This document shows, one piece after another, positions 1 to 64,000 of a DNA stretch of 64,000 bases (its first letter is position 1; each line of letters opens with the position of its first letter). The position numbers were made by a program, and so were the translations under genes. The notes below the pieces were generated by a model, which saw only the letters and a program-made list of their open reading frames with translations, did not search any database and was not told the DNA's origin. Source of the stretch: Bradyrhizobium murdochi (GTDB lineage Bacteria > Pseudomonadota > Alphaproteobacteria > Rhizobiales > Xanthobacteraceae); the NCBI RefSeq assembly GCF_000472965.1, contig NZ_AXAU01000001.1, forward strand, positions 372,001 through 436,000, read 5' to 3'.

Positions 1-1
1 G

Positions 2-334
2 GATGCCATGACCTTAGCGGAGTCCTGCTATCGATTGACGCGCCAATTTCCGCGCGACGAGCTGTTCGGGCTGACATCGCAGATCAGGCGTTCGGCGGGA
101 TCAGTTCCTGCCAACATCGCGGAAGGTCACGGACGAGAAAATACCGGCAACTTCGTGCAACATCTGCGCGTCTCACAGGGGTCTCTGAGGGAGTTGGAAA
201 CGCACCTGCTATTGGCCGAGCGGGTGGGTATCTTGCCAGGACCGGATTTGGCGCCAGTTCTCGCCCAGTGCGAGAGCTTGGGAAAAATGCTTCGCGCCTT
301 GATTCGGTCGCTTCAAGACAAGTCTGCGAAATGA
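2..334 (+). CDS. Four-helix bundle protein (23S rRNA intervening-sequence family), 5' partial
   Basis: The frame is open to the left edge of the window, so the gene probably starts upstream; the first internal ATG is at 8. The visible 108 residues match the four helix bundle family first found in 23S rRNA intervening sequences (PF05635-like), with the hallmark stretch [14 protein letters not shown] at about residues 27-40 followed by two amphipathic helices ending in an LRALIRSL-like segment. No biochemical function is established for the family. The gene lies where nuoC should end and nuoD begin, on the same strand, 49 bases before nuoD and separated from it by heptamer repeats. This suggests a small passenger gene inserted in the operon. 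The family call is firm; the role is unknown. Confidence 0.85.
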
Positions 335-337
335 TGC

Positions 338-370
338 CATTCGCCATTCGCCATTCGCTATTCGCTATGG
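338..370. repeat. Tandem heptamer repeat before nuoD
   Basis: Three exact copies of CATTCGC are followed by TATTCGC and a broken TATGG unit, filling most of the gap between the four-helix-bundle gene and nuoD. The array is seen directly. Its association with the neighbouring passenger gene is inferred. Confidence 0.8.
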
Positions 371-383
371 CGCGGAGCGCCCA

Positions 384-1577
384 ATGAACGAACAGCAGAA
401 CCTGCGTAACTTCACCATCAACTTTGGGCCGCAACATCCGGCCGCGCACGGCGTGTTGCGCCTTGTGCTTGAGCTCGACGGCGAAGTCGTCGAGCGTGTT
501 GATCCGCATATCGGCTTGCTGCATCGCGGCACCGAGAAGCTGATCGAGCACAAGACCTACCTCCAGGCGATCCCCTATTTCGACCGGCTCGATTACGTCG
601 CGCCGATGAATCAGGAGCACGCGTTCTGTCTCGCGGCGGAAAAGCTGCTCGGCATCACGGTGCCGCGCCGCGGCCAACTGATCCGCGTGCTCTACTGCGA
701 AATCGGCCGCATCCTGTCGCATCTGCTCAACGTCACGACGCAGGCCATGGACGTCGGCGCGCTTACCCCGCCGCTGTGGGGTTTTGAAGAGCGCGAAAAG
801 CTGATGCAATTTTACGAGCGCGCCTCCGGAGCGCGCATGCATGCGGCGTATTTCCGCGTCGGTGGCGTGCACCAGGATCTGCCGCAGAAACTGATCGACG
901 ATATCGATGCCTGGTGCGATCCGTTCCTGCAGGTCGTCGCCGACCTCGACACCTTGCTGACCGGCAACCGCATCTTCAAGCAGCGCAACGTCGATATCGG
1001 CGTGGTGTCGCTGCAGCAGGCCTGGGAGTGGGGCTTTTCGGGCGTGATGGTGCGCGGCTCCGGCGCGGCCTGGGACCTGCGCAAGGCGCAGCCCTACGAG
1101 TGCTACGCCGAGATGGATTTCGACATTCCGATCGGCAAGAACGGCGACTGCTACGATCGCTACCTGATCCGCATGGAAGAGATGCGCCAATCGGTCCGCA
1201 TCATGAGGCAATGCATCGCCAAGCTGAACTCGCCGGACGGGCAGGGGCCCGTCGTCGTCGAGGACAACAAGATCGCGCCGCCGCGGCGCGGCGAGATGAA
1301 GCGCTCGATGGAAGCGCTGATCCATCACTTCAAGCTCTACACCGAAGGCGCGCACGTGCCCGCCGGCGAGGTCTATGCCGCGGTCGAGGCGCCGAAAGGT
1401 GAGTTCGGCGTCTACCTGGTCTCCGATGGCACCAACAAACCTTACAAGTGCAAGATCCGCGCGCCGGGCTTTGCCCATCTGCAGGCGATGGACTTCATCT
1501 GCCGCGGCCATCTGCTCGCCGACGTCTCGGCCATTCTAGGTTCCCTCGACATCGTGTTCGGAGAGGTCGATCGGTGA
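384..1577 (+). CDS. nuoD: NADH-quinone oxidoreductase subunit D
   Basis: This is the 49-kDa subunit of complex I, in the peripheral arm at the membrane interface, where it helps form the quinone site. The 397-residue product begins with the conserved GPQHPAAHG motif at residues 15-23, continues with HRGTEK, and ends FGEVDR, all typical of NuoD. Length is normal for an unfused alphaproteobacterial NuoD. The stop codon overlaps the next start by one base (TGATG), so the next gene is probably translationally coupled. nuoA-C would lie upstream of the window. Confidence 0.98.
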
Positions 1578-2536
1578 TGGCGCAGGCGCCCATCCAGTTT
1601 GACCGGACTTCGGGCGTACTCGAGGGTGCGAACGCGTGGGAGCGCTTGGCTGCGGTGGCGCTGGCGCTAGGGTCGAAGGTGGCGTCGAATTTTTCGCACC
1701 GTGGCTACAATATGTGCGCCAATTTGTTGCGCACGACGCTGCCTGAGCGCGGCATCCAGATCAAACTCAATCCAGACGCCGTCTTCGAGTTTCCCTATGG
1801 CGACGGCTACTGGAGCAAGCTGCTTAACCGCACCTATAGCTACGAGGACGAGCTGGAGCTGCTGTTCAAGGACTCCGCCGACGTCGATTACACGCTGCTC
1901 GATTGCGGCGCCAATTACGGCTACTGGTCGGTCCTGGTGTCGAGCAAGCCGTTCGGTTCGCATAAGGCGATCGCGATCGAGCCCTCGGGGCAGAATTTCC
2001 CGAAGCTGGCCAACAACGCCAAAATCAACGGCAACCGTTTCGAGGTGATGAAAAGCGCGATCGGCGCCGCGCGCGGCACCGCGCGCCTGTCCGGCACCAA
2101 GCATGAGGCCTTCAGCATCGCCGGCGACCAGTCGGACGGCGAGGAAGTGCCGGTCATCGCGCTCGACAATCTGCTCGATGACGGCAAGGTCGCCGCGGAT
2201 GGAAAATACCTGATCAAGCTCGACGTCGAGGGCGTCGAGATCGAGGCCATGAAGGGCGGCGCGCGGCTGATGCAGATCGACAGCGTCTTGCTGTGCGAGG
2301 AGCACGGCAATGATCCCGAGCATACCGTGTCGCGCTATATCCTCGAACAGACCCCGCTGAAGCTGATCGTCTACGATCCGCGCAGCCATCGCCTTGAAAC
2401 CGTGACCGACCTTTCGATTCTGGATCGGATCAAAGTTTCAACCCATGTCGGCTACAACGTGTTCGGCACCGCAAGCGCATTCTGGCTCGCCCGGATCGAT
2501 GCGCTCAATGCGAAAGCCGCGCGCCGCGTGCAATGA
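1577..2536 (+). CDS. FkbM family SAM-dependent methyltransferase inside the nuo operon
   Basis: The 319-residue protein has the FkbM-type Rossmann methyltransferase core: DCGANYGYWS (about 109-118, SAM-binding glycine loop), AIEPSGQN (about 133-140, acidic ribose-binding end of beta 2) and a late IKLDVEGVE motif. FkbM proteins usually O-methylate sugars or other small molecules; the substrate cannot be read here. The ATG at 1577 overlaps the nuoD stop by one base and nuoE follows 11 bases later. The frame is also open upstream, but only as a shadow of nuoD. The tight spacing makes co-expression with complex I likely. A role in modifying a complex I component or quinone is speculative; it could be an unrelated passenger gene. 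Confidence 0.9.
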   Translation: MAQAPIQFDRTSGVLEGANAWERLAAVALALGSKVASNFSHRGYNMCANLLRTTLPERGIQIKLNPDAVFEFPYGDGYWSKLLNRTYSYEDELELLFKDSADVDYTLLDCGANYGYWSVLVSSKPFGSHKAIAIEPSGQNFPKLANNAKINGNRFEVMKSAIGAARGTARLSGTKHEAFSIAGDQSDGEEVPVIALDNLLDDGKVAADGKYLIKLDVEGVEIEAMKGGARLMQIDSVLLCEEHGNDPEHTVSRYILEQTPLKLIVYDPRSHRLETVTDLSILDRIKVSTHVGYNVFGTASAFWLARIDALNAKAARRVQ

Positions 2537-2547
2537 GAGACTAAACG

Positions 2548-3159
2548 ATGTCCGTCCGCCGCCTCGCACCGAAGGAATTGCAGCCCGCGAGCTTCACGTT
2601 CACGGATGAGAATCTCGCTTGGGCCAAGGCCCAGATCGCAAAGTATCCGCCGGGCCGCCAGGCCTCCGCTGTGATCGCGATCCTGTGGCGCGCGCAGGAG
2701 CAGCATGAGGGATGGGTGTCGGAAGCCGCGATCCGCGTGGTCGCCGACCTGCTCGATATGCCCTACATCCGCGTACTGGAAGTTGCGACCTTTTACACTA
2801 TGTTCCAGTTGCAGCCGGTCGGCAAGAAGGCCCATGTGCAGGTGTGCGGCACCACGCCCTGCCGCCTGCGCGGCGCCGGCGACCTGATCGAGGTGTGCCA
2901 GAGCCGCATCCATCACGAGCCCTTCCATCTGTCGAAGGACGGCAATTTCAGTTGGGAAGAGGTCGAGTGCCTGGGCGCCTGCGTGAACGCGCCGATGGTG
3001 CAGATCTGGAAGGACACCTACGAGGACCTGACCAAGGAAAGTTTCGGCAAGGTGCTGGACGGCTTTGCCTCGGGCAATCCGCCGAAGCCCGGACCGCAGA
3101 TCGACCGTCAGTTCTCGGCGCCTGTGGGCGGGCCGACGACGCTGAAGGAACCCACATGA
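2548..3159 (+). CDS. nuoE: NADH-quinone oxidoreductase subunit E
   Basis: This is the 24-kDa thioredoxin-fold subunit that binds the [2Fe-2S] cluster N1a in the NADH dehydrogenase module. The 203-residue product shows both cysteine pairs of the family, CGTTPC and later CLGAC, spaced as expected for the four cluster ligands. It lies between the FkbM gene and nuoF on the same strand. The C-terminal 40 residues, rich in Pro and Gly, are a common alphaproteobacterial extension. Confidence 0.97.
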
Positions 3160-3263
3160 GGCGTGGCGCTACATTGTCCGTAAACCGGACGGAGAGGGGC
3201 CGCGTGATGGAGAAGTCGCGCTGTGCCGGGGCTCGCCTGCGCGCAGTCCAATCGCTGATCTGA
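3156..3263 (+). other. nuoE-nuoF gap with a doubtful 35-codon ORF
   Basis: An ATG overlaps the nuoE stop (ATGA) and opens a 35-codon, Arg-rich frame that ends 14 bases before nuoF. It has no recognisable domain. The overlap is suggestive, but the reading frame could be chance in GC-rich DNA. It is noted because the rest of the 118-base gap holds nothing else recognisable apart from the nuoF leader. Confidence 0.2.
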
Positions 3264-3277
3264 GGAAGCTTCAAGTC

Positions 3278-4603
3278 ATGCTCGACGACAAGGATCGCAT
3301 CTTCAAGAACCTTTATGGCCTCCACGATTGGGGGCTGGAGGGTGCGCGCCGCCGCGGCGCGTGGGACGGCACCAAGGCGATCATCGACAAGGGCCGCGAC
3401 TGGATCATCAACGAGATGAAGGCCTCCGGCCTGCGCGGGCGCGGCGGAGCGGGCTTTCCGACCGGCCTGAAATGGTCGTTCATGCCGAAGGAATCGACCG
3501 ACGGCCGGCCGAGCTATCTCGTGGTCAACGCCGACGAATCCGAGCCCGGCACCTGCAAGGACCGCGAGATCATGCGGCACGATCCGCATCTGCTCGTGGA
3601 GGGCTGCCTGCTGGCGAGCTACGCCATGGGCGCGCATGCCTGCTACATCTATGTGCGCGGCGAGTTCATCCGCGAGCGGGAGCGCCTGCAGGCCGCGATC
3701 GACCAGGCCTATGACGCAAAACTGGTCGGCAAGGACAACGTCAATGGCTGGCCGTTCGATGTCTATGTCGCGCATGGCGCCGGCGCGTATATCTGCGGCG
3801 AAGAGACCGCGCTGCTGGAAAGCCTAGAGGGCAAGAAGGGCCAGCCGCGGCTGAAGCCGCCATTCCCGGCCAATGTCGGTCTCTATGGCTGCCCGACCAC
3901 CGTCAACAACGTCGAGTCCATCGCGGTTGCGCCCGATATCCTCAGGCGCGGGGCAGCATGGTTCGCGGCGATCGGCCGGCCCAACAATGTCGGCACAAAG
4001 CTGTTCTGCGTCTCCGGCCATGTCGAGCGCCCCTGCAACGTCGAAGAGGCGATGGGGATTCCGTTCCGTGAGCTGATCGAGCGCCATTGCGGCGGCATTC
4101 GCGGCGGCTGGGACAATCTGAAAGCCGTGATCCCCGGCGGCTCGTCGGTGCGGATGGTGCCGGCCGAGCAGATCATCGACACACCGATGGATTTCGACAG
4201 CCTCGGCAAGCTGCGCTCCGGCCTCGGCACCGCCGCCGTGATCGTGATGGACAAGTCGACGGACCTGATCCGGGCGATCGCTCGCATCTCCTATTTCTAC
4301 AAGCATGAGAGCTGCGGCCAGTGCACGCCATGCCGCGAGGGCGCAGGCTGGATGTGGCGCGTCTTGACCCGGATGGCCGAGGGCCGCGCCCACAAGCGCG
4401 AGATCGACATGCTGCTGGAGGTTACAAAACAGGTCGAAGGCCACACCATCTGCGCGCTCGGTGATGCTGCGGCATGGCCGATCCAGGGCCTGATCGCGCA
4501 TTTCCGCCACGAGATCGAGGCGCGCATCGACCAGTATTCGCATAAGGCCGACATCGACGATGCCGGCGTGCGCGATCCCGAGAACTTGGTCGCGGCGGAA
4601 TAG
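3278..4603 (+). CDS. nuoF: NADH-quinone oxidoreductase subunit F
   Basis: This is the 51-kDa flavoprotein of complex I, which binds FMN and NADH and carries the [4Fe-4S] cluster N3. In the 441-residue product the glycine-rich [10 protein letters not shown] motif is at 54-63, and a cluster-binding [11 protein letters not shown] segment is near residue 345, with a fourth cysteine in a [12 protein letters not shown]-like segment about 40-50 residues later. Length and domain order are normal. It is followed by a tiny ORF and then nuoG. Confidence 0.98.
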
Positions 4604-4607
4604 GGCA

Positions 4608-4739
4608 ATGGCAAACGAACCGGACAGCATTGTGCTGGCGATCCTGCGCAAGATTGATCAGCGCACCGAGCGGATGGCGGAAGACCGCGAGCGTTACACC
4701 GCCAGACTGCAAGCTGGGAAAGACTTGAGACAGCAATGA
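4608..4739 (+). CDS. 43-residue charged small protein between nuoF and nuoG
   Basis: The ATG at 4608 begins four bases after the nuoF stop, and the TGA overlaps the nuoG ATG in an ATGA junction, which is the usual sign of translational coupling. The product is a single charged helix with an N-terminal LAILRKIDQRTERM-type segment and no membrane part. It resembles the N-terminal end of small rhizobial coiled-coil proteins that carry hydrophobic/charged heptads, but this is recognition only. It could be a relic of a longer gene or a real micro-protein. Function is unknown. Confidence 0.6.
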   Translation: MANEPDSIVLAILRKIDQRTERMAEDRERYTARLQAGKDLRQQ

Positions 4740-6814
4740 CCAAACTCATCATCGACGGCAAAGAGATCGATGTGCCTGCGGAGTACACGCTGCTGCAGGC
4801 GTGCGAGGCCGCGGGCGCCGAAATCCCGCGCTTCTGCTACCACGAGCGGCTGTCGATCGCCGGCAATTGCCGGATGTGCCTCGTCGAGATCAAAGGCGGC
4901 CCGAAGCCGGTCGCAAGCTGCGCCTGGGGCGTGCGCGATTGCCGGCCTGGCCCCAAGGGCGAGCCGCCGGAAATTTCCACGCGTTCGCCGATGGTCAGGA
5001 AGGCACGCGAAGGCGTGATGGAATTCTTGCTGATCAACCACCCGCTGGATTGCCCGATCTGCGACCAGGGCGGCGAGTGCGATCTGCAGGACCAGGCGAT
5101 GGGCTACGGCGTCGACACCTCGCGCTTTGCCGAGAACAAGCGCGCGGTCGAGGACAAATATCTAGGCGCGCTGGTCAAGACCTCGATGAACCGCTGCATC
5201 CAGTGCACGCGCTGTGTCCGCTTCTCCGCCGAAGTCTGCGGCACGCCGGAAATGGGCGCCACCGGCCGCGGCGAGGACATGGAGATCACGACCTATCTGG
5301 AGCAGGCGCTGACTTCCGAGCTGCAGGGCAACCTCGTCGATATCTGTCCCGTGGGCGCGCTGACTTCGAAGCCGTATGCTTTTGCCGCGCGTCCGTGGGA
5401 GCTCGGCAAGACACAGTCGGTGGACGTCATGGATGGCGTCGGTTCCGCGATCCGCGTCGATACCCGTGGCCGCGAGGTGATGCGGATCCTGCCGCGCATC
5501 AACGAGGCGGTGAACGAGGAATGGATTTCCGACAAGACCCGTCACGTCGTCGACGGCCTGCGTACGCAGCGGCTCGATCGGCCCTATGTCCGCGAGAACG
5601 GCAAGCTTCGCGCCGCGTCCTGGCAGGAAGCCTTCGCGGCGGTCGCTGCCAAGGTCAGGATGAGCGACGGTAAGCGGATGGGAGCCATCGCTGGTGACCT
5701 CGCCGCGGTCGAGGAGATGTTCGCGTGCAAGGATCTGCTGGGCCGATACGGCTGCAGCAATCTGGCAGTGCAGGGCGGCGACGCCTTCGACCCCAAGGCG
5801 GGACGGGCGACCTACATCTTCAATCCGACCATTGTGGGCATCGAGCAGGCCGATGCGCTCCTGATCATCGGCTCCAACCCGCGCAAGGAAGCCGCCGTCC
5901 TCAACGCGCGGATCCGCAAGCGCTGGCGCACGGGTCAGCTCAAGGTCGCTCTCGTCGGCGCCAAGGCCGATCTAACCTACGACTACGACTATCTCGGTGC
6001 GGGCACGGATACGCTTGGCGAACTCGCCAGCGGCAAGCATTCCTTTGTCGAGGTGCTGAAGGGCGCCAAGAACCCGATGGTGCTGGTCGGCGCCGGTTCG
6101 CTGGCGCGCCATGACGGGGCGGCGGTCCTTACGCTGGCGGCCAAGGTCGCGGCAGGCGTAGGCGCGCTCAAGGATAGCTGGAACGGCTTTGCCGTTTTGC
6201 AGGATACCGCCTCGCGCGCGGGCGCGCTCGATATCGGCTTCGCCCCCGGCGCGGGCGGGCTCAGCCTCGCGCAGATGACGACATTCGGCACGCTCGACGT
6301 GCTGTTCCTGTTGGGGGCGGATGAGGTGAAGGTGCCGGACGGCACGTTCGTGGTCTATATCGGCACCCATGGCGATCGCGGCGCGCACCGCGCCGACGTC
6401 ATCCTGCCGGGCGCGGCCTATACCGAAAAGTCCGGCCTCTACGTCAACACCGAGGGCAGGGCGCAGATCGCCAGCCGCGCGGCGTTTCCGCCCGGAGAGG
6501 CGCGCGAGGACTGGGCGATCGTCCGCGCGTTGTCGGACGTGCTCGGCAAGAAGCTGCCCTATGATTCCCTGCAGGCGCTGCGCCAGGCGCTGTTCAAGGC
6601 CTTCCCGCATCTGATGCGGATCGACCAGATCGAGCCCGGCAAGGCCAGTGACGTCAAGGCGCTCGCAGGCAAGAAGGGCGGCAAGGTCGACAAGACCCCG
6701 TTCAAGAGTTCGGTCGAGGATTTCTATCTGACCAACCCCATCGCGCGGGCCTCGACGGTGATGGCGGAATGTTCCCGGCTGGCGTCCGGGAAAATGCTGA
6801 CGGCAGCGGAGTGA
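4736..6814 (+). CDS. nuoG: NADH-quinone oxidoreductase subunit G
   Basis: This is the large iron-sulfur subunit of the complex I peripheral arm (692 residues). The N-terminal ferredoxin-like domain has [15 protein letters not shown] for the N1b [2Fe-2S] cluster. It is followed by the [14 protein letters not shown] segment and a CIQCTRC plus CPVGAL ferredoxin part for [4Fe-4S] clusters. The remainder is the inactive molybdopterin-oxidoreductase-like domain. The start is fixed by the ATGA overlap with the small ORF upstream; nuoH follows after 10 bases. Confidence 0.98.
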
Positions 6815-6824
6815 GCGTGATCTG

Positions 6825-7895
6825 ATGGCTGAATTCTTCGCAAGCTCGTTCTGGACCGGCTTCCTCTGGCCGCTGATCATCATGGTCGCGCAGAGCCTGT
6901 TGCTGCTCGTCGTGCTGCTGATTGCGATCGCCTACATCCTGCTCGCCGACCGCAAGATCTGGGCGGCGGTGCAAATCCGCCGCGGCCCCAACGTGGTGGG
7001 TCCCTGGGGCTTGCTGCAATCCTTCGCGGACCTTCTAAAGTTCGTGCTGAAGGAGCCGATCATCCCGTCCGGCTCCAACAAGGGTGTGTTCCTGCTGGCG
7101 CCGCTGGTGTCCTGCGTGCTGGCGCTGGCCGCCTGGGCCGTCATTCCGATGGATGCCGGCTGGGTGATCGCCAATATCAATGTCGGCGTCCTCTACATCT
7201 TCGCGATCTCGTCGCTGTCGATCTACGGCATCATCATGGCCGGCTGGTCGTCGAACTCGAAATATCCGTTCCTGGCGGCGCTTCGCTCCGCGGCGCAGAT
7301 GGTTTCTTACGAGGTCTCGATCGGCTTCGTCATCATCACGGTTTTGCTGTGCGCCGGCACGCTCAATCTCTCGGCCCTGGTGGAAGCGCAGAACACCCGC
7401 GGTTTCGCCAGCCTGATCGGACTGCCGCAGCTCACCATTCTGAACTGGTATGTGTGGCCGCTGTTCCCGATGTTCGTGGTGTTCTACGTCTCGGCGCTGG
7501 CCGAAACCAACCGTCCGCCGTTCGATCTGGTGGAAGCGGAATCCGAACTGGTGGCCGGCTTCATGGTCGAATACGGCTCGACGCCGTATCTGTTGTTCAT
7601 GCTTGGCGAATATGTCGCGATCACCACGATGTGCGCGCTGGCGACGATCATGTTCCTCGGCGGCTGGCTGCCGCCGGTGGCGCTGCCGCCGTTCACCTGG
7701 ATCCCGGGTGTAGTCTGGTTCGCGCTGAAACTGTTCTTCATGTTCTTCCTGTTCGCGATGGCGAAGGCGATTGTGCCGCGCTACCGCTACGATCAACTGA
7801 TGCGGCTCGGCTGGAAGGTGTTTTTGCCGCTGTCGCTGGCGATGGTGGTGATTGTGGCCGGGGTGCTGCAATTCGCCGGCATTGCGCCGAAGTGA
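6825..7895 (+). CDS. nuoH: NADH-quinone oxidoreductase subunit H
   Basis: This membrane subunit of complex I forms, with NuoB and NuoD, the quinone chamber and starts the proton-transfer path. The 356-residue hydrophobic protein has the conserved [16 protein letters not shown] segment early and the acidic loop [18 protein letters not shown] in the middle, both signature motifs of NuoH. It has several transmembrane helices. It is followed seven bases later by nuoI. Confidence 0.98.
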
Positions 7896-7902
7896 GGCCA
7901 TC

Positions 7903-8397
7903 ATGAGTGTCAACGTCAACGCAACCGCCCGTGCGCTTCTCTTGAGCGAATTCGTATCGGCGTTCTTTCTCGCCATGCGCTATTTCTTCAAGCCGAAGCC
8001 GACGATCAACTATCCGTTCGAGAAGAACCCGATCTCGCCGCGCTTCCGCGGTGAGCATGCGCTGCGCCGCTATCCGAACGGCGAAGAGCGCTGCATCGCC
8101 TGCAAGCTATGCGAGGCGATCTGCCCGGCGCAGGCGATCACGATCGAGGCCGGCCCGCGCCGCAACGACGGCACCCGCCGCACCGTGCGCTACGACATCG
8201 ACATGGTGAAATGCATCTATTGCGGCCTGTGCCAGGAAGCCTGTCCGGTCGATGCCATCGTCGAGGGACCGAATTTCGAATTCGCGACCGAGACCCGCGA
8301 GGAACTCTACTATGACAAGGCGAAACTGCTCGCCAATGGCGACCGCTGGGAGCGCGAGATTGCGAAAGCCATCGAACTCGACGCGCCGTACCGGTGA
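7903..8397 (+). CDS. nuoI: NADH-quinone oxidoreductase subunit I
   Basis: This is the 23-kDa subunit with two [4Fe-4S] clusters (N6a, N6b) that pass electrons toward N2. In 164 residues it shows two ferredoxin motifs, [12 protein letters not shown] and [12 protein letters not shown]. The chosen ATG is at 7903, just after the nuoH stop; the longer frame starting at 7852 only reads over the end of nuoH. Confidence 0.98.
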
Positions 8398-8406
8398 GGT
8401 GAGGGT

Positions 8407-9045
8407 ATGATCCTTCCCGCACTGTTCTTCTATCTCTTCGCTGGCGTCTGCGTGGCCTCGGCTGTGATGGTGATTGTGTCGCGCAATCCCGTGCATTCGG
8501 TGCTGTATCTTATCCTGGCCTTCGTCAATGCGTCCGGCCTGTTCGTGCTGATGGGCGCCGAATTCCTCGGCATGATGCTGATCGTGGTCTATGTCGGCGC
8601 GGTCGCGGTGCTGTTCCTGTTCGTGATCATGATGCTCGATGTCGACTTCACCGAGCTGCGCGAGGGCTTTATCGAATATCTGCCGATCGGTCTGGTGATC
8701 GGCGGCATCTTCCTCGCCGAATTGCTTTTGGTTGCCGGCGGCTGGGTCATGAGTCCCGGCACGGCGAAATCGATTACGGCGGCGATTCCGGCCAATGTCA
8801 GCAACACCGAGGCGCTGGGGCTGGTGCTCTATACGAAGTACATCCATTACTTCCAGATCGCCGGCATGGTGCTTCTGGTCGCGATGATCGGCGCCATCGT
8901 GCTGACGCTGCGCCACAAGGCGAAGGTCAAGCGGCAGGACATCAACGTGCAGAACGCGCGCACACCGGAGCTCGCGATGGCCGTGCGCAAGGTGGCGCCG
9001 GGGCAGGGGCTGCAGGATTCGGACGCGGCGGAGTGGGTAAAATGA
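8407..9045 (+). CDS. nuoJ: NADH-quinone oxidoreductase subunit J
   Basis: This is the ND6-like membrane subunit of complex I (212 residues). It has hydrophobic helices and the conserved [19 protein letters not shown] region. The charged C-terminal tail is cytosolic-like. Its stop overlaps the nuoK start in an ATGA junction, indicating coupling. Confidence 0.97.
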
Positions 9046-9350
9046 CGATCGGTCTGGGCCACTATCTCGCGGTCGCCGCCACCCTGTTCACGATCGGGAT
9101 CCTCGGCATCTTCCTGAACCGCAAGAACATCATCGTCATCTTGATGTCGATCGAGCTGATCCTGCTCGCCGTCAACATCAACCTGGTGGCGTTCTCGACC
9201 TTCCTCGGCGACATCGTAGGCCAGGTGTTCGCGCTTCTGGTGCTGACGGTTGCAGCCGCTGAAGCTGCGATCGGTCTTGCGGTGCTGGTGGTCTATTTCC
9301 GCAACCGCGGTTCGATCGCGGTTGAAGACGTCAATCTGATGAAGGGCTAG
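9042..9350 (+). CDS. nuoK: NADH-quinone oxidoreductase subunit K
   Basis: This is the ND4L-like subunit, 102 residues and three transmembrane helices, with conserved glutamates in the second and third helices ([10 protein letters not shown] and [10 protein letters not shown]). The ATG at 9042 is chosen because it gives the family's usual length and an ATGA overlap with nuoJ. An in-frame GTG at 9033 would add only three residues. Confidence 0.97.
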
Positions 9351-9357
9351 CTCAGCT

Positions 9358-11424
9358 ATGGTTCAGGCAATCGTCTTTCTGCCGCTGCTGGGCGCCATTC
9401 TGGCCGGCCTGATCGCGATCTTCGGGGCGCATGCGCGCAATCCGAGCGGCGATGAGGTCAAGCATCACGACCACGGCCATCACGGCCACGGCGATCACGC
9501 GCACGCCGCGGAGGCCCCTGACGATCATGGTCACGACGATCATCATGTCTCCGAGCCGCCGGCTCAGGGCTCGCGCGCGGCCGAACTGATCACGACGGGA
9601 CTGCTGTTCGTTTCCGCGGCGCTCTCCTGGGTGACGCTGGTCGATGTCGGCTTCATGCACCATGACGCCCGGATCGCGCTGTTTCCCTGGATCAATTCCG
9701 GCGATCTGCAGGTGTCGTGGGCGCTGCGCGTCGACACGCTGACCGCCGTGATGCTGGTGGTGGTCAACACCGTCTCCTCGCTCGTGCACCTCTATTCCAT
9801 CGGCTATATGGACGAGGATCCGCACCGGCCGCGCTTCTTCGCCTATCTCTCGCTGTTCACCTTCGCGATGCTGATGTTGGTGACCGCGGACAATTTGGTC
9901 CAGCTTTTCTTCGGCTGGGAGGGCGTCGGTCTGGCGAGCTACCTGCTGATCGGCTTCTGGTACCAAAAGCCGTCGGCGAATGCGGCGGCGATCAAGGCCT
10001 TCGTGGTCAACCGCGTCGGCGATTTCGGCTTTGCGCTCGGCATCTTCGCCGTCTACATGCTGCTCAACACCACCGATTTCGAGACCATCTTTGCCGGCGC
10101 GCAGGGGCTCTCGGGCAAGACCATTAATTTCTTCGGCTGGCACGCCGATGCGCTGACGCTGATCTGCCTGCTGCTGTTCATGGGCGCGATGGGCAAGTCA
10201 GCCCAGTTCCTGCTGCACACCTGGCTGCCGGACGCGATGGAAGGCCCGACGCCGGTCTCGGCGCTGATCCACGCCGCGACCATGGTGACGGCGGGCGTGT
10301 TCATGGTGGCGCGGCTGTCGCCGCTCTTCGAACTGGCGCCCAACGCGCAGGCCGTGGTGATGTTCTTCGGCGCCACCACCGCGTTCTTTGCGGCGACCGT
10401 CGGCCTCGTCCAGAACGACATCAAGCGCATCGTCGCCTATTCGACCTGTTCACAGCTCGGCTACATGTTCGTGGCAATGGGGGCGGGGGCCTATTCGGTC
10501 GGCATGTTCCATCTGTTCACGCACGCCTTCTTCAAGGCGCTGCTGTTCTTGGGGTCAGGCTCGGTGATCTACGCGATGCATCACGAGCAGGACATCCGCA
10601 ACATGGGCGGGTTGAAGGACAAGATTCCCTACACCTACAGCGTGATGGTGATCGGCACGCTGGCGCTGACCGGCTTCCCGCTCACCGCCGGCTATTTCTC
10701 CAAGGACGCGATCATCGAGTCCGCCTATGTCGCGCATAATCCGTTCGCGTTCTACGGCTTTGCGCTGACGGTGGTCGCGGCCGGCCTGACCTCGTTCTAT
10801 TCGTGGCGGCTGATCTTCAAGACGTTCCACGGCGAGCCGCACGACCAGCAGCATTACGAGGCCGCCCACGAGTCGCCGCTGTGGATGCTGGTCCCGATCG
10901 GCCTTCTCGCCGCCGGATCGATCCTGGCCGGCTTCCCGTTCAAGGAAGTGTTTGCGGGCCACGGCGTGGCAGAGTTCTTCCGCGATTCGCTCAAGATGCA
11001 CCCGCACATCATCGACGAGATGCACCACATCTCGCCGCTCATCGCCTTCCTGCCGACGGTGATGATGGTGCTGGGCTTCCTGATGTCGTGGCTGTTCTAC
11101 ATCCGCCGGCCGTATCTGCCGGTCGAGCTCGCCAACCAGCACCAGATGCTCTACCACTTCCTGCTCAACAAATGGTACTTCGACGAGCTCTATGAAATCA
11201 TTTTCGTTCGCCCGGCGAAGTGGCTCGGCCGCTTCCTGTGGAAGAAGGGCGATGGTTTCGTCATCGACGGCTTCGGCCCGGATGGTGTCTCGGCGCGCGT
11301 GCTCGACGTCACCCGCAATGTGGTGAAGATCCAGACCGGCTACCTCTATCACTATGCTTTTGCGATGCTGATCGGCGTCGCGGGGCTGATCACCTGGTTC
11401 ATGTTCGGCTTGGGAGGCCAGTAA
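9358..11424 (+). CDS. nuoL: NADH-quinone oxidoreductase subunit L with His-rich insert
   Basis: This is the distal antiporter-like proton-pumping subunit of complex I (688 residues). It has the typical [19 protein letters not shown] core, the [20 protein letters not shown] motif and a long C-terminal lateral helix region. Unusually, the loop after the first helix (about residues 36-63) has twelve histidines in 28 residues, mixed with Asp and Gly, which lengthens the protein relative to E. coli NuoL. The insert looks able to bind metal, but no function can be read from sequence. The stop overlaps the nuoM start by one base. Confidence 0.98.
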
Positions 11425-12932
11425 TGACAACCTGGCCGATTCTTTCCGTCGTGACCTTCCTGCCGGTGCTGGGCGCGCTGGTAGTCTATCTCAGCCGTGG
11501 CGACGACGAAGCCGCGCGGCGCAATGCGCGCTGGATCGCGCTGTGGACCACGCTGGTCACCTTCGCGGTGTCGCTGATCCTGGTCTGGCGCTTCGATGCC
11601 GCAAGTGCGGACTTCCAGTTCGTCGAAAAAGCGAACTGGCTCGCCAGCGGCATCAGCTATCACATGGGGGTCGATGGCATCTCGCTGCCGTTCGTGATCC
11701 TGACCACCGCCTTGATGCCGCTCTGCATCATCGCGAGCTGGAAGTCGATCACCGATCGCGTGCGCGAATACATGATGGCGTTCCTGCTGCTGGAAACGCT
11801 GATGGTCGGCACCTTTTCGGCGCTCGACCTCGTGCTGTTCTATCTGTTCTTCGAAGGCGGCCTGATCCCGATGTTCCTGATCATCGGCGTCTGGGGCGGT
11901 CCGCGCCGGGTCTACGCGTCGTTCAAGTTCTTCCTCTACACGCTGCTCGGCTCGGTGCTGATGCTGCTCGCGATCATGGCGCTGTACTGGAATGCCGGCA
12001 CCACCGATATCCCGACCCTGATGCAAACCGCCGTGCCGCGCAGCTTGCAGACCTGGGCGTGGCTGGCGTTCTTTGCCTCGTTTGCGGTGAAGATGCCGAT
12101 GTGGCCGGTGCACACCTGGCTGCCCGACGCGCACGTCGAGGCGCCGACGGCAGGCTCAGTGATCCTGGCCGCGATCCTCTTGAAGATGGGCGGCTACGGC
12201 TTCCTGCGGTTCTCGCTGCCGATGTTCCCCCTGGCCTCGCATGATTTCGCGCCGCTGATCTTCTCGCTGTCGGTGATCGCCATCGTCTACACCTCGCTGG
12301 TGGCGTTGATGCAGGAAGACGTCAAGAAGCTGATCGCCTATTCGTCGGTGGCCCATATGGGCTTCGTCACCATGGGCATCTTCGCCGCGACCACGCAAGG
12401 CGTCGCCGGCGGCATGTTCCAGATGGTGTCGCACGGCATCGTCTCCGGCGCGCTGTTCCTGTGCGTCGGCATCGTCTACGACCGCATGCATACCCGCGAG
12501 ATCGCGGCCTATGGCGGCCTCGTCAACCGGATGCCGCTCTACGCACTGGTGTTCATGGTGTTCACCATGGCCAATGTCGGGCTGCCCGGCACGAGCGGAT
12601 TCGTCGGCGAATTCATGACGCTGCTCGGCACCTTCAAGGTCTCGATCCCGACGGCGACCTTTGCCACCCTCGGCGTCATCCTGTCGGCGGCTTACGCACT
12701 GTGGCTCTATCGCAAGGTCGTGTTCGGCCCGCTGACCAAGCCGTCGCTGGCCAGCATCAAGGACCTGACATTGCGCGAAAGCCTGACGCTGTTCCCGCTG
12801 GTCGCGCTGACCATCCTGTTCGGTGTCTATCCGAAGCCGGTGCTCGACATGTCGGCGGCCTCGGTTCAGCAACTCGTCAACAACTACAACGCCGCCGTGA
12901 CTGCCGTGAAGGCAGCCGCGTTGATCCAGTAA
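11424..12932 (+). CDS. nuoM: NADH-quinone oxidoreductase subunit M
   Basis: This is an antiporter-like proton-pumping subunit (502 residues from the ATG at 11424). It contains the conserved [21 protein letters not shown] helix and the [17 protein letters not shown] motif. A longer frame opening at 11220 only shadows nuoL. The TAATG junction with nuoL supports the start chosen. nuoN follows after 10 bases. Confidence 0.98.
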
Positions 12933-12942
12933 GGCCTTTGCC

Positions 12943-14379
12943 ATGAGCTTTTCGAGTGCAGGTTATCAGTTGCTGCCGGTATTGCCGGAGCTGGTGCTCG
13001 CCGTCGGCGCCATGGCGCTGTTGATGCTCGGCGCCTATCGCGGTGCGGAGACGACCAAGCTCGTCACCGGTCTGGCGGTCGTGCTGCTGGTCCTCACCGG
13101 CGTGCTGGAGCTGATGCTGCCGGCGGGAAAGCTTACCACCTTCGGCGGCAGCTTCGTCGTCGACGACTTTGCCCGCTTCCTGAAGATCCTTGCGATCATT
13201 GGTTCGGCGGTGACGCTGATCCTGTCGACGGAGTTTCTGTCCGATCCGTCCCGGCGCATTTTCGAGTACTCGATCCTGGTGCTGCTCTCCACGCTCGGCA
13301 TGATGGTGCTGATTTCGGCTGCCGACCTGATCATGCTCTATCTCGGGCTCGAGCTGATGTCGCTCGCGCTCTACGTGGTTGCGGCAAGCAACCGCGATAA
13401 CGCCAAGTCCAACGAGGCCGGGCTGAAGTATTTCGTGCTCGGCGCGCTGTCCTCGGGCATGTTGCTTTACGGCGCTTCGCTGATCTACGGTTTCACCGGC
13501 ACAGTCGATTTTGCGGGCATTGCGGCGGCGGTGAAGACCGGCAGCGTCGGCATCGTGTTCGGCCTCGTGTTCCTGCTGGCCGGGCTCTGCTTCAAGGTAT
13601 CCGCCGTGCCGTTCCACATGTGGACGCCTGACGTCTATGAGGGTGCGCCGACGCCGGTCACGGCGTTCTTTGCCTCGGCGCCGAAGGTCGCAGCGCTTGC
13701 GGTATTTACCCGCGTGACGCTGACCGCTTTCCCGGGCATCGTCCCGCAATGGCAGCAGATCCTCGTGTTCGTCGCGATTGCCTCGATGGCGCTGGGTTCG
13801 TTCGCCGCGATCGGGCAGAGGAACATCAAGCGCCTGATGGCCTATTCGTCGATCGGCCATATGGGCTTTGCGCTGGTCGGGCTTGCGTCCGGCACTGTGG
13901 AGGGCGCGCAGGGCGTGCTGGTCTACATCGCAATCTACGTCGCGATGACACTCGGCTCCTTCGCCGTCATCCTGACCATGAAGCGCAACGGGCAGGCGGT
14001 CGAGCAGATCAGCGATTTCGCCGGCCTATCGCGCACCAATCCGATGCTGGCGTTCTTGTTTGCGATGCTGCTGTTCTCGCTGGCCGGCATTCCGCCGCTC
14101 GCGGGCTTCTTTGCCAAATGGTACGTGTTCGTGGCCGCGATCAAGGCGGGCCTGTTCACGCTCGCCGTCATCGGCGTGCTGACCAGCGTGGTGGGCGCGT
14201 TCTACTATCTCACCATTATCAAGCTGATGTATTTCGACGAGCCGGCCGGCCAGGTCGAGCCGATGCGCATCGAATTGCGCACGGTGCTGGCGGTTGCCGG
14301 TATCTTCAACATCTTCTTCTTCGTCTATCCGGGGCCGCTGGTCAGCGTCGCCACGGCGGCGGCGAAGTCGCTGTTTTAG
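12943..14379 (+). CDS. nuoN: NADH-quinone oxidoreductase subunit N
   Basis: This is the third antiporter-like membrane subunit (478 residues), with [13 protein letters not shown] and the [21 protein letters not shown] motif conserved in NuoN. It is the last gene of the nuo operon. A palindromic repeat and the birA gene follow, so transcription may continue into birA. Confidence 0.98.
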
Positions 14380-14380
14380 A

Positions 14381-14430
14381 GTGCATGATCCCAGAAAGCG
14401 GGCCCCGGGTTTCGGAGAAGATCATGCGCA
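14381..14430. repeat. Bradyrhizobium-type palindromic extragenic repeat
   Basis: GCATGATC (14383-14390) and GATCATGC (14420-14427) are perfect inverted arms around a GC-rich centre with a GGGCCC core. The layout matches the abundant GCATGATC...GATCATGC palindromes of Bradyrhizobium genomes (recognised from memory). In RNA it would fold into a long hairpin between nuoN and birA and could stabilise or end the nuo transcript. Confidence 0.65.
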
Positions 14431-14440
14431 GAAATAGGAA

Positions 14441-15253
14441 ATGACTTTCTCGCTCGGTCCCAAAGCTATATCGGCGGGCTACCGTCTCGCCGCTTTCGAC
14501 CAGATCGGTTCGACCAACGCCGAAGCCATGACGCGCGCCCGGAACGGCGAAGTTGGGCCGACGTGGTTCGTAACGACGGAGCAGACCGCGGGGCGCGGCC
14601 GCCGGCAACGCGCCTGGAGCGCGCCGCGCGGCAACCTCGCCAGCAGCATTCTGGAAGTCATGGATGTGTCGCCGGCCGTGGCGGCGACGCTGGGCTTTGC
14701 CGCCGGGCTTTCGCTGGAACGCGCGCTGCAGAAACTCAGCATCGAAGCCAATATGCGCCGGGCCGGCGCGGATCCTCTGAAATTCGCCTTGAAATGGCCG
14801 AACGACGTGCTGGCTGAGCGGCAAAAGCTCGCCGGCATCCTGCTGGAGGCCGAAGCCGTGGCGGGCAACCGTCTCGCCGTGGTGGTCGGCATCGGCACTA
14901 ATGTCATTGCCGCGCCCGAGGGCACGCCGACACCAGCGACCTCGCTCGCCGCGCTCGGCGTTCATGTCGGCGCGGAGGAGCTTTTCACGGCGCTGTCGGA
15001 CGCCTGGGTTGAATTCCGCGGCATCTGGGACAACGGCCGCGGCTTTACCGAAATTCGGAAAGCCTGGCTGGAGCGTGCCTTCGGCCTTGGCGAGCCGGTC
15101 GCGATCAGCACGGGAGCTGCGACCGTCGAAGGCACGTTCGACACCATCGACGAGAGCGGTTGCCTGATCGTTCGCAACGCCGAAGGCAAGCGCGCGGCCA
15201 TCACGGCGGGCGAAGTCTATTTTGGCGCAGCGGCGTCAGTGGGGGCAGCCTGA
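14441..15253 (+). CDS. birA: Biotin--[acetyl-CoA-carboxylase] ligase
   Basis: This cytosolic enzyme attaches biotin to the biotin carboxyl carrier protein via biotinyl-AMP. The 270-residue protein has the catalytic GRGRRQRAWSAPRGNL motif (biotin/AMP loop) around 47-62, KWPNDVL, and GIGTNV. There is no N-terminal helix-turn-helix, so it is a pure ligase and not a BirA repressor. Its stop overlaps the next start by one base. The position directly after nuoN and before RNase J is usual in related genomes, as far as I recall. Confidence 0.95.
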   Translation: MTFSLGPKAISAGYRLAAFDQIGSTNAEAMTRARNGEVGPTWFVTTEQTAGRGRRQRAWSAPRGNLASSILEVMDVSPAVAATLGFAAGLSLERALQKLSIEANMRRAGADPLKFALKWPNDVLAERQKLAGILLEAEAVAGNRLAVVVGIGTNVIAAPEGTPTPATSLAALGVHVGAEELFTALSDAWVEFRGIWDNGRGFTEIRKAWLERAFGLGEPVAISTGAATVEGTFDTIDESGCLIVRNAEGKRAAITAGEVYFGAAASVGAA

Positions 15254-16923
15254 TGGCGCGGCCGGATGAACTGACGTTTGCGCCGCTTGGCGGTGTCGGC
15301 GAGATCGGCATGAACCTGTCGATCTACGGGCTCGGCAACCGCCACCAGCGGTCCTGGCTCGCGGTCGATCTCGGCGTCTCCTTCGGCGACGAGGAGCATC
15401 TGCCGGGCATCGACCTGATCATGCCCGATATCCGCTTCCTGGAGAAAGAGCGCAACAACCTGATGGGCCTGGTGCTGACGCATGCCCATGAGGACCATTT
15501 CGGCGCCATCATAGACCTCTGGCCGAAGCTGCAATGCAAGGTCTATGCGACCAAGTTCAGCGCCGCGCTGTTCGAGGCCAAATGCGCCGCCGAACGCAAC
15601 CCGCCGAAAATCCCGGTGACCGTGGTGCCATCGGGCGGCCGCGTCGAGATCGGGCCGTTCACCGTCGAGTTCATTCCGGTCGCGCATTCGATTCCGGAAT
15701 CGCATGCGCTGGCGATCCACACTTCCGTCGGCACCGTCCTCCACACAGGCGACTGGAAGATCGATCCGACCCCGGTCATCGGTCTGCCGACCGACGAGCG
15801 CCGCCTGCGCGAGCTTGGCGATGAGGGTGTGCTGGCGCTGGTCGGCGATTCCACCAACGCGGTGCGAGACGGGCGCTCGCCCTCGGAAACCGAGGTCGCC
15901 GCCACCATCAAGAAGCTGGTCGGCGCGGCCAAGGGCCGGGTCGCCGTCACCACCTTTGCCTCCAACGTCGCGCGGGTGAAGGCGGTGGCCGACGCCGCCA
16001 AGGCCGCCGACCGCGAGGTGGTCGTGGTCGGCCGCGCCATGGAACGCGTGGTGCAGGTCGCCCGCGAGACCGGCTATCTCGATGGCGTGCAGAATTTTCG
16101 CGGCGCCGATTATTACGGTCATTTCCCGCCGGACAAGGTGTTGGCGCTGTGCACCGGCAGCCAGGGCGAGCCGCGCGCCGCGCTGGCCCGCATCGCCAAC
16201 AACGACCATCCGCAGGTGACGTTGAACAAGGGCGACAGCGTGATCTTTTCCTCGCGCACCATTCCCGGCAACGAGAAGGCGGTCGGCTCCATCATCAACG
16301 GGCTGATCGTCCAGGGCATCGAGGTCATCACCGACCGCAACGATCTCGTCCACGTCTCCGGCCATCCGCGCCGCGACGAGCTGCGCGACATGATCTCATG
16401 GGTGCGCCCGCAGATCCTGATCCCGGTTCATGGCGAGGCGCTGCATCTGTCGGAGCATGCCAAGCTGGCGCGCGCCGCTGGCGTGCCGAAAGTAATGACT
16501 TGCCGTAATGGCGATCTGGCCAAGCTCGGGCCCGGCGATCCCGGCATCATCGACGAACTGCCGTCGGGGCGACTCTACAAGGACGGTGCGATCCTGGAGG
16601 ACTCCAAATCCCGCGCTGTGGTCGAACGGCGGCGGATGGGCTTTGCCGGCTGCGCCTTTGTCGCGATCGCCATGACCGAACAGGGCGAGCTGGCCGAAGA
16701 TCCCGAGGTTGATCTCGTCGGCATCCCCGAGAAGAATACCGCCGGCGAGATGATCGACGAGATCGTGTTCGATTTGGTGATCTCGACCGTTGAAGGCCTG
16801 CCGCGGGCGCGGCGCCGCGACGCGGACGCCACGGCGGAATCGGTGCGCCGCGCGGTGCGGGCGGTCATTGCCGAGAATTGGGGTAAGAAGCCGATTTGCC
16901 TCGTTCACGTTCTAACGGTTTGA
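15253..16923 (+). CDS. rnj: Ribonuclease J (beta-CASP metallo-hydrolase)
   Basis: This RNase J family enzyme has 5'-exonuclease and endonuclease activity in RNA maturation and decay. The 556-residue product has the metallo-beta-lactamase HAHEDH zinc motif, a later HTGDWK-type motif and the beta-CASP inserts, with CTGSQGEP and SGHPRRDEL. The start is the ATG at 15253, overlapping the birA stop; a longer frame starting at 15160 shadows birA. Confidence 0.96.
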   Translation: MARPDELTFAPLGGVGEIGMNLSIYGLGNRHQRSWLAVDLGVSFGDEEHLPGIDLIMPDIRFLEKERNNLMGLVLTHAHEDHFGAIIDLWPKLQCKVYATKFSAALFEAKCAAERNPPKIPVTVVPSGGRVEIGPFTVEFIPVAHSIPESHALAIHTSVGTVLHTGDWKIDPTPVIGLPTDERRLRELGDEGVLALVGDSTNAVRDGRSPSETEVAATIKKLVGAAKGRVAVTTFASNVARVKAVADAAKAADREVVVVGRAMERVVQVARETGYLDGVQNFRGADYYGHFPPDKVLALCTGSQGEPRAALARIANNDHPQVTLNKGDSVIFSSRTIPGNEKAVGSIINGLIVQGIEVITDRNDLVHVSGHPRRDELRDMISWVRPQILIPVHGEALHLSEHAKLARAAGVPKVMTCRNGDLAKLGPGDPGIIDELPSGRLYKDGAILEDSKSRAVVERRRMGFAGCAFVAIAMTEQGELAEDPEVDLVGIPEKNTAGEMIDEIVFDLVISTVEGLPRARRRDADATAESVRRAVRAVIAENWGKKPICLVHVLTV

Positions 16924-16990
16924 GGTAAAAGACCTTTCGGGCGGACACTGGTCCTCGCCGGGAGCGCTAGAGGCAGGGAGTGGAGTAATC

Positions 16991-17395
16991 ATGCTGGGCC
17001 GGCTCAATCACGTCGCGATCGCAGTCAAGGACGCGGAAAAAGCCGCCAGGATCTATGGCGGCGCGTTCGGCGCCGAAATTTCCGGCGCGGTGCCGCTGCC
17101 GGAGCATGGCGTCATCACCGTGTTCGTGACGCTGCCCAACACCAAGATCGAGTTCATCCAGCCGCTCGGCGACGCCTCACCGATCGCCAAATTCGTCGAA
17201 CGCAACGCCGACGGCGGCATTCACCACATCTGCTACGAGGTGCCCGATATCGTTGCCGCGCGCGACAGACTGATCAGCGAGGGCGCGCGCGTGCTCGGCG
17301 ACGGCGAACCGAAGATCGGTGCTCACGGCAAGCCGGTGCTTTTTTTCCACCCGAAGGATTTCTCCGGCGCGCTCGTCGAAATCGAACAGGCTTGA
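16991..17395 (+). CDS. mce: Methylmalonyl-CoA epimerase
   Basis: This 134-residue single-domain vicinal oxygen chelate protein begins LNHVAIAVKD, with the metal-binding His at residue 7, and contains GGIHHICYEV and a C-terminal VEIEQA bearing the metal-binding glutamate. It converts (2R)- and (2S)-methylmalonyl-CoA in propionyl-CoA use. A good GGGAGTGGAG leader precedes the ATG. A DUF1467 gene follows six bases later. Confidence 0.93.
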   Translation: MLGRLNHVAIAVKDAEKAARIYGGAFGAEISGAVPLPEHGVITVFVTLPNTKIEFIQPLGDASPIAKFVERNADGGIHHICYEVPDIVAARDRLISEGARVLGDGEPKIGAHGKPVLFFHPKDFSGALVEIEQA

Positions 17396-17401
17396 ATACT
17401 G

Positions 17402-17677
17402 ATGGCTTACAGCATCTCCACCGCGCTTGCGATCTACTTCGTGCTGTGGTGGGTCGTGCTGTTCACGACGCTGCCGTTCGGCGTCCGCAGCCAGCACGAG
17501 GACGGCGAGGGCGCGCCCGGCACCGATCCAGGCGCGCCGGTGATGGCGCGGATGGGCTGGAAGCTGATGTGGACCACGATTGTTTCGGCCGTAATTTTCG
17601 GCATCGGGATGTGGGCGTATCACCAGGGCTATCTGAATATCGAACGGCTGTCGAAGCTGATGGGGCTGCCGTTCTGA
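17402..17677 (+). CDS. DUF1467 family membrane protein
   Basis: This 91-residue protein has two hydrophobic segments flanking a charged loop that begins VRSQHEDGE, the pattern of DUF1467 proteins found beside mce in many alphaproteobacteria. Function is unknown. It sits six bases after mce, so co-transcription is likely. Confidence 0.88.
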   Translation: MAYSISTALAIYFVLWWVVLFTTLPFGVRSQHEDGEGAPGTDPGAPVMARMGWKLMWTTIVSAVIFGIGMWAYHQGYLNIERLSKLMGLPF

Positions 17678-17699
17678 ATTTTTCGATGTGGCGACGCAA

Positions 17700-18308
17700 A
17701 TGGCCTCGAAAGAAGCCGCAGGGATCATCGATCTGTACCAGCGCAAGGCGCGCCACTGGATCGGGAGCCGCGCCCGAACTGGCCTGTTTGAAAAGCCCTG
17801 GCTTGACTATTTTCTGGCGCTGCTGCCGCCCGCCAGCCCGATCCTCGATATCGGCTGCGGCTCCGCCGAGCCGATAGCTGCCTACCTGATCGGTCTCGGT
17901 CATTCCGTTACTGGCGTGGATTCTTCCCCGGCCATGATCGACGCCTGCCGGAAACGTTTTCCAAAGCAGGAATGGATCGTAGCCGATATGCGAGAACTTG
18001 CCTTGCAGCGGGCCTTTTACGGCATCCTTGCGTGGGACAGTTTCTTTCATCTCCATCACGACGACCAACGCCGGATGTTTCCGTTGTTTCGCGCGCATGC
18101 TGCGCCTGACGCAGCCTTGATGTTCACAAGCGGGCCTGCGCATGGCGAGGCGATCGGAAGTTTCGGAGGTGAGCCGCTGTATCATGCGAGCCTCGACCCG
18201 GCCGAATACCGTTCATTGCTCGACCGGAACGGGTTTCGTGTGGTCTCGCATATCGTCGAAGACCCCGATTGCGACGGCCATACCGTCTGGCTCGCACAGC
18301 TCATTTGA
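17700..18308 (+). CDS. Class I SAM-dependent methyltransferase
   Basis: The 202-residue protein has the SAM-binding loop ILDIGCGSAEPIA followed by VTGVDSSPAMI and VADMREL, a small Rossmann methyltransferase of the type-11/25 group. The substrate cannot be inferred. The ATG at 17700 is preferred; an in-frame GTG at 17688 would add four residues. It is separated from DUF1467 by 22 bases and may share its transcript. Confidence 0.85.
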   Translation: MASKEAAGIIDLYQRKARHWIGSRARTGLFEKPWLDYFLALLPPASPILDIGCGSAEPIAAYLIGLGHSVTGVDSSPAMIDACRKRFPKQEWIVADMRELALQRAFYGILAWDSFFHLHHDDQRRMFPLFRAHAAPDAALMFTSGPAHGEAIGSFGGEPLYHASLDPAEYRSLLDRNGFRVVSHIVEDPDCDGHTVWLAQLI

Positions 18309-18367
18309 GACGTTGGGCCAAGTCGGGACGGGAGAGACGCTGGCCGCCGGCCGTACCTTGTGGCTAT

Positions 18368-18448
18368 GATCCGGTCAAGGAAAGGCCGGATCAAATTTTC
18401 TGAAACGGGAGTGAACCGTAGCTCCCGCGCCGGCATGGGGGAGACCGG
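18368..18448 (+). promoter_or_regulatory. Structured leader of mtnK: three consecutive hairpins
   Basis: GATCCGG (18368-18374) pairs with CCGGATC (18386-18392) around an 11-base loop. A GGGAG...CTCCC hairpin and a GCCGG...CCGGC hairpin follow, the last just before the mtnK start. The hairpins are visible; a regulatory role (for example a riboswitch for a methionine-cycle compound) is only a guess, and I do not recognise a known SAM aptamer. Confidence 0.3.
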
Positions 18449-18449
18449 C

Positions 18450-19759
18450 ATGAGTTCACAGCGACGATCATTGGCTGATCCACGGCAGGGCGACTATCGA
18501 ATTCTCCATGAAGCCGACCTGCGGGACTACCTCGCAGGGCTTCCCGCGGTCGCGGCCCGCCTCGGCGGCGATCCGGCTGCCTGGTCGATCAGCGAAGTCG
18601 GCGACGGCAACCTCAATCTCGTGTTCATCGTCAAAGGGGCAGCCGGCGGCGTCGCCGTCAAGCAGGCGCTGCCTTACGTGCGGCTGGTCGGCGAAAGCTG
18701 GCCGCTGCCGCTGTCGCGCTCGCATTATGAATACCTGGCGCTGACGCGTCAGGCGGAGTTGGCGCCTCGGCTGGTGCCTAATGTGCTGCACCACAACGAG
18801 GCGCTCGCGCTTGTCGTCATGGAGCTGCTCGAGCCGCACATCATCATGCGCAAGGGGCTGGTGGCCGGCGCGACCTATCCGCGCTTCGTCGAGGACATCA
18901 CGACCTTTCTGGCGCGCACGCTGTTTCTTTCGTCCGACCTCGCGGTATCGGCCGCCGAAAAGAAAGAGGGCATCGCTGCGTTCGCAGGCAACCATGCGCT
19001 CTGCAAGATCACCGAGGACCTGATCTTCACCGATCCCTACCGCGTGGCCGAGCAGAACCGCTGGACGCAGCCATGGCTCGATGCGGCCGCGGCGGCTTTT
19101 CGCGAAGACCTCGACCTCCACGTCGCGATCTCGCGGCTGAAACTGAAATTCCTGAACGCGCCGGAAGCTCTGATTCATGGCGACCTCCACACCGGATCGA
19201 TCATGGTTACGGACAGCGAGACCAAGGTGATCGATCCCGAATTCGCGTTCTATGGCCCAATGGGCTTCGATATCGGCGCGGTCATCGCCAACCTGCTAAT
19301 GGCTTATCTCGCGTCCGCCGTCACGAGCGGTCGCCTGGCGAGCGCCGTGCGTTCGAGACGTGGGTGCTGGAGACGGTCGAGGGTGTCTGGACGGAGTTCG
19401 CCCGCAAGTTTCTGGAGCTCTGGCGAACGCAAGCCGCAGGCGATGCCTATCCGCAGACGCTGTTCGAAGGCGAGGCCGGCGCCGCGCGGCTGGAGGCCGA
19501 GCGGCAGGCCTATATGGCGCGGCTGCTTGAGGATACCGTCGGGTTCGCGGCGGCAAAAATCATTCGCCGTATTCTGGGGCTCGCGCACAACATCGATTTC
19601 GAATTGATCGAAGACCCGAAGCGGCGGGCCGTGTGCGAGATGCGCAGCCTCCGGCTGGCACGCGCCATGATGGTAGACATGGCCTCGTTTCCGACCATCG
19701 TTGCCGTGACCAAGGCAGCCCGGGAAGTGCGCGACTGGCAGCCGGATTTCGCCGGCTGA
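18450..19759 (+). pseudogene. mtnK: 5-methylthioribose kinase, frameshifted
   Basis: MtnK phosphorylates 5-methylthioribose in methionine salvage. From the ATG at 18450 the protein follows the family through GDGNLNLVF, LIHGDLHTGSIM (catalytic loop) and DPEFAFYGPMGFDIG to LLMAYLAS near 19318. Then the frame is lost and runs out at 19607. The expected C-terminal half (from HERSPGERRAFETW to the stop at 19759) continues in the other frame. Inserting one G at about 19320, in GCCG|TCAC, restores a single reading frame. It is either a recent pseudogene or a sequencing error. The usual partner mtnA is not next to it in this window. Confidence 0.85.
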
Positions 19760-19791
19760 AAGGGGCACGGAGGGGCAATGTCCGCTGTAGG

Positions 19792-19814
19792 GAGATACCG
19801 GGAGCCGGTATCTC
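19792..19814 (+). terminator. Hairpin after mtnK
   Basis: GAGATACCG (19792-19800) and CGGTATCTC (19806-19814) form a perfect 9-bp stem with a 5-base loop 33 bases after the mtnK stop. It is followed only by a weak T-rich GTTCTT, so it may be a terminator or a processing hairpin. Confidence 0.45.
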
Positions 19815-20001
19815 GTTCTTGCAGGCGGGCTGACCTTAGCTTCGATGGTTCCAGAATTAACCGCCAGCGCGGACATCAAGGTTAAATAACAAGCTTACCC
19901 AAGCAATTCGGTTGCTCGCTTCCATAGGGAGGCTAACCGTCTAAGCCGTATTTCGAGAGACTTTTTGTGTCTGCTCACTTTTTCATTCAGGGAGCGCTGC
20001 C

Positions 20002-20484
20002 ATGGCACGTTCAACAAAGCCGCCGCTTTTAGATACGATCGACCTCGAGCGCGAGATCGAAGAAGAGTTTCGCAAACTGCCGTCAGTTCGCGAATCCCAG
20101 CCGACCGACTACGCGCCGCCTTCCGTGCGCGCTCCAGAGTTGGGGATGCCGGATTATGTGGAGCATAGCGACGGCGCCACGGAGATCGGCAAGTTGTCAG
20201 CGGAAGCTGTTGTCCGCGAATATGAAGCCGCCGCGAAGGACATCGAGGCGCTGGGCGTTGAGCTCATCGAGCAGGCCAGGCAGTGCGAGGCAATGACTCG
20301 CGAAGCGCTCGCAGTGACCGAAGAACTGAAGGAGACCGCGGCGCGCTACCGTACGGAAGCCAAGCGCGTCTTCCTTCAAATTGAGAGCTGCTCGTTGTTA
20401 ACGGCGGAGGTACGCAAGATCTGCGAGGAAATGAAGGATAAGATCGCAGCTCCGACCCTGGTCGAAACTAAAGCCGGGAAGTAA
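20002..20484 (+). CDS. Hypothetical coiled-coil protein
   Basis: This 160-residue soluble, acidic protein is preceded by a GGGAGCG leader. After a disordered Pro-rich start it has a long run of charged heptads (about residues 55-150) predicted to be helical or coiled-coil, with three cysteines. I do not recognise a named domain. There is no signal peptide or membrane segment. The gene stands alone between mtnK and the secreted-protein pair at 20798. Confidence 0.75.
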   Translation: MARSTKPPLLDTIDLEREIEEEFRKLPSVRESQPTDYAPPSVRAPELGMPDYVEHSDGATEIGKLSAEAVVREYEAAAKDIEALGVELIEQARQCEAMTREALAVTEELKETAARYRTEAKRVFLQIESCSLLTAEVRKICEEMKDKIAAPTLVETKAGK

Positions 20485-20797
20485 AGCCCGAGCCATCCAG
20501 GTACCGACGATGGTGTTAGCACGCCCGAGCTAGCTTCGTTACAGAGGCCGGCGGCTGAATGTCGTCGGAACGATTAATCAGCTACTCTAATAGCTCCATG
20601 CGCATTCTGCCGCCTAATCGAATGGCTCGGCGCTGCCTATAACAAGCACACGAACCAACGCCGGGTCTGACAGCCTGCGTGTTGAAGCCAGTGGTGCGCC
20701 GCACCTGTCGGGAAATTCGCGGCCATCGCTCCGCCCAGCCGCGCCTGCGCCACACGGAATACAGGCGAGCGATAGCAACCCATGAATGGAGTTCGAT
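20485..20797. other. Intergenic stretch with no recognised feature
   Basis: These roughly 310 bases lie between the coiled-coil gene and the next signal-peptide protein. I see no conserved ORF, RNA gene or clear terminator. Presumably the promoter of the 20798 gene lies here; a GGAG ribosome-binding site is at 20788-20791. Confidence 0.5.
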
Positions 20798-21577
20798 GTG
20801 AAATTTGTTCGCACCACGATCGCATCGGCCCTCTTGATAGCATCGTCATTCGCGCACGCGCAGCAACCCAATGTCACGGGCCGGAGGCTGTCGCCGGAAG
20901 ACGTGCGGCGGGTTGCTCCGGCGCTTGAGAAGTACACACAAGAACGGCTCTACGGCGAGGTCTGGAAACGGCCCGGTCTGAGCCCGCGCGATCGCAGCAT
21001 TGTCACGGTCGCCGCGCTCATCGCCCGCGAGCTGACCCTGCCGATGGCTTATTATTTCAATCAGGCGCTCGATAACGGCGTCAAGCCAAGGGAGCTTTCC
21101 GAGATCATTACGCATCTCGCCTTCTATTCGGGTTGGGCGAACGCCTTTGCGGCGATAGGACTCGCCAGGGACGTCTTTGCCCAGCGCGGAATCGGACCTG
21201 ATCAGCTTCCTCCCGCGTCGCCTCAGCTCCTGCCGCTGAACGAAGCCGCGGAGGCCGATCGCGTTGCACGGGTCGGGCAGCAGTTCGGCGCCACCTCTCC
21301 GGGACTCGTTCAACACACCACCGATGTCCTGTTCCGCGACCTATGGCTACGCCCGGACCTCGCGCCACGTGACCGGAGCCTCGTGACCGTCAGCGCGCTG
21401 ATCGCATCGGGCCAGGTCACGCAGGTGCCATACCATCTCAATCGGGCGATGGATAACGGTCTGACGCAAGAGCACGCTGCCGAAGCGATCATGCATCTCG
21501 CTTATTACGCAGGTTGGCCGAACGCCTTCTCGGCGCTGCCGGTCGCGAAAGACGTCTTCGAGAAGCGTCCCCGCTAA
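20798..21577 (+). CDS. Secreted protein with two carboxymuconolactone-decarboxylase domains
   Basis: The GTG at 20798 is chosen because GGAG lies six bases before it and the product then opens with a signal peptide ending AHA. An in-frame ATG at 20786 is possible. The two halves (about 50-125 and 170-255) repeat the CMD pattern: SPRDRSIVTVAALIA and APRDRSLVTVSALIA, each followed by a LAFYSGW or LAYYAGW segment. This is the AhpD/CMD fold in tandem. The CxxC pair of AhpD peroxidases is missing, so a decarboxylase or other lyase-like role fits better. It is followed 14 bases later by an ABM gene, probably an operon. Confidence 0.88.
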   Translation: MKFVRTTIASALLIASSFAHAQQPNVTGRRLSPEDVRRVAPALEKYTQERLYGEVWKRPGLSPRDRSIVTVAALIARELTLPMAYYFNQALDNGVKPRELSEIITHLAFYSGWANAFAAIGLARDVFAQRGIGPDQLPPASPQLLPLNEAAEADRVARVGQQFGATSPGLVQHTTDVLFRDLWLRPDLAPRDRSLVTVSALIASGQVTQVPYHLNRAMDNGLTQEHAAEAIMHLAYYAGWPNAFSALPVAKDVFEKRPR

Positions 21578-21591
21578 TTTAGGAGGCCGAC

Positions 21592-21984
21592 ATGAGCGTT
21601 AAGCAGCCTCCAATTCTTAGGGCCGCGGTGCTGACGTTATTTCTGTGCGGGCCTGCACTTACCCAGGAGACGCAAAGCCAATACGTGCAGCTAGCAGAAT
21701 TGGAAATCGATCCCGCTCAGTTGGAAAGCTACAAGGCTGCGGTTCTGGAGCAAATCGATGCAGCTATTCGCCTGGAGCCAGGAGTGCTGGTCTTATACGC
21801 CGTGTCTGAAAAGGATAATCCCGCCAACATCAGGGTTTTTGAAATTTATAGGGATGCGGATGCGTACAAGTCGCATTTGGAATCCGCTCATTTCAAAAAA
21901 TACAAGGCCACGACGGAGAAGATGGTCAAGTCACTCAAACTTGTCCGGACGGACCCCCTTATGCTCGGCGCCAAGGCAAAGTGA
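21592..21984 (+). CDS. Secreted antibiotic-biosynthesis-monooxygenase (ABM) domain protein
   Basis: The 130-residue protein has an N-terminal signal-like hydrophobic stretch and then a dimeric alpha/beta-barrel ABM domain: AELEIDPAQLESYKAAV, LEPGVLVLYAV, FEIYRDADAYKSHLES and a final KSLKLV strand. Family members oxidise quinols or polyketides without cofactors, or act as heme oxygenases; the substrate is unknown. A TTTAGGAGG ribosome-binding site precedes it. The pairing with a secreted CMD protein suggests a periplasmic aromatic or quinone-related step. Confidence 0.85.
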   Translation: MSVKQPPILRAAVLTLFLCGPALTQETQSQYVQLAELEIDPAQLESYKAAVLEQIDAAIRLEPGVLVLYAVSEKDNPANIRVFEIYRDADAYKSHLESAHFKKYKATTEKMVKSLKLVRTDPLMLGAKAK

Positions 21985-22015
21985 GGGCGAGCGGTACGCC
22001 TCCTCTTGAACGCTG

Positions 22016-22909
22016 TTATCCCCGATAGCGCAGCGCGTCGACCAGCAAGGCAAAGGCCGGTGAAGACTGACGGCGGTGAGGATAATAGAGGTGGTAGCCC
22101 GACCAAGGCGGGCACCACTCTTCAAGCACGCGCTTCAGGCGCCCCTTCGCGAGATAAGGCTGCGCAATATCCTCCGGCACGAAGCCTAATCCAAGCCCGG
22201 CAGCGGCGGCATCCAGCACCTGGAAAATGCCGTTGAAGACGAGCTGGCCCTCGACGCGTACTTTCAGCTCGCGTCCGTCCTTCTCGAACTCCCAGGCATA
22301 AGTGCCGCCATAGGTCGGCAGGCGCAGGTTGATGCAGTTGTGGTCGATCAGATCCTGCGGCGTTCGTGGGGCTGCTCGTTTCGTAAAGTAGGATTTTGTG
22401 CCGACAACGGCGAAGCGGATGTCCGGCCCGATCCGCACCGCGATCATGTCCTTCGCAATCTGTTCGCCCCAGCGCACGCCGGCATCATGGCGCTCGGCAA
22501 CGATATCCGTCAGGCCGTAGTCGATAACGATTTCGAGCTTGATGTCGGGATAATCCGGCAGGAATTTCTGCAGCTTCGGCCAGAGGACCGACTTGATTGC
22601 GTGATCCCCGGCCGTGATCCGCACCGTGCCAGCGGGCTTTTCCCGAAGTTCGCTCAAGGCCTCGAGCTCGGCTTCTATCTCCTCGAAGCGGGGTGCCACC
22701 GTCCGCACCAGCCGCTCGCCCGCTTCGGTCAGCGAGACACTGCGGGTCGTGCGGGTGAGAAGCCGCACGCCCAGACGCCCTTCAATTTGACGGATCGTCT
22801 GGCTGAGAGCCGACTGCGACACGCCGAGCTTTCCCGCCGCCTTTGTAAAGCTGTGCTCCCGCGCGACGGCGATGAGGTAGCGAAGATCGTCGAAGCTGCC
22901 GCGCGGCAT
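22016..22909 (-). CDS. LysR family transcriptional regulator
   Basis: The 297-residue protein has an N-terminal winged helix-turn-helix (AREHSFTKAAGKLGVSQSALSQTIRQIEGRLGV region, about 15-48) and a LysR substrate-binding domain. It is divergent from the xanthine-dehydrogenase-type operon at 23165, the classic LysR layout, so it probably controls that operon and itself from the 22910-23164 interval. Part of its start region and upstream DNA is repeated at 26505-26593, in front of the cupin gene. The inducer is unknown. Confidence 0.95.
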   Translation of the reverse strand: MPRGSFDDLRYLIAVAREHSFTKAAGKLGVSQSALSQTIRQIEGRLGVRLLTRTTRSVSLTEAGERLVRTVAPRFEEIEAELEALSELREKPAGTVRITAGDHAIKSVLWPKLQKFLPDYPDIKLEIVIDYGLTDIVAERHDAGVRWGEQIAKDMIAVRIGPDIRFAVVGTKSYFTKRAAPRTPQDLIDHNCINLRLPTYGGTYAWEFEKDGRELKVRVEGQLVFNGIFQVLDAAAAGLGLGFVPEDIAQPYLAKGRLKRVLEEWCPPWSGYHLYYPHRRQSSPAFALLVDALRYRG

Positions 22910-22976
22910 TTATTGCACCACCTTATAAGTCCTTGCAGATTATAGGGACTAGTCGCGGCAGAGCCATCCCCTAATC
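22887..22976. promoter_or_regulatory. LysR promoter/operator region, copy A
   Basis: This block covers the first codons of lysR and its upstream DNA. It contains the palindrome CTTATAAG and a broader imperfect dyad, CCTTATAA...TTATAGG. About 85 percent of it recurs at 26505-26593. Conservation outside any coding frame suggests a binding site for the LysR protein or a shared promoter. Confidence 0.6.
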
Positions 22977-23164
22977 GTGGCCCGAGGCATCGCGCAACGC
23001 GATGCTTCCCGAAGCTGCGCTTCACATCGGACATGCTGCTCACCGGTGAATCGTGTTCGAAGCCCGGGAACCGGTCAGGAGGCGGCGTAGTTATTCGATG
23101 CCCGTGGGGCGGCGCATAGGCCGCCGTCTGCATCAATCAGTGCTCAGCATACCCGGAGGCAGCC

Positions 23165-23626
23165 ATGGCACTCGCGATCAAGGTCAACGGTACCATACAG
23201 AGCGTCGATGTCGATAATGACGCGCCGCTCCTTTGGGTCCTGCGTGATGCGCTCGGCCTGGCCGGCACGAAGTTCGGCTGCGGTGTCGCACAATGCGGCG
23301 CCTGCACCGTGTTCGTGGATGGCAAGCCCATGCGCTCCTGTACCCTGCCGATCTCGGCGCTCGGCACCCGCGAGGTGACCACCATCGAGGGCGTCTCCGG
23401 GCGGGAGGCCGAGGCGGTACAGCAAGCCTGGATCGCGCGCGACGTGCCGCAATGCGGCTACTGCCAGTCAGGCCAGGTGATGAGCGCCGTCGCGCTCCTC
23501 AAGCAGGTCAAGAAACCGAGCGACCGCGACATCGATCTCGCGATGAACGGCAACGTCTGCCGCTGCGCCACCTACGTTCGTATCCGCGCCGCGATCCACG
23601 ACGCCGCCCGCGCGCTGGAGGGCTGA
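23165..23626 (+). CDS. (2Fe-2S)-binding subunit of a xanthine-dehydrogenase-family enzyme
   Basis: The 153-residue protein has a plant-type ferredoxin domain ([12 protein letters not shown] with further upstream Cys) and the all-helical second cluster domain (CGYCQSGQ and CRCATY), as in IorA/CoxS-type small subunits. It passes electrons from the molybdenum subunit encoded next, three bases downstream. It has no signal peptide, so it is probably exported together with its Tat-signal partner. Confidence 0.95.
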
Positions 23627-23629
23627 GCC

Positions 23630-25813
23630 ATGACGACACACGACGTTGCGCTTTCACGCCGCGCGATGCTCAAGGGCGCCGCCGGCCTCGTCATCGGCCT
23701 TTATCTGCCCGAGAAGGCGCGCGCGCAATCGGGCGCGGCGCACGCCTTCCGTCGCGCCGCCGGCGGCGCTGATTTCGCGCCCAACGCCTTCATTCGCATC
23801 GGCGCGGACGATACGGTGACCGTACTGATCAAGCATATCGAGTTCGGCCAAGGTCCCTTCACCGGTCTCGCAACCCTTGTCGCCGAGGAGCTCGACGCCG
23901 ACTGGTCGAAGGTGCGGGCCGAGCACGCGCCCTCCAACACCGACTTCTACAAGAATTTGGCCTTCGGCGTGCAGGGCACGGGCGGCTCTACCGCGATCGC
24001 CAATTCGTACGATCAGATGCGCAAGGCGGGCGCGACTGCGCGCGCCATGCTGGTCGCCGCCGCGGCGCAAAGCTGGGGCGTGCCGGCGCGCGAGATCACG
24101 GTTGAGCGCGGCGTGCTGCGCCATACCGGGACCGGTCGCGAGGGCCGCTTTGGGCAGTTCGCCGAGGCAGCCGCACGCCAGCCGGTCCCGTCCGACCCGC
24201 CGCTCAAGGACCCGTCCGTCTTTCGGCTGATCGGCCGCGACGACGGCTCGGTCAAGAAGCTCGACAGTGCCGCGAAATCCAACGGCACGGCGCAGTTCAC
24301 GATCGACATGAGCGAACCCGGAATGCTCACCGTCGTCGTGGCGCACCCGCCGCGGTTCGGCGCCCGGGTCGCGTCCTTCGATGCGAGCGCGGCACGCGCG
24401 GTCCAGGGCGTGGTCGACGTCAAGCAGGTGCCGACCGGCGTGGCCGTCTACGCCAACGGCACCTGGCCGGCGATCAAGGGGCGCGAACAATTGCGCATCA
24501 GTTGGGACGAGTCGGCCGCCGAGAAGCGCAGCAGCGACCAGCTCATCGAGGAATACCGCGCGCTGGCGCGCCGGCCTGGCCGCATTGCCGGTGCCCACGG
24601 TGACGCGATCACGACGCTCGCGCGCGCCGAGAGAACCATCGAAGCCGAATACGTTTTCCCCTATCTCGCGCACGCCCCCATGGAGCCGCTCGACGGCTTC
24701 CTGCGCTGGGACGGACAGCGCGCGCATGCCCGCTTCGGCAGCCAGTTGCAGACGCTCGATCACCAGGCGATCGCCACGGTGCTTGGGCTCAAGCCGGAGC
24801 AGGTGGAATTGGAAACGATGCTCGCCGGCGGCAGTTTCGGGCGCCGGGCGCAGCAAACGAGTCATCTGGCTGCGGAATTGGCCGAAGTGGCGAAGGCGAT
24901 CGGCCCTGGCCGGCCGGTGAAACTCGTCTGGACGCGCGAGGATGACATCCGCGGCGGCTATTACCGTCCGCTCATCGTGCACCGCATGCGCGGCGGCCTC
25001 CGTGATGGCAAGATCGTCGCCTGGACCGACACCGTCGTCAGCCAATCGATCTTGAAGGGCTCGCCCTTCGAGGCCGTGATGGCAAAGGGCGGCATCGACG
25101 CCACGTCGGTCGAGGGCGCGAAGGAAATCCCCTACGATATCGCCGATTTCCGCTGCGATCTGCACACGACGGATGTCGGCGTGCCGGTCCTGTGGTGGCG
25201 CTCCGTCGGCCATACGCACACCGGATATGCGGTCGAATGCTTCGTCGACGAACTCCTGCAGGCGACCGGGCAGGATCCGGTGGCGGGCCGGCTCGCCATG
25301 ATGGGCAAGGCACCGCGCGAGGCTGGCGTGCTGCGCGCCGTGGCCGAGCTCGCGCAATGGTCCGGGCCCGGCCCGGTCAATGGCCGCGCCCGCGGCGTTG
25401 CGGTAGTGAAGAGCTTCGACAGCTACGTCGCCCAGATCGCCGAGGTCTCGGCCGGCGATGACGGCCCGCGCGTGCATAAGGTCTGGTGCGCGGTCGATTG
25501 CGGTGTGCCGGTCAATCCGGACGTGATCCGCGCGCAGATGGAAGGGGGCATCGGTTTTGGTGTCGGTGCGGCACTCTACGGCGAGGTGGCTCTCGACGAG
25601 GGCCGGCCGGTGCCGGCGAATTTCGACACTTACCGCGTGCTGCGCATCCACGAGATGCCTCAGGTCGAGGTGCGCGTCGTCAACTCGACCGAGAAGCCGA
25701 CGGGCGTCGGCGAGCCGGGCGTGCCGCCGATCGGGCCTGCTGTCGCCAACGCAATGGCCCGGCTCGGCCTCGGGCGGCCGCGCCGCCTGCCATTGGTGAG
25801 GGCGGTCGCATGA
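23630..25813 (+). CDS. Molybdopterin-binding subunit, isoquinoline 1-oxidoreductase/aldehyde oxidase type
   Basis: This 727-residue catalytic subunit starts with a twin-arginine-type signal ([15 protein letters not shown]) and carries two molybdopterin-binding regions, including GSFGRRAQQ and the C-terminal [10 protein letters not shown] with the catalytic-type glutamate. It matches the IorB-like single-chain periplasmic subfamily that works with a small Fe-S subunit and a cytochrome. The substrate (aldehyde, N-heterocycle or aromatic) cannot be told from sequence. The last 25 residues differ slightly from the usual ending. Its stop overlaps the next start (ATGATG). Confidence 0.93.
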
Positions 25814-26433
25814 TGCGCGCACAGGCTCTTCTCGCGGCGGGGGCGGCCGCCGTGACGGTTCTGGTCGCGGGCGCGGCGGCGCAGACCACCCGCCAGCAGA
25901 CTACTGCGAAGGACTTGCGCCCCGTCTCGAGCTTCCAGAGCGTCGCCGATCAACAGGCGCGTTCGATCGCGCTGTTCGAAGAGGCCGGCAAGGTGCTGCA
26001 TCATCCGCGTTGTGTGAACTGCCACCCGGCGACCGAGCGGCCGTTGCAGAGCGACGCGATGCGGCCGCATCAGCCGCTCGTGGTGCGCGGGGCCGACGGG
26101 CACGGCGTGCCTGGCATGACCTGCAATACCTGCCACCACACCGCGAATTTCGATGCCGCCCGCGTGCCAGGCCATCCGCAGTGGCACCTTGCTCCGGCGT
26201 CGATGGCTTGGGAGGGGCGCACGCTCGGCGAGATCTGCGCGCAGATCAAGGATCCGAACCGCAATGGCGGCAAGGACATGGCCGCGCTCCTTCACCATAT
26301 GGCGGAGGACTCGCTGGTGGGCTGGGGCTGGTCGCCCGGTCCGGGCCGCGAGCCAGCGCCGGGCACGCAGGCCTCGTTCGGCGCTCTGCTGCGGGCCTGG
26401 GCTGATGCTGGCGCGCATTGCCCGCCCTCATGA
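25810..26433 (+). CDS. Periplasmic c-type cytochrome partner of the Mo enzyme
   Basis: This 207-residue protein has an N-terminal signal peptide and two heme c motifs, CVNCH and CNTCH, in the first half. It overlaps the molybdenum subunit gene by four bases. Such cytochromes accompany Tat-exported xanthine-dehydrogenase-family enzymes and carry electrons to the respiratory chain, which explains why no FAD subunit is encoded here. The start at 25810 is chosen by the overlap; ATG at 25813 is equally possible. Confidence 0.9.
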
Positions 26434-26761
26434 GGCGGAGGTGTTAACTCCGTATGGAATGTCCCTGCGGGGTCTTGGCTGGATCAAAACGCGTTTCGCA
26501 TCGGTCGTCGAAGCCCCGCGCGCCATTTATTGCTCCAGCTTATAGGTCCTTGCGGATCATAGCGGCTAGTCGCGCCAGAGCCATTTCCTAATTTGTCATC
26601 ATCAACGCGGGCATCCACCGCGGACCCCGCAACCATTCGGAACGCCTGATGATCACTCGCAGAGGCATGCTTAGCTCGACCTGCGGCATTGCGGCCGTGA
26701 CATTCACCGGCGTCGCCGCGGTCCAGCCATGGCTGCCCCCACACAAGGAAGGACCGGAGCC
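26434..26761. other. Gene-free interval with lysR stump, duplicated operator and orphan Tat-like leader
   Basis: After the cytochrome stop this interval holds a short remnant resembling the first codons of the lysR gene on the minus strand (ending at about 26523), then the duplicated operator. At 26649 there is an ATG opening a frame with a twin-arginine-type start (MITRRGML, then a hydrophobic run). That frame is not in phase with the cupin gene and looks like the leader of a lost or frameshifted protein. Confidence 0.55.
26505..26593. promoter_or_regulatory. LysR promoter/operator region, copy B (duplicate)
   Basis: This segment aligns almost without gaps to 22887-22976, from GTCGTCGAAGC through TTATTGCTCCAGCTTATAGG to CCATTTCCTAAT. 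Only the control DNA and the extreme start of lysR are present here, not the gene. It lies upstream of the cupin gene, which could therefore belong to the same LysR regulon. Confidence 0.6.
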
Positions 26762-27157
26762 ATGCAGATCACACGATCCGGCTCGCAACCGTCCCGCAAG
26801 GGAGAGGCGAAGTATTTCACGGGCGATGTACGGATCGATCCACTTTTCCAGGCGCCAGATCCTGCGCGCGCCGGCGCGGGAAGCGTCACGTTTGAGCCGG
26901 GCGCCCGCACCGCCTGGCACACGCATCCGCTCGGTCAGACGCTCATCATCACGGCGGGGGTCGGCTGGGTTCAGGGCGAGAACGGCCCGGTCGAGGAGGT
27001 ACGGCCCGGTGACGTGGTGTGGATCGCGCCGAACCTCAAGCATTGGCATGGCGCGACTCCGACCACGGCGATGACTCATATCGCGGTCAACGAATTGCGG
27101 GATGGCAAGAACGTCGACTGGATGGAGCACGTCACCGACGAACAATACCGAAGATGA
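26762..27157 (+). CDS. Cupin domain protein
   Basis: This 131-residue single-domain cupin has the first metal motif [17 protein letters not shown] and the second motif [19 protein letters not shown], so the His/Glu-type metal ligands look intact. The start at 26762 follows a GGACCGGAG ribosome-binding site; an upstream in-frame ATG at 26729 is less likely. Cupins of this type sit beside CMD proteins and small redox enzymes in catabolic clusters. The substrate is unknown. Confidence 0.88.
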
Positions 27158-27216
27158 ACTCGCGGGCTGCGACCGCCGCGCGATCAAGGCTCTGCCGCGC
27201 GCCCCATGAGATCCGC

Positions 27217-27258
27217 ATGGTCACATGGTCCAAAGATGAACTACGCAAGATCGCAGAA
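27217..27258 (+). pseudogene. N-terminal stump of a DUF2255 gene
   Basis: The ATG at 27217 begins MVTWSKDELRKIAE, which matches the conserved first residues of DUF2255 proteins as I remember them. The similarity then stops and the frame runs into the 3' end of the minus-strand permease gene. This looks like a gene cut by a rearrangement that brought in the ABC transporter. The call rests on a 14-residue match. Confidence 0.5.
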
Positions 27259-27270
27259 GGCGAGCGTGTG

Positions 27271-28308
27271 CTAGTCCGCCGTCCGCTCCCGCAAGCGCTG
27301 CGCATAGACGTTGATCACCAGCGCGGCCAGCAGGATCAGGCCGCGGATTAAAATCTTCAGGAAACTGTCGATGTTGACGTGATCGAGTCCGTTGTTGAGG
27401 ACGCCGAGCACGAACAGGCCGACGATGGTGTTGCCGATGCCGCCGCGGCCGCCAAAGAGACTGGTGCCGCCGACCACGACGGCGGCGATCGAATCCAAAA
27501 GGTACGTGTCGAACTCGTTCTGTTGCGCGCTGCCGAAATGGGCGACGCCGAGCATGCCGCCGATGCCAGCGCAGACGGCGGAGATGACCATCACGCTGCC
27601 GAGGATGAGTTTGACGTTGAGGCCGGAATATTCGGCGGCCTCGCGGTTGCCGCCGACCATATAGACGTAGCGGCCGAAGCGGGTGTAGGTCAGCACCAGA
27701 TGGCCGCCGAGCAGCATCAAGGCCGCCACGATCACGATCCAGGGGACGCCGCCGATCGATGTCGATCCGAGCGTCGAGACCAGCGGGGGCACCTTGTAGG
27801 CGATTTGCCCGCGTACCAACAGCGCCGAGATGCCGGCGGCGATCTGCATCATCGCCAGCGTCATGATGAAAGAGGGGATGCCGATAACCGTCAGCCCGAA
27901 GGCGTTGACGAGGCCGAGCAGGGCGCAGAGCGCCAGCGCCAAGAGGATCGCGGCCCATCCGGGCATCGGCACGTTGGCGATGTTGACGTAGGATTCCTGC
28001 AGCGTGAAATAGGCAACCGCAATGCCGGTGACGTTTGCGATGGCGGCGATCGAGAGGTCGATTTCGGCGCAGAGGATCACGAAAGTGAGGCCGACGGCGA
28101 TGATGCCGGTGACCGAGATCTGGGTCAGGATGTTGCCGAGATTGTCCAACGTCGCAAACGAGGGACTGGCGGCGGCGAAGAAGCCGAACAGACAGATCAG
28201 CGTCAGGAACGGCGCGATGTTGCGCATCTGGGAGCGCAGCATCACGGCGAGCCGGTGCGGGCGTTTGCGATCGGAAGCGGGGACTGTCACGCTTTCACCT
28301 GAAGTCAT
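27271..28308 (-). CDS. Sugar-type ABC transporter permease (RbsC/BPD-2 family)
   Basis: This 345-residue, very hydrophobic protein of the ribose/galactose permease family contains CAEIDLSIAAIANVTG and the GREAAEYSG-like and VVVGGTSLFGGRG motifs typical of RbsC. The start is placed at 28308; the longer frame shadows the ATPase gene. It is the third gene of the transporter operon, 10 bases after the ATPase. The substrate is not evident. Confidence 0.93.
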   Translation of the reverse strand: MTSGESVTVPASDRKRPHRLAVMLRSQMRNIAPFLTLICLFGFFAAASPSFATLDNLGNILTQISVTGIIAVGLTFVILCAEIDLSIAAIANVTGIAVAYFTLQESYVNIANVPMPGWAAILLALALCALLGLVNAFGLTVIGIPSFIMTLAMMQIAAGISALLVRGQIAYKVPPLVSTLGSTSIGGVPWIVIVAALMLLGGHLVLTYTRFGRYVYMVGGNREAAEYSGLNVKLILGSVMVISAVCAGIGGMLGVAHFGSAQQNEFDTYLLDSIAAVVVGGTSLFGGRGGIGNTIVGLFVLGVLNNGLDHVNIDSFLKILIRGLILLAALVINVYAQRLRERTAD

Positions 28309-28318
28309 GTCGGTCTCC

Positions 28319-29821
28319 TCACGCCGCTTCGAGCAGGCGGTCCTTGCTGATCCGTTCGTTGGAAAATTCGCGCACCACCGCGCCGCGCTTGAGCACGATG
28401 ATACGGTCGGCAAGCGACAGCACTGTCTCCGGCTCGGTGGAGAGCACGATCACGGCGAGCCCCTTGGCGCGCAAATCCCTGACGATGTGGATGACGTCGT
28501 CCTTGGCGCCGACATCCATGCCGCGGGTCGGTTCGCACAGCACCAATAGCCGCGGCGGATAGCTCAGCCATTTCGCCAGCGCGACCTTCTGCTGATTGCC
28601 GCCCGAGAGCATGCCGAGATCGAGTTCGACGGCTGCGGGCCGAATCCGCAACTGGTCGACCTGCCGCGCGGCGATCTCGCGTTCGCGCGACGGCTTGAGC
28701 AGCAGGGATGAAATGCGGTCGAGGACGCTGATCGAGATGTTCTTGTAGACCGGCTCCTGGTGGAACAGCATGTCGCGCCGGCTCTCGGGCACGAAGGCGA
28801 TGCCGGCGCGGCGTGCGCCGGCCGTGCTGCGGAAGGCCTTTTGTTCTCCGGCAATCGCCAGCGAGCCCTGGTCGGGTTTGAGCTTGCCGAACAGGATCCG
28901 CGCCAGTTCGAGCTGCCCGCATCCCATAAAGCCGTAGATGCCCAGCACTTCGCCGGCGCGGACGTCGAACGAAACGTCGCGCAGGCTGCGGGCGAGCGAT
29001 AGCCCGCTCGCGTTCAGCACCACTGGCCTCTCGGCGGGCGGCGGCAGCATGATGTCATGCGTGTAGGTCTCTTCCAGCGCCTCGCGGCCATGGCCGATCA
29101 TGGCCTCGATCAACGCGGGCTTGTTGGTATCGGCGGCCCTCGTCTCGGCGACCTTCCTGCCGTTGCGGAACACCGTTACGACGTCGGAGACGCGCAGGAT
29201 GTCCTCGATGAAATGCGAGATGAAGACGATGCTGGTGCCTTCGTCGCGCAACCGCTTCAGGGTCGCGAACAGGCGCTCCACTTCCGGCGGCGACAGCGCC
29301 GAGGTCGGCTCGTCGAGGATGATGATGCGGGCTCCGGAAAACAGCACGCGGGCGATCTCGATCAGTTGCTGCAGGCCGATCGGCAGGTCGCCGAGCCGCG
29401 ACATCGGATCGACGTCGATGCCGAAGCGTTTGAGTTGCTCGCCGGCCTCGCGTGCCATGCGCCGCCACTGCACGAAGCCAAAACGGTTGGTCGGCTGGTT
29501 GCCCAGAAACACGTTCTCGGCCACCGACAGATCTGGCGCCACGCTCAGTTCCTGATGCACCATCGCGATACCCGCCGCATGCGCATCGCGCACCGATCGA
29601 AAGCGGGTTTCCCGGCCGTCCAGGATGAAGCGGCCGGAAAAATCGGCATGCACGCCGGCGATGATCTTCATTAGCGTGCTTTTGCCCGCGCCGTTCTCGC
29701 CGACGAGACCATGGATCTCGCCGGGAGAAAGCGCAAAATCGACACTACGAAGGGCTTCGACGCCGCCGAAGGCCTTCGTGATCTCTTGCAGTTCGAGGAT
29801 GGGCTTAAGTCCCACAGGCAT
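28319..29821 (-). CDS. Sugar-type ABC transporter ATP-binding protein (two ABC domains)
   Basis: This 500-residue RbsA/MglA-like ATPase has two nucleotide-binding domains in one chain. The first has a full Walker A, GENGAGKST, and Walker B, IIILDEPTSAL. The second has a degenerate Walker A (GFMGCGQLE) but a good signature, LSGGNQQKVALAKW, the usual asymmetric arrangement. It is cytosolic and drives the permease encoded next. It is separated from the binding-protein gene by six bases. Confidence 0.95.
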   Translation of the reverse strand: MPVGLKPILELQEITKAFGGVEALRSVDFALSPGEIHGLVGENGAGKSTLMKIIAGVHADFSGRFILDGRETRFRSVRDAHAAGIAMVHQELSVAPDLSVAENVFLGNQPTNRFGFVQWRRMAREAGEQLKRFGIDVDPMSRLGDLPIGLQQLIEIARVLFSGARIIILDEPTSALSPPEVERLFATLKRLRDEGTSIVFISHFIEDILRVSDVVTVFRNGRKVAETRAADTNKPALIEAMIGHGREALEETYTHDIMLPPPAERPVVLNASGLSLARSLRDVSFDVRAGEVLGIYGFMGCGQLELARILFGKLKPDQGSLAIAGEQKAFRSTAGARRAGIAFVPESRRDMLFHQEPVYKNISISVLDRISSLLLKPSREREIAARQVDQLRIRPAAVELDLGMLSGGNQQKVALAKWLSYPPRLLVLCEPTRGMDVGAKDDVIHIVRDLRAKGLAVIVLSTEPETVLSLADRIIVLKRGAVVREFSNERISKDRLLEAA

Positions 29822-29827
29822 GCTGAC

Positions 29828-30847
29828 TCAGATCAGGAAATGGTCCTGCATCCACTGCATGCCGGCGGCATTGGCCTTGGTCACGACCGGGCCGTCAGTG
29901 ATGACGTGCTTTGGGATACCCTGTCCGCTCTTCTCGCCCGCGGTCACCGCAGCGACGCCGGCAATGATGGCGCCACCATGGATGCGGCAGGAGGGATTGC
30001 GGACGGTCGCGAACATGCGGCCTTCGCTCACCGCCTGGATCGCCGGCGGCATGGCGTCGACGCCGCCGATCAGGATGTTGGTGCGGTTGCGCGCCTTCAT
30101 GATGTTGTAGGCGGCCAGCGCCATGTCGTCATTGTGGAAGAAGGCAGCGTCGATCTGCGGGTGCTTTGTCAGATAGGTCTCCCACAGCCGCGCCGTCTTT
30201 GAGACATCCCAATCCGCGGGCTGGGTGTCCAGCACTTCGATGTTCGGAAATTGCTTCACCACTGTGTTAAAGCCCTTGGCGCGGCCCTGCGCGCCGGTGT
30301 GGCCGAGGGCGCCCTGCGTCATGATGATCTTGCCCTTGCCGCCCATGGCGTTGCACAGCGCCTGGGTCACCGAAGCGCCCATGAATTCATTGTCGGGCGC
30401 CAGGAACGAATGAACCTTGATCTGATCGAGCGGCGCGATCAGCGTGTCCATGTCGATCACGGGAATGCCGGCATCGATCATCTTCTGCACGGGCTGGGTC
30501 AGCGTGCCGATGCCGAACGCCTGGATGGCCACGAAATCCCATTTTTGCGACGCCATGTTATCGATCGCCGCGCGCTGCTTGACCGCGTCGAGCTGGCCGT
30601 CGAACCAGGTGACTTCGACGTTGAACAGCTTGCCCCACCATTCCGCCGCCTGCTTGCCCTGGGCGCACCAGGTCGCCTGCAGGCCTGCATTGGAGAACGC
30701 AGCCTTCAACGGTTTCTCTGAACGGGCGGCTGCCGCCAGCGCTGGATTAATACCCAGTCCCCCGAGCAGGGCGGCGGCTGCGCCAGCCGCGCCCGCGGCC
30801 TGAAGAAGGTCGCGCCTGGTCGTTGCCGTTTTGTCAGTTCCGGACAT
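29828..30847 (-). CDS. Periplasmic sugar-binding protein of the ABC transporter
   Basis: This 339-residue protein has a Tat-type signal (TTRRDLLQAAG, Ala-rich, cleavage near LAAAA) and a periplasmic-binding-protein type 1 fold, with FVAIQAFGIGTLT, IPVIDMDTLI and AAFFHNDDMALAAY. The start at 30847 follows a GGGAGC leader; an upstream frame to 30901 is unlikely. It is the first gene of the binding protein-ATPase-permease operon. A Tat signal on an ABC binding protein is less common than a Sec signal. Confidence 0.93.
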   Translation of the reverse strand: MSGTDKTATTRRDLLQAAGAAGAAAALLGGLGINPALAAAARSEKPLKAAFSNAGLQATWCAQGKQAAEWWGKLFNVEVTWFDGQLDAVKQRAAIDNMASQKWDFVAIQAFGIGTLTQPVQKMIDAGIPVIDMDTLIAPLDQIKVHSFLAPDNEFMGASVTQALCNAMGGKGKIIMTQGALGHTGAQGRAKGFNTVVKQFPNIEVLDTQPADWDVSKTARLWETYLTKHPQIDAAFFHNDDMALAAYNIMKARNRTNILIGGVDAMPPAIQAVSEGRMFATVRNPSCRIHGGAIIAGVAAVTAGEKSGQGIPKHVITDGPVVTKANAAGMQWMQDHFLI

Positions 30848-30999
30848 CGTTTGCTCCCTCGCTTGTCGTTTGTTATGGCCGTCGGCGTCGATTGCACGCA
30901 CCGCGGATCGAGGCAGTCTTTCACACTCGGCGCGTTTGCGCCACCGGATGACTTGATCGTCGGTATCAATGAGCGCCCGAAGACTTTGGTCTCGTCATT

Positions 31000-31401
31000 T
31001 CACTGCGCTGCAACGAGGCCCTCGATCTCGCCGAGCAGTTCTTGCCACGCCGCATCGATTTCGTCCGACCAGTCCGGCCCGACGATTTCGCGTAGCGTCT
31101 GCGCGATGATGCCGAAGAACGCGACGAACAATTCGCGCGGCGTGCCGTAGGAGTCGTGCGAGGAAACTTCCGATGCGATCAGACGGAAATGGCCGGTGCG
31201 TTGGCCGGCAAAATCCAGAATGGCGTTGATCGTCAGGGCCAGCATCGAGCCCTTGACGAGTTCGCCGCCCTCGGTCCGAAACATCGTCCGCGCCTCGGGG
31301 TGCGCCTCGAACAGGCGGCGATAGACCAGCGGCGTCAGATCTTCGCAGCGCGCGGCGGCCAGTTCAAAACTTCGCTCGATCGGATTTGACGATGCCGTCA
31401 T
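31000..31401 (-). CDS. Single-domain globin
   Basis: This 133-residue globin-fold protein, of the flavohemoglobin-head type, has VYRRLFEAHPEARTMF near the CD region and a SHDSYGTPRE segment with the expected proximal-type histidine. There is no reductase domain. The ATG at 31401 is chosen over the longer frame because the 5' extension crosses a hairpin terminator. It lies 152 bases before the ABC operon on the same strand. Heme-based oxygen or NO handling is typical of the family. Confidence 0.85.
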   Translation of the reverse strand: MTASSNPIERSFELAAARCEDLTPLVYRRLFEAHPEARTMFRTEGGELVKGSMLALTINAILDFAGQRTGHFRLIASEVSSHDSYGTPRELFVAFFGIIAQTLREIVGPDWSDEIDAAWQELLGEIEGLVAAQ

Positions 31402-31421
31402 TGTCGTTTGCGATCGTAACG

Positions 31422-31452
31422 AAAAAAAAGAGCAGGGCACCAAGCCCTGCTC
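31422..31452 (-). terminator. Strong intrinsic terminator or attenuator in the globin leader
   Basis: On the minus strand GAGCAGGGC and GCCCTGCTC form a perfect 9-bp stem with a 5-base loop (31430-31452), followed directly by eight T residues. It lies about 20 bases before the globin start and downstream of no annotated minus-strand gene, so it may end a short RNA or act as an attenuator. Confidence 0.75.
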
Positions 31453-31864
31453 AAAAATTGTGTCGACCCTTAATTTCCTCGAAAATTGAGATTTGATCTT
31501 GATTGTCGAGGCGACGCTGCTTGTGCGCGTCAGGGCTCCTCCCGAGACTTGGACCACCAAGCTTTGCCTGTCGGCAAGCCTGAGCCCGAATTGGTAGACC
31601 ATCTTTTTCGTCTTGTCACCAATTTCGGCAACGTTTGTTCAAAATTCCAGCACTCTGCGAAATGATTGGGAATATGCTACTCGCAGTTGTGGATTTAGCT
31701 GCAATTCGCCCGAGGCTTGGTATCCCGGTAAGGCGCCCTCCAAATGATGCAAAACGCATCTCTTTTCGCCAGCATCTCTCCTTGAAGCTGCAACATAGTT
31801 CCGGGAACCTGATCTCGACTCCAGACTCCTGAAGTGATTAAGGTCTGAAGCGGATGGGTTTGCG
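31453..31864. promoter_or_regulatory. Intergenic control region with TTGGT/ACCAA dyads
   Basis: This 412-base interval contains no convincing ORF. CTTGG-N4-CCAAG lies at 31548-31561 and TGGT-AG-ACCA at 31592-31601, with another TTGTCACCAA half-site at 31613-31622. Such dyads resemble GntR/FCD-type operators. An AATTT-N6-AAATT dyad lies at 31472-31487. On the other side, GATGC-N5-GCATC (31746-31760) precedes the copper operon. The dyads are seen; the regulators are inferred. Confidence 0.4.
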
Positions 31865-32239
31865 ATGCGCCGGCGGCTGAAGAATTTTCTGCCAATTGTC
31901 CTGATTGCCCTGGTGGTGCAGATTTTTGCACCCATCGGCGCATGCTGGGCGGCCAGCATCGCGGCCTCCGATCCGCTCGCCGGCGCCGTGATCTGCCACG
32001 GCGATGGCGGCGGTGGTGCCGGGCAGGCCGACCAAGCCGGCCACCGCGCCCACGACGGATGCTGTTCGGTTTGCAACGTGCTGCAGACCGGAGCCCCGGT
32101 CGACGCGCCGGAGGCATCCGAGCTCATCGCGATTGATCGCCAGCCCGCGCGCGTGGTCTGGATAGAATTTGCCCCTGACCGGTTCGCTTCCCGTGCCGGT
32201 TCGCAAGCGCAGGCGCGTGCGCCTCCATCCATTTCCTGA
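31865..32239 (+). CDS. DUF2946 family small secreted protein
   Basis: The 124-residue product has a signal peptide or single membrane segment (about 8-30) and then a Cys-rich motif, DGCCSVCNVLQ, plus scattered His, the DUF2946 pattern. Members are found at the head of copper-uptake and TonB-receptor operons. It is the first gene of the copper cluster here. Direct copper binding by the Cys/His motif is plausible but not shown. Confidence 0.8.
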   Translation: MRRRLKNFLPIVLIALVVQIFAPIGACWAASIAASDPLAGAVICHGDGGGGAGQADQAGHRAHDGCCSVCNVLQTGAPVDAPEASELIAIDRQPARVVWIEFAPDRFASRAGSQAQARAPPSIS

Positions 32240-32333
32240 CCTCACTTGACCTTCGTCAAACGGTGCGGCCTGCGGCCGTGCCAGTTCGTCCAGTTGAGTA
32301 AGCCAGCCAAAGCGCTGGCGTCAGGAATGTCTT

Positions 32334-34715
32334 ATGTACCCCCCTCGTGTTTTGGGAAGCGCGAGCCTGCTTGTGCTTGGCAGTGCGCTGTCCCTTACAC
32401 CGTCGAATACGACCGCCCAGACGGCGTTGCCGGCGGTGACCGTCGATGCGCCGCGCGCCGTGACCGCCAGACCTGCGGCCCGAAAGCCGGCCATTCGCGC
32501 GTCCGCCCGGACGCAGGCGAGGCCGCCTTCGGCCAACCCCGCGCCTTCAGCGTCGCTAACCGCGGGCATTACCCCGAGCGTGGCGCGCGCGCTGCTTTAC
32601 CAGGCGCGGAATGGCCAGACCGGGACGACCATCGATCGTAGCCAGTTCGACAACCGGCCTTCGTTTTCCGTGGCCGACGTGCTGCGCGACAGCCCCGGCA
32701 TCTCGGTGAAGCAGGGCAACGGGCCGCGCGATATCGGTATCTCGATCCGCGGTTCCAACGCCCGAAACGGCTTCGGCATCCGCAACCTCGTGATCTTTGA
32801 CGACGGCTTTCCGGTCACGCAGCCGGACGGGCTTTCCCGCAGCGACCTGATCGATCCCAATGCCTATGGCGCGATCGATGTCATTCGAGGACCGTCTTCA
32901 GCGCTCTTTGGCAACTATGCCACCGGCGGCGCGCTCAACTTCCGCACCCGCCCGGGGCTTACAATCGACGGGGTCGAGTACGGCGTCGATGGCGGCAGCT
33001 TCGGCTACCTCAACAACTATCTCGCCGCAGGCAAGAAGGTCGGCAATTTCGAGTACTCGCTGTTCGCCAGCGATGCGCGCGGCGACGGCTTTATCCAGAA
33101 TAGCTGGTTCAATACCCAGACCGTGAATTTCTTAGGCACACTGCAGGCGACGCCCGACGACCGCTTCACGGTCAAGTTCATTAACAACAATCTCGATACT
33201 CGGGTGCCGCTCCGGCTGTCGCTCAACCAGTATTCTCAGAACCCGTTCCAGCAGGGCTGCGATATGGCGGGCGTCGCCGGCTGCGCCTCAGTTAACCTCC
33301 TCAACAACGGCTTCAATGGCACAAGGACTCCGATCACCGCCATCCAGGCCGGGCTCGGCCGCGAAGATCGCCGCACCATCGTCGGCGGTAGATGGGAGCA
33401 CGATTTCGACAACACGACCACCTGGCGCAACCAGTTCGTGTTCGACGATCGCAATATCAACCAGCCGACGGGAGCGACCAGCGCGATCGGCGATTTCCCG
33501 TCGTACAACTACATGAGCGACGTCACCAAGCGCGGCGAAATCCTCGGCATGGAATCGACGACATACTTCGGCGCGTTCTACAATACGCTGACCGCGTCAA
33601 GCGACTCACGCCACGTCATGCCGGGAGGCAATGCGAAGCTCGGCCTACTGCAAAGCAATACCTGGAGCGACACCACGAACTATGGCGTTCGCGCTCGCGA
33701 GGAATTGAAGCTGACGCCGCAATTAACCGCTATTGCCGGCATCGGATGGGAAACCACGCATCTGAAGGGGATCAATTCCGCCTACAATTACGGAAACTCG
33801 CCGATTCCGATGCCGACGATCACCACGACGACCGCCGATCGGCAATTTCAGAACACCGCGCCCGAGCTGGCGCTGCTCTACAAGCTCAATCCCGAATGGC
33901 TGTTCCGCGCGCGCGTCGCCACCGGCTACGGCACCCCGCAGGTCAATAACCTCTTCGTCCTCCCGAACGGCCAGAACGGCAACAATACGCAGCTAAAGAC
34001 GCAGCAGAACCTCGGTTACGACGTCGGATTCGACTGGACGCCGAACAGCGCGCTCAAATTCAGCGCGACCGGCTTCTATGAATTCTTCAAAAACGAGCTG
34101 GTCTCGCAAGCCACTCAGGTCGGCGCGCCCAATGCGAGCTTCACGTTCAACGCCCCGAAATCGGAACATCGCGGCGTAGAGCTGGCCGCCGACTGGAAGT
34201 TCTATCCCGGCTGGCGTTTCACGGCCGTCTACACCTATCTCGACGAGGTCTATACGGAATACACCGAGAATATCGTCAACGGCGCGACGTTCAGCTTCAA
34301 CCGTGCAGGTAACAAAATTCCCGGCATCTCGCCGCACGAACTGACGGCGCGTCTTGGCTATGAGCAGATGTGGGGGCCGCTTGCCGGCCTCGGAGCATTC
34401 GTAGAAGTCCAGTGGAAGGATTCGTTCTACATGGACAACGCCAATCTCTTGAAGGCGCCCGGTTACGAACTGGTCAATCTCAACGTGCACTACAATACGG
34501 ATCTCAAGTCCGACTACTTCAAGTCATTGAGCATGTATGTCGAAGTCAGGAACGTGTTCGACCGGACCTATGTGGCTTCCGCGAACAACATCGCAAACTC
34601 GGTGACGGCAGGCGGCATCCAGAATCCCGCCAGCGTGTTGGCGAATACGACCGGCTCGATCTACGCGGGTTCGCCGCGTGCGTTCATTGCCGGAATGAAG
34701 CTGGCGTTCAAATGA
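32334..34715 (+). CDS. TonB-dependent outer-membrane receptor (probably for copper)
   Basis: This 793-residue protein has a signal peptide ending near AQT, a TonB-box-like LPAVTVDAP, a plug domain (SVADVLRDSPGISVKQGN, IRGSNARNGFGIRN, VIRGPSSALFGNYATGG) and a beta-barrel ending FIAGMKLAFK with the usual aromatic-rich C-terminus. The neighbours (DUF2946, PCuAC) point to copper or a copper complex as the cargo, as for PcuB of Bradyrhizobium. Other metal chelates are possible. Confidence 0.93.
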   Translation: MYPPRVLGSASLLVLGSALSLTPSNTTAQTALPAVTVDAPRAVTARPAARKPAIRASARTQARPPSANPAPSASLTAGITPSVARALLYQARNGQTGTTIDRSQFDNRPSFSVADVLRDSPGISVKQGNGPRDIGISIRGSNARNGFGIRNLVIFDDGFPVTQPDGLSRSDLIDPNAYGAIDVIRGPSSALFGNYATGGALNFRTRPGLTIDGVEYGVDGGSFGYLNNYLAAGKKVGNFEYSLFASDARGDGFIQNSWFNTQTVNFLGTLQATPDDRFTVKFINNNLDTRVPLRLSLNQYSQNPFQQGCDMAGVAGCASVNLLNNGFNGTRTPITAIQAGLGREDRRTIVGGRWEHDFDNTTTWRNQFVFDDRNINQPTGATSAIGDFPSYNYMSDVTKRGEILGMESTTYFGAFYNTLTASSDSRHVMPGGNAKLGLLQSNTWSDTTNYGVRAREELKLTPQLTAIAGIGWETTHLKGINSAYNYGNSPIPMPTITTTTADRQFQNTAPELALLYKLNPEWLFRARVATGYGTPQVNNLFVLPNGQNGNNTQLKTQQNLGYDVGFDWTPNSALKFSATGFYEFFKNELVSQATQVGAPNASFTFNAPKSEHRGVELAADWKFYPGWRFTAVYTYLDEVYTEYTENIVNGATFSFNRAGNKIPGISPHELTARLGYEQMWGPLAGLGAFVEVQWKDSFYMDNANLLKAPGYELVNLNVHYNTDLKSDYFKSLSMYVEVRNVFDRTYVASANNIANSVTAGGIQNPASVLANTTGSIYAGSPRAFIAGMKLAFK

Positions 34716-34744
34716 CCGGACAACAACGCAGGAGGAGTAAAGCC

Positions 34745-35959
34745 ATGCTGCGAATGAGCCTGCTCGCGATGCTCGCTCTCTCGCTTTGCCAAAGTGCAGC
34801 GCAAGCGCAAATGAGCCATCATCAGCACGCCTCGGAAGCCGCGTGCGAGGAGACAGCCTTGCGCTGTGCGTCGAAGGTCATGCCGGCCTTCGCGCCGGAC
34901 GGAACGCTGTGGCTCGCCTGGATGGCGGGAGGCCAGATATCGGTCGCGAGTTCGAAGGATCAGGGGCGCAGCTTTTCGACGCCGGTTCAGGTGACAAAAG
35001 AAAAGCTCAACCTCGATTGGGGTCCGGATGCGCGTCCGCAGATCGTCATCGACAAGAATGGCGGCATTGCACTGGCGTTTTCGCGCTTCCGGGATAAGGC
35101 GTTCAATGGTCAGGTGCTGGCCACGAGGTCGGTCGATGGCGGCCAGAGCTTTGCCGCGCCGCAGCCGATCACGTCGAGTAACGAGAGCCAGCGCTTCGTG
35201 GCGCTCGGGCTTGATGCGGATGGTTCGGTGTTTGCGGCCTGGATCGACAAACGCAACCGCGTGCCGGCGCGTGAGGAGGGCAGGAAATATGAGGGGGCAG
35301 GGCTGTTCTTCGCATCATCGAAGGACGGGGGCGCGACCTATTCCGAGACGCACCTCGCAGCAGACAACACCTGTGAATGCTGCCGGCTTGGCCTCGCGTT
35401 CGCAGGCGCCGGCCGTCCGGTGGTGGTGTTCAGGAACATCTTCGAAGGCGGTGTGCGCGATCACGCGATCATGACGTTCGCCGACCCGGCGACGCCGGGC
35501 GAAGTTCGCCGCGTCAGCCGTGACGATTGGCAGATTGCCGCGTGCCCGCATCATGGGCCAAGTCTTTCGATCTCGCCCGCCGGCACTTACCACGTGACGT
35601 GGTACACCAACGGCAAGGTGCGCAAGGGGCTGTTCTATGCCCGCTCGCAAGACGAGGGACGTACGTTTTCCGATCCGCTTCCGCTCGGCCGCGCCGATCG
35701 CAATCCTACGCGGCCCTACGTTCTTGCCGGCCCGCGTGGCACCACCATGGTCTGGAAGGAGTTCGACGGCGAGAAGACCGCGGTCAACGCGATTGTCTCG
35801 CATGATGAGGGCAAGAGCTGGTCAACGCCGGTCGCGATCACTACGACGACCGATACATCCGACCACCCGCTGCTGGTCAGTGACGGGCAGAAGGTCTACC
35901 TTTCGTGGATGACCAAGGCCGACGGATATCGCCTTCTACCGATCGGAGATGGATCATGA
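34745..35959 (+). CDS. Secreted BNR/sialidase-like beta-propeller with Cys motif
   Basis: This 404-residue protein has a signal peptide ending AQAQ and then an MSHHQH start. BNR-type Asp-box repeats (SSKDQGRSF, RSVDGGQSF, SSKDGGATY, RSQDEGRTF, SHDEGKSW) indicate a six-bladed sialidase-like propeller. It also carries a CECC motif and an ACPHHGPS motif not needed for a sialidase, which suggests metal binding. It lies 29 bases after the TonB receptor and overlaps the thioredoxin gene by four bases. A true sialidase activity is doubtful. Confidence 0.88.
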   Translation: MLRMSLLAMLALSLCQSAAQAQMSHHQHASEAACEETALRCASKVMPAFAPDGTLWLAWMAGGQISVASSKDQGRSFSTPVQVTKEKLNLDWGPDARPQIVIDKNGGIALAFSRFRDKAFNGQVLATRSVDGGQSFAAPQPITSSNESQRFVALGLDADGSVFAAWIDKRNRVPAREEGRKYEGAGLFFASSKDGGATYSETHLAADNTCECCRLGLAFAGAGRPVVVFRNIFEGGVRDHAIMTFADPATPGEVRRVSRDDWQIAACPHHGPSLSISPAGTYHVTWYTNGKVRKGLFYARSQDEGRTFSDPLPLGRADRNPTRPYVLAGPRGTTMVWKEFDGEKTAVNAIVSHDEGKSWSTPVAITTTTDTSDHPLLVSDGQKVYLSWMTKADGYRLLPIGDGS

Positions 35960-36462
35960 AGCGCCTCCTGCTCGCCGTCATATTCCTCGTTGCCTGTCTG
36001 GGCGCCGCGCCCGGCGCCGAGACGCCGTCCGAGCTCACGCTCAAGCCGTTCGTGCGGGGAAGCTGGCAGGACGTGCTGCGTTCGCATGCCGGACGTCCGA
36101 CGCTGGTGCATTTCTGGGGCGTCACCTGCGGTCCTTGCAAGGTCGAATTACCGTTGCTCGGCCAATTCATGAAGGACCATTCCGAGCTCGACGTTGTGAT
36201 GATCAGCGCCGACCTCGTTCCGAATCTGGCCGGCGCGACGCGCGCGATGCTGCAGAAGGCCGGGCTGGGATCGGCGGAAAACTGGATCTTCAGCGATGGC
36301 TTCGTCGAACGCCTCCGGTTCGAGATCGATCCCGCCTGGCAGGGTGATATCCCGCGCACGCTTCTTATCGGGCGGGATGGAACCGTCACCACGATCGAAG
36401 GTTCGGCGGAAATACCGGACCTCGAAAAATGGTTGGTTCAGCAAAAGGCCGTGAAGAAATAA
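35956..36462 (+). CDS. TlpA-like periplasmic thioredoxin
   Basis: This 168-residue protein has a signal peptide and a thioredoxin fold with the active site WGVTCGPCKVE (CGPC pair around residue 54-57) and a cis-proline-type DIPRTLLIG segment. The ATGA overlap with the propeller gene sets the start. TlpA-like proteins keep copper-binding cysteines of oxidase subunits and chaperones reduced. The placement next to PCuAC fits that role. Confidence 0.93.
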   Translation: MKRLLLAVIFLVACLGAAPGAETPSELTLKPFVRGSWQDVLRSHAGRPTLVHFWGVTCGPCKVELPLLGQFMKDHSELDVVMISADLVPNLAGATRAMLQKAGLGSAENWIFSDGFVERLRFEIDPAWQGDIPRTLLIGRDGTVTTIEGSAEIPDLEKWLVQQKAVKK

Positions 36463-36569
36463 GGACGCAATCCCGCTATATTGTGAACATGAACGTTGCA
36501 TTCTCAAGTTAATGCAACGGCGGCCCTCGGCCGTCCGTTGTGTGCCGGCCAGAAATCGAAAGACATCCG

Positions 36570-37076
36570 ATGAAACCTGTCTTGCCATTGTTCGCCTTCG
36601 CCACCCTGTTTGCTCTCCTGGGTACGCCCGCGCACGCCCAGGAGGTCAAGGCCGGAGACCTCGTCATCAAGCAGGCTTGGAGCCGCGCTACGCCGAGCGG
36701 CGCAAAAATCGCCGGCGGATATCTCACTGTCGAAAACAAGGGCAGCGCGCCGGACAAGCTCGTTGGCGGCTCGGGCGATAATATCGGCAAGGTCGAAATT
36801 CACGAGATGGCGATGAACAACGGCGTCATGACGATGCGGCCGCTCGACAAGGGCCTGCCGATCGAACCGGGCAAGACCGTCAAGCTCGCGCCGGGCGGCT
36901 ATCATTTGATGCTGATGGATCTCAAGCAGGCCTTCAAGCAGGGCGACAAGGTGCCGGTCACCCTCGAATTCGAGAAGGCGGGAAAGGTGACGTTGTCGCT
37001 CGATATACAGGGCGTCGGCGCGCAGGGGCCGGCGGGCGGCGAAATGAAGCACGATCATTCAGGGATGAAGAAGTAG
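36570..37076 (+). CDS. PCuAC-type periplasmic copper chaperone
   Basis: This 168-residue protein has a signal peptide ending AHAQ and the DUF461/PCuAC domain. It contains the copper-site pattern with HEMAMNNGVM in the first half and GGYHLMLMDLK in the second, giving the H...M...H.M ligand set, and a His/Met-rich tail (MKHDHSGMKK). It delivers Cu(I) to cytochrome oxidase CuA or CuB sites. The start at 36570 gives a normal signal peptide. In Bradyrhizobium the comparable chaperone is PcuC. Confidence 0.94.
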   Translation: MKPVLPLFAFATLFALLGTPAHAQEVKAGDLVIKQAWSRATPSGAKIAGGYLTVENKGSAPDKLVGGSGDNIGKVEIHEMAMNNGVMTMRPLDKGLPIEPGKTVKLAPGGYHLMLMDLKQAFKQGDKVPVTLEFEKAGKVTLSLDIQGVGAQGPAGGEMKHDHSGMKK

Positions 37077-37087
37077 GGAGCGGCTTG

Positions 37088-37182
37088 TGTAGGGTGGGCA
37101 AAGCGAAGCGTGCCCACCTTATCAAGCGCGATCTGCCGATGGATGGTGGGCACAGCGCAAGTGCGCCTTTGCCCACCCTACA
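37088..37182. repeat. Palindromic GTGGGCA repeat element (Bradyrhizobium type)
   Basis: TGTAGGGTGGGCAAA (37088-37102) and TTTGCCCACCCTACA (37168-37182) are perfect 15-bp inverted ends. The interior GCGAAGCGTGCCCACC and GGTGGGCACAGCGC is also complementary. This matches a repeat that I recognise as common between genes in Bradyrhizobium, possibly a small non-autonomous element. It fills most of the gap between the copper operon and proS. Confidence 0.75.
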
Positions 37183-37322
37183 AAACTAACAATTCGCTGC
37201 CAAAACGACCTACAAATCCGCGTTTTCAGGGGCTTTTTCGCGGCTTCCGGCCTTGTGTTTTCGCAGCCGATCCGGTTTCACTGCACCTCTTCCGGTAGCC
37301 CACTGATTCCTCGAGTTGTCCC

Positions 37323-38642
37323 ATGCGGTTGTCGCGGTTTTTTCTACCCATCCTGAAAGAGAATCCGAAAGAGGCGGAGATCGTCTCGCACCGGCTGATG
37401 CTGCGCGCGGGCATGATGCGGCAGGAGGCGGCCGGCGTCTACGCCTGGCTGCCGCTCGGCTTCCGGGTGTTGAAGAAGATCGAGCAGATCGTCCGCGAGG
37501 AACAGGACCGCGCCGGCGCCCTGGAACTGTTGATGCCGACGCTGCAACTCGCGGACCTCTGGCGCGAGAGCGGACGCTACGACGCCTACGGCCCGGAGAT
37601 GCTGCGCATCAGCGACCGCCACAAGCGCGAATTGCTGTATGGGCCGACCAATGAGGAAATGATCACCGAGATCTTTCGCGCCTACGTCAAATCCTACAGA
37701 AGCCTGCCGCTCAATCTCTATCACATCCAGTGGAAGTTCCGTGACGAGCAGCGTCCGCGTTTCGGCGTGATGCGCGGCCGCGAGTTCCTGATGAAGGATG
37801 CGTACTCCTTCGATATCGACGAGGCGGCGGCGCGCCGTTCCTACAACCGGATGTTCATCGCTTACCTGCGCACCTTCGCGCGAATGGGATTGAAGGCGAT
37901 CCCGATGCGCGCCGAGACCGGGCCGATCGGCGGCGACCTCAGTCATGAATTCATCGTGCTGGCGGAAACTGGCGAGTCCGGCGTGTTCTGCAACAGCGAC
38001 GTGCTGAACCTGCCGATCCCGCCCGACGACGTCGATTACGACGGCGATCTAACCCCGATCATCAAGCAATGGACGGCGGTCTATGCTGCAACCGAGGACG
38101 TCCACGACGCCGCTCGTTACGAGCGCGAAGTGCCGGCCGACAAGCGCGTCAATACGCGCGGCATCGAGGTCGGCCAGATCTTCTACTTCGGCACCAAATA
38201 TTCCGATGCGATGAAGGCGCTGGTCGCCGGCCCTGACGGCGTCGACGTGCCGATCCATGGCGGTTCCTACGGCGTCGGGGTCTCGCGGCTGGTCGGCGCC
38301 ATCATCGAGGCCTGCCACGACGATGCCGGCATCAAATGGCCGGAGGCGGTGGCGCCGTTCACGGCCGTGATTTTGAACCTGAAGCAGGGGGACGCAGCCG
38401 TGGATGGAGCCTGCGAGAAGCTTTACCGCGAGCTTCAGGCCAAAGGCGTCGATGTGCTCTATGACGATACCGACCAGCGCGCTGGCGCGAAATTCGCCGC
38501 CGCCGACCTGATCGGCATTCCCTGGCAAATTCTGGTCGGGCCGAAGGGCCTCGCCGAGGGCAAGCTCGAGATCAAGCGGCGCAGCGACGGCTCGCGCGAG
38601 AATCTCAGCCCTGCGGAAGTGGTGGCAAAGATCGCGGGATAA
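37323..38642 (+). CDS. proS: Prolyl-tRNA synthetase
   Basis: This class II aminoacyl-tRNA synthetase, 439 residues, is the short alphaproteobacterial form without the editing domain. The product starts MRLSRFFLP and shows motif 2 ([21 protein letters not shown]) and motif 3 ([16 protein letters not shown]), followed by the anticodon-binding domain. It is upstream of lolC and lolD, a conserved order in the group. Confidence 0.97.
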
Positions 38643-38711
38643 GATATCCACCGCGGCTGATATGTTGGCCAATACGGCCACATTTGGCCCGAATCATGGG
38701 ATTATCGAGTA

Positions 38712-39992
38712 ATGGATGAGACCATGAACGAGACAGCCCGAACTCCGCCTTTTGCGCCCTTCGAATGGCTGCTGTCCGGGCGTTACCTGCGGGCGCGTCG
38801 CAAGGAAGGCTTCATTTCCGTCATCGCCGGCTTTTCGTTCCTCGGCATCATGCTCGGCGTCGCCACGCTGATCATCGTGATGGCCGTGATGAACGGTTTT
38901 CGCAAGGAACTCCTGGATAAGATCCTCGGGCTCAACGGCCACCTGTTGGTGCAGCCGCTGGAATCGCCGCTGACCGACTGGAAGGACGTCGCCGAGCGCG
39001 TCAGCCAGGTCGACGGCATCCGCCTTGCCGCGCCGGTCGTGGACGGCCAGGCGCTGGCGTCCTCGGCCTTCAACGCCGCCGGTGTACTGGTACGCGGTAT
39101 GCGCTCTGCGGACCTGAACAACCTCACCTCGATCGCCAAGAACATCAAGCAAGGCACGATGGAGGGGTTTGACGAGGGGCAGGGCGTCATCATCGGACGC
39201 CGGCTCGCCGATCAATTGTCGCTGCATGCCGGCGACACCATCACGCTGGTTGCGCCCAAGGGCGCAGTGACCCCGATGGGCACGACGCCGCGCATAAAGC
39301 CCTACAAGGTGGCGGCCGTGTTCGAGATCGGCATGTCGGAATATGACGCAAGCTTCGTGTTCATGCCGCTGCCGGAGTCGCAGGCCTATTTCAACCGCAA
39401 GGACGACGTGACTGCGATCGAGATATTCACCACCAATCCCGATCGAATCGACGCGTTCCGCAAGAGCGTGACGGAGGCAGCCGGGCGGCCGGTGTTCCTG
39501 GTCGACTGGCGGCAGCGCAACTCGACCTTCTTCAACGCGCTTCAGGTCGAGCGCAACGTGATGTTTTTGATCTTGACCATGATCGTGTTGGTTGCCGCGC
39601 TCAACATCGTCTCCGGCCTGATCATGCTGGTCAAGGACAAGGGCCAGGACATCGCCATCCTGCGCACCATGGGCGCCTCGCAGGGCTCGATCATGCGGAT
39701 CTTCCTGATCACGGGCGCTGCGATCGGTGTGGTCGGCACGCTGACCGGATTCTTCGTCGGCATGCTGATCTGCCTGAATATCGAATCGATCCGGCAGTTC
39801 CTGTCCTGGATGACCAACACCGAATTATTCTCGCCGGAACTCTATTTCCTCTCCCGGCTGCCGGCCGAGATCGATTTCGGCGAAACCACTGCGGTGGTGA
39901 TCATGGCGCTGACGCTGTCGTTCCTGGCGACGCTCTATCCGTCCTGGCGCGCCGCGCGCCTCGATCCCGTCGATGCGCTCCGGTACGAGTGA
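38712..39992 (+). CDS. lolC: Lipoprotein-releasing ABC transporter permease (LolC/LolE type)
   Basis: This 426-residue inner-membrane protein has one N-terminal transmembrane helix, a large periplasmic domain and three C-terminal helices with the FtsX-type motif ([16 protein letters not shown]). It extracts outer-membrane lipoproteins for transfer to LolA, together with LolD. Alphaproteobacteria often have one LolC/E-type permease, so the C/E distinction is not meaningful here. lolD follows eight bases later. Confidence 0.95.
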
Positions 39993-39999
39993 GGGCGAG

Positions 40000-40698
40000 A
40001 TGGCCGAGGAGGCGGAAGATGTACCCGTTATCTATCTCCACGAGATAAAACGCGAGTACAGGCAGGGCGAGGCAACGCTGACCATCCTCGACGGCGCCAA
40101 GCTTGCGCTGTGGGCGGGGCAATCGGTGGCGTTGGTGGCGCCGTCGGGGTCCGGCAAGTCGACGCTGCTGCACATCGCGGGCCTGCTCGAAAGCCCCGAT
40201 GACGGCGAGGTCTATGTCGCGGGCACGCCGACCTCGCAATTATCAGATATCGACCGCACCCAGATCCGGCGCTCCGACATCGGCTTCGTCTATCAATCGC
40301 ATCGGCTGTTGCCGGAATTCACCGCGCTTGAAAACGTCATGCTGCCGCAGATGATCCGCGGCCTCAAACGCTCCGAGACGATCAAGCGCTCGCAGGAGAT
40401 TTTGGCCTATCTCGGCCTCGGCGATCGCACCTCGCACCGACCGGCCGAACTGTCCGGTGGCGAGCAGCAGCGCGTCGCCATCGCGCGCGCGGTCGCCAAC
40501 GCGCCCCGGGCGCTACTCGCCGACGAGCCGACCGGAAATCTCGATCCACATACCGCCGATCATGTGTTCAACGCGCTGATGCAGCTCGTGAAGGCGACGC
40601 AGGTCGCGATGCTGATCGCCACCCACAACATGGAGCTCGCCGGCCGCATGGACCGGCGCGTGTCGCTGGTCGACGGCCGGGTCGTCGAACTCGAATAA
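40000..40698 (+). CDS. lolD: Lipoprotein-releasing ABC transporter ATPase
   Basis: This 232-residue ABC ATPase has Walker [10 protein letters not shown], signature [14 protein letters not shown] and Walker [13 protein letters not shown]. The ATG at 40000 is preferred; the frame is open back into lolC. It works with the permease encoded upstream. Confidence 0.96.
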
Positions 40699-40704
40699 CG
40701 GCGT

Positions 40705-40959
40705 TCAGTAAACGCCGCGCCTGCGCACCGGCCGATCCTGATAGGCGTTCGACGCGTAGGGATTGAGCACGCATTGTGCCGCGCGCCCCGAGGCGGACAT
40801 ATTACATTGTGACAGCGACGTATAACGGCACTCGTAGTAGGTGGCCGGGCCGTAGACACGCAGGCAGACCGGATAGTCGGATCCGTAGGTCTGCGCCCGA
40901 GCCGGCGCCGAAGCGGAGATCATTGCAATCGCGAGGATCGCCAAAACCGGAATGCGCAT
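40705..40959 (-). CDS. DUF3551 family secreted protein, copy 1
   Basis: The 84-residue product has a signal peptide ending ARAQ and a Cys-rich domain: YPVCLRVYGPATYYECRYTSLSQCNMSASGR (positions roughly 29-59) and a final C before LNPYA. The four spaced cysteines are typical of DUF3551. Function is unknown. It is convergent with lolD, six bases away, and is the most downstream of three tandem paralogues. Confidence 0.9.
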   Translation of the reverse strand: MRIPVLAILAIAMISASAPARAQTYGSDYPVCLRVYGPATYYECRYTSLSQCNMSASGRAAQCVLNPYASNAYQDRPVRRRGVY

Positions 40960-41065
40960 CAAAATCTCCCTTGAGATGTGCGATCGATCCGCATGTGCAG
41001 ACGGCCAGCAGACATTCGACGCGCTGCGGCGTCAAATCACGTTCGCGCGCTGCAAGGGCTCGCGC
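40960..41065. repeat. Duplicated intergenic block of the DUF3551 array, copy 1
   Basis: The motif GACGGCCAGCAGA followed by ATTCGACGCG and GGCGTCAAATCACGTTC occurs here and again at 41336-41441 with high identity. The gene and its upstream DNA have therefore been duplicated as a unit of about 370 bases. Confidence 0.7.
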
Positions 41066-41335
41066 TCAGTAGCCGTTGCGGTAGCGGTTGTAGCGGCGTG
41101 CCGCCGGTTCTTGAGATGCATGTGCGAAATACGGATTGATCTCGCATTGCGCCGGGCGGCCCGATGCCGACATGTTGCATTGAGCCAGGGAGGTATAGGC
41201 ACATTCGTAGTAGTTGATCCCCCTGTTATAAACATGCAGGCAAACCGGATAGCGGGGATCGTAAGTCTGTGCCTGCGCCGGTGCCGCTGCCGAGGCCGCT
41301 CCGACTGCCAGAATTGCCAGAGTTAGAACTCGCAT
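41066..41335 (-). CDS. DUF3551 family secreted protein, copy 2
   Basis: The 89-residue product has a signal peptide ending AQAQ, then YPVCLHVY, YYECAYTS, QCNMSASGRPAQC and an Arg/Tyr-rich tail. It is the closest relative of copy 1 (shared SLSQCNMSASGR-like core). It shares a duplicated upstream block with copy 1. Confidence 0.9.
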   Translation of the reverse strand: MRVLTLAILAVGAASAAAPAQAQTYDPRYPVCLHVYNRGINYYECAYTSLAQCNMSASGRPAQCEINPYFAHASQEPAARRYNRYRNGY

Positions 41336-41441
41336 CAGAATCTCCTTGGGACTGCATCGGTCCGCGTGTGCTGACGGCCAGCAGATATTCGACGCGGTCC
41401 GGCGTCAAATCACGTTCACGCGCTGTAGGTGCGGGCGCCCG
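41336..41441. repeat. Duplicated intergenic block of the DUF3551 array, copy 2
   Basis: Second copy of the block at 40960-41065 (GACGGCCAGCAGATATTCGA region and GGCGTCAAATCACGTTC). It lies upstream of copy 2 on the minus strand, as copy 1's block lies upstream of copy 1. Confidence 0.7.
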
Positions 41442-41476
41442 GAGGCTCGCGTGTCTCGGCGGCGAAAGGCCGCTGC

Positions 41477-41770
41477 TCAGTACCTGCCGTAACCGGGAGC
41501 GGGCGGCAGCGCGCGGCCGGGCAGCGGGCGATAGGCGGCGGGCGGCGGTTCGCTCTCGCCGATATAATAGGGATTGGCAATGCAGGTGAGAAAGCGTCCC
41601 GACGCGGTCGCCTGGCACTGCTCGTAGCTCGTGAACGTGCAGTAGCTCAGTGCCGGATATTCATCGCCCTGAAGGCAGAACGGATATCGGGTGCCGACCG
41701 CTTCGGCAGGCGCAGCACCGATAGCTACCAATCCGATCGCGGTCAGCACGGCTAGCATCGCTCTACGCAT
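41477..41770 (-). CDS. DUF3551 family secreted protein, copy 3 (divergent)
   Basis: The 97-residue product has a signal peptide ending AEA, then YPFCLQGDEYP, YCTFTSYEQCQATASGR and C before IANPYY, and a Pro-rich tail. It keeps the four-cysteine DUF3551 pattern but is more diverged than copies 1 and 2, and its upstream DNA does not share their repeated block. Confidence 0.88.
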   Translation of the reverse strand: MRRAMLAVLTAIGLVAIGAAPAEAVGTRYPFCLQGDEYPALSYCTFTSYEQCQATASGRFLTCIANPYYIGESEPPPAAYRPLPGRALPPAPGYGRY

Positions 41771-41982
41771 TTCGAATCTCCCTCACGGCGCATCGGCACT
41801 TCGCGTCCCATTCTGATCGACACAAGCCGCAGCTCTGCAATCCCGTCAAGCCAATCCGTGCTGCAATACCGCCGCAAAACTAAATGTGAACTTTTTTCGG
41901 CGAGCTACGGCGTAAAGTTTCGAAAAACGCCTGCAAGACAACATTAACTTGCGTTCACACTGAGGCCATTTGGTGTGGGCTG

Positions 41983-42002
41983 TTGCTGTGAGGTTACAGC
42001 AA
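41983..42002. promoter_or_regulatory. Perfect dyad in the porin-like gene promoter
   Basis: TTGCTGT (41983-41989) and ACAGCAA (41996-42002) form a perfect inverted repeat with a 6-base spacer, 68 bases before the ATG of the outer-membrane protein gene. It could be an operator or an mRNA hairpin. No regulator is evident. Confidence 0.4.
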
Positions 42003-42069
42003 TTCGAGCCAACGATGCTATGAGCATGCCGCGGCCTTGGGGGCTGTCAAAAAAGGAACGGGAATAAGA

Positions 42070-42813
42070 ATGAAGAAGGTTTTGCTTGTTACGGCCAGTC
42101 TGATCGCGCTCGGCGCGGCTGCGCCGGCTGTTGCTGCTGATCTCGCTGCGCGCCCTTACACCAAGGCGCCCCCGATGGTCGCTGCTGTCTATGATTGGAC
42201 CGGATTCTACATCGGTGCGAACGGCGGTTGGGGTTCGAGCCGCAACGAGTGGGATGCGGTTCCGCCTTCTGGTCTCATCGGTCCCGAGGGCTCCCATGAT
42301 GCGACTGGCGGAACGGTCGGTGGCCAGGTCGGCTATCGCTGGCAGGCTGGCACCTGGGTGTTCGGCGTTGAAGCCCAGGGCAACTGGGCCGACTTCTCGG
42401 GCAGCAACGTGAGCCAGGTGTTCGCTACTCGCAACCACACGAACGTCGATGCGTTCGGCCTGTTCACCGGTCAGGTTGGTTATGCCGTCAACAACGTCCT
42501 GCTCTACGTCAAGGGCGGTGCTGCGGTGACCTCGAACGAGTATCGCATCTCCAACCTCGCAGGCGCGACCATTGGCGTTACCGGCGACGACACCCGCTGG
42601 GGCGGCACGATCGGCGCCGGCCTCGAATACGCCTTCGCGCCGAACTGGTCGATTGGCGTCGAGTACAATCACCTGTTCATGCAGGACCGTACCTACACCT
42701 TCACCGCGCCGGGCGGCGGCTTCGTCGGCACCGACCGTATCAGTCAGGACGTTGATCTCGTCACCGCCCGCCTGAACTACAAGTTCGGCGCTCCGGGCGT
42801 CGCGAGGTACTGA
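42070..42813 (+). CDS. Outer-membrane beta-barrel protein (Omp25/Omp31 family)
   Basis: This 247-residue protein has a signal peptide ending VAA and then ADLAARPYTKAPP, the characteristic start of rhizobial Omp25/31-like porins. It continues with eight-stranded-barrel features (WTGFYIGANGGWG, GGQVGYRWQ, GAGLEYAFAPNWSIGVEYNH) and ends LNYKFG. It is probably highly expressed: it has a long A/T-rich upstream region and its own terminator. It anchors the envelope; it is not expected to have enzymatic activity. Confidence 0.93.
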   Translation: MKKVLLVTASLIALGAAAPAVAADLAARPYTKAPPMVAAVYDWTGFYIGANGGWGSSRNEWDAVPPSGLIGPEGSHDATGGTVGGQVGYRWQAGTWVFGVEAQGNWADFSGSNVSQVFATRNHTNVDAFGLFTGQVGYAVNNVLLYVKGGAAVTSNEYRISNLAGATIGVTGDDTRWGGTIGAGLEYAFAPNWSIGVEYNHLFMQDRTYTFTAPGGGFVGTDRISQDVDLVTARLNYKFGAPGVARY

Positions 42814-42837
42814 TCTCGCACTCGCTGCGAAACAACG

Positions 42838-42867
42838 AAGCCCCGGGGCGCTGTCCCGGGGCTTTTT
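42838..42867 (+). terminator. Intrinsic terminator of the outer-membrane protein gene
   Basis: AGCCCCGGG and CCCGGGGCT form a 9-bp GC stem with a 7-base loop, followed by a run of T residues (42863-42867). It lies 26 bases after the stop codon, the classic position. Confidence 0.9.
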
Positions 42868-42940
42868 GTTGCTGGCGGCTGGCCGGTTAACCAAACCGAA
42901 ATGGTCGTAAGACGCTCTGTGAGACGGGTCTTGACTCTGA

Positions 42941-42973
42941 GAACAAAAAAGGAACAATGTTCCTCATATGTTC
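42941..42973. promoter_or_regulatory. Two LexA-type SOS boxes upstream of a micro-ORF
   Basis: GAAC-N7-GAAC lies at 42941-42955 and GTTC-N7-GTTC at 42959-42973. GTTCN7GTTC is the established LexA box of Alphaproteobacteria; the first site is the same motif on the opposite strand. The two sites are three bases apart, 22 bases before the start of the 32-codon gene. One such site is expected by chance about once or twice in a window of this size, but two next to each other in an intergenic region are unlikely to be accidental. Confidence 0.7.
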
Positions 42974-42994
42974 TTTGACCGTGGGAGTCGGATC

Positions 42995-43093
42995 ATGTTG
43001 CGGATGTTCGTGGAAGAGGCGGCAGCGCTGGCGTCGATTACGCTGTTTGTCGGGATGATCGCGGTGTGGGCGCAGGTGATACCGCAGCTTTGA
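42995..43093 (+). CDS. 32-residue single-pass membrane protein, predicted SOS-induced
   Basis: The ATG at 42995 follows GGGAG (42983-42987) at good spacing. An in-frame ATG at 42968 lies inside the LexA box and is unlikely. The product starts MLRMFVEEAAALAS, continues with a hydrophobic helix of about 18 residues (ITLFVGMIAVWA) and ends QVIPQL. The size, one membrane helix and SOS boxes recall SidA, the 29-residue LexA-controlled division inhibitor of Caulobacter, but homology is not established. The gene lies between the porin terminator and dnaE. Coding status is inferred from the start signals and the clean topology. Confidence 0.65.
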   Translation: MLRMFVEEAAALASITLFVGMIAVWAQVIPQL

Positions 43094-43280
43094 GGCGCGG
43101 CGGAGACCCGGCCCGATTCGGCTTGCGGGCTGGGCTGGGGAAAAGCCGGATGGCGGGAGCGCAAGCGGCGTTCCGCGTGGACTCCGTCCGGCCGAGGCAT
43201 CACCATTGCGGCAGCGAGTCGGCGCTCCCTCGGTCGCCGATGATCGCTCCCATCATGATGCGAGAGCCCGTTAAGCGACC

Positions 43281-46200
43281 ATGTCCAGTGCCGGATTCGT
43301 TCATCTCCACGTTCATTCGGCCTATTCGCTGCTGAAGGGCTCGATCAAGATCGCCAAACTCGGCGAACTCGCGAAAGCCGACCGCCAGCCCGCGCTGGCG
43401 CTGACCGACACCGACAACATGTTCGGAGCGCTGGAATTCTCCGACAAGATGGCCGGCTACGGCATCCAGCCGATCGTCGGCTGCGAACTCGCCGTCGATT
43501 TTGGCGACCAGGATCCCAACGCGCGCAATTCGCTGGCCGCCACGCCGTCGCGAATCGTACTGCTGGCGGCGCGCGAGCGCGGTTACCGCAGCTTGATGCG
43601 GCTGAACTCGCGGGCGTTCTTGGAAACGCCGGTCCATCAATCCCCGCACATCAAGCTCGAATGGCTGGAGGGCGATGCCGAGGATTTGATCGCGCTGACC
43701 GGCGGCCCCGATGGCCCGATTTCGCTGGCGCTCGACGCCGATCACACGGCGCTTGCAGCCGCGCGTATCGACCGGCTGGCGAGCCTGTTCGGCGACCGCC
43801 TCTATGTCGAATTGCAGCGTCACGGCGTCGACAAGGAGCGTCGCGTCGAGGCCGGCCTGATCGATCTCGCTTACGCCAAGGGCCTGCCGCTGGTTGCGAC
43901 CAACGAGCCATATTTCGCGTCGAACGACGATTATGAAGCCCATGACGCGCTGTTGTGCATCGCCGGCGGCAAGCTGATCGCGGAGACCGACCGCGAGCAG
44001 CTTACCCCCGACCATCGCTTCAAGACCCGCGCCGAAATGGCGGTGCTGTTTGCCGACATTCCGGAAGCGCTGGCCTCCACGATCGAGATCGCCGAGCGTT
44101 GCTCGTTCCGGCCAAAGACGAGAAAACCGATCCTGCCGCGTTTCACCGTCGGTGCCGATTCGGGCTCCGACGCGGCAACCGAAGAAGCCGCGGAGCTGAA
44201 GCGTCAGGCCGAGGCGGGGCTCGCACGGCGTCTCCAGGTTCATGGCCTGTCGCCCGGCGCGACGGAAGAGGAATACCAGAAGCGTCTCGCCTTCGAGATC
44301 GACGTCATCAACCGCATGAACTATGCGGGCTACTTTCTGATCGTCTCGGACTTCATCAAATGGGCCAAGGCCCACGACATTCCGGTCGGTCCGGGCCGCG
44401 GCTCCGGCGCCGGCTCGCTGGTCGCCTACGCGCTCACCATCACCGACCTCGATCCGATTCGCTTTGGGCTGCTGTTCGAGCGCTTCCTCAACCCCGAACG
44501 CGTCTCGATGCCGGACTTCGACATCGACTTCTGCCAGGACCGCCGCGGCGAGGTGATCGACTACGTGCAGCAGCGCTATGGCCGCGATCAGGTGGCGCAG
44601 ATCATCACCTTTGGAACGTTGCAGGCGCGCGGCGTGCTACGCGACGTCGGCCGCGTGCTGCAGATGCCCTACGGCCAGGTCGACAAGCTGACAAAACTGG
44701 TGCCGCAGAATCCCGCCGCGCCGGTGACGCTGGCGCAGGCGATCGAGGGTGAACCCAAGCTGCAGGCGTTCCGCGACGAGGACCCGGTGGTCGCGCGCGC
44801 CTTTGACATCGCCCAGCGCCTCGAAGGACTGACGCGCCACGCCTCGACCCACGCTGCCGGCATCGTGATCGGCGACCGACCTTTAAGCGAACTGGTGCCG
44901 CTCTATCGCGATCCCAAATCCGACATGCCGGTGACCCAGTTCAACATGAAATGGGTCGAGCCGGCCGGGCTTGTGAAGTTCGACTTCCTCGGCCTGAAGA
45001 CGCTGACCGTGCTCGACGTCGCGGTAAAACTGCTCAAACAGCGCAACATCCATGTCGACCTGGCGACGCTGCCGATCGACGATGCGCCGAGTTACCAGAT
45101 GCTGGCGCGGGGCGATGTGGTCGGCGTGTTCCAGGTGGAAAGCCAGGGCATGCGGCGGGCGCTGATCGACATGCGCCCCGACCGGTTCGAGGACATCATC
45201 GCGCTGGTGGCGCTCTATCGCCCAGGTCCGATGGCCAACATCCCGACCTATTGCGCGCGCAAGCACGGCGACGAGGAGCCGGAATATCTGCATCCGATCC
45301 TGGAGCCGATCCTGAAAGAGACGTTCGGCGTCATCATCTACCAGGAACAGGTGATGCAGATCGCGCAGGTGATGGCCGGCTATTCGCTCGGCGACGCCGA
45401 CCTGTTGCGCCGCGCGATGGGCAAGAAGATCCGCGCCGAGATGGAGAAGCAGCGCGCGATCTTCGTCGCCGGCGCGGTCAAGAACGGCGTGCCGAAGGGG
45501 CAGGCGGACACGATCTTCGAACTGCTCGCCAAATTCGCCGATTACGGCTTCAACAAGAGCCACGCCGCGGCTTACGCGCTGGTGTCCTACCACACCGCCT
45601 ACATGAAGGCGCATTACCCGGTGGAGTTCTTGGCGGCGTCGATGACGCTCGAACTCAACAACACCGACAAGCTCTCGGAATTTCGCGCCGAGGCGCAGCG
45701 GCTCGGCATCAAGGTCGAGGCACCGAACATCAACCGCTCGGGCGCCACCTTCGAGGTCGGCGAGAAAACCATCTACTACGCGCTGGCGGCGCTGAAGGGT
45801 GTCGGTTTGCAGGCGGTCGAGCAGATCGTGGAGGAGCGCAAGAAGGGCGCCTTCACCTCGCTTGCGGACTTCGCCGCCCGCGTCAATCCGCGCGCGATCA
45901 ACAAGCGCATCATCGAAAGCCTCGCCGCGGCCGGCGCATTCGATACGCTGGAGTCGAACCGCGCCCGTGTCTTTGCCGGGGCGGACGCGATTCTCGCCGC
46001 CTGTCAGCGCAGCCACGAGGCGGCGACGATCGGCCAGAACGACATGTTCGGCAATGCTGCCGACGCGCCGACCATCATGCTGCCGCAGATCGAGCCCTGG
46101 TTGCCGGCCGAAAAACTCCGCCGCGAATACGATGCCGTCGGCTTTTTCCTGTCCGGCCATCCGCTCGACGACTACGCCGCCGTGTTGAAGCGGCTGCGGG

Positions 46201-46790
46201 TTCAGTCCTGGGCGGAATTCTCGCGTGCCGTGAAGACCGGCGCGACCGCGGGCAGGGTTGCGGCGACCGTGGTGTCGCGCATGGAGCGCCGCACCAAGAC
46301 TGGCAACAAGATGGGCATCATGGGCCTGTCGGACCCGACCGGACATTTCGAGGCCGTGCTGTTTTCCGAGGGCCTGGCGCAATACCGCGACGTGCTGGAG
46401 CCGGGGGCGGCCGTATTGCTGCAACTCGGCGCCGAGTTGCAGGGCGAAGACGTGCGCGCGCGGGTGCTGCACGCCGAGCCGCTGGATGACGCCGCGGCCA
46501 AAACCCAGAAGGGCTTGCGGATCTTCGTTCGCGACACCAAGCCGCTGGATTCGATTGCGCGACGGCTCAACATGCCGGAAGCATCGGCGCAAAACGGTTC
46601 GGCCAAGGGCCTGCCGGCGAAGCCTGCGCCCGCGCCATCGGGCGGCGCCGATGGCGACGTCTCGCTTGTCATCATGCTCGATCTGCAGACCGAGGTGGAG
46701 ATGAAGCTGCCGGGCCGCTTCAAGGTCTCGCCGCAGATCGCCGGCGCGATCAAGGCGGTTGCGGGCGTGGTTGATGTGCAGACACTATAA
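43281..46790 (+). CDS. dnaE: DNA polymerase III subunit alpha
   Basis: This replicative polymerase, 1169 residues, has the N-terminal PHP domain (HLHVHSAYSLLKGS), the polymerase active-site acid motif SMPDFDIDFCQDRRGE, the GRGSGAGSLVAYAL region, FADYGFNKSHAAAYA, and a C-terminal OB-fold with a late LPGRFKVSPQ segment. The length and PHP region mark it as the replicative DnaE1, not the SOS-induced DnaE2 of the imu cassette. It has its own 187-base upstream gap after the micro-ORF. Confidence 0.97.
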   Translation: MSSAGFVHLHVHSAYSLLKGSIKIAKLGELAKADRQPALALTDTDNMFGALEFSDKMAGYGIQPIVGCELAVDFGDQDPNARNSLAATPSRIVLLAARERGYRSLMRLNSRAFLETPVHQSPHIKLEWLEGDAEDLIALTGGPDGPISLALDADHTALAAARIDRLASLFGDRLYVELQRHGVDKERRVEAGLIDLAYAKGLPLVATNEPYFASNDDYEAHDALLCIAGGKLIAETDREQLTPDHRFKTRAEMAVLFADIPEALASTIEIAERCSFRPKTRKPILPRFTVGADSGSDAATEEAAELKRQAEAGLARRLQVHGLSPGATEEEYQKRLAFEIDVINRMNYAGYFLIVSDFIKWAKAHDIPVGPGRGSGAGSLVAYALTITDLDPIRFGLLFERFLNPERVSMPDFDIDFCQDRRGEVIDYVQQRYGRDQVAQIITFGTLQARGVLRDVGRVLQMPYGQVDKLTKLVPQNPAAPVTLAQAIEGEPKLQAFRDEDPVVARAFDIAQRLEGLTRHASTHAAGIVIGDRPLSELVPLYRDPKSDMPVTQFNMKWVEPAGLVKFDFLGLKTLTVLDVAVKLLKQRNIHVDLATLPIDDAPSYQMLARGDVVGVFQVESQGMRRALIDMRPDRFEDIIALVALYRPGPMANIPTYCARKHGDEEPEYLHPILEPILKETFGVIIYQEQVMQIAQVMAGYSLGDADLLRRAMGKKIRAEMEKQRAIFVAGAVKNGVPKGQADTIFELLAKFADYGFNKSHAAAYALVSYHTAYMKAHYPVEFLAASMTLELNNTDKLSEFRAEAQRLGIKVEAPNINRSGATFEVGEKTIYYALAALKGVGLQAVEQIVEERKKGAFTSLADFAARVNPRAINKRIIESLAAAGAFDTLESNRARVFAGADAILAACQRSHEAATIGQNDMFGNAADAPTIMLPQIEPWLPAEKLRREYDAVGFFLSGHPLDDYAAVLKRLRVQSWAEFSRAVKTGATAGRVAATVVSRMERRTKTGNKMGIMGLSDPTGHFEAVLFSEGLAQYRDVLEPGAAVLLQLGAELQGEDVRARVLHAEPLDDAAAKTQKGLRIFVRDTKPLDSIARRLNMPEASAQNGSAKGLPAKPAPAPSGGADGDVSLVIMLDLQTEVEMKLPGRFKVSPQIAGAIKAVAGVVDVQTL

Positions 46791-47006
46791 CCAGCGCCTG
46801 GATATGGCGTACGCCAACATCTTCGCGAACAGAGAATTCGACTCTGCCAATCGCTGATCGTGCGCGGGAATCCTCGCGCCTGTTGCGCCGGTTTAAGAGC
46901 CAAAGCTTAACCAGCTTGAAAGCTTCGCCGCGCAATCATAGCCGATATGTCGGATCAGGCGTCAGCGACACGGACGCTGCAAGCCGCAAAGGCAAGGAAA
47001 AGTGCA

Positions 47007-47741
47007 ATGTGCGAAAAATGCGTCTCAAATCAGCTTCATCCCACGGCGCCCTCGCGGCGATCTGTAGTTCTCTTCGCGGCCTCGGCACTTGGGCTGATGT
47101 TCGCCGACCCAGCTAATGCCAAGGATACGAAGACTCCTCCCAAGCCGCACAACGTGTTGTCGCCGGATGCCGCCCTCAAGAAATTGATGGAAGGAAATGC
47201 ACGCTATGTTGACGGCACATCGAGGCGTCACGACTTCAAGCATGAAAGGGAGGCATTGGTCGGAGGTCAGAACCCTTACGCGGCCGTTCTGAGCTGCGCG
47301 GATTCGCGCATAGCGCCCGAATATGCCTTCGATAGCGCGCGCGGTGACCTGTTCGTCTGCCGCGTGGCCGGCAATTTCGCTAATGACGATACGGTTGCCA
47401 GCATGGAATACGCCGTCGCCGCGCTCGGCACGCCGCTGATCCTCGTTCTTGGTCACGACAGTTGCGGTGCCGTCGACGCGACGATCAAATCTCTGAAGGA
47501 CGACAAGCCGCCACCGGGACACATTCCGTCTCTGGTGGCTGCGATTGCGCCGTCGGTGAAGGCGTCAGCACAGCAGAGCGGAAATGCGCTCGACAACGCT
47601 ATCCGCCAGAACGTGATTGATAACGTCGCTAAGCTGAAATCGGCCGCACCGATCCTCAACGCAGCCGTTGAGCAGAACAAGCTCAAAGTGGTCGGCGGCA
47701 TCTACCGGCTTGCAATGGGCAAGGTTGAGCTGTTGAGTTGA
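47007..47741 (+). CDS. Secreted beta-carbonic anhydrase
   Basis: This 244-residue protein starts MCEKC and carries a twin-arginine-type signal (SRRSVVLFAASALGLMF) ending near ANA. The beta-class zinc ligands are seen in VLSCADSRI and VLGHDSCGAV. It interconverts CO2 and bicarbonate, here probably in the periplasm. The start at 47007, after AAGGAAAAG, is preferred to the ATG at 46947. It stands alone. Confidence 0.9.
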   Translation: MCEKCVSNQLHPTAPSRRSVVLFAASALGLMFADPANAKDTKTPPKPHNVLSPDAALKKLMEGNARYVDGTSRRHDFKHEREALVGGQNPYAAVLSCADSRIAPEYAFDSARGDLFVCRVAGNFANDDTVASMEYAVAALGTPLILVLGHDSCGAVDATIKSLKDDKPPPGHIPSLVAAIAPSVKASAQQSGNALDNAIRQNVIDNVAKLKSAAPILNAAVEQNKLKVVGGIYRLAMGKVELLS

Positions 47742-47842
47742 CCAGGCTGGATGGGGCGCGGCGCGCGCCGCCGCGCCCAGCAGAGTGCTGGGCGTGGTCA
47801 CGTTAGGGACGCTGCGGCAATGATTGCCGTCATCCGGTCTAG

Positions 47843-48073
47843 GTTTCCAAGCGTGATTTCACCACTGCGCCCGGCCGTATCTATCTCCTTCTCGTCAAGT
47901 CGAGCGCGAGGCATGATGCGGTGGCTGGAATGTCACTGGTCGGGGGATTGGCCGGCGTGGCGGTTGCGGCTGTCGCAACGTCCGGCAGCGATAATCTCGG
48001 GCCGGGCGAATTTATTCCGCTGGACGATCCGACCGCGAGAACGATGCTCGCGGAGCTGCAACTGGCAGATTAG
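47843..48073 (+). pseudogene. Remnant of a small Gly/Ala-rich protein gene
   Basis: An open frame without a good start (preceded by a stop at 47840) reads as a real-looking C-terminus: APGRIYLLLVKSSAR, a GMSLVGGLAGVAVAAVATSG hydrophobic stretch and LDDPTARTMLAELQLAD before the TAG at 48073. An internal ATG at 47930 would give 47 residues. I do not recognise the family. The repeat element begins right at its end, so this is probably a truncated gene. Confidence 0.35.
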
Positions 48074-48164
48074 AACGTTTTCAAGCGAAAGCTTGCCCCG
48101 GACACCGGTTAGCGCCAAGAAAACGCGTCAAAACAAAAATCTAGAGCCGGGTTCTGATTCAATC
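48071..48164. repeat. Bradyrhizobium intergenic repeat element (degenerate)
   Basis: TAGAACGTTTTCAAGCGAA, then CACCGGTTAGCG, AAGAAAACGCGTCAAAACA and CTAGAGCCGGGTTCTGATTC in order match a repeat family that I recognise as widespread in Bradyrhizobium. GTTTTC and GAAAAC arms allow a hairpin. It is probably a non-autonomous repeat or relic, with no coding content. Confidence 0.7.
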
Positions 48165-48334
48165 GTCCGGTCCACAGCCATCGCGCCGCCGTTTATCAAG
48201 CCGACTAAAGTCTATCGGGAGATGCTGCCAATTTGTGCCAGCATCGTCAGGCGTAACCGGCCGTTGACGGCTTGAGAGCGGGGACATCAAGATCGCGTGC
48301 GTTTGATCTGGGATCAATTCGCCACCCGCACCAC

Positions 48335-48511
48335 CGAGCCATCCAGGCGGGCCGCGTCTGGACCAATTGCTATCACGGCTATCCGGCGCATGCCGCGTTC
48401 GGCGGTTACAAGCAATCGGGTGTCGGCCACGAGACCCACAAGATGATGCTGGACCATTACCAGCAGACCAAGAACCTCTTGGTCAGCTACAGCCCGCTCG
48501 GCTTCTTCTGA
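48335..48511 (+). pseudogene. C-terminal fragment of an aldehyde dehydrogenase
   Basis: The frame reads [29 protein letters not shown] and then [19 protein letters not shown], the conserved end of NAD-dependent aldehyde dehydrogenases (FGGYKQSG motif). The catalytic Cys and cofactor domain are absent, and upstream is unrelated repeat sequence. The gene is a truncated relic left by a deletion. Confidence 0.85.
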
Positions 48512-48704
48512 CATCCTTCTGAGTTGGGCGACGGCGTTGCGCGGGGCACTTCAACCCCACGCAACGATGCGTTTCGCGAATTCAAGAAGTTGTCATTGCC
48601 TTTTTCGATGCCGACCTACCCGAAACCGTCATATAATCGAGTCGAGGGGGAACTGTGCTGCATCACGGGAGTATTACCTGAAATCGCAGTTACGGAGGTC
48701 CGCC

Positions 48705-49124
48705 ATGAAAGTCAAAGACGCGATGCACAAGGGCGTCGACTGGGTCAACCCCGATACGCCTATCACCGAAGTCGCGAAGCTGATGCGAGAACATGACATC
48801 GGCTGCATTCCGATCGGAGAGGACGATCACCTGGTCGGGATGGTCACCGATCGCGACATCGTCTGCAAGGGGCTTGCGGACGGCAAGTTCGATGCCAGCC
48901 GTGCGAAGGCGCGGGACGTAATGACCGAAGGCATCCATTGCTGCCGGGAGGATGATGACCTTGCCAAGGCCGTCCATCACATGGAGACGCTGCAGGTCCG
49001 CAGGTTGCCGGTGATCAACAAGAGCAAGCGAATGGTCGGCATGATCAGCCTGGGCGACGTCAGCCGTTCGGCGCCCAATGATTTGCTGGCCGGATGCGTG
49101 AAGAGCGTTGCCGCCCATCACTGA
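48705..49124 (+). CDS. CBS-domain-pair protein
   Basis: This 139-residue cytosolic protein is made of two CBS motifs: MKVKDAMHKGVDWV...EVAKLMREHDIGCIPIGEDD...GMVTDRDI, and VMTEGIHCCRED...RRLPVINKS...GMISLGDV. Such pairs bind adenine nucleotides or other ligands and act as sensors, often in stress responses. The start at 48705 follows a TACGGAGG ribosome-binding site. Confidence 0.92.
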   Translation: MKVKDAMHKGVDWVNPDTPITEVAKLMREHDIGCIPIGEDDHLVGMVTDRDIVCKGLADGKFDASRAKARDVMTEGIHCCREDDDLAKAVHHMETLQVRRLPVINKSKRMVGMISLGDVSRSAPNDLLAGCVKSVAAHH

Positions 49125-49341
49125 TGACGCGGCGGCTGCCCGTTCGCGCCGGCCCATCACGATTTTCCGTTCGCCGCAGGCTCGTGATTTCCGAGGCTGC
49201 GACAGCGGTGGGAATGGGTCACCGCCACAGTTGATGAGATGGGCACTGCGGGTGCTATGATCCGGCGATAACTGGCGCTTCAGTCGGCCGGTTTGCTGCA
49301 GCTTGCGTCGCTGCGTTCAAGCTCCCCAGCGAGGCATTTGG

Positions 49342-49898
49342 GTGGCTACAAGCGGTGAGAATAGGGCGGGCGAACAGGATGTCGCCGTTCGGTCTTACGC
49401 GGCCTCCGATTTCGAGGCCGTCGCTGATCTGTCGACCGTGTCAACCGGGAGCTGGCGCCGGCGGGAATGGAATCCCTGTTCGAGCAATACATTGCGACCA
49501 CCATCGAGGGCGAGCTTTCGCGTTTGCTCGATGTCTTCTCGCGGGCGAGACGCAATGCGTTCTGGGTGGTTACGCCGGGCGAGGATAGCCGCCAGATCGT
49601 GGGCAGTTTCGGCATCGAGTGCCATAGCCGCGACACGACAGAACTCCGGCGCATGTACATCGATGCAGGTTGGCGCGGTTGCGGCTTGGCTCAGCGCATG
49701 CTGCGCACCGCCGAGAATATGGCGCACGAACTCGGCTTCTCCCGCATGATCGTCAGCACCGCTGACGTCCAACACGCCGCGTTCCGGTTCTACACCAAAA
49801 GCGGCTTTCAGCGCGTCAGGAGCGAAATCGCTGAGGCCATGACAGTCAAGCAGGCTGGCGGAGGGCTCCTCCGCCACTACTTCGAGAAGGCACTCTAG
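49342..49898 (+). pseudogene. GNAT family N-acetyltransferase, frameshifted near the N-terminus
   Basis: The first part, in one frame from a GTG at 49342, reads VRSYAASDFEAVADL. The rest, in another frame, reads VNRELAPAGMESLFEQYI and then the acetyl-CoA loop RRMYIDAGWRGCGLAQRML and FYTKSGFQRVRSEI. Adding one base at about 49432 (CTGT|CGACC) joins them as ADLYDRVNREL. Without it the ATG at 49467 could still give a 143-residue protein with most of the GNAT fold. It is either a recent pseudogene or a sequencing error. Confidence 0.75.
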
Positions 49899-49923
49899 CC
49901 GCCACAGCCAGGATCGAGCGGTC

Positions 49924-50391
49924 TCAATCGTGCGTGCTGAAGTGGCCGCGCCAGGCCTTGGCGTTAAGTCGCGCGAATTGCTCGCCGTCCATGCGGATCA
50001 GCGTCGCGTGATCGCCCGCCTCCATGTAGATATCCCGTCGCGGGTCGATGCTGTCGTCGACGATGACATCGAGCCCATAGCACTCGCCAACCGGCGGGAT
50101 GGCTCCAATGTCGCAGTCGACAAACAGCTCCGCGATCTCTTTTTCGCTCGCCAGGTCGACCTTGTGGCCGAGCTGACTTTTCAGGGTCGACAAATGCAGG
50201 TGATGGGAGGCCGGAAGAACGGCCATCATGTAGCCGCCGTCACGGCGGAGCACGACGGCCTTGGCCAGCGCATCGCCCGGCACGTGGCAGGCTTCTGCCG
50301 TGCGCGTCGATGACTTCGTGGGGGCATGAGGGATCACGTCGTAGGTGACGCTTTGATCCAGGTATTTCTGCAGGGTTGGGGCGACGGTCAT
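49924..50391 (-). CDS. YbaK/EbsC family aminoacyl-tRNA deacylase-like protein
   Basis: This 155-residue single-domain protein is of the YbaK/ProX type, starting MTVAPTLQKYL. It contains KAVVLRRDGGYMMAVLPASHHL and the IGAIPPVGECYGLDVIVDDS segment with the GxxxP-like loop. Such proteins hydrolyse misacylated tRNAs. The start at 50391 follows GGAGGAAATC on the minus strand; a longer frame to 50424 is less likely. Confidence 0.85.
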   Translation of the reverse strand: MTVAPTLQKYLDQSVTYDVIPHAPTKSSTRTAEACHVPGDALAKAVVLRRDGGYMMAVLPASHHLHLSTLKSQLGHKVDLASEKEIAELFVDCDIGAIPPVGECYGLDVIVDDSIDPRRDIYMEAGDHATLIRMDGEQFARLNAKAWRGHFSTHD

Positions 50392-50590
50392 GACGATTTC
50401 CTCCATTGCATGGGCATTCCGCACACCGGGAGGAACTCGCGCAGTCGCCTCACGATGCGGGCGAACACGATTAGGGTGAAAGGATACGCCCGCCGGGCGG
50501 CCGCGACAATGCGAATCTCCGTGCCGGAACCGGGCGGAGCAGAATCCGGGCTCGATTTGACTTGCAGCATGCCTTGCTGAGAGCGCATTT

Positions 50591-50605
50591 GTTCAAGAAA
50601 GGTTC
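50591..50605 (+). promoter_or_regulatory. LexA-type box upstream of the caspase-like gene
   Basis: GTTC-N7-GTTC occurs 48 bases before the ATG of the next gene, in an intergenic region. It matches the alphaproteobacterial LexA consensus exactly, but a single site of this type can occur by chance in 64 kb. It is therefore a candidate only. Confidence 0.4.
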
Positions 50606-50653
50606 AGCTTAACGCGCGTCCTATGCAGGCGGGCGGAGACAGGGTGGGATCCC

Positions 50654-53134
50654 ATGCAGGCACTAAGAAGTTTGTCGATCCTCTCAGTGTGTCTCGTCGC
50701 GATGTCCGGACTGGCCGGTCATTTGGGCTCCGCCGCTGCGCAACAGCAGGAAAAGCGCATCGCGCTGGTGGTCGGCAATGCCGCTTATGCGAAATCGCCG
50801 CTGGCAACCGCGGCCAACGATGCCGGCCTGATCGCCCAAACCTTGCAGGCGGCGGGATTCGACGTCATCGGCGCCCGCGACCTCGATGGCGACACGCTGC
50901 GCAAGAGTTTCCGCGACTTCATCCAGAAGGCCGAAAGCTCGGGGCCGGACACGGTCGCGATGGTCTATTTGGCCGGTTATGGGCTGCAATTGGCCGGCGA
51001 GAACTATTTCGTGCCGGTCGATTCCGCGATCAACCGGGATACCGATGTTCCGACCGAGGCATTGCGGACCGGCGACTACATCCGCCAACTCGCTTCGCTC
51101 CCGTTGAAGGCCGGAATCGTCGTGCTGGACGCGGCGCGGCAGCAGCCGTTCGTCGAGGGACAGATCGCGAGCGGTCTGGCTCTGGTTGAGGCTGATCCGC
51201 ATATGCTGATGGCGTTCAACGCGGCGCCCGGGACGGTAGCGCCTGCCGAACAGGGACCGTACGGCATCTACGCCCAATCGCTGGCCGAGATGATCCGGAC
51301 CGGTGGATTGCCGCTGCCGGAGGTCTTCAATCGCGTCCGGCTTCGCGTCAACGAAGCCAGCAAGGGCGCCCAGGTGCCCTGGGACAGCCAGAAGGTCGAC
51401 GCTAGCTTCACGTTCTTTGAGCGCTCACCGGATGCGCCCGCCCCGGCGCCGCCGGATCAGGTCGCCGCCATCCGCAGCAAACCGATCCGTGATCTCGGCG
51501 CGCAGGACGCTTACGCCGCGGCGCTGGAGCGGGACACGCTGCCGGCCTATGAGGATTTTCTCGCCGCCTATCCCGACGATCCCATGGCAAAGCGGGTGAG
51601 GGCGATCGTGGCAGCGCGGCGCGAAGCGATCACCTGGCGCCGCACCTACCGTGCCGACACCCCGAACGCTTATTGGTCGTATCTGCAACGTTACCCGCGT
51701 GGGCCTCATGCGGCCGACGCGCGCCGCCGGCTGGTCATTCTCACTGCGCCGGTCGAGCCGCCGCCGACATTCGATGTGATCGATTACGACGTGCCGCCGC
51801 CGCCGCCGGATGAGATCATCTATGTCGATCGTCCCGTGCTGGTGTTCAGCGATCCCGAGTTCGATTTTGTCCCGCCGCCACCGGCGCCGGTCTACTACCT
51901 GCCGCCGCCGCCGGATGATTTCGTGGTGCTGGAGCCGCCGCCGCCGCCGATCGGGCTGTTCATCCTGCCGCAGCCGATCTTTGTGCCGATACCGGTCTAT
52001 GTGAGGCCGCCGCGCTATGTCGCGCCGCCGCCGAACAACATCATCTTTGCCAACATCCACAACCGGACCGTGATCAACAACGTCATCAACAGGCCGCAGC
52101 CCGCTTTGCCTGCGGCGGGACTTGGCGACAGGGGACGTCCCGGCTCCCCGGCGGCGAGGGTGGTTGCGCCGGCCCAGGTTGGTGGCGCCACACCGACGCT
52201 GCCGCCTGCCGTGGCGCAGCGGGCCACCCTGATCCAGCAGGGCAAAGCGCCGGTGCCGCCAAGCGCCGCGATCAATCCTGCCGTGAGGACCGGTCTGCCC
52301 GGCGCTCCGGCTGGGCAGACCGGACGGCCGGGCGCGGTGCAGCCGGCGAACACACCAGCCGCGCTGCCGCCGACACAGCCCCTGCCGAGGACCAACGCCC
52401 TGCCGGTTCCGGGCGCCAGGGGCGCGCCAGCCGCGCCGCCAAGCGCCGCCGTCAATCCGAACGCAAGGCCAGCGCCGGGTGCGTTGCGCCCGGGAACAGC
52501 GGCGCCCACCGCACCCGGCGCGGTTGGCGCACGGCCAGCCGTTGGCGCGACGGCTCCCGCGGCTCCGGCAGGCCGGCAGCCCGCGGTTGCGCCGCCGCCC
52601 AGTGCCGCCGCGCCATCAAGGCCGGCGGCTGCGGTTGCGCCAAAACCTCAATTGCAGCCTGAGCTGCGGCGTGGCGCGCCACCGTCTGCAGTGAATGTGG
52701 CAAGGCCTCCGCCACCGCCGGCAGGGCGAATAGCTCCGGCATCGCCCCCGCCCAGGATGGCCGCGCCGCCGCCACCGGCGAGGATGGCCGCACCGTCGCC
52801 TCCACCCAGGATGGCTGCGCCGGCCCCGCCGCCGCGTATGGCCGCGCCGCCATCGCCGCCGCCGCGGATGGCCGCGCCGCCGGCCCCGCCGCCGCGGATG
52901 GCCGCACCGCCGGCCCCACCGCCGCGGATGGCCGCACCCCCACCACCGCCGCCGCGGATGGCGGCGCCGCCACCGCCGCCGCCGAGGATGGCCGCACCAC
53001 CCCCGGCACCCGCGCGGATGGCCGCACCACCGCCGATGGCTGCACCGCGTCCGGCGCCGGCGATGGCTGCACCGCGCCCGGCTCCGGCTGCTCCGGCGGC
53101 CGCGGCCAGGGGGTGCCTGCCGGGGCGATGCTGA
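50654..53134 (+). CDS. Secreted caspase-fold protein, catalytically inactive, with Pro-rich repeat tail
   Basis: This 826-residue protein has a signal peptide (about 1-30) and then a caspase p20-type domain (residues 33-250): RIALVVGNAAY, VYLAGYGLQLAGENYFVPVD, VVLDAARQQPF. The catalytic His (normally in GHG) is Tyr109 and the catalytic Cys (normally in DACR) is Ala161, so it should be inactive as a protease. A middle region with tetratrico-like spacing (about 265-360) precedes a Pro-rich low-complexity part. The tail has ten RMAAP units (about residues 695-795) and ends CLPGRC. The C-terminus could be affected by repeat slippage. Such pseudocaspases may act as scaffolds. Confidence 0.9.
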   Translation: MQALRSLSILSVCLVAMSGLAGHLGSAAAQQQEKRIALVVGNAAYAKSPLATAANDAGLIAQTLQAAGFDVIGARDLDGDTLRKSFRDFIQKAESSGPDTVAMVYLAGYGLQLAGENYFVPVDSAINRDTDVPTEALRTGDYIRQLASLPLKAGIVVLDAARQQPFVEGQIASGLALVEADPHMLMAFNAAPGTVAPAEQGPYGIYAQSLAEMIRTGGLPLPEVFNRVRLRVNEASKGAQVPWDSQKVDASFTFFERSPDAPAPAPPDQVAAIRSKPIRDLGAQDAYAAALERDTLPAYEDFLAAYPDDPMAKRVRAIVAARREAITWRRTYRADTPNAYWSYLQRYPRGPHAADARRRLVILTAPVEPPPTFDVIDYDVPPPPPDEIIYVDRPVLVFSDPEFDFVPPPPAPVYYLPPPPDDFVVLEPPPPPIGLFILPQPIFVPIPVYVRPPRYVAPPPNNIIFANIHNRTVINNVINRPQPALPAAGLGDRGRPGSPAARVVAPAQVGGATPTLPPAVAQRATLIQQGKAPVPPSAAINPAVRTGLPGAPAGQTGRPGAVQPANTPAALPPTQPLPRTNALPVPGARGAPAAPPSAAVNPNARPAPGALRPGTAAPTAPGAVGARPAVGATAPAAPAGRQPAVAPPPSAAAPSRPAAAVAPKPQLQPELRRGAPPSAVNVARPPPPPAGRIAPASPPPRMAAPPPPARMAAPSPPPRMAAPAPPPRMAAPPSPPPRMAAPPAPPPRMAAPPAPPPRMAAPPPPPPRMAAPPPPPPRMAAPPPAPARMAAPPPMAAPRPAPAMAAPRPAPAAPAAAARGCLPGRC
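52737..53040 (+). repeat. In-frame tandem repeat coding for the PPPRMAAP tail
   Basis: Ten imperfect units of roughly 24-33 bases, each with a CCGCCG...AGGATGGC or CGGATGGC core, encode PPPRMAAP. Units 4-9 are most alike, so the array is likely to vary in length between strains. It is not a CRISPR array: the units are contiguous and coding, with no unique spacers. Confidence 0.85.
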
Positions 53135-53141
53135 TTGTTAG

Positions 53142-53169
53142 CCGGCCAGATCCCCCCGGGTCTGGCCGG
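53142..53169 (+). terminator. Strong hairpin after the caspase-like gene
   Basis: CCGGCCAGA (53142-53150) and TCTGGCCGG (53161-53169) form a 9-bp stem that can be extended through the loop by GC pairs. It starts eight bases after the stop. There is no T-run, so termination might need Rho or the hairpin might protect the mRNA end. Confidence 0.5.
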
Positions 53170-53219
53170 AGCGGCCCTAAAACGCTGATCTGGAAGACCG
53201 AAAAACCGGCCGTATTTCC

Positions 53220-53247
53220 TTGCTTCCGGCTGGAATCCGGCTATATA
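53220..53247 (+). promoter_or_regulatory. Probable sigma-70-type promoter of the rpsB operon
   Basis: TTGCTT (53220-53225) and TATATA (53242-53247) are spaced by 16 bases and followed by a GC-rich discriminator, GCGCGCC, typical of stringently controlled ribosomal promoters. The rpsB start is 113 bases further on. The call is inferred from consensus only. Confidence 0.5.
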
Positions 53248-53359
53248 GCGCGCCATCTCACACGGAAACATGGCTCTCAAAGGCCGTCCGGTGGCAACCG
53301 GGCCAGTCAGGCTCGTTTGCTCACACGTTTCCGGAGGAACCAACCGGAGAACTATTACT

Positions 53360-54358
53360 ATGGCGCTACCCGATTTTTCCATGCGTCAGCTCTTGGAAGC
53401 TGGCGTCCACTTTGGCCACCAATCGCACCGCTGGAATCCGAAGATGGCGGATTACATTTTCGGTGCCCGCAACAACATCCACATCATCGACCTCGCCCAG
53501 ACCGTGCCGATGCTGCATCGCGCGCTGCAGGCGGTCTCCGACACGGTTGCCAAGGGCGGCCGCATCCTGTTCGTCGGCACCAAGCGCCAGGCGCAGGACG
53601 GCGTTGCCGAGGCGGCCAAGCGCTCGGCGCAGTATTTCGTCAATTCGCGCTGGCTCGGCGGCACGCTGACCAACTGGAAGACGATTTCGGGCTCGATCAA
53701 GCGCCTGCGTCACCTCGATGAGGTGCTGTCGTCCGGCGAAGCCAACTCCTACACCAAGAAGGAGCGGCTGACGCTGCAGCGCGAGCGCGACAAGCTCGAC
53801 CGCTCGCTCGGCGGTATCAAGGACATGGGCGGTCTTCCCGACATGATCTTCGTGATCGACACCAACAAGGAAGACATCGCGATCCAGGAAGCGCAGCGGC
53901 TCAACATTCCCGTTGCAGCGATCGTCGACACCAACTCCGACCCGAAGGGCATCACCTATGTGGTGCCGGGCAATGACGACGCCGGCCGCGCCATTTCGCT
54001 GTATTGCGACCTGATGGCGCGCGCCGCCATCGACGGCATTTCGCGAGCGCAGGGCGACTCCGGCATCGACATCGGCGCCGCCGTTCAGCCGGTCCGCGAG
54101 GAAGTTCCGGTAGTGCCCCAGCCGACCGGCTTCCAGGGACTGGCCGGTCCGCGCGGCACTGCCGACAACCTCAAGAAGCTCACCGGCGTGTCGGGTACGA
54201 TCGAGAAGAAGCTCAACGACCTCGGCATCTTCCATTACTGGCAGCTTGCCGAACTCGACCACGACACCGCGCACAAGATCGGTGAAGAAGTTGGTCTTCC
54301 GAGCCGGGCCGATGCCTGGGTCGCCCAGGCCAAGACGCTGACCGCGGAAGCGGAATAA
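53360..54358 (+). CDS. rpsB: 30S ribosomal protein S2 with C-terminal extension
   Basis: This 332-residue protein starts [20 protein letters not shown]. The S2 core is complete ([45 protein letters not shown]). After about residue 255 there is an extra domain, [31 protein letters not shown], resembling a helix-hairpin-helix segment that is found on S2 of rhizobial relatives. The start at 53360 follows a GGAGGAACC leader; a longer frame to 53270 is not likely. It heads the rpsB-tsf operon. Confidence 0.96.
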
Positions 54359-54370
54359 TTGGTTCGCCGC

Positions 54371-54391
54371 GTGGCCGGGTCTTCCGGCCAC
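54371..54391 (+). other. Hairpin in the rpsB-tsf gap
   Basis: GTGGCCGG (54371-54378) and CCGGCCAC (54384-54391) form an 8-bp perfect stem with a 5-base loop, shortly after the rpsB stop and about 100 bases before tsf. There is no T-run. It could be an RNA processing or partial-termination site that adjusts the ratio of S2 to EF-Ts. Confidence 0.4.
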
Positions 54392-54491
54392 CGGTCCTGC
54401 TCCCCAGATACGGCATTCCCTGTAGCTGACGACGGCACGGTGCAAAGCGCGCGCCGCGCCCGCAGCTCACAGGCAAGAAGGATATTCGACG

Positions 54492-55418
54492 ATGGCAACG
54501 ATCACTGCGGCAATGGTCAAGGAACTGCGCGAGTCGACCGGCGCAGGCATGATGGACTGCAAGGCAGCGCTCACCGAAACCGCGGGCGACATGCAGGGCG
54601 CCCAGGACTGGCTGCGCAAGAAGGGCCTCTCGAAGGCCGCCAAGAAGGCCGGCCGCGTCGCGGCGGAAGGCCTGATCGGCGCGGTCACCTCGGGCGTCAA
54701 GGGCGTCGTGGTCGAAGTCAATTCCGAAACCGATTTCGTCGCCCGCAATGAGCAGTTCCAGGGCCTCGTCAAGATGATCGCGCAGGTCGCGCTCGACGTC
54801 GGCGCCGACGTCGAAAAGATCAAGGCAGCGAAGGTCGGCAGCGTGACGGTCGAAACCGCGATTTCGGACGCGATCGCCACCATCGGCGAGAACATGACGC
54901 TGCGCCGTGCTGCTTCGCTCGAGGTCGGCAAGGGCGTGGTGTCGAGCTACATCCATGGCGCGGTGATCGATGGCGCCGGCAAGATGGGCGTGCTGGTCGC
55001 GCTTGAATCCACCGGCAAGACCGATGAACTCGCACATCTCGGACGTCAGCTTGCGATGCATGTGGCTGCGACCAATCCGCAGGCGCTGGATCCGTCCGGC
55101 CTCGACCCCGAGATCGTGAAGCGCGAAAAGGACGTGCTGGCCGACAAGTATCGCCAGCAGGGCAAGCCGGAAAACGTGATCGAGAAGATCGTCGAGTCCG
55201 GCCTGAAGACCTATTACAAGGAAGTCTGTCTGTTGGAGCAGGCGTTCATCCACGACGAAAAGGGCAAGTCGGTCGCGCAAGCCCTGAAGGAAGCCGAAGG
55301 CAAGATCGGCGCGCCGGTGAACATTGCCGGATTTGTGCGCTATGCTCTCGGCGAGGGAATCGAAAAGCAGGAATCCGATTTCGCAGCCGAGGTCGCGGCG
55401 GCCAGCGGCAAGAAGTAA
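54492..55418 (+). CDS. tsf: Elongation factor Ts
   Basis: This 308-residue guanine-nucleotide exchange factor for EF-Tu begins [21 protein letters not shown], with the UBA-like domain. The core motif [13 protein letters not shown] follows, then two alpha/beta core repeats, with [11 protein letters not shown] in the second. Its position after rpsB is conserved in bacteria. Confidence 0.97.
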
Positions 55419-55434
55419 CCGCTGCGGTCACAGT

Positions 55435-55458
55435 CTTCCGGCGCAAATGCGCCGGAAG
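55435..55458 (+). other. Hairpin in the tsf-pyrH gap
   Basis: CTTCCGGCGC (55435-55444) and GCGCCGGAAG (55449-55458) make a perfect 10-bp stem with an AAAT loop, 17 bases after the tsf stop. Without a T-run it may be an mRNA-stability or partial termination element. Confidence 0.5.
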
Positions 55459-55488
55459 TCGCCTGCGCGGGAGAGGGAAGCGTAAGCA

Positions 55489-56205
55489 ATGGCTGAGCCG
55501 GTCTATCGTCGCGTCGTGATCAAGCTCTCAGGCGAGTATCTCGCAGGTAGCCATTTCTTCGGCATCGACCAGCCAACCGTTGACCGCATCGCCGACGACC
55601 TGATCGCGGCCCACAAGCTCGGCGTCGAGGTGGCCGTCGTGATCGGCGGCGGCAACATCGTTCGCGGCGTGGAAGTGTCCTCGCGCGGCGTTTCGCGCCC
55701 GACCGGCGACACCATGGGCATGCTCGCCACCGTGATGAACTGCCTGGCGCTGGAAGCTGCCATCGAGCGCAAGGGGGCGCCGGCGCGGACCTTGTCGGCG
55801 TTCGTGATGCCTGAGATTTCCGAGGTCTTCACCCGCGGTGCAGCGCACAAATACCTCGCCGAGGGGCGTATCGTCCTGCTGGGTGGCGGAACCGGCAATC
55901 CGTTCTTCACCACCGATACCACGGCAGTGCTGCGGGCGGCCGAGATCGGGGCGCAGGCAGTGCTCAAAGCCACCAATGTCGACGGCGTTTACAGTGCCGA
56001 CCCCAAAAAGGACCCGTCCGCCAAGCGTTTTGATCGGCTGACGCATTCGCAGGCGATCGCCGGCGACTACAAGGTGATGGACGCGACTGCATTCGCGCTT
56101 GCCCGCGAGACGTCACTGCCTATCATCGTATTCTCGATCGCCGAGCCGGGTTCGATCGGCGCGATCCTGCGCGGCACCGGCCACGGCACGGTGGTTGCCG
56201 GCTAA
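55489..56205 (+). CDS. pyrH: Uridylate kinase
   Basis: This 238-residue amino-acid-kinase-fold enzyme makes UDP from UMP. It has [12 protein letters not shown] at the N-terminus (the family more often has GEAL), [20 protein letters not shown] and the late [15 protein letters not shown] loop. A GGGAGAGGGAAGCG leader precedes the ATG. frr follows 70 bases later. Confidence 0.97.
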
Positions 56206-56275
56206 TATGCCGGTTGCAGTTTCGAACCGCGGCTTCAAGACGCCAGCGGCTGGTTTCCAAGGAGGGGAGAGCGTT

Positions 56276-56839
56276 ATGCCCACGCCCGGTTTTGACATCA
56301 ACGAATTGAAGCGCCGCATGCAAGGCGCCACCCATGCGCTCAAGCACGAGCTGGGTGGTTTGCGGACCGGCCGCGCGGCAGCGTCCATGCTGGAGCCGGT
56401 ACAGGTCGAGGCCTACGGCTCGCACATGCCGCTCAACCAGCTCGCCACCGTCAGCGTGCCCGAGCCGCGGCTGCTTTCCGTCCAGGTGTGGGACAAGTCG
56501 ATGGTGAAAGCCGTGGAGAAGGCGATCGTCGATTCCAATCTCGGCCTCTCGCCCGCGACCGAAGGGCAGGTGCTGCGCCTGCGGATTCCCGAGCTTAACG
56601 AAGAACGGCGCAAGGAACTGGTGAAGGTCGCGCATAAATACGCCGAGGCCGCCAAGGTTGCTGTTCGCCACGTCCGTCGCGACGGCCTGGATATCGTCAA
56701 GAAGCTCGAGAAGAATCACGAGATCTCCGAAGACGATCAGGAGCGCTTGGCCCATGACGTGCAGAAGGCGACCGATAGTACAATTGCGGAAATAGATCAG
56801 TTGCTGGCGGCGAAGGAAAAGGAAATCCTCACCGTTTGA
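56276..56839 (+). CDS. frr: Ribosome recycling factor
   Basis: The 187-residue product has the RRF pattern with [15 protein letters not shown], a [14 protein letters not shown] segment and [14 protein letters not shown]. The ATG at 56276 follows a very good AAGGAGGGGAG ribosome-binding site; the longer frame from 56099 shadows pyrH. It splits post-termination ribosomes together with EF-G. Confidence 0.97.
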
Positions 56840-56881
56840 TGACAAGGTTCACGAGTTGAGACTGGCCCTGGAATTCAGATA

Positions 56882-57637
56882 ATGCCGAACGCCGCCGCCC
56901 CCGCCACGGAAGGACCGGATCGCTCCGTCCCGTTGCATGTGGCGATCATCATGGACGGAAATGGGCGCTGGGCAGCAGCGCGCGGCTTGCCGCGCGCCGA
57001 AGGTCACCGCCGCGGCGTCGATGCGCTGCGCCGCGTCGTTCGCGCCGCCCATGAACTCGGCGTGCTCTATCTGACGATCTTTTCGTTCAGCTCCGAAAAC
57101 TGGTCGCGGCCGGCGAGCGAAATCGGCGATCTGTTCGGATTGCTCCGCCGCTTCATCCGCAACGATCTGGCGACGCTGCACCGCGATGGCGTGCGCGTGC
57201 GCGTGATCGGCGAACGAGAGGGGCTGGAGCCCGATATCTGCACGCTCTTGAACGAGGCCGAAGAACTGACGAGAGGCAACACCAAGCTCAATCTCGTGGT
57301 CGCGTTCAATTACGGATCGCGCCAGGAAATTGCCGGCGCTGCCCAACGGTTGGCGCGTGAAGTTGCGGAGGGCAAGCGCGATCCCGCCTCGATCGATGCC
57401 GATACGCTCGGCCGCTATCTCGATGCACCTGAGATTCCCGATCCCGACCTGATCATCCGCACGAGCGGCGAACAGCGGCTATCGAACTTCTTGATGTGGC
57501 AGGCGGCCTATAGCGAACTTGTGTTCGTGCCGATCCATTGGCCGGATTTCGACAAGGCCGCGCTCGAAAGCGCCATAGCCGAATATGCCAGACGGGAACG
57601 CCGCTTCGGCGGTCTGGTTGCGAAAACCGGATCGTGA
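56882..57637 (+). CDS. uppS: Isoprenyl transferase (undecaprenyl diphosphate synthase)
   Basis: This 251-residue cis-prenyltransferase has the catalytic [10 protein letters not shown] motif with Asp25, [27 protein letters not shown] and the C-terminal [18 protein letters not shown] and FVPIHWPDF. It supplies the lipid carrier for peptidoglycan and LPS. It overlaps cdsA by four bases (GTGA). Confidence 0.97.
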
Positions 57638-58482
57638 CCGACCCCGAGCCCTCGTCGGCGGCAGCAAGCGCGCCCGATTCACGCAATCTCGTGATGCGTA
57701 TCGCCGCCGCCGCGGTGCTGATCCCGCTTGCGGTCGCCATCGCCTATGCGGGTGGCTGGCTGTGGGCCGCGCTGGTGACGCTGGCGGCCATCGGTCTGTT
57801 CGTCGAATGGCTCGCGATCGTGGGCCTCGCCGGGGCAACGCGTGTGATCGTCCCGGGCGTGGCCGCGCTTGCGCTCGGCGGGGTTTGCTTTGCGATCGGC
57901 CGGCTCGATGCCGCCCTGATCGTGCTCGGCATCGGCTTTGTCGCGGTGGTGTCGATCGCGCCGGAGCGGCGAAACTGGGCGGCAGCCGGATTTCTGTACG
58001 CGGCGGCGGCCGAAATTGCCTCGGTGCTGGTGCGTCTGGATTCCGTAAAGGGTTTTGCCGCCCTGATGTTCGTGCTGCTGATTGTGTGGGTGACCGACAG
58101 TGGCGGCTATTTCGCGGGCCGCGGTATTGGCGGACCGAAACTGTGGCCGCGCGTCAGCCCGAAAAAGACCTGGGCCGGCGCCATCGGCGGTTTTGCCGCC
58201 AGTCTGGCCGTGGCAGGCGGGTTTGCCGCCTTCGGTCTTGGTAAGATGGGACCGTTATTGCTGCTTTCGGCGGCCCTCTCGGTGGTTTCGCAGTTCGGCG
58301 ACCTCTTCGAATCCGCCGTGAAGCGCCGTTTTGGCGTAAAGGACTCAAGTCACATCATTCCCGGCCATGGCGGACTAATGGACCGTCTGGACGGGTTTGT
58401 CGCAGCCGTTGTTGTGGCGGCACTTTTCGGCTTTCTGCGGGGCGGCGCCGATGGCGTCGGTCGCGGTCTTATGGTTTGGTGA
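57634..58482 (+). CDS. cdsA: Phosphatidate cytidylyltransferase
   Basis: This 282-residue membrane enzyme forms CDP-diacylglycerol. It has several hydrophobic helices and the C-terminal signature [19 protein letters not shown]...[14 protein letters not shown]. The GTG start at 57634 is chosen because it overlaps the uppS stop and leaves no long N-terminal extension. dxr follows four bases later. Confidence 0.95.
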
Positions 58483-58486
58483 AACG

Positions 58487-59710
58487 ATGAGCGCAGTTCC
58501 ATTGCGTAACAACAAGGCCGCTTTGTCGGATGCACGCACCGTCACGGTGCTGGGCGCCACAGGCTCCATCGGCGACAGCACCATGGATCTGCTGCGTGGC
58601 GCGCGCGACCGCTATCAGGTCGAGGCGCTGACCGCGAATTCCAACGTCGAAGCGCTGGCCAGGCTTGCGAAGGAATTCGGCGTACGATTCGCTGCGATCG
58701 CAGACCCCGCGCGGCTTGGCGAACTGGAGGATGCGCTGGCGGGCACGAACATCGAATGCGGCGCCGGCGAAAGCGCGATCATCGAGGCCGCCGCGCGTCC
58801 GGCCGACTGGGTGATGGCGGCGGTGAGCGGGGCGGCCGGGCTGAAGCCGGCGCTCGCTGCGGTCGACCGCGGCGCCGCCGTCGCATTAGCGAACAAGGAA
58901 TGCCTGGTGTGTGCCGGCGATTTCTTCATGCAGCGCGCGGCGAAGGCCGGCGCCTGCATCCTTCCGGCGGATTCCGAACACAACGCGCTGTTTCAGGCGC
59001 TCTCTTCCGGCAATCGCGAGGAATTGGTGCGCGTGATCATCACCGCATCCGGTGGCCCGTTCCGCACCTGGGCGCCGGCCGACATTGAGCAGGCGACGCT
59101 TGAGCAGGCCTTGAAGCATCCGAACTGGAGCATGGGCCAGAAGATCACCATTGATTCGGCCTCGATGATGAACAAGGGCCTCGAAGTCATCGAAGCCTCC
59201 TATCTGTTCGCGCTCTCGGCCGACGAGATCGACGTCCTCGTGCATCCGCAGTCGATCATCCACGGCATGGTCGAATTCTCCGATCGCTCTGTGGTTGCAC
59301 AGCTCGGCGCGCCTGACATGCGCATCCCGATCGCGCACTGCCTTGGATGGCCCGATCGAATCATCGGCCCGTCGGCCAGGCTGGACCTCGCAAAAATCGG
59401 CCAGCTCACGTTCGAGGCGCCGGACTTCGAGCGGTTCCCGGGCTTGCGGCTGGCCTACGAAGCGTTACGTACGGGACGTGGCGCGACCACGGTATTCAAC
59501 GCCGCCAATGAGGTGGCGGTGGCGGCGTTCATCGCCGGAAAGATCAAGTTCGGGTCGATCGCGCGCCTCGTCGAAGCCACCATCAACGATTGGATTCGTG
59601 CCGGGAACCTTGCGCCTTTGAGCTCGGCGGACGACGCGATCTCCGTTGACCATAACGCGCGAAATCGAGCCGCCTCCCTATTGCCTCAAATTGCCTTAAA
59701 GGCATCCTAG
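58487..59710 (+). CDS. dxr: 1-deoxy-D-xylulose-5-phosphate reductoisomerase
   Basis: This 407-residue MEP-pathway enzyme has an NADPH-binding [13 protein letters not shown] (about 20-32), NKECLVCAG, the DSEHNALFQ metal site and [14 protein letters not shown]. The ATG at 58487, four bases after cdsA, gives the family length; the frame from 58397 is a shadow. It makes isoprenoid precursors. Confidence 0.97.
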
Positions 59711-59753
59711 AGGTTTGGGGACGGAGCCATCGGCTCTTGTCGAGGGGAACCTG

Positions 59754-60929
59754 ATGTCAGAGTTTTTTCTAAGCAGTTTCAGTACGTTGGGCCACGGGCT
59801 CATCGGCTACATCATTCCCTTTTTGTTCGTTCTGACCATCGTCGTGTTCTTCCACGAACTCGGCCACTTCCTGGTCGCCCGCTGGGCGGGCGTGAAGGTG
59901 TTGACGTTCTCGCTCGGGTTCGGGCCGGAACTTGCCGGCTTCAACGACCGTCACGGCACGCGCTGGAAGATTTCCGCGATCCCGCTAGGCGGCTACGTGA
60001 AGTTCTTCGGCGACGAATCGGAGGCCTCGACGCCCGCATCGGCCGAATCGCTCGCCCGCATGAGCGAGGAAGAGCGCGCCGGCAGTTTCCATCACAAGAA
60101 AGTCGGCGCGCGCGCAGCCATCGTGGCCGCCGGTCCGATCGCGAATTTCATTCTGGCGATCGTCATTTTCACCTGCCTCTTCACTTTCTTCGGCAAGCCG
60201 AGCACGACGGCACGCGTCGACAAGATCGAAGCCAGCAGCGCCGCCGAGCGAGCGGGCTTTCAGGTCGGCGATGTCGTCACCGCTATCGACGGCAAGAGGA
60301 TCGGCAGCTTCTCGGACATGCAACGCTTCGTGAGCGTTCGCGCCGGCGAGACCATGACCTTCACCGTCAAGCGGGGTGATTCCACGCTTGAATTGAAGGG
60401 CACGCCGGAACTGCGCGAAGTGAAGGATCCGTTCGGAAACACCCAGAGGCTCGGAATTCTCGGCATTACCCGTGCGACCTCGCCGGGCGAGGTGACCACT
60501 GAGAAGGTCGATCCGGCAACCGCATTCTGGCTCGGAATCAAGGAAACCTGGTTCGTCATCGAGCAGACGCTCGCCTATATCGGTAACATTTTTACCGGCC
60601 GGGCGAGCGCGGACCAGATCGGCGGGCCGATTCGGATCGCGCAGATTTCGGGGCAGGTGGCTACCTTGGGAATCATTCCACTGCTGCATCTGGCGGCGGT
60701 GCTGTCCATTTCGATCGGGCTATTGAATTTGTTCCCGGTGCCTTTGCTCGATGGCGGTCACCTTATGTTCTACACGGCCGAGGTGCTTCGCGGGCGTCCA
60801 TTGTCGGAAAAATCCCAGGAATACGGGTTCCGAGTCGGGCTGGTTTTGGTCCTGATGCTGATGGTCTTCGCCTTCTATAACGATTTCCATCAGGTGCCCT
60901 GGCTGAAGGGGCTGTTCGGGAGGTCGTAG
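59754..60929 (+). CDS. rseP: RIP metalloprotease RseP (site-2 protease)
   Basis: This 391-residue intramembrane zinc protease has HELGH at residues 34-38 in the first membrane helix, a PDZ domain in the middle (KIEASSAAERAGFQVGDVV) and NLFPVPLLDGGHL as the second metal-ligand motif. It cleaves anti-sigma factors and signal-peptide remnants. The start at 59754 is preferred over 59715 by the family N-terminus and a GAGGGGAACC leader. It precedes bamA, as is usual. Confidence 0.95.
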   Translation: MSEFFLSSFSTLGHGLIGYIIPFLFVLTIVVFFHELGHFLVARWAGVKVLTFSLGFGPELAGFNDRHGTRWKISAIPLGGYVKFFGDESEASTPASAESLARMSEEERAGSFHHKKVGARAAIVAAGPIANFILAIVIFTCLFTFFGKPSTTARVDKIEASSAAERAGFQVGDVVTAIDGKRIGSFSDMQRFVSVRAGETMTFTVKRGDSTLELKGTPELREVKDPFGNTQRLGILGITRATSPGEVTTEKVDPATAFWLGIKETWFVIEQTLAYIGNIFTGRASADQIGGPIRIAQISGQVATLGIIPLLHLAAVLSISIGLLNLFPVPLLDGGHLMFYTAEVLRGRPLSEKSQEYGFRVGLVLVLMLMVFAFYNDFHQVPWLKGLFGRS

Positions 60930-60946
60930 AAGCGGCTTTTTTATGA

Positions 60947-60968
60947 CGTTGCCCTTTGGCAACGTCTT
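60947..60968 (+). terminator. Hairpin between rseP and bamA
   Basis: GACGTTGCC (60947-60955) and GGCAACGTC (60960-60968) form a perfect 9-bp stem with a 4-base loop, 18 bases after the rseP stop. The 3' side is only TTGG, so termination is likely partial. Confidence 0.5.
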
Positions 60969-61102
60969 GGAATGAAATTGGAATCGCATCGCGATGTCTG
61001 GTTTGCCCCCCTGTCGAAATTGGCTACAAGCAATGCAACTTTGGGATTCTGCCGGTTCGTAGGGGTACGAGCCGGCAGTGCAATGACGAGGGCGCGTTGC
61101 GC

Positions 61103-63670
61103 ATGATGTTGGGAATGCGAGTGCGGGGGGGTCTGCTGGCCGCTCTGATCATGGTTGCCGCGCCGATGGGGGGCGCGTTGGTGTCAGTGCCGGCCACGGC
61201 GCAGACCGCGGCGTCGATCGTCGTTGAAGGGAACCGGCGTGTCGAGGTCGAGACCATCCGCTCCTATTTCAAGCCGGGCCCCGGCGGCCGCCTCGGGCAG
61301 GCCCAGATTGACGATGGCCTGAAAGCGCTGATCGAGACTGGCCTGTTCCAGGACGTGCGAATCAACCAGGTCGGCGGCCGGCTGGTCGTGACGGTCGTCG
61401 AAAACGCCGTGATCGGGCGCATCGCCTTCGAAGGCAACAAGAAGGTCAAGGACGAACAGCTTTCGGCTGAAATCCAGTCCAAGCCGCGCGGTACTTTCTC
61501 GCGCCCGATGGTTCAGTCGGACGCCCAGCGCATCGCCGAAATCTACCGGCGCTCCGGCCGTTATGACGTGCGCGTCACTCCGGAAATCATCGAGCAGCCG
61601 AACAACCGCGTCGATCTGATCTTCACGATCACCGAAGGCAGCAAAACCGGCGTCAAGTCGATCGAGTTCATCGGCAACGTCGCCTATTCGTCCTATCGCC
61701 TCAAGGACGTTATCAAGACGCGCGAATCGAACCTTCTGAGCTTCCTCGGCGGCGCCGACGTCTATGATCCCGACCGGGTCGAGGCGGACCGCGATCTGAT
61801 TCGCCGCTTCTACCTCAAGAACGGTTACGCCGACGTGCAGGTGGTCGCCGCACTGACCGAGTATGACCCCGAGAAGAAGGGCTTCCTCGTCACCTTCAAG
61901 ATCGATGAGGGGCAGCAATATCGCGTTGCATCCGTCGATTTCCAAACCTCCATCCCGACCCTCGATGCCGCCTCGATGCGCAGCTTTTCGCGCGTCAGCG
62001 TCGGCTCGGTTTACAATGCCGAGGCGCTGGAGAAATCCGTCGAGGAAATGCAGATCGAGGCTTCACGGCGCGGCTACGCCTTCGCCGTGGTGCGTCCGCG
62101 CGGCGATCGCAATTTCGAGCAGCACACCGTTTCGATCGTGTTCGCTGTCGACGAAGGCCCGCGAACCTATATCGAGCGCATCAACGTCCGCGGTAACACC
62201 CGTACCCGCGACTACGTGATCCGCCGCGAGTTCGACCTGTCCGAAGGTGACGCCTACAACCGCGCCCTGGTCGATCGCGCCGAGCGCCGGCTGAAGAACC
62301 TCGACTTCTTCAAGAGCGTGAAAATCCTGACCGAGCCCGGCTCGTCGACCGACCGCGTGATCCTGATCGTCGATCTCGAAGAAAAATCGACCGGCGACTT
62401 CTCGGTGTCGGGCGGCTATTCGACCACGGACGGTGCGCTGGCCGAAGTCAGTATCTCCGAGCGCAACTTCCTCGGCCGCGGCCTGTATGCGAAGGCTGCC
62501 GTGACCTACGGTCAGTACGCGCGCGGCGGCTCGCTGTCGTTCGTCGACCCCTATCTGTTCGACTATCGCGTCGCGCTCGGCCTCGACCTGTTCTACCGCG
62601 AGCAATTGGCCAACAGCTACATCGCCTATGGCACCAAGACGCTGGGCTTCAGCCCGCGGCTCGGCTTCACCTTGCGCGAAGATCTTGCGCTGCAGTTGCG
62701 CTACTCGATCTATCAGCAGGAAATCTCGCTGCCGAACGCGCTCGCGAACTGTAACAACAACTCGACGAACTCGTTGCTCGCGTTCAATCCGTCGCCGGCA
62801 TATGCGAATCTGGTCGGTGCGCCCGCCGGCGGATCGATCACGGAGGGAGGCCAAACCGCCACCGACGTCTCGGGCCAGGGTTTGTGGTGCTACTTCGACG
62901 GCGAAGCTTCGCTGCCCGTCCGCAGGGAACTGCAGAGCGGCAAGGCGCTGACCTCGTCGGTTGGCTATTCGCTGAACTACAACACGCTGGACAACAACAA
63001 GAACCCGACCGACGGCTTGCTGATCGACTGGAAGCAGGACTTCGCGGGCGTTGGCGGCGACGTGAGCTACATCAAGTCGGCGATCGACGCGAAGTACTAC
63101 ACCCCGCTGGTCGCCGATATCGTCGGCCTGATCCACCTCCAAGGCGGTATTCTCAACCAATTCGGCGGCAGCGAGCTGCGCATGCTGGATCACTTCCAGA
63201 TGGGCCCGAACCTGGTGCGCGGTTTTGCGCCGAACGGTATCGGTCCGCGCGATTTGAATCCGTTCGGTACGCGTGACGCGCTCGGCGGCACCAAGTACTG
63301 GGGCGCTTCGTTCGAATTGCAGATGCCGTTCTGGTTCCTGCCGAAGGAAGTCGGACTCAAGGGCTCGGTCTATGCCGACGCCGGCGGACTGTTCGACTAC
63401 AAGGGTCCGACGTCGTGGGCAGCAACGGGCGAGGTCAATGTGCCCGGCTGCGTCCCGCCGACGCAAGCGACCGCGACGACCGCGGCCTCTCCCGGGACCT
63501 GTTTGGGATTGCAGTATGACAACGGCAATGTGGTCCGCACCTCGGTGGGTGTCGGTATCATCTGGGCCTCGCCCTTCGGTCCGCTGCGCTTCGACTATGC
63601 GGTTCCGCTTACGAAGGGCCAGTTTGACCGCGTGCAGGAATTCAAGTTTGGCGGTGGCACATCGTTCTGA
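61103..63670 (+). CDS. bamA: Outer membrane protein assembly factor BamA
   Basis: This 855-residue protein has a signal peptide ending ATAQT, five POTRA domains (starting IVVEGNRRVEVETIRSYF) and a 16-stranded barrel. The barrel includes RGFAPNGIGPRDLNP (the conserved RGF lid loop), and the chain ends GGGTSF with the terminal Phe of barrel proteins. The start at 61103 is supported by the signal peptide; the frame open to 60956 lacks one. It inserts outer-membrane proteins. Confidence 0.97.
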   Translation: MMLGMRVRGGLLAALIMVAAPMGGALVSVPATAQTAASIVVEGNRRVEVETIRSYFKPGPGGRLGQAQIDDGLKALIETGLFQDVRINQVGGRLVVTVVENAVIGRIAFEGNKKVKDEQLSAEIQSKPRGTFSRPMVQSDAQRIAEIYRRSGRYDVRVTPEIIEQPNNRVDLIFTITEGSKTGVKSIEFIGNVAYSSYRLKDVIKTRESNLLSFLGGADVYDPDRVEADRDLIRRFYLKNGYADVQVVAALTEYDPEKKGFLVTFKIDEGQQYRVASVDFQTSIPTLDAASMRSFSRVSVGSVYNAEALEKSVEEMQIEASRRGYAFAVVRPRGDRNFEQHTVSIVFAVDEGPRTYIERINVRGNTRTRDYVIRREFDLSEGDAYNRALVDRAERRLKNLDFFKSVKILTEPGSSTDRVILIVDLEEKSTGDFSVSGGYSTTDGALAEVSISERNFLGRGLYAKAAVTYGQYARGGSLSFVDPYLFDYRVALGLDLFYREQLANSYIAYGTKTLGFSPRLGFTLREDLALQLRYSIYQQEISLPNALANCNNNSTNSLLAFNPSPAYANLVGAPAGGSITEGGQTATDVSGQGLWCYFDGEASLPVRRELQSGKALTSSVGYSLNYNTLDNNKNPTDGLLIDWKQDFAGVGGDVSYIKSAIDAKYYTPLVADIVGLIHLQGGILNQFGGSELRMLDHFQMGPNLVRGFAPNGIGPRDLNPFGTRDALGGTKYWGASFELQMPFWFLPKEVGLKGSVYADAGGLFDYKGPTSWAATGEVNVPGCVPPTQATATTAASPGTCLGLQYDNGNVVRTSVGVGIIWASPFGPLRFDYAVPLTKGQFDRVQEFKFGGGTSF

Positions 63671-63735
63671 GGTGTATTGAAGCGAAATGGGCTAAGGTCC
63701 ACGTGACGAGTACACCAAGGAGTAAGGGGAGGGTT

Positions 63736-63757
63736 CGGCTTCGCGTCTTCGAAGCCG
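63736..63757 (+). other. Hairpin between bamA and lpxD
   Basis: CGGCTTCG (63736-63743) and CGAAGCCG (63750-63757) pair perfectly with a 6-base loop. It lies 66 bases after the bamA stop and 41 bases before lpxD. There is no T-run. Confidence 0.4.
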
Positions 63758-63797
63758 GCTCTCCGGTGTGAATAGCGGCCGGACTGCGACGGGTGAA

Positions 63798-64000
63798 ATG
63801 GCGCAGCCGATATTCTTCAAGCAACCTCCTTCCTCAACGCTGGCCGAGCTGGCCGCGTTGACAGGAGCGGTATTGGTCGACCCTGCGCGGGGCGATCATG
63901 TGATCAGGGGCCTCGCTTCGCTCGACGAAGCCGGCCCGATGCATCTAGCGTTCTTCGACAATCTCAAATACGCCGATCAGCTCAAGGCGACCAATGCCGG
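63798..64000 (+). CDS. lpxD: UDP-3-O-acylglucosamine N-acyltransferase, 3' truncated by window end
   Basis: The ATG at 63798 opens a frame that runs out of the window. It starts [23 protein letters not shown] and continues [23 protein letters not shown] and [12 protein letters not shown], the N-terminal uridine-binding domain of LpxD. It acts in lipid A synthesis and normally follows bamA. Only 67 codons are visible. Confidence 0.92.

Follow-up and report, generated by a model that had tools for sequence, protein, structure and literature searches.

A conserved SidA-like micro-protein gene behind facing LexA-type boxes at the sidA locus upstream of dnaE in Bradyrhizobium

The window, i.e., the whole 64,000-nucleotide stretch of Bradyrhizobium murdochi DNA analysed here, contains a gene for a SidA-like micro-protein (MLRMFVEEAAALASITLFVGMIAVWAQVIPQL; 32 codons plus stop) at 42995..43093 on the forward strand. 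Its frame starts with the ATG at 42995, its stop codon ends at 43093, and 187 bases separate it from dnaE (43281..46790, forward strand), which encodes the DNA polymerase III alpha subunit (NF004226, 1518.6 bits, cut-off 1002) and serves as syntenic anchor. A lolD-like ABC transporter gene (39973..40698, forward strand; TIGR02211, 246.7 bits, under the cut-off of 307.75) represents the usual upstream neighbour in relatives. A terminator-like hairpin (42837..42865, forward strand) lies 3' of the upstream outer-membrane protein gene; since the scan of 42700-43400 reported no terminator-like site between micro-gene and dnaE, read-through from the former into the latter is possible. Encoded on the reverse strand of the window are three small proteins in tandem (40705-40962, 41066-41335 and 41477-41770), similar to one another and each with a signal-like start and paired cysteines; one of them was scanned against NCBIfam and gave no match.

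Two exact LexA-type boxes precede the micro-gene: (i) box 1 (GAACAAAAAAGGAAC, 42941-42955; reverse strand, where it reads GTTCCTTTTTTGTTC) and (ii) box 2 (GTTCCTCATATGTTC, 42959-42973, forward strand), which face each other across three bases (AAT). A putative ribosome-binding site (GGGAG, 42983-42987, forward strand) was read from the sequence downstream of them. The succession of boxes three bases apart, GGGAG, ATG and 32-codon frame, as described in the earlier note, is hence confirmed for 42941-43093. A longer, 41-residue reading that starts with the in-frame ATG at 42968 was not adopted, since this codon is part of box 2. Promoter pattern search of 42700-43400 yielded TTGACT-N16-AACAAT (42931-42958) as the sole promoter-like pair (0.1 expected), consisting of a -35-like hexamer (TTGACT, 42931..42936, forward strand) and a -10-like hexamer (AACAAT, 42953..42958, forward strand) that overlaps both the end of box 1 and the spacer between the boxes. 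Thus, box 1 lies over the spacer of the promoter-like pair and the start of its -10 hexamer, and box 2 lies over the probable transcription start, the position of which we infer.

Taken singly, one exact box means little, being no commoner than chance: GTTCN7GTTC, the LexA motif of Caulobacter according to an excerpt of PMC12700426, occurs three times in the window (1.67 expected) and 210 times in the genome, compared to 223 occurrences of the reversed control pattern. The facing pair of four half-sites is found once in the window's genome, and its reversed control not at all. At up to three mismatches, a facing pair within the window alone is not significant (match in 28 of 100 shuffles), so that the weight of the pair derives from its exact match and its conservation. 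Chance is rejected for the pair and the locus, but not for single boxes.

With the stricter motif GTTCN5(A/T)TGTTC, 28 sites were retrieved genome-wide as compared to 18 for the control. Nine of the frames beside these sites were picked by eye and scanned as 110-residue starts, for which reason most scores remain under the full-length cut-offs. Four match uvrA, ssb, recA and DNA polymerase IV (dinB), and three match a radical-SAM family, YifB and a putative DNA-repair family; the remaining two gave one weak ClpS match and no match, respectively. An exact box is also located about 120 bases upstream of lexA. The micro-gene shares this box type with the core SOS genes recA, uvrA, ssb, dinB and lexA of the same genome, and LexA binding and induction at its promoter are strongly suggested by these sequence patterns.

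Conservation of frame and boxes in relatives, on which the earlier note had staked its proposal, was found for both in 60 of 60 genomes of the same genus; plain protein search against these and 40 other genomes detected the 32-codon frame in only two of the latter. All 60 copies comprise 32 residues and represent 31 distinct proteins. The pN/pS value of the micro-gene across these copies is 0.15, as opposed to 1.55 and 5.36 for the other forward frames, and third positions account for 18189 of the 25478 pairwise differences. One of the three reverse frames also displays a low value (0.29), which is probably a shadow of the gene, since third positions coincide. Both boxes are exactly kept in all 60 copies, the spacer between them being AAT in 53 and ATT in 7, and TTGAC starts 9-11 bases ahead of box 1 in 59 copies; the remaining copy is truncated at its contig end. 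In each of the 36 same-genus genomes searched, the four-half-site operator is present once, always at the micro-gene. Only one of 24 other genomes contains it: in a member of another family of the order (G080), it is located about 270 bases upstream of dnaE. At this locus (L453, G080:C1:1050900-1052500), the operator is followed by a hydrophobic frame of 24 residues (MIVLKESCALLVIALLVVSVGIIA) that, by eye, hardly resembles the window protein.

AlphaFold2 (single sequence) predicts the micro-protein as a single helix comprising residues 2-28 (mean pLDDT 95). Its hydropathy maximum (2.07) equals nearly that of a SidA (2.06), and the sequence strongly suggests a location in the inner membrane. 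Among the polar and aromatic positions, F18 and W25 are invariant in the order alignment. Searches of Pfam, NCBIfam and PDB with the window protein or its relatives returned nothing useful. A Pfam match to Tubulin_3 (E 0.014, under cut-off) was ignored, the query having been joined artificially, as was an NCBIfam match of one class protein (E 0.23).

Beyond the genus, a profile of ten sequences (A1) was used to search 397 genomes of the order (E up to 0.01), resulting in matches in 85 genomes (87 loci). At 66 of the 87 loci, an exact box is present at most 160 bases upstream together with dnaE in the adjoining sequence (wrong spacings, 0-2 of 87); 14 loci have dnaE without exact box, two a box without dnaE, and five neither. 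This co-occurrence represents an independent test, since the protein search knew neither boxes nor dnaE, and it extends the boxed relatives sought by the earlier note across the order. The five loci with neither box nor dnaE (L160, L162, L170, L171 and L175) are probably false matches. In 12 of the 14 dnaE-linked loci without exact box, a box with one mismatch occurs within 160 bases (wrong spacings, 0-7). In one family (f44), the box at about -54 has decayed to GAACN7ATAC in all 11 dnaE-linked loci (L132, L135, L141, L145-L151 and L156), which may indicate weaker LexA control or a different box preference. Two loci of this family were counted as having an exact box, located about 150 bases upstream; as such distant boxes may be due to chance, a stricter count is 64 of 87. 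Of the two boxed loci without dnaE nearby, L138 is truncated by the end of its contig and L136 is not. At L136 (G120:C5), a lolD-like gene precedes the boxed micro-gene and dnaE is located on another contig, so either the gene pair is split or the assembly is wrong.

Anchoring on dnaE instead, 30 order loci with the DnaE most similar to that of the window (an uneven sample of 99 found, window included) displayed an exact box within 900 bases in 22 cases (control patterns, 0-3) and a hydrophobic frame of 24-50 codons behind the box in 19. Across the class, the examination covered 90 of 161 dnaE loci, the majority of them from the upper part of the score range. Besides the window, 20 of 89 have an exact box upstream of dnaE (control patterns, 0-5), 15 of these with a hydrophobic micro-frame behind it; most class loci examined are without exact box at this place. 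Class-wide profile search matched in 34 of 385 genomes (E up to 0.1). Among the 30 resulting loci examined are those of the window's genome and of G021, and five others adjoin dnaE (L178, L180, L181, L184 and L188), an exact box being present in four; the remaining loci look like noise.

Genomes of Caulobacteraceae were reached via PopZ (80 loci, 24 chosen), and dnaE was matched in 23 of the 24. In all 23, dnaE is immediately preceded by a SidA-like frame of the same orientation, at a distance of 27-74 bases as judged from alignments, e.g., a 29-residue frame in Caulobacter vibrioides OR37 (L388). An exact box within 1400 bases was found in 11 of the 23 loci, and 12 further loci, some from the same genomes, contain repeated, mostly imperfect boxes. 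Nine of the ten distinct SidA-like variants were scanned, trimmed to an inner start codon where longer, and all nine match the NCBIfam model NF033228 ("cell division inhibitor SidA"), one of them at 72.7 bits (cut-off 35). The same model matched in 4 of 14 control genomes including Caulobacter vibrioides (over cut-off in one) and exceeded the cut-off in 1 of 385 class genomes. The designations in the literature point to the same gene order: Caulobacter dnaE is CC1926 in an excerpt of PMC1839093 and sidA is CCNA_02004 in one of PMC10769358; recN, being both CC1983 and CCNA_02062, reveals a numbering offset of 79, which would place sidA near CC1925, in rough fit with dnaE. No report of SidA relatives outside Caulobacteraceae was found in the literature searched, which did not cover the founding SidA paper. 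Two supposed SidA papers (PMC9638019 and PMC10811719) were discarded, since the matching passages refer to the Holm-Sidak or Sidak test.

The SidA-like reading, originally made from size and boxes, gains support from this shared position: like the SidA gene of Caulobacter (NF033228, div_inhib_SidA), the window gene is the immediate upstream neighbour of dnaE, in the same orientation. It differs in its larger gap to dnaE (187 bases vs. about 27-74 in Caulobacteraceae) and in its operator, which is a tight facing pair in the window as compared to single or repeated same-way boxes, some of them imperfect, at Caulobacter sidA.

The sequence comparison with SidA, proposed in the earlier note as a check, yields a suggestive but modest signal at the level of profiles, weak under the stricter shuffles, and no match at that of the curated model. 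With hhalign, the order family aligned to SidA ungapped (E 3.6e-5, probability 71%) and A1 did so with E 9.4e-5 (probability 59%), the ungapped match covering 25-26 columns. NF033228, on the other hand, matched none of the ten A1 members (E up to 1), nor the window protein (E up to 10, HMMER filters on), nor anything in the window's genome (E up to 0.1), and the best ungapped identity to a SidA is 9 of 29 (next register, 7). Scored against the order profile, eight of nine SidA variants were equalled by only 0-3 of 2000 full shuffles and the ninth by 44; shuffles of the hydrophobic letters only reached the variants' score in 3-97 of 2000. In the reverse test, the window protein was equalled by 1 and 26 of 2000 shuffles; two of six order members did not stand out from shuffles (378 and 831 of 2000), and another stood out weakly (74). 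Intermediate in look are two proteins of family f115 (L444 and L448), which score under the NF033228 cut-off and have boxes ahead. In sum of features, the window gene shares with SidA the place upstream of dnaE, LexA-type boxes, a length of about 30 residues and one predicted helix. Judged by position, operator, size and predicted topology, it is the counterpart of sidA at this locus, and homology with SidA is probable. A "SidA-like protein at the SidA locus" is the supported designation; that it is SidA is not proven, since the curated SidA model does not capture the protein.

We consider it likely that the window contains a LexA-repressed SOS micro-protein gene at the sidA locus, the product of which blocks septation via an inactive FtsW/FtsI/FtsN complex. 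Gene, operator, conservation and synteny with SidA are established at the sequence level; division inhibition through FtsW is assigned with moderate confidence, by analogy with the mode of action of SidA on the FtsW/FtsI/FtsN complex as outlined in part of PMC4211646. In the undamaged cell, LexA on the two facing boxes would cover the promoter. Upon DNA damage, RecA-driven cleavage of LexA would free it, and the 32-residue protein would be formed and insert its one helix into the inner membrane. There it may bind FtsW (perhaps FtsN) and, in analogy to SidA, keep the FtsW/FtsI/FtsN complex inactive, which would delay constriction of the assembled division ring until completion of repair. With the double operator, repression may be tight and the response sharp, properties that would fit a division inhibitor. 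Another small membrane division inhibitor of Caulobacter, DidA, is likewise induced by DNA damage and directed at the same late complex, but differs from the window protein in its 71 residues, its SOS-independent, DriD-driven formation and its binding to FtsN (excerpt of PMC4211646). SOS-induced division inhibitors are also described in passages of PMC13396833 and PMC6851548, namely YneA of Bacillus, acting on FtsW, and SosA of Staphylococcus. Unlike the window protein, both are Firmicute proteins.

TisB of E. coli is an SOS-controlled single-helix peptide that acts on the membrane and is subject to antisense-RNA control. DinQ of E. coli, which belongs to the SOS regulon and is a toxic inner-membrane peptide with a single transmembrane segment, resembles the window protein in its single helix and, according to part of PMC3567139, also acts on the membrane under antisense-RNA control. 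The window protein belongs to the same size class, with one predicted hydrophobic helix and an SOS-type promoter. That its target is likewise the inner membrane as such (depolarisation, dormancy) rather than the divisome is nevertheless unlikely, as its locus is that of a divisome inhibitor, SidA, and the invariant F18 and W25 would suggest a specific partner.

Similarly doubtful is that unrelated micro-proteins arose or were replaced repeatedly behind an old LexA-controlled promoter upstream of dnaE, the window gene then sharing its place and promoter with SidA but neither ancestry nor target. The faint sequence signal between the window family and SidA would agree with such repeated origin, as would the dissimilar 24-residue frame behind the four-half-site operator of G080. 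The ungapped profile match over 25-26 columns, the f115 intermediates and the common size and topology argue for relatedness instead.

A leader peptide or upstream frame tuning dnaE, with SOS induction of dnaE as its purpose, is very improbable. While dnaE follows next on the same strand with no terminator-like site reported in between, the distance from micro-gene to dnaE differs between loci, the protein sequence itself is conserved according to its pN/pS value, and the Caulobacteraceae gene at the equivalent place is the SidA inhibitor; co-transcription with dnaE would in any case be compatible with the SidA-like reading. A spurious frame behind random box matches is practically out of the question, for even though single exact boxes do not exceed the chance level in this genome, frame and both boxes are kept in 60 of 60 genomes and wrong-spacing controls are low.

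The locus bears on how division is restrained at times of DNA damage in alphaproteobacteria other than Caulobacter. The present comparison reveals that LexA-controlled micro-protein genes at the lolD-dnaE locus form a wider set, SidA being the one that has been studied. On balance, though with somewhat more reserve than the SidA-like reading of the window gene, we favour the view that the LexA-controlled micro-protein between lolD and dnaE represents an ancestral alphaproteobacterial SOS division checkpoint rather than a Caulobacter invention, one that was missed on account of its about 30 codons and its divergence beyond the SidA model; the window would then represent a Rhizobiales-type branch with a doubled facing operator. 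The two failed reverse shuffle tests and the many class loci without box slightly lower the odds of this view. If true, the division brake would be older and more widespread than thought. With both locus and operator conserved, candidate genes can be named in many species simultaneously, and the combination of position and operator can detect micro-protein orthologues that escape the sequence model (20 of 89 class loci vs. 1 of 385 genomes).

Other LexA-type boxes in the window's genome precede genes of separate interest. Two related proteins starting MSSSSQPKSEENDELEAAVDQAI and MSSVSQPNEQDDGLEAAVDQAI (L091, G000:C1 near 32685; L112, G000:C30 near 25854) are encoded about 47 bases from such a box and possibly represent an SOS gene family without known function. 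A ClpS-like adapter (L114, G000:C35 near 25431; weak match, E 2e-7) starts 46 bases from the box GTTCTCTTTTTGTTC and is a candidate for an SOS-controlled proteolysis adapter. Boxes of this type are also located ahead of genes for a PA0069-type radical-SAM protein (L098), a YifB-type ATPase (L117) and a TIGR03915-type putative DNA-repair protein (L118).
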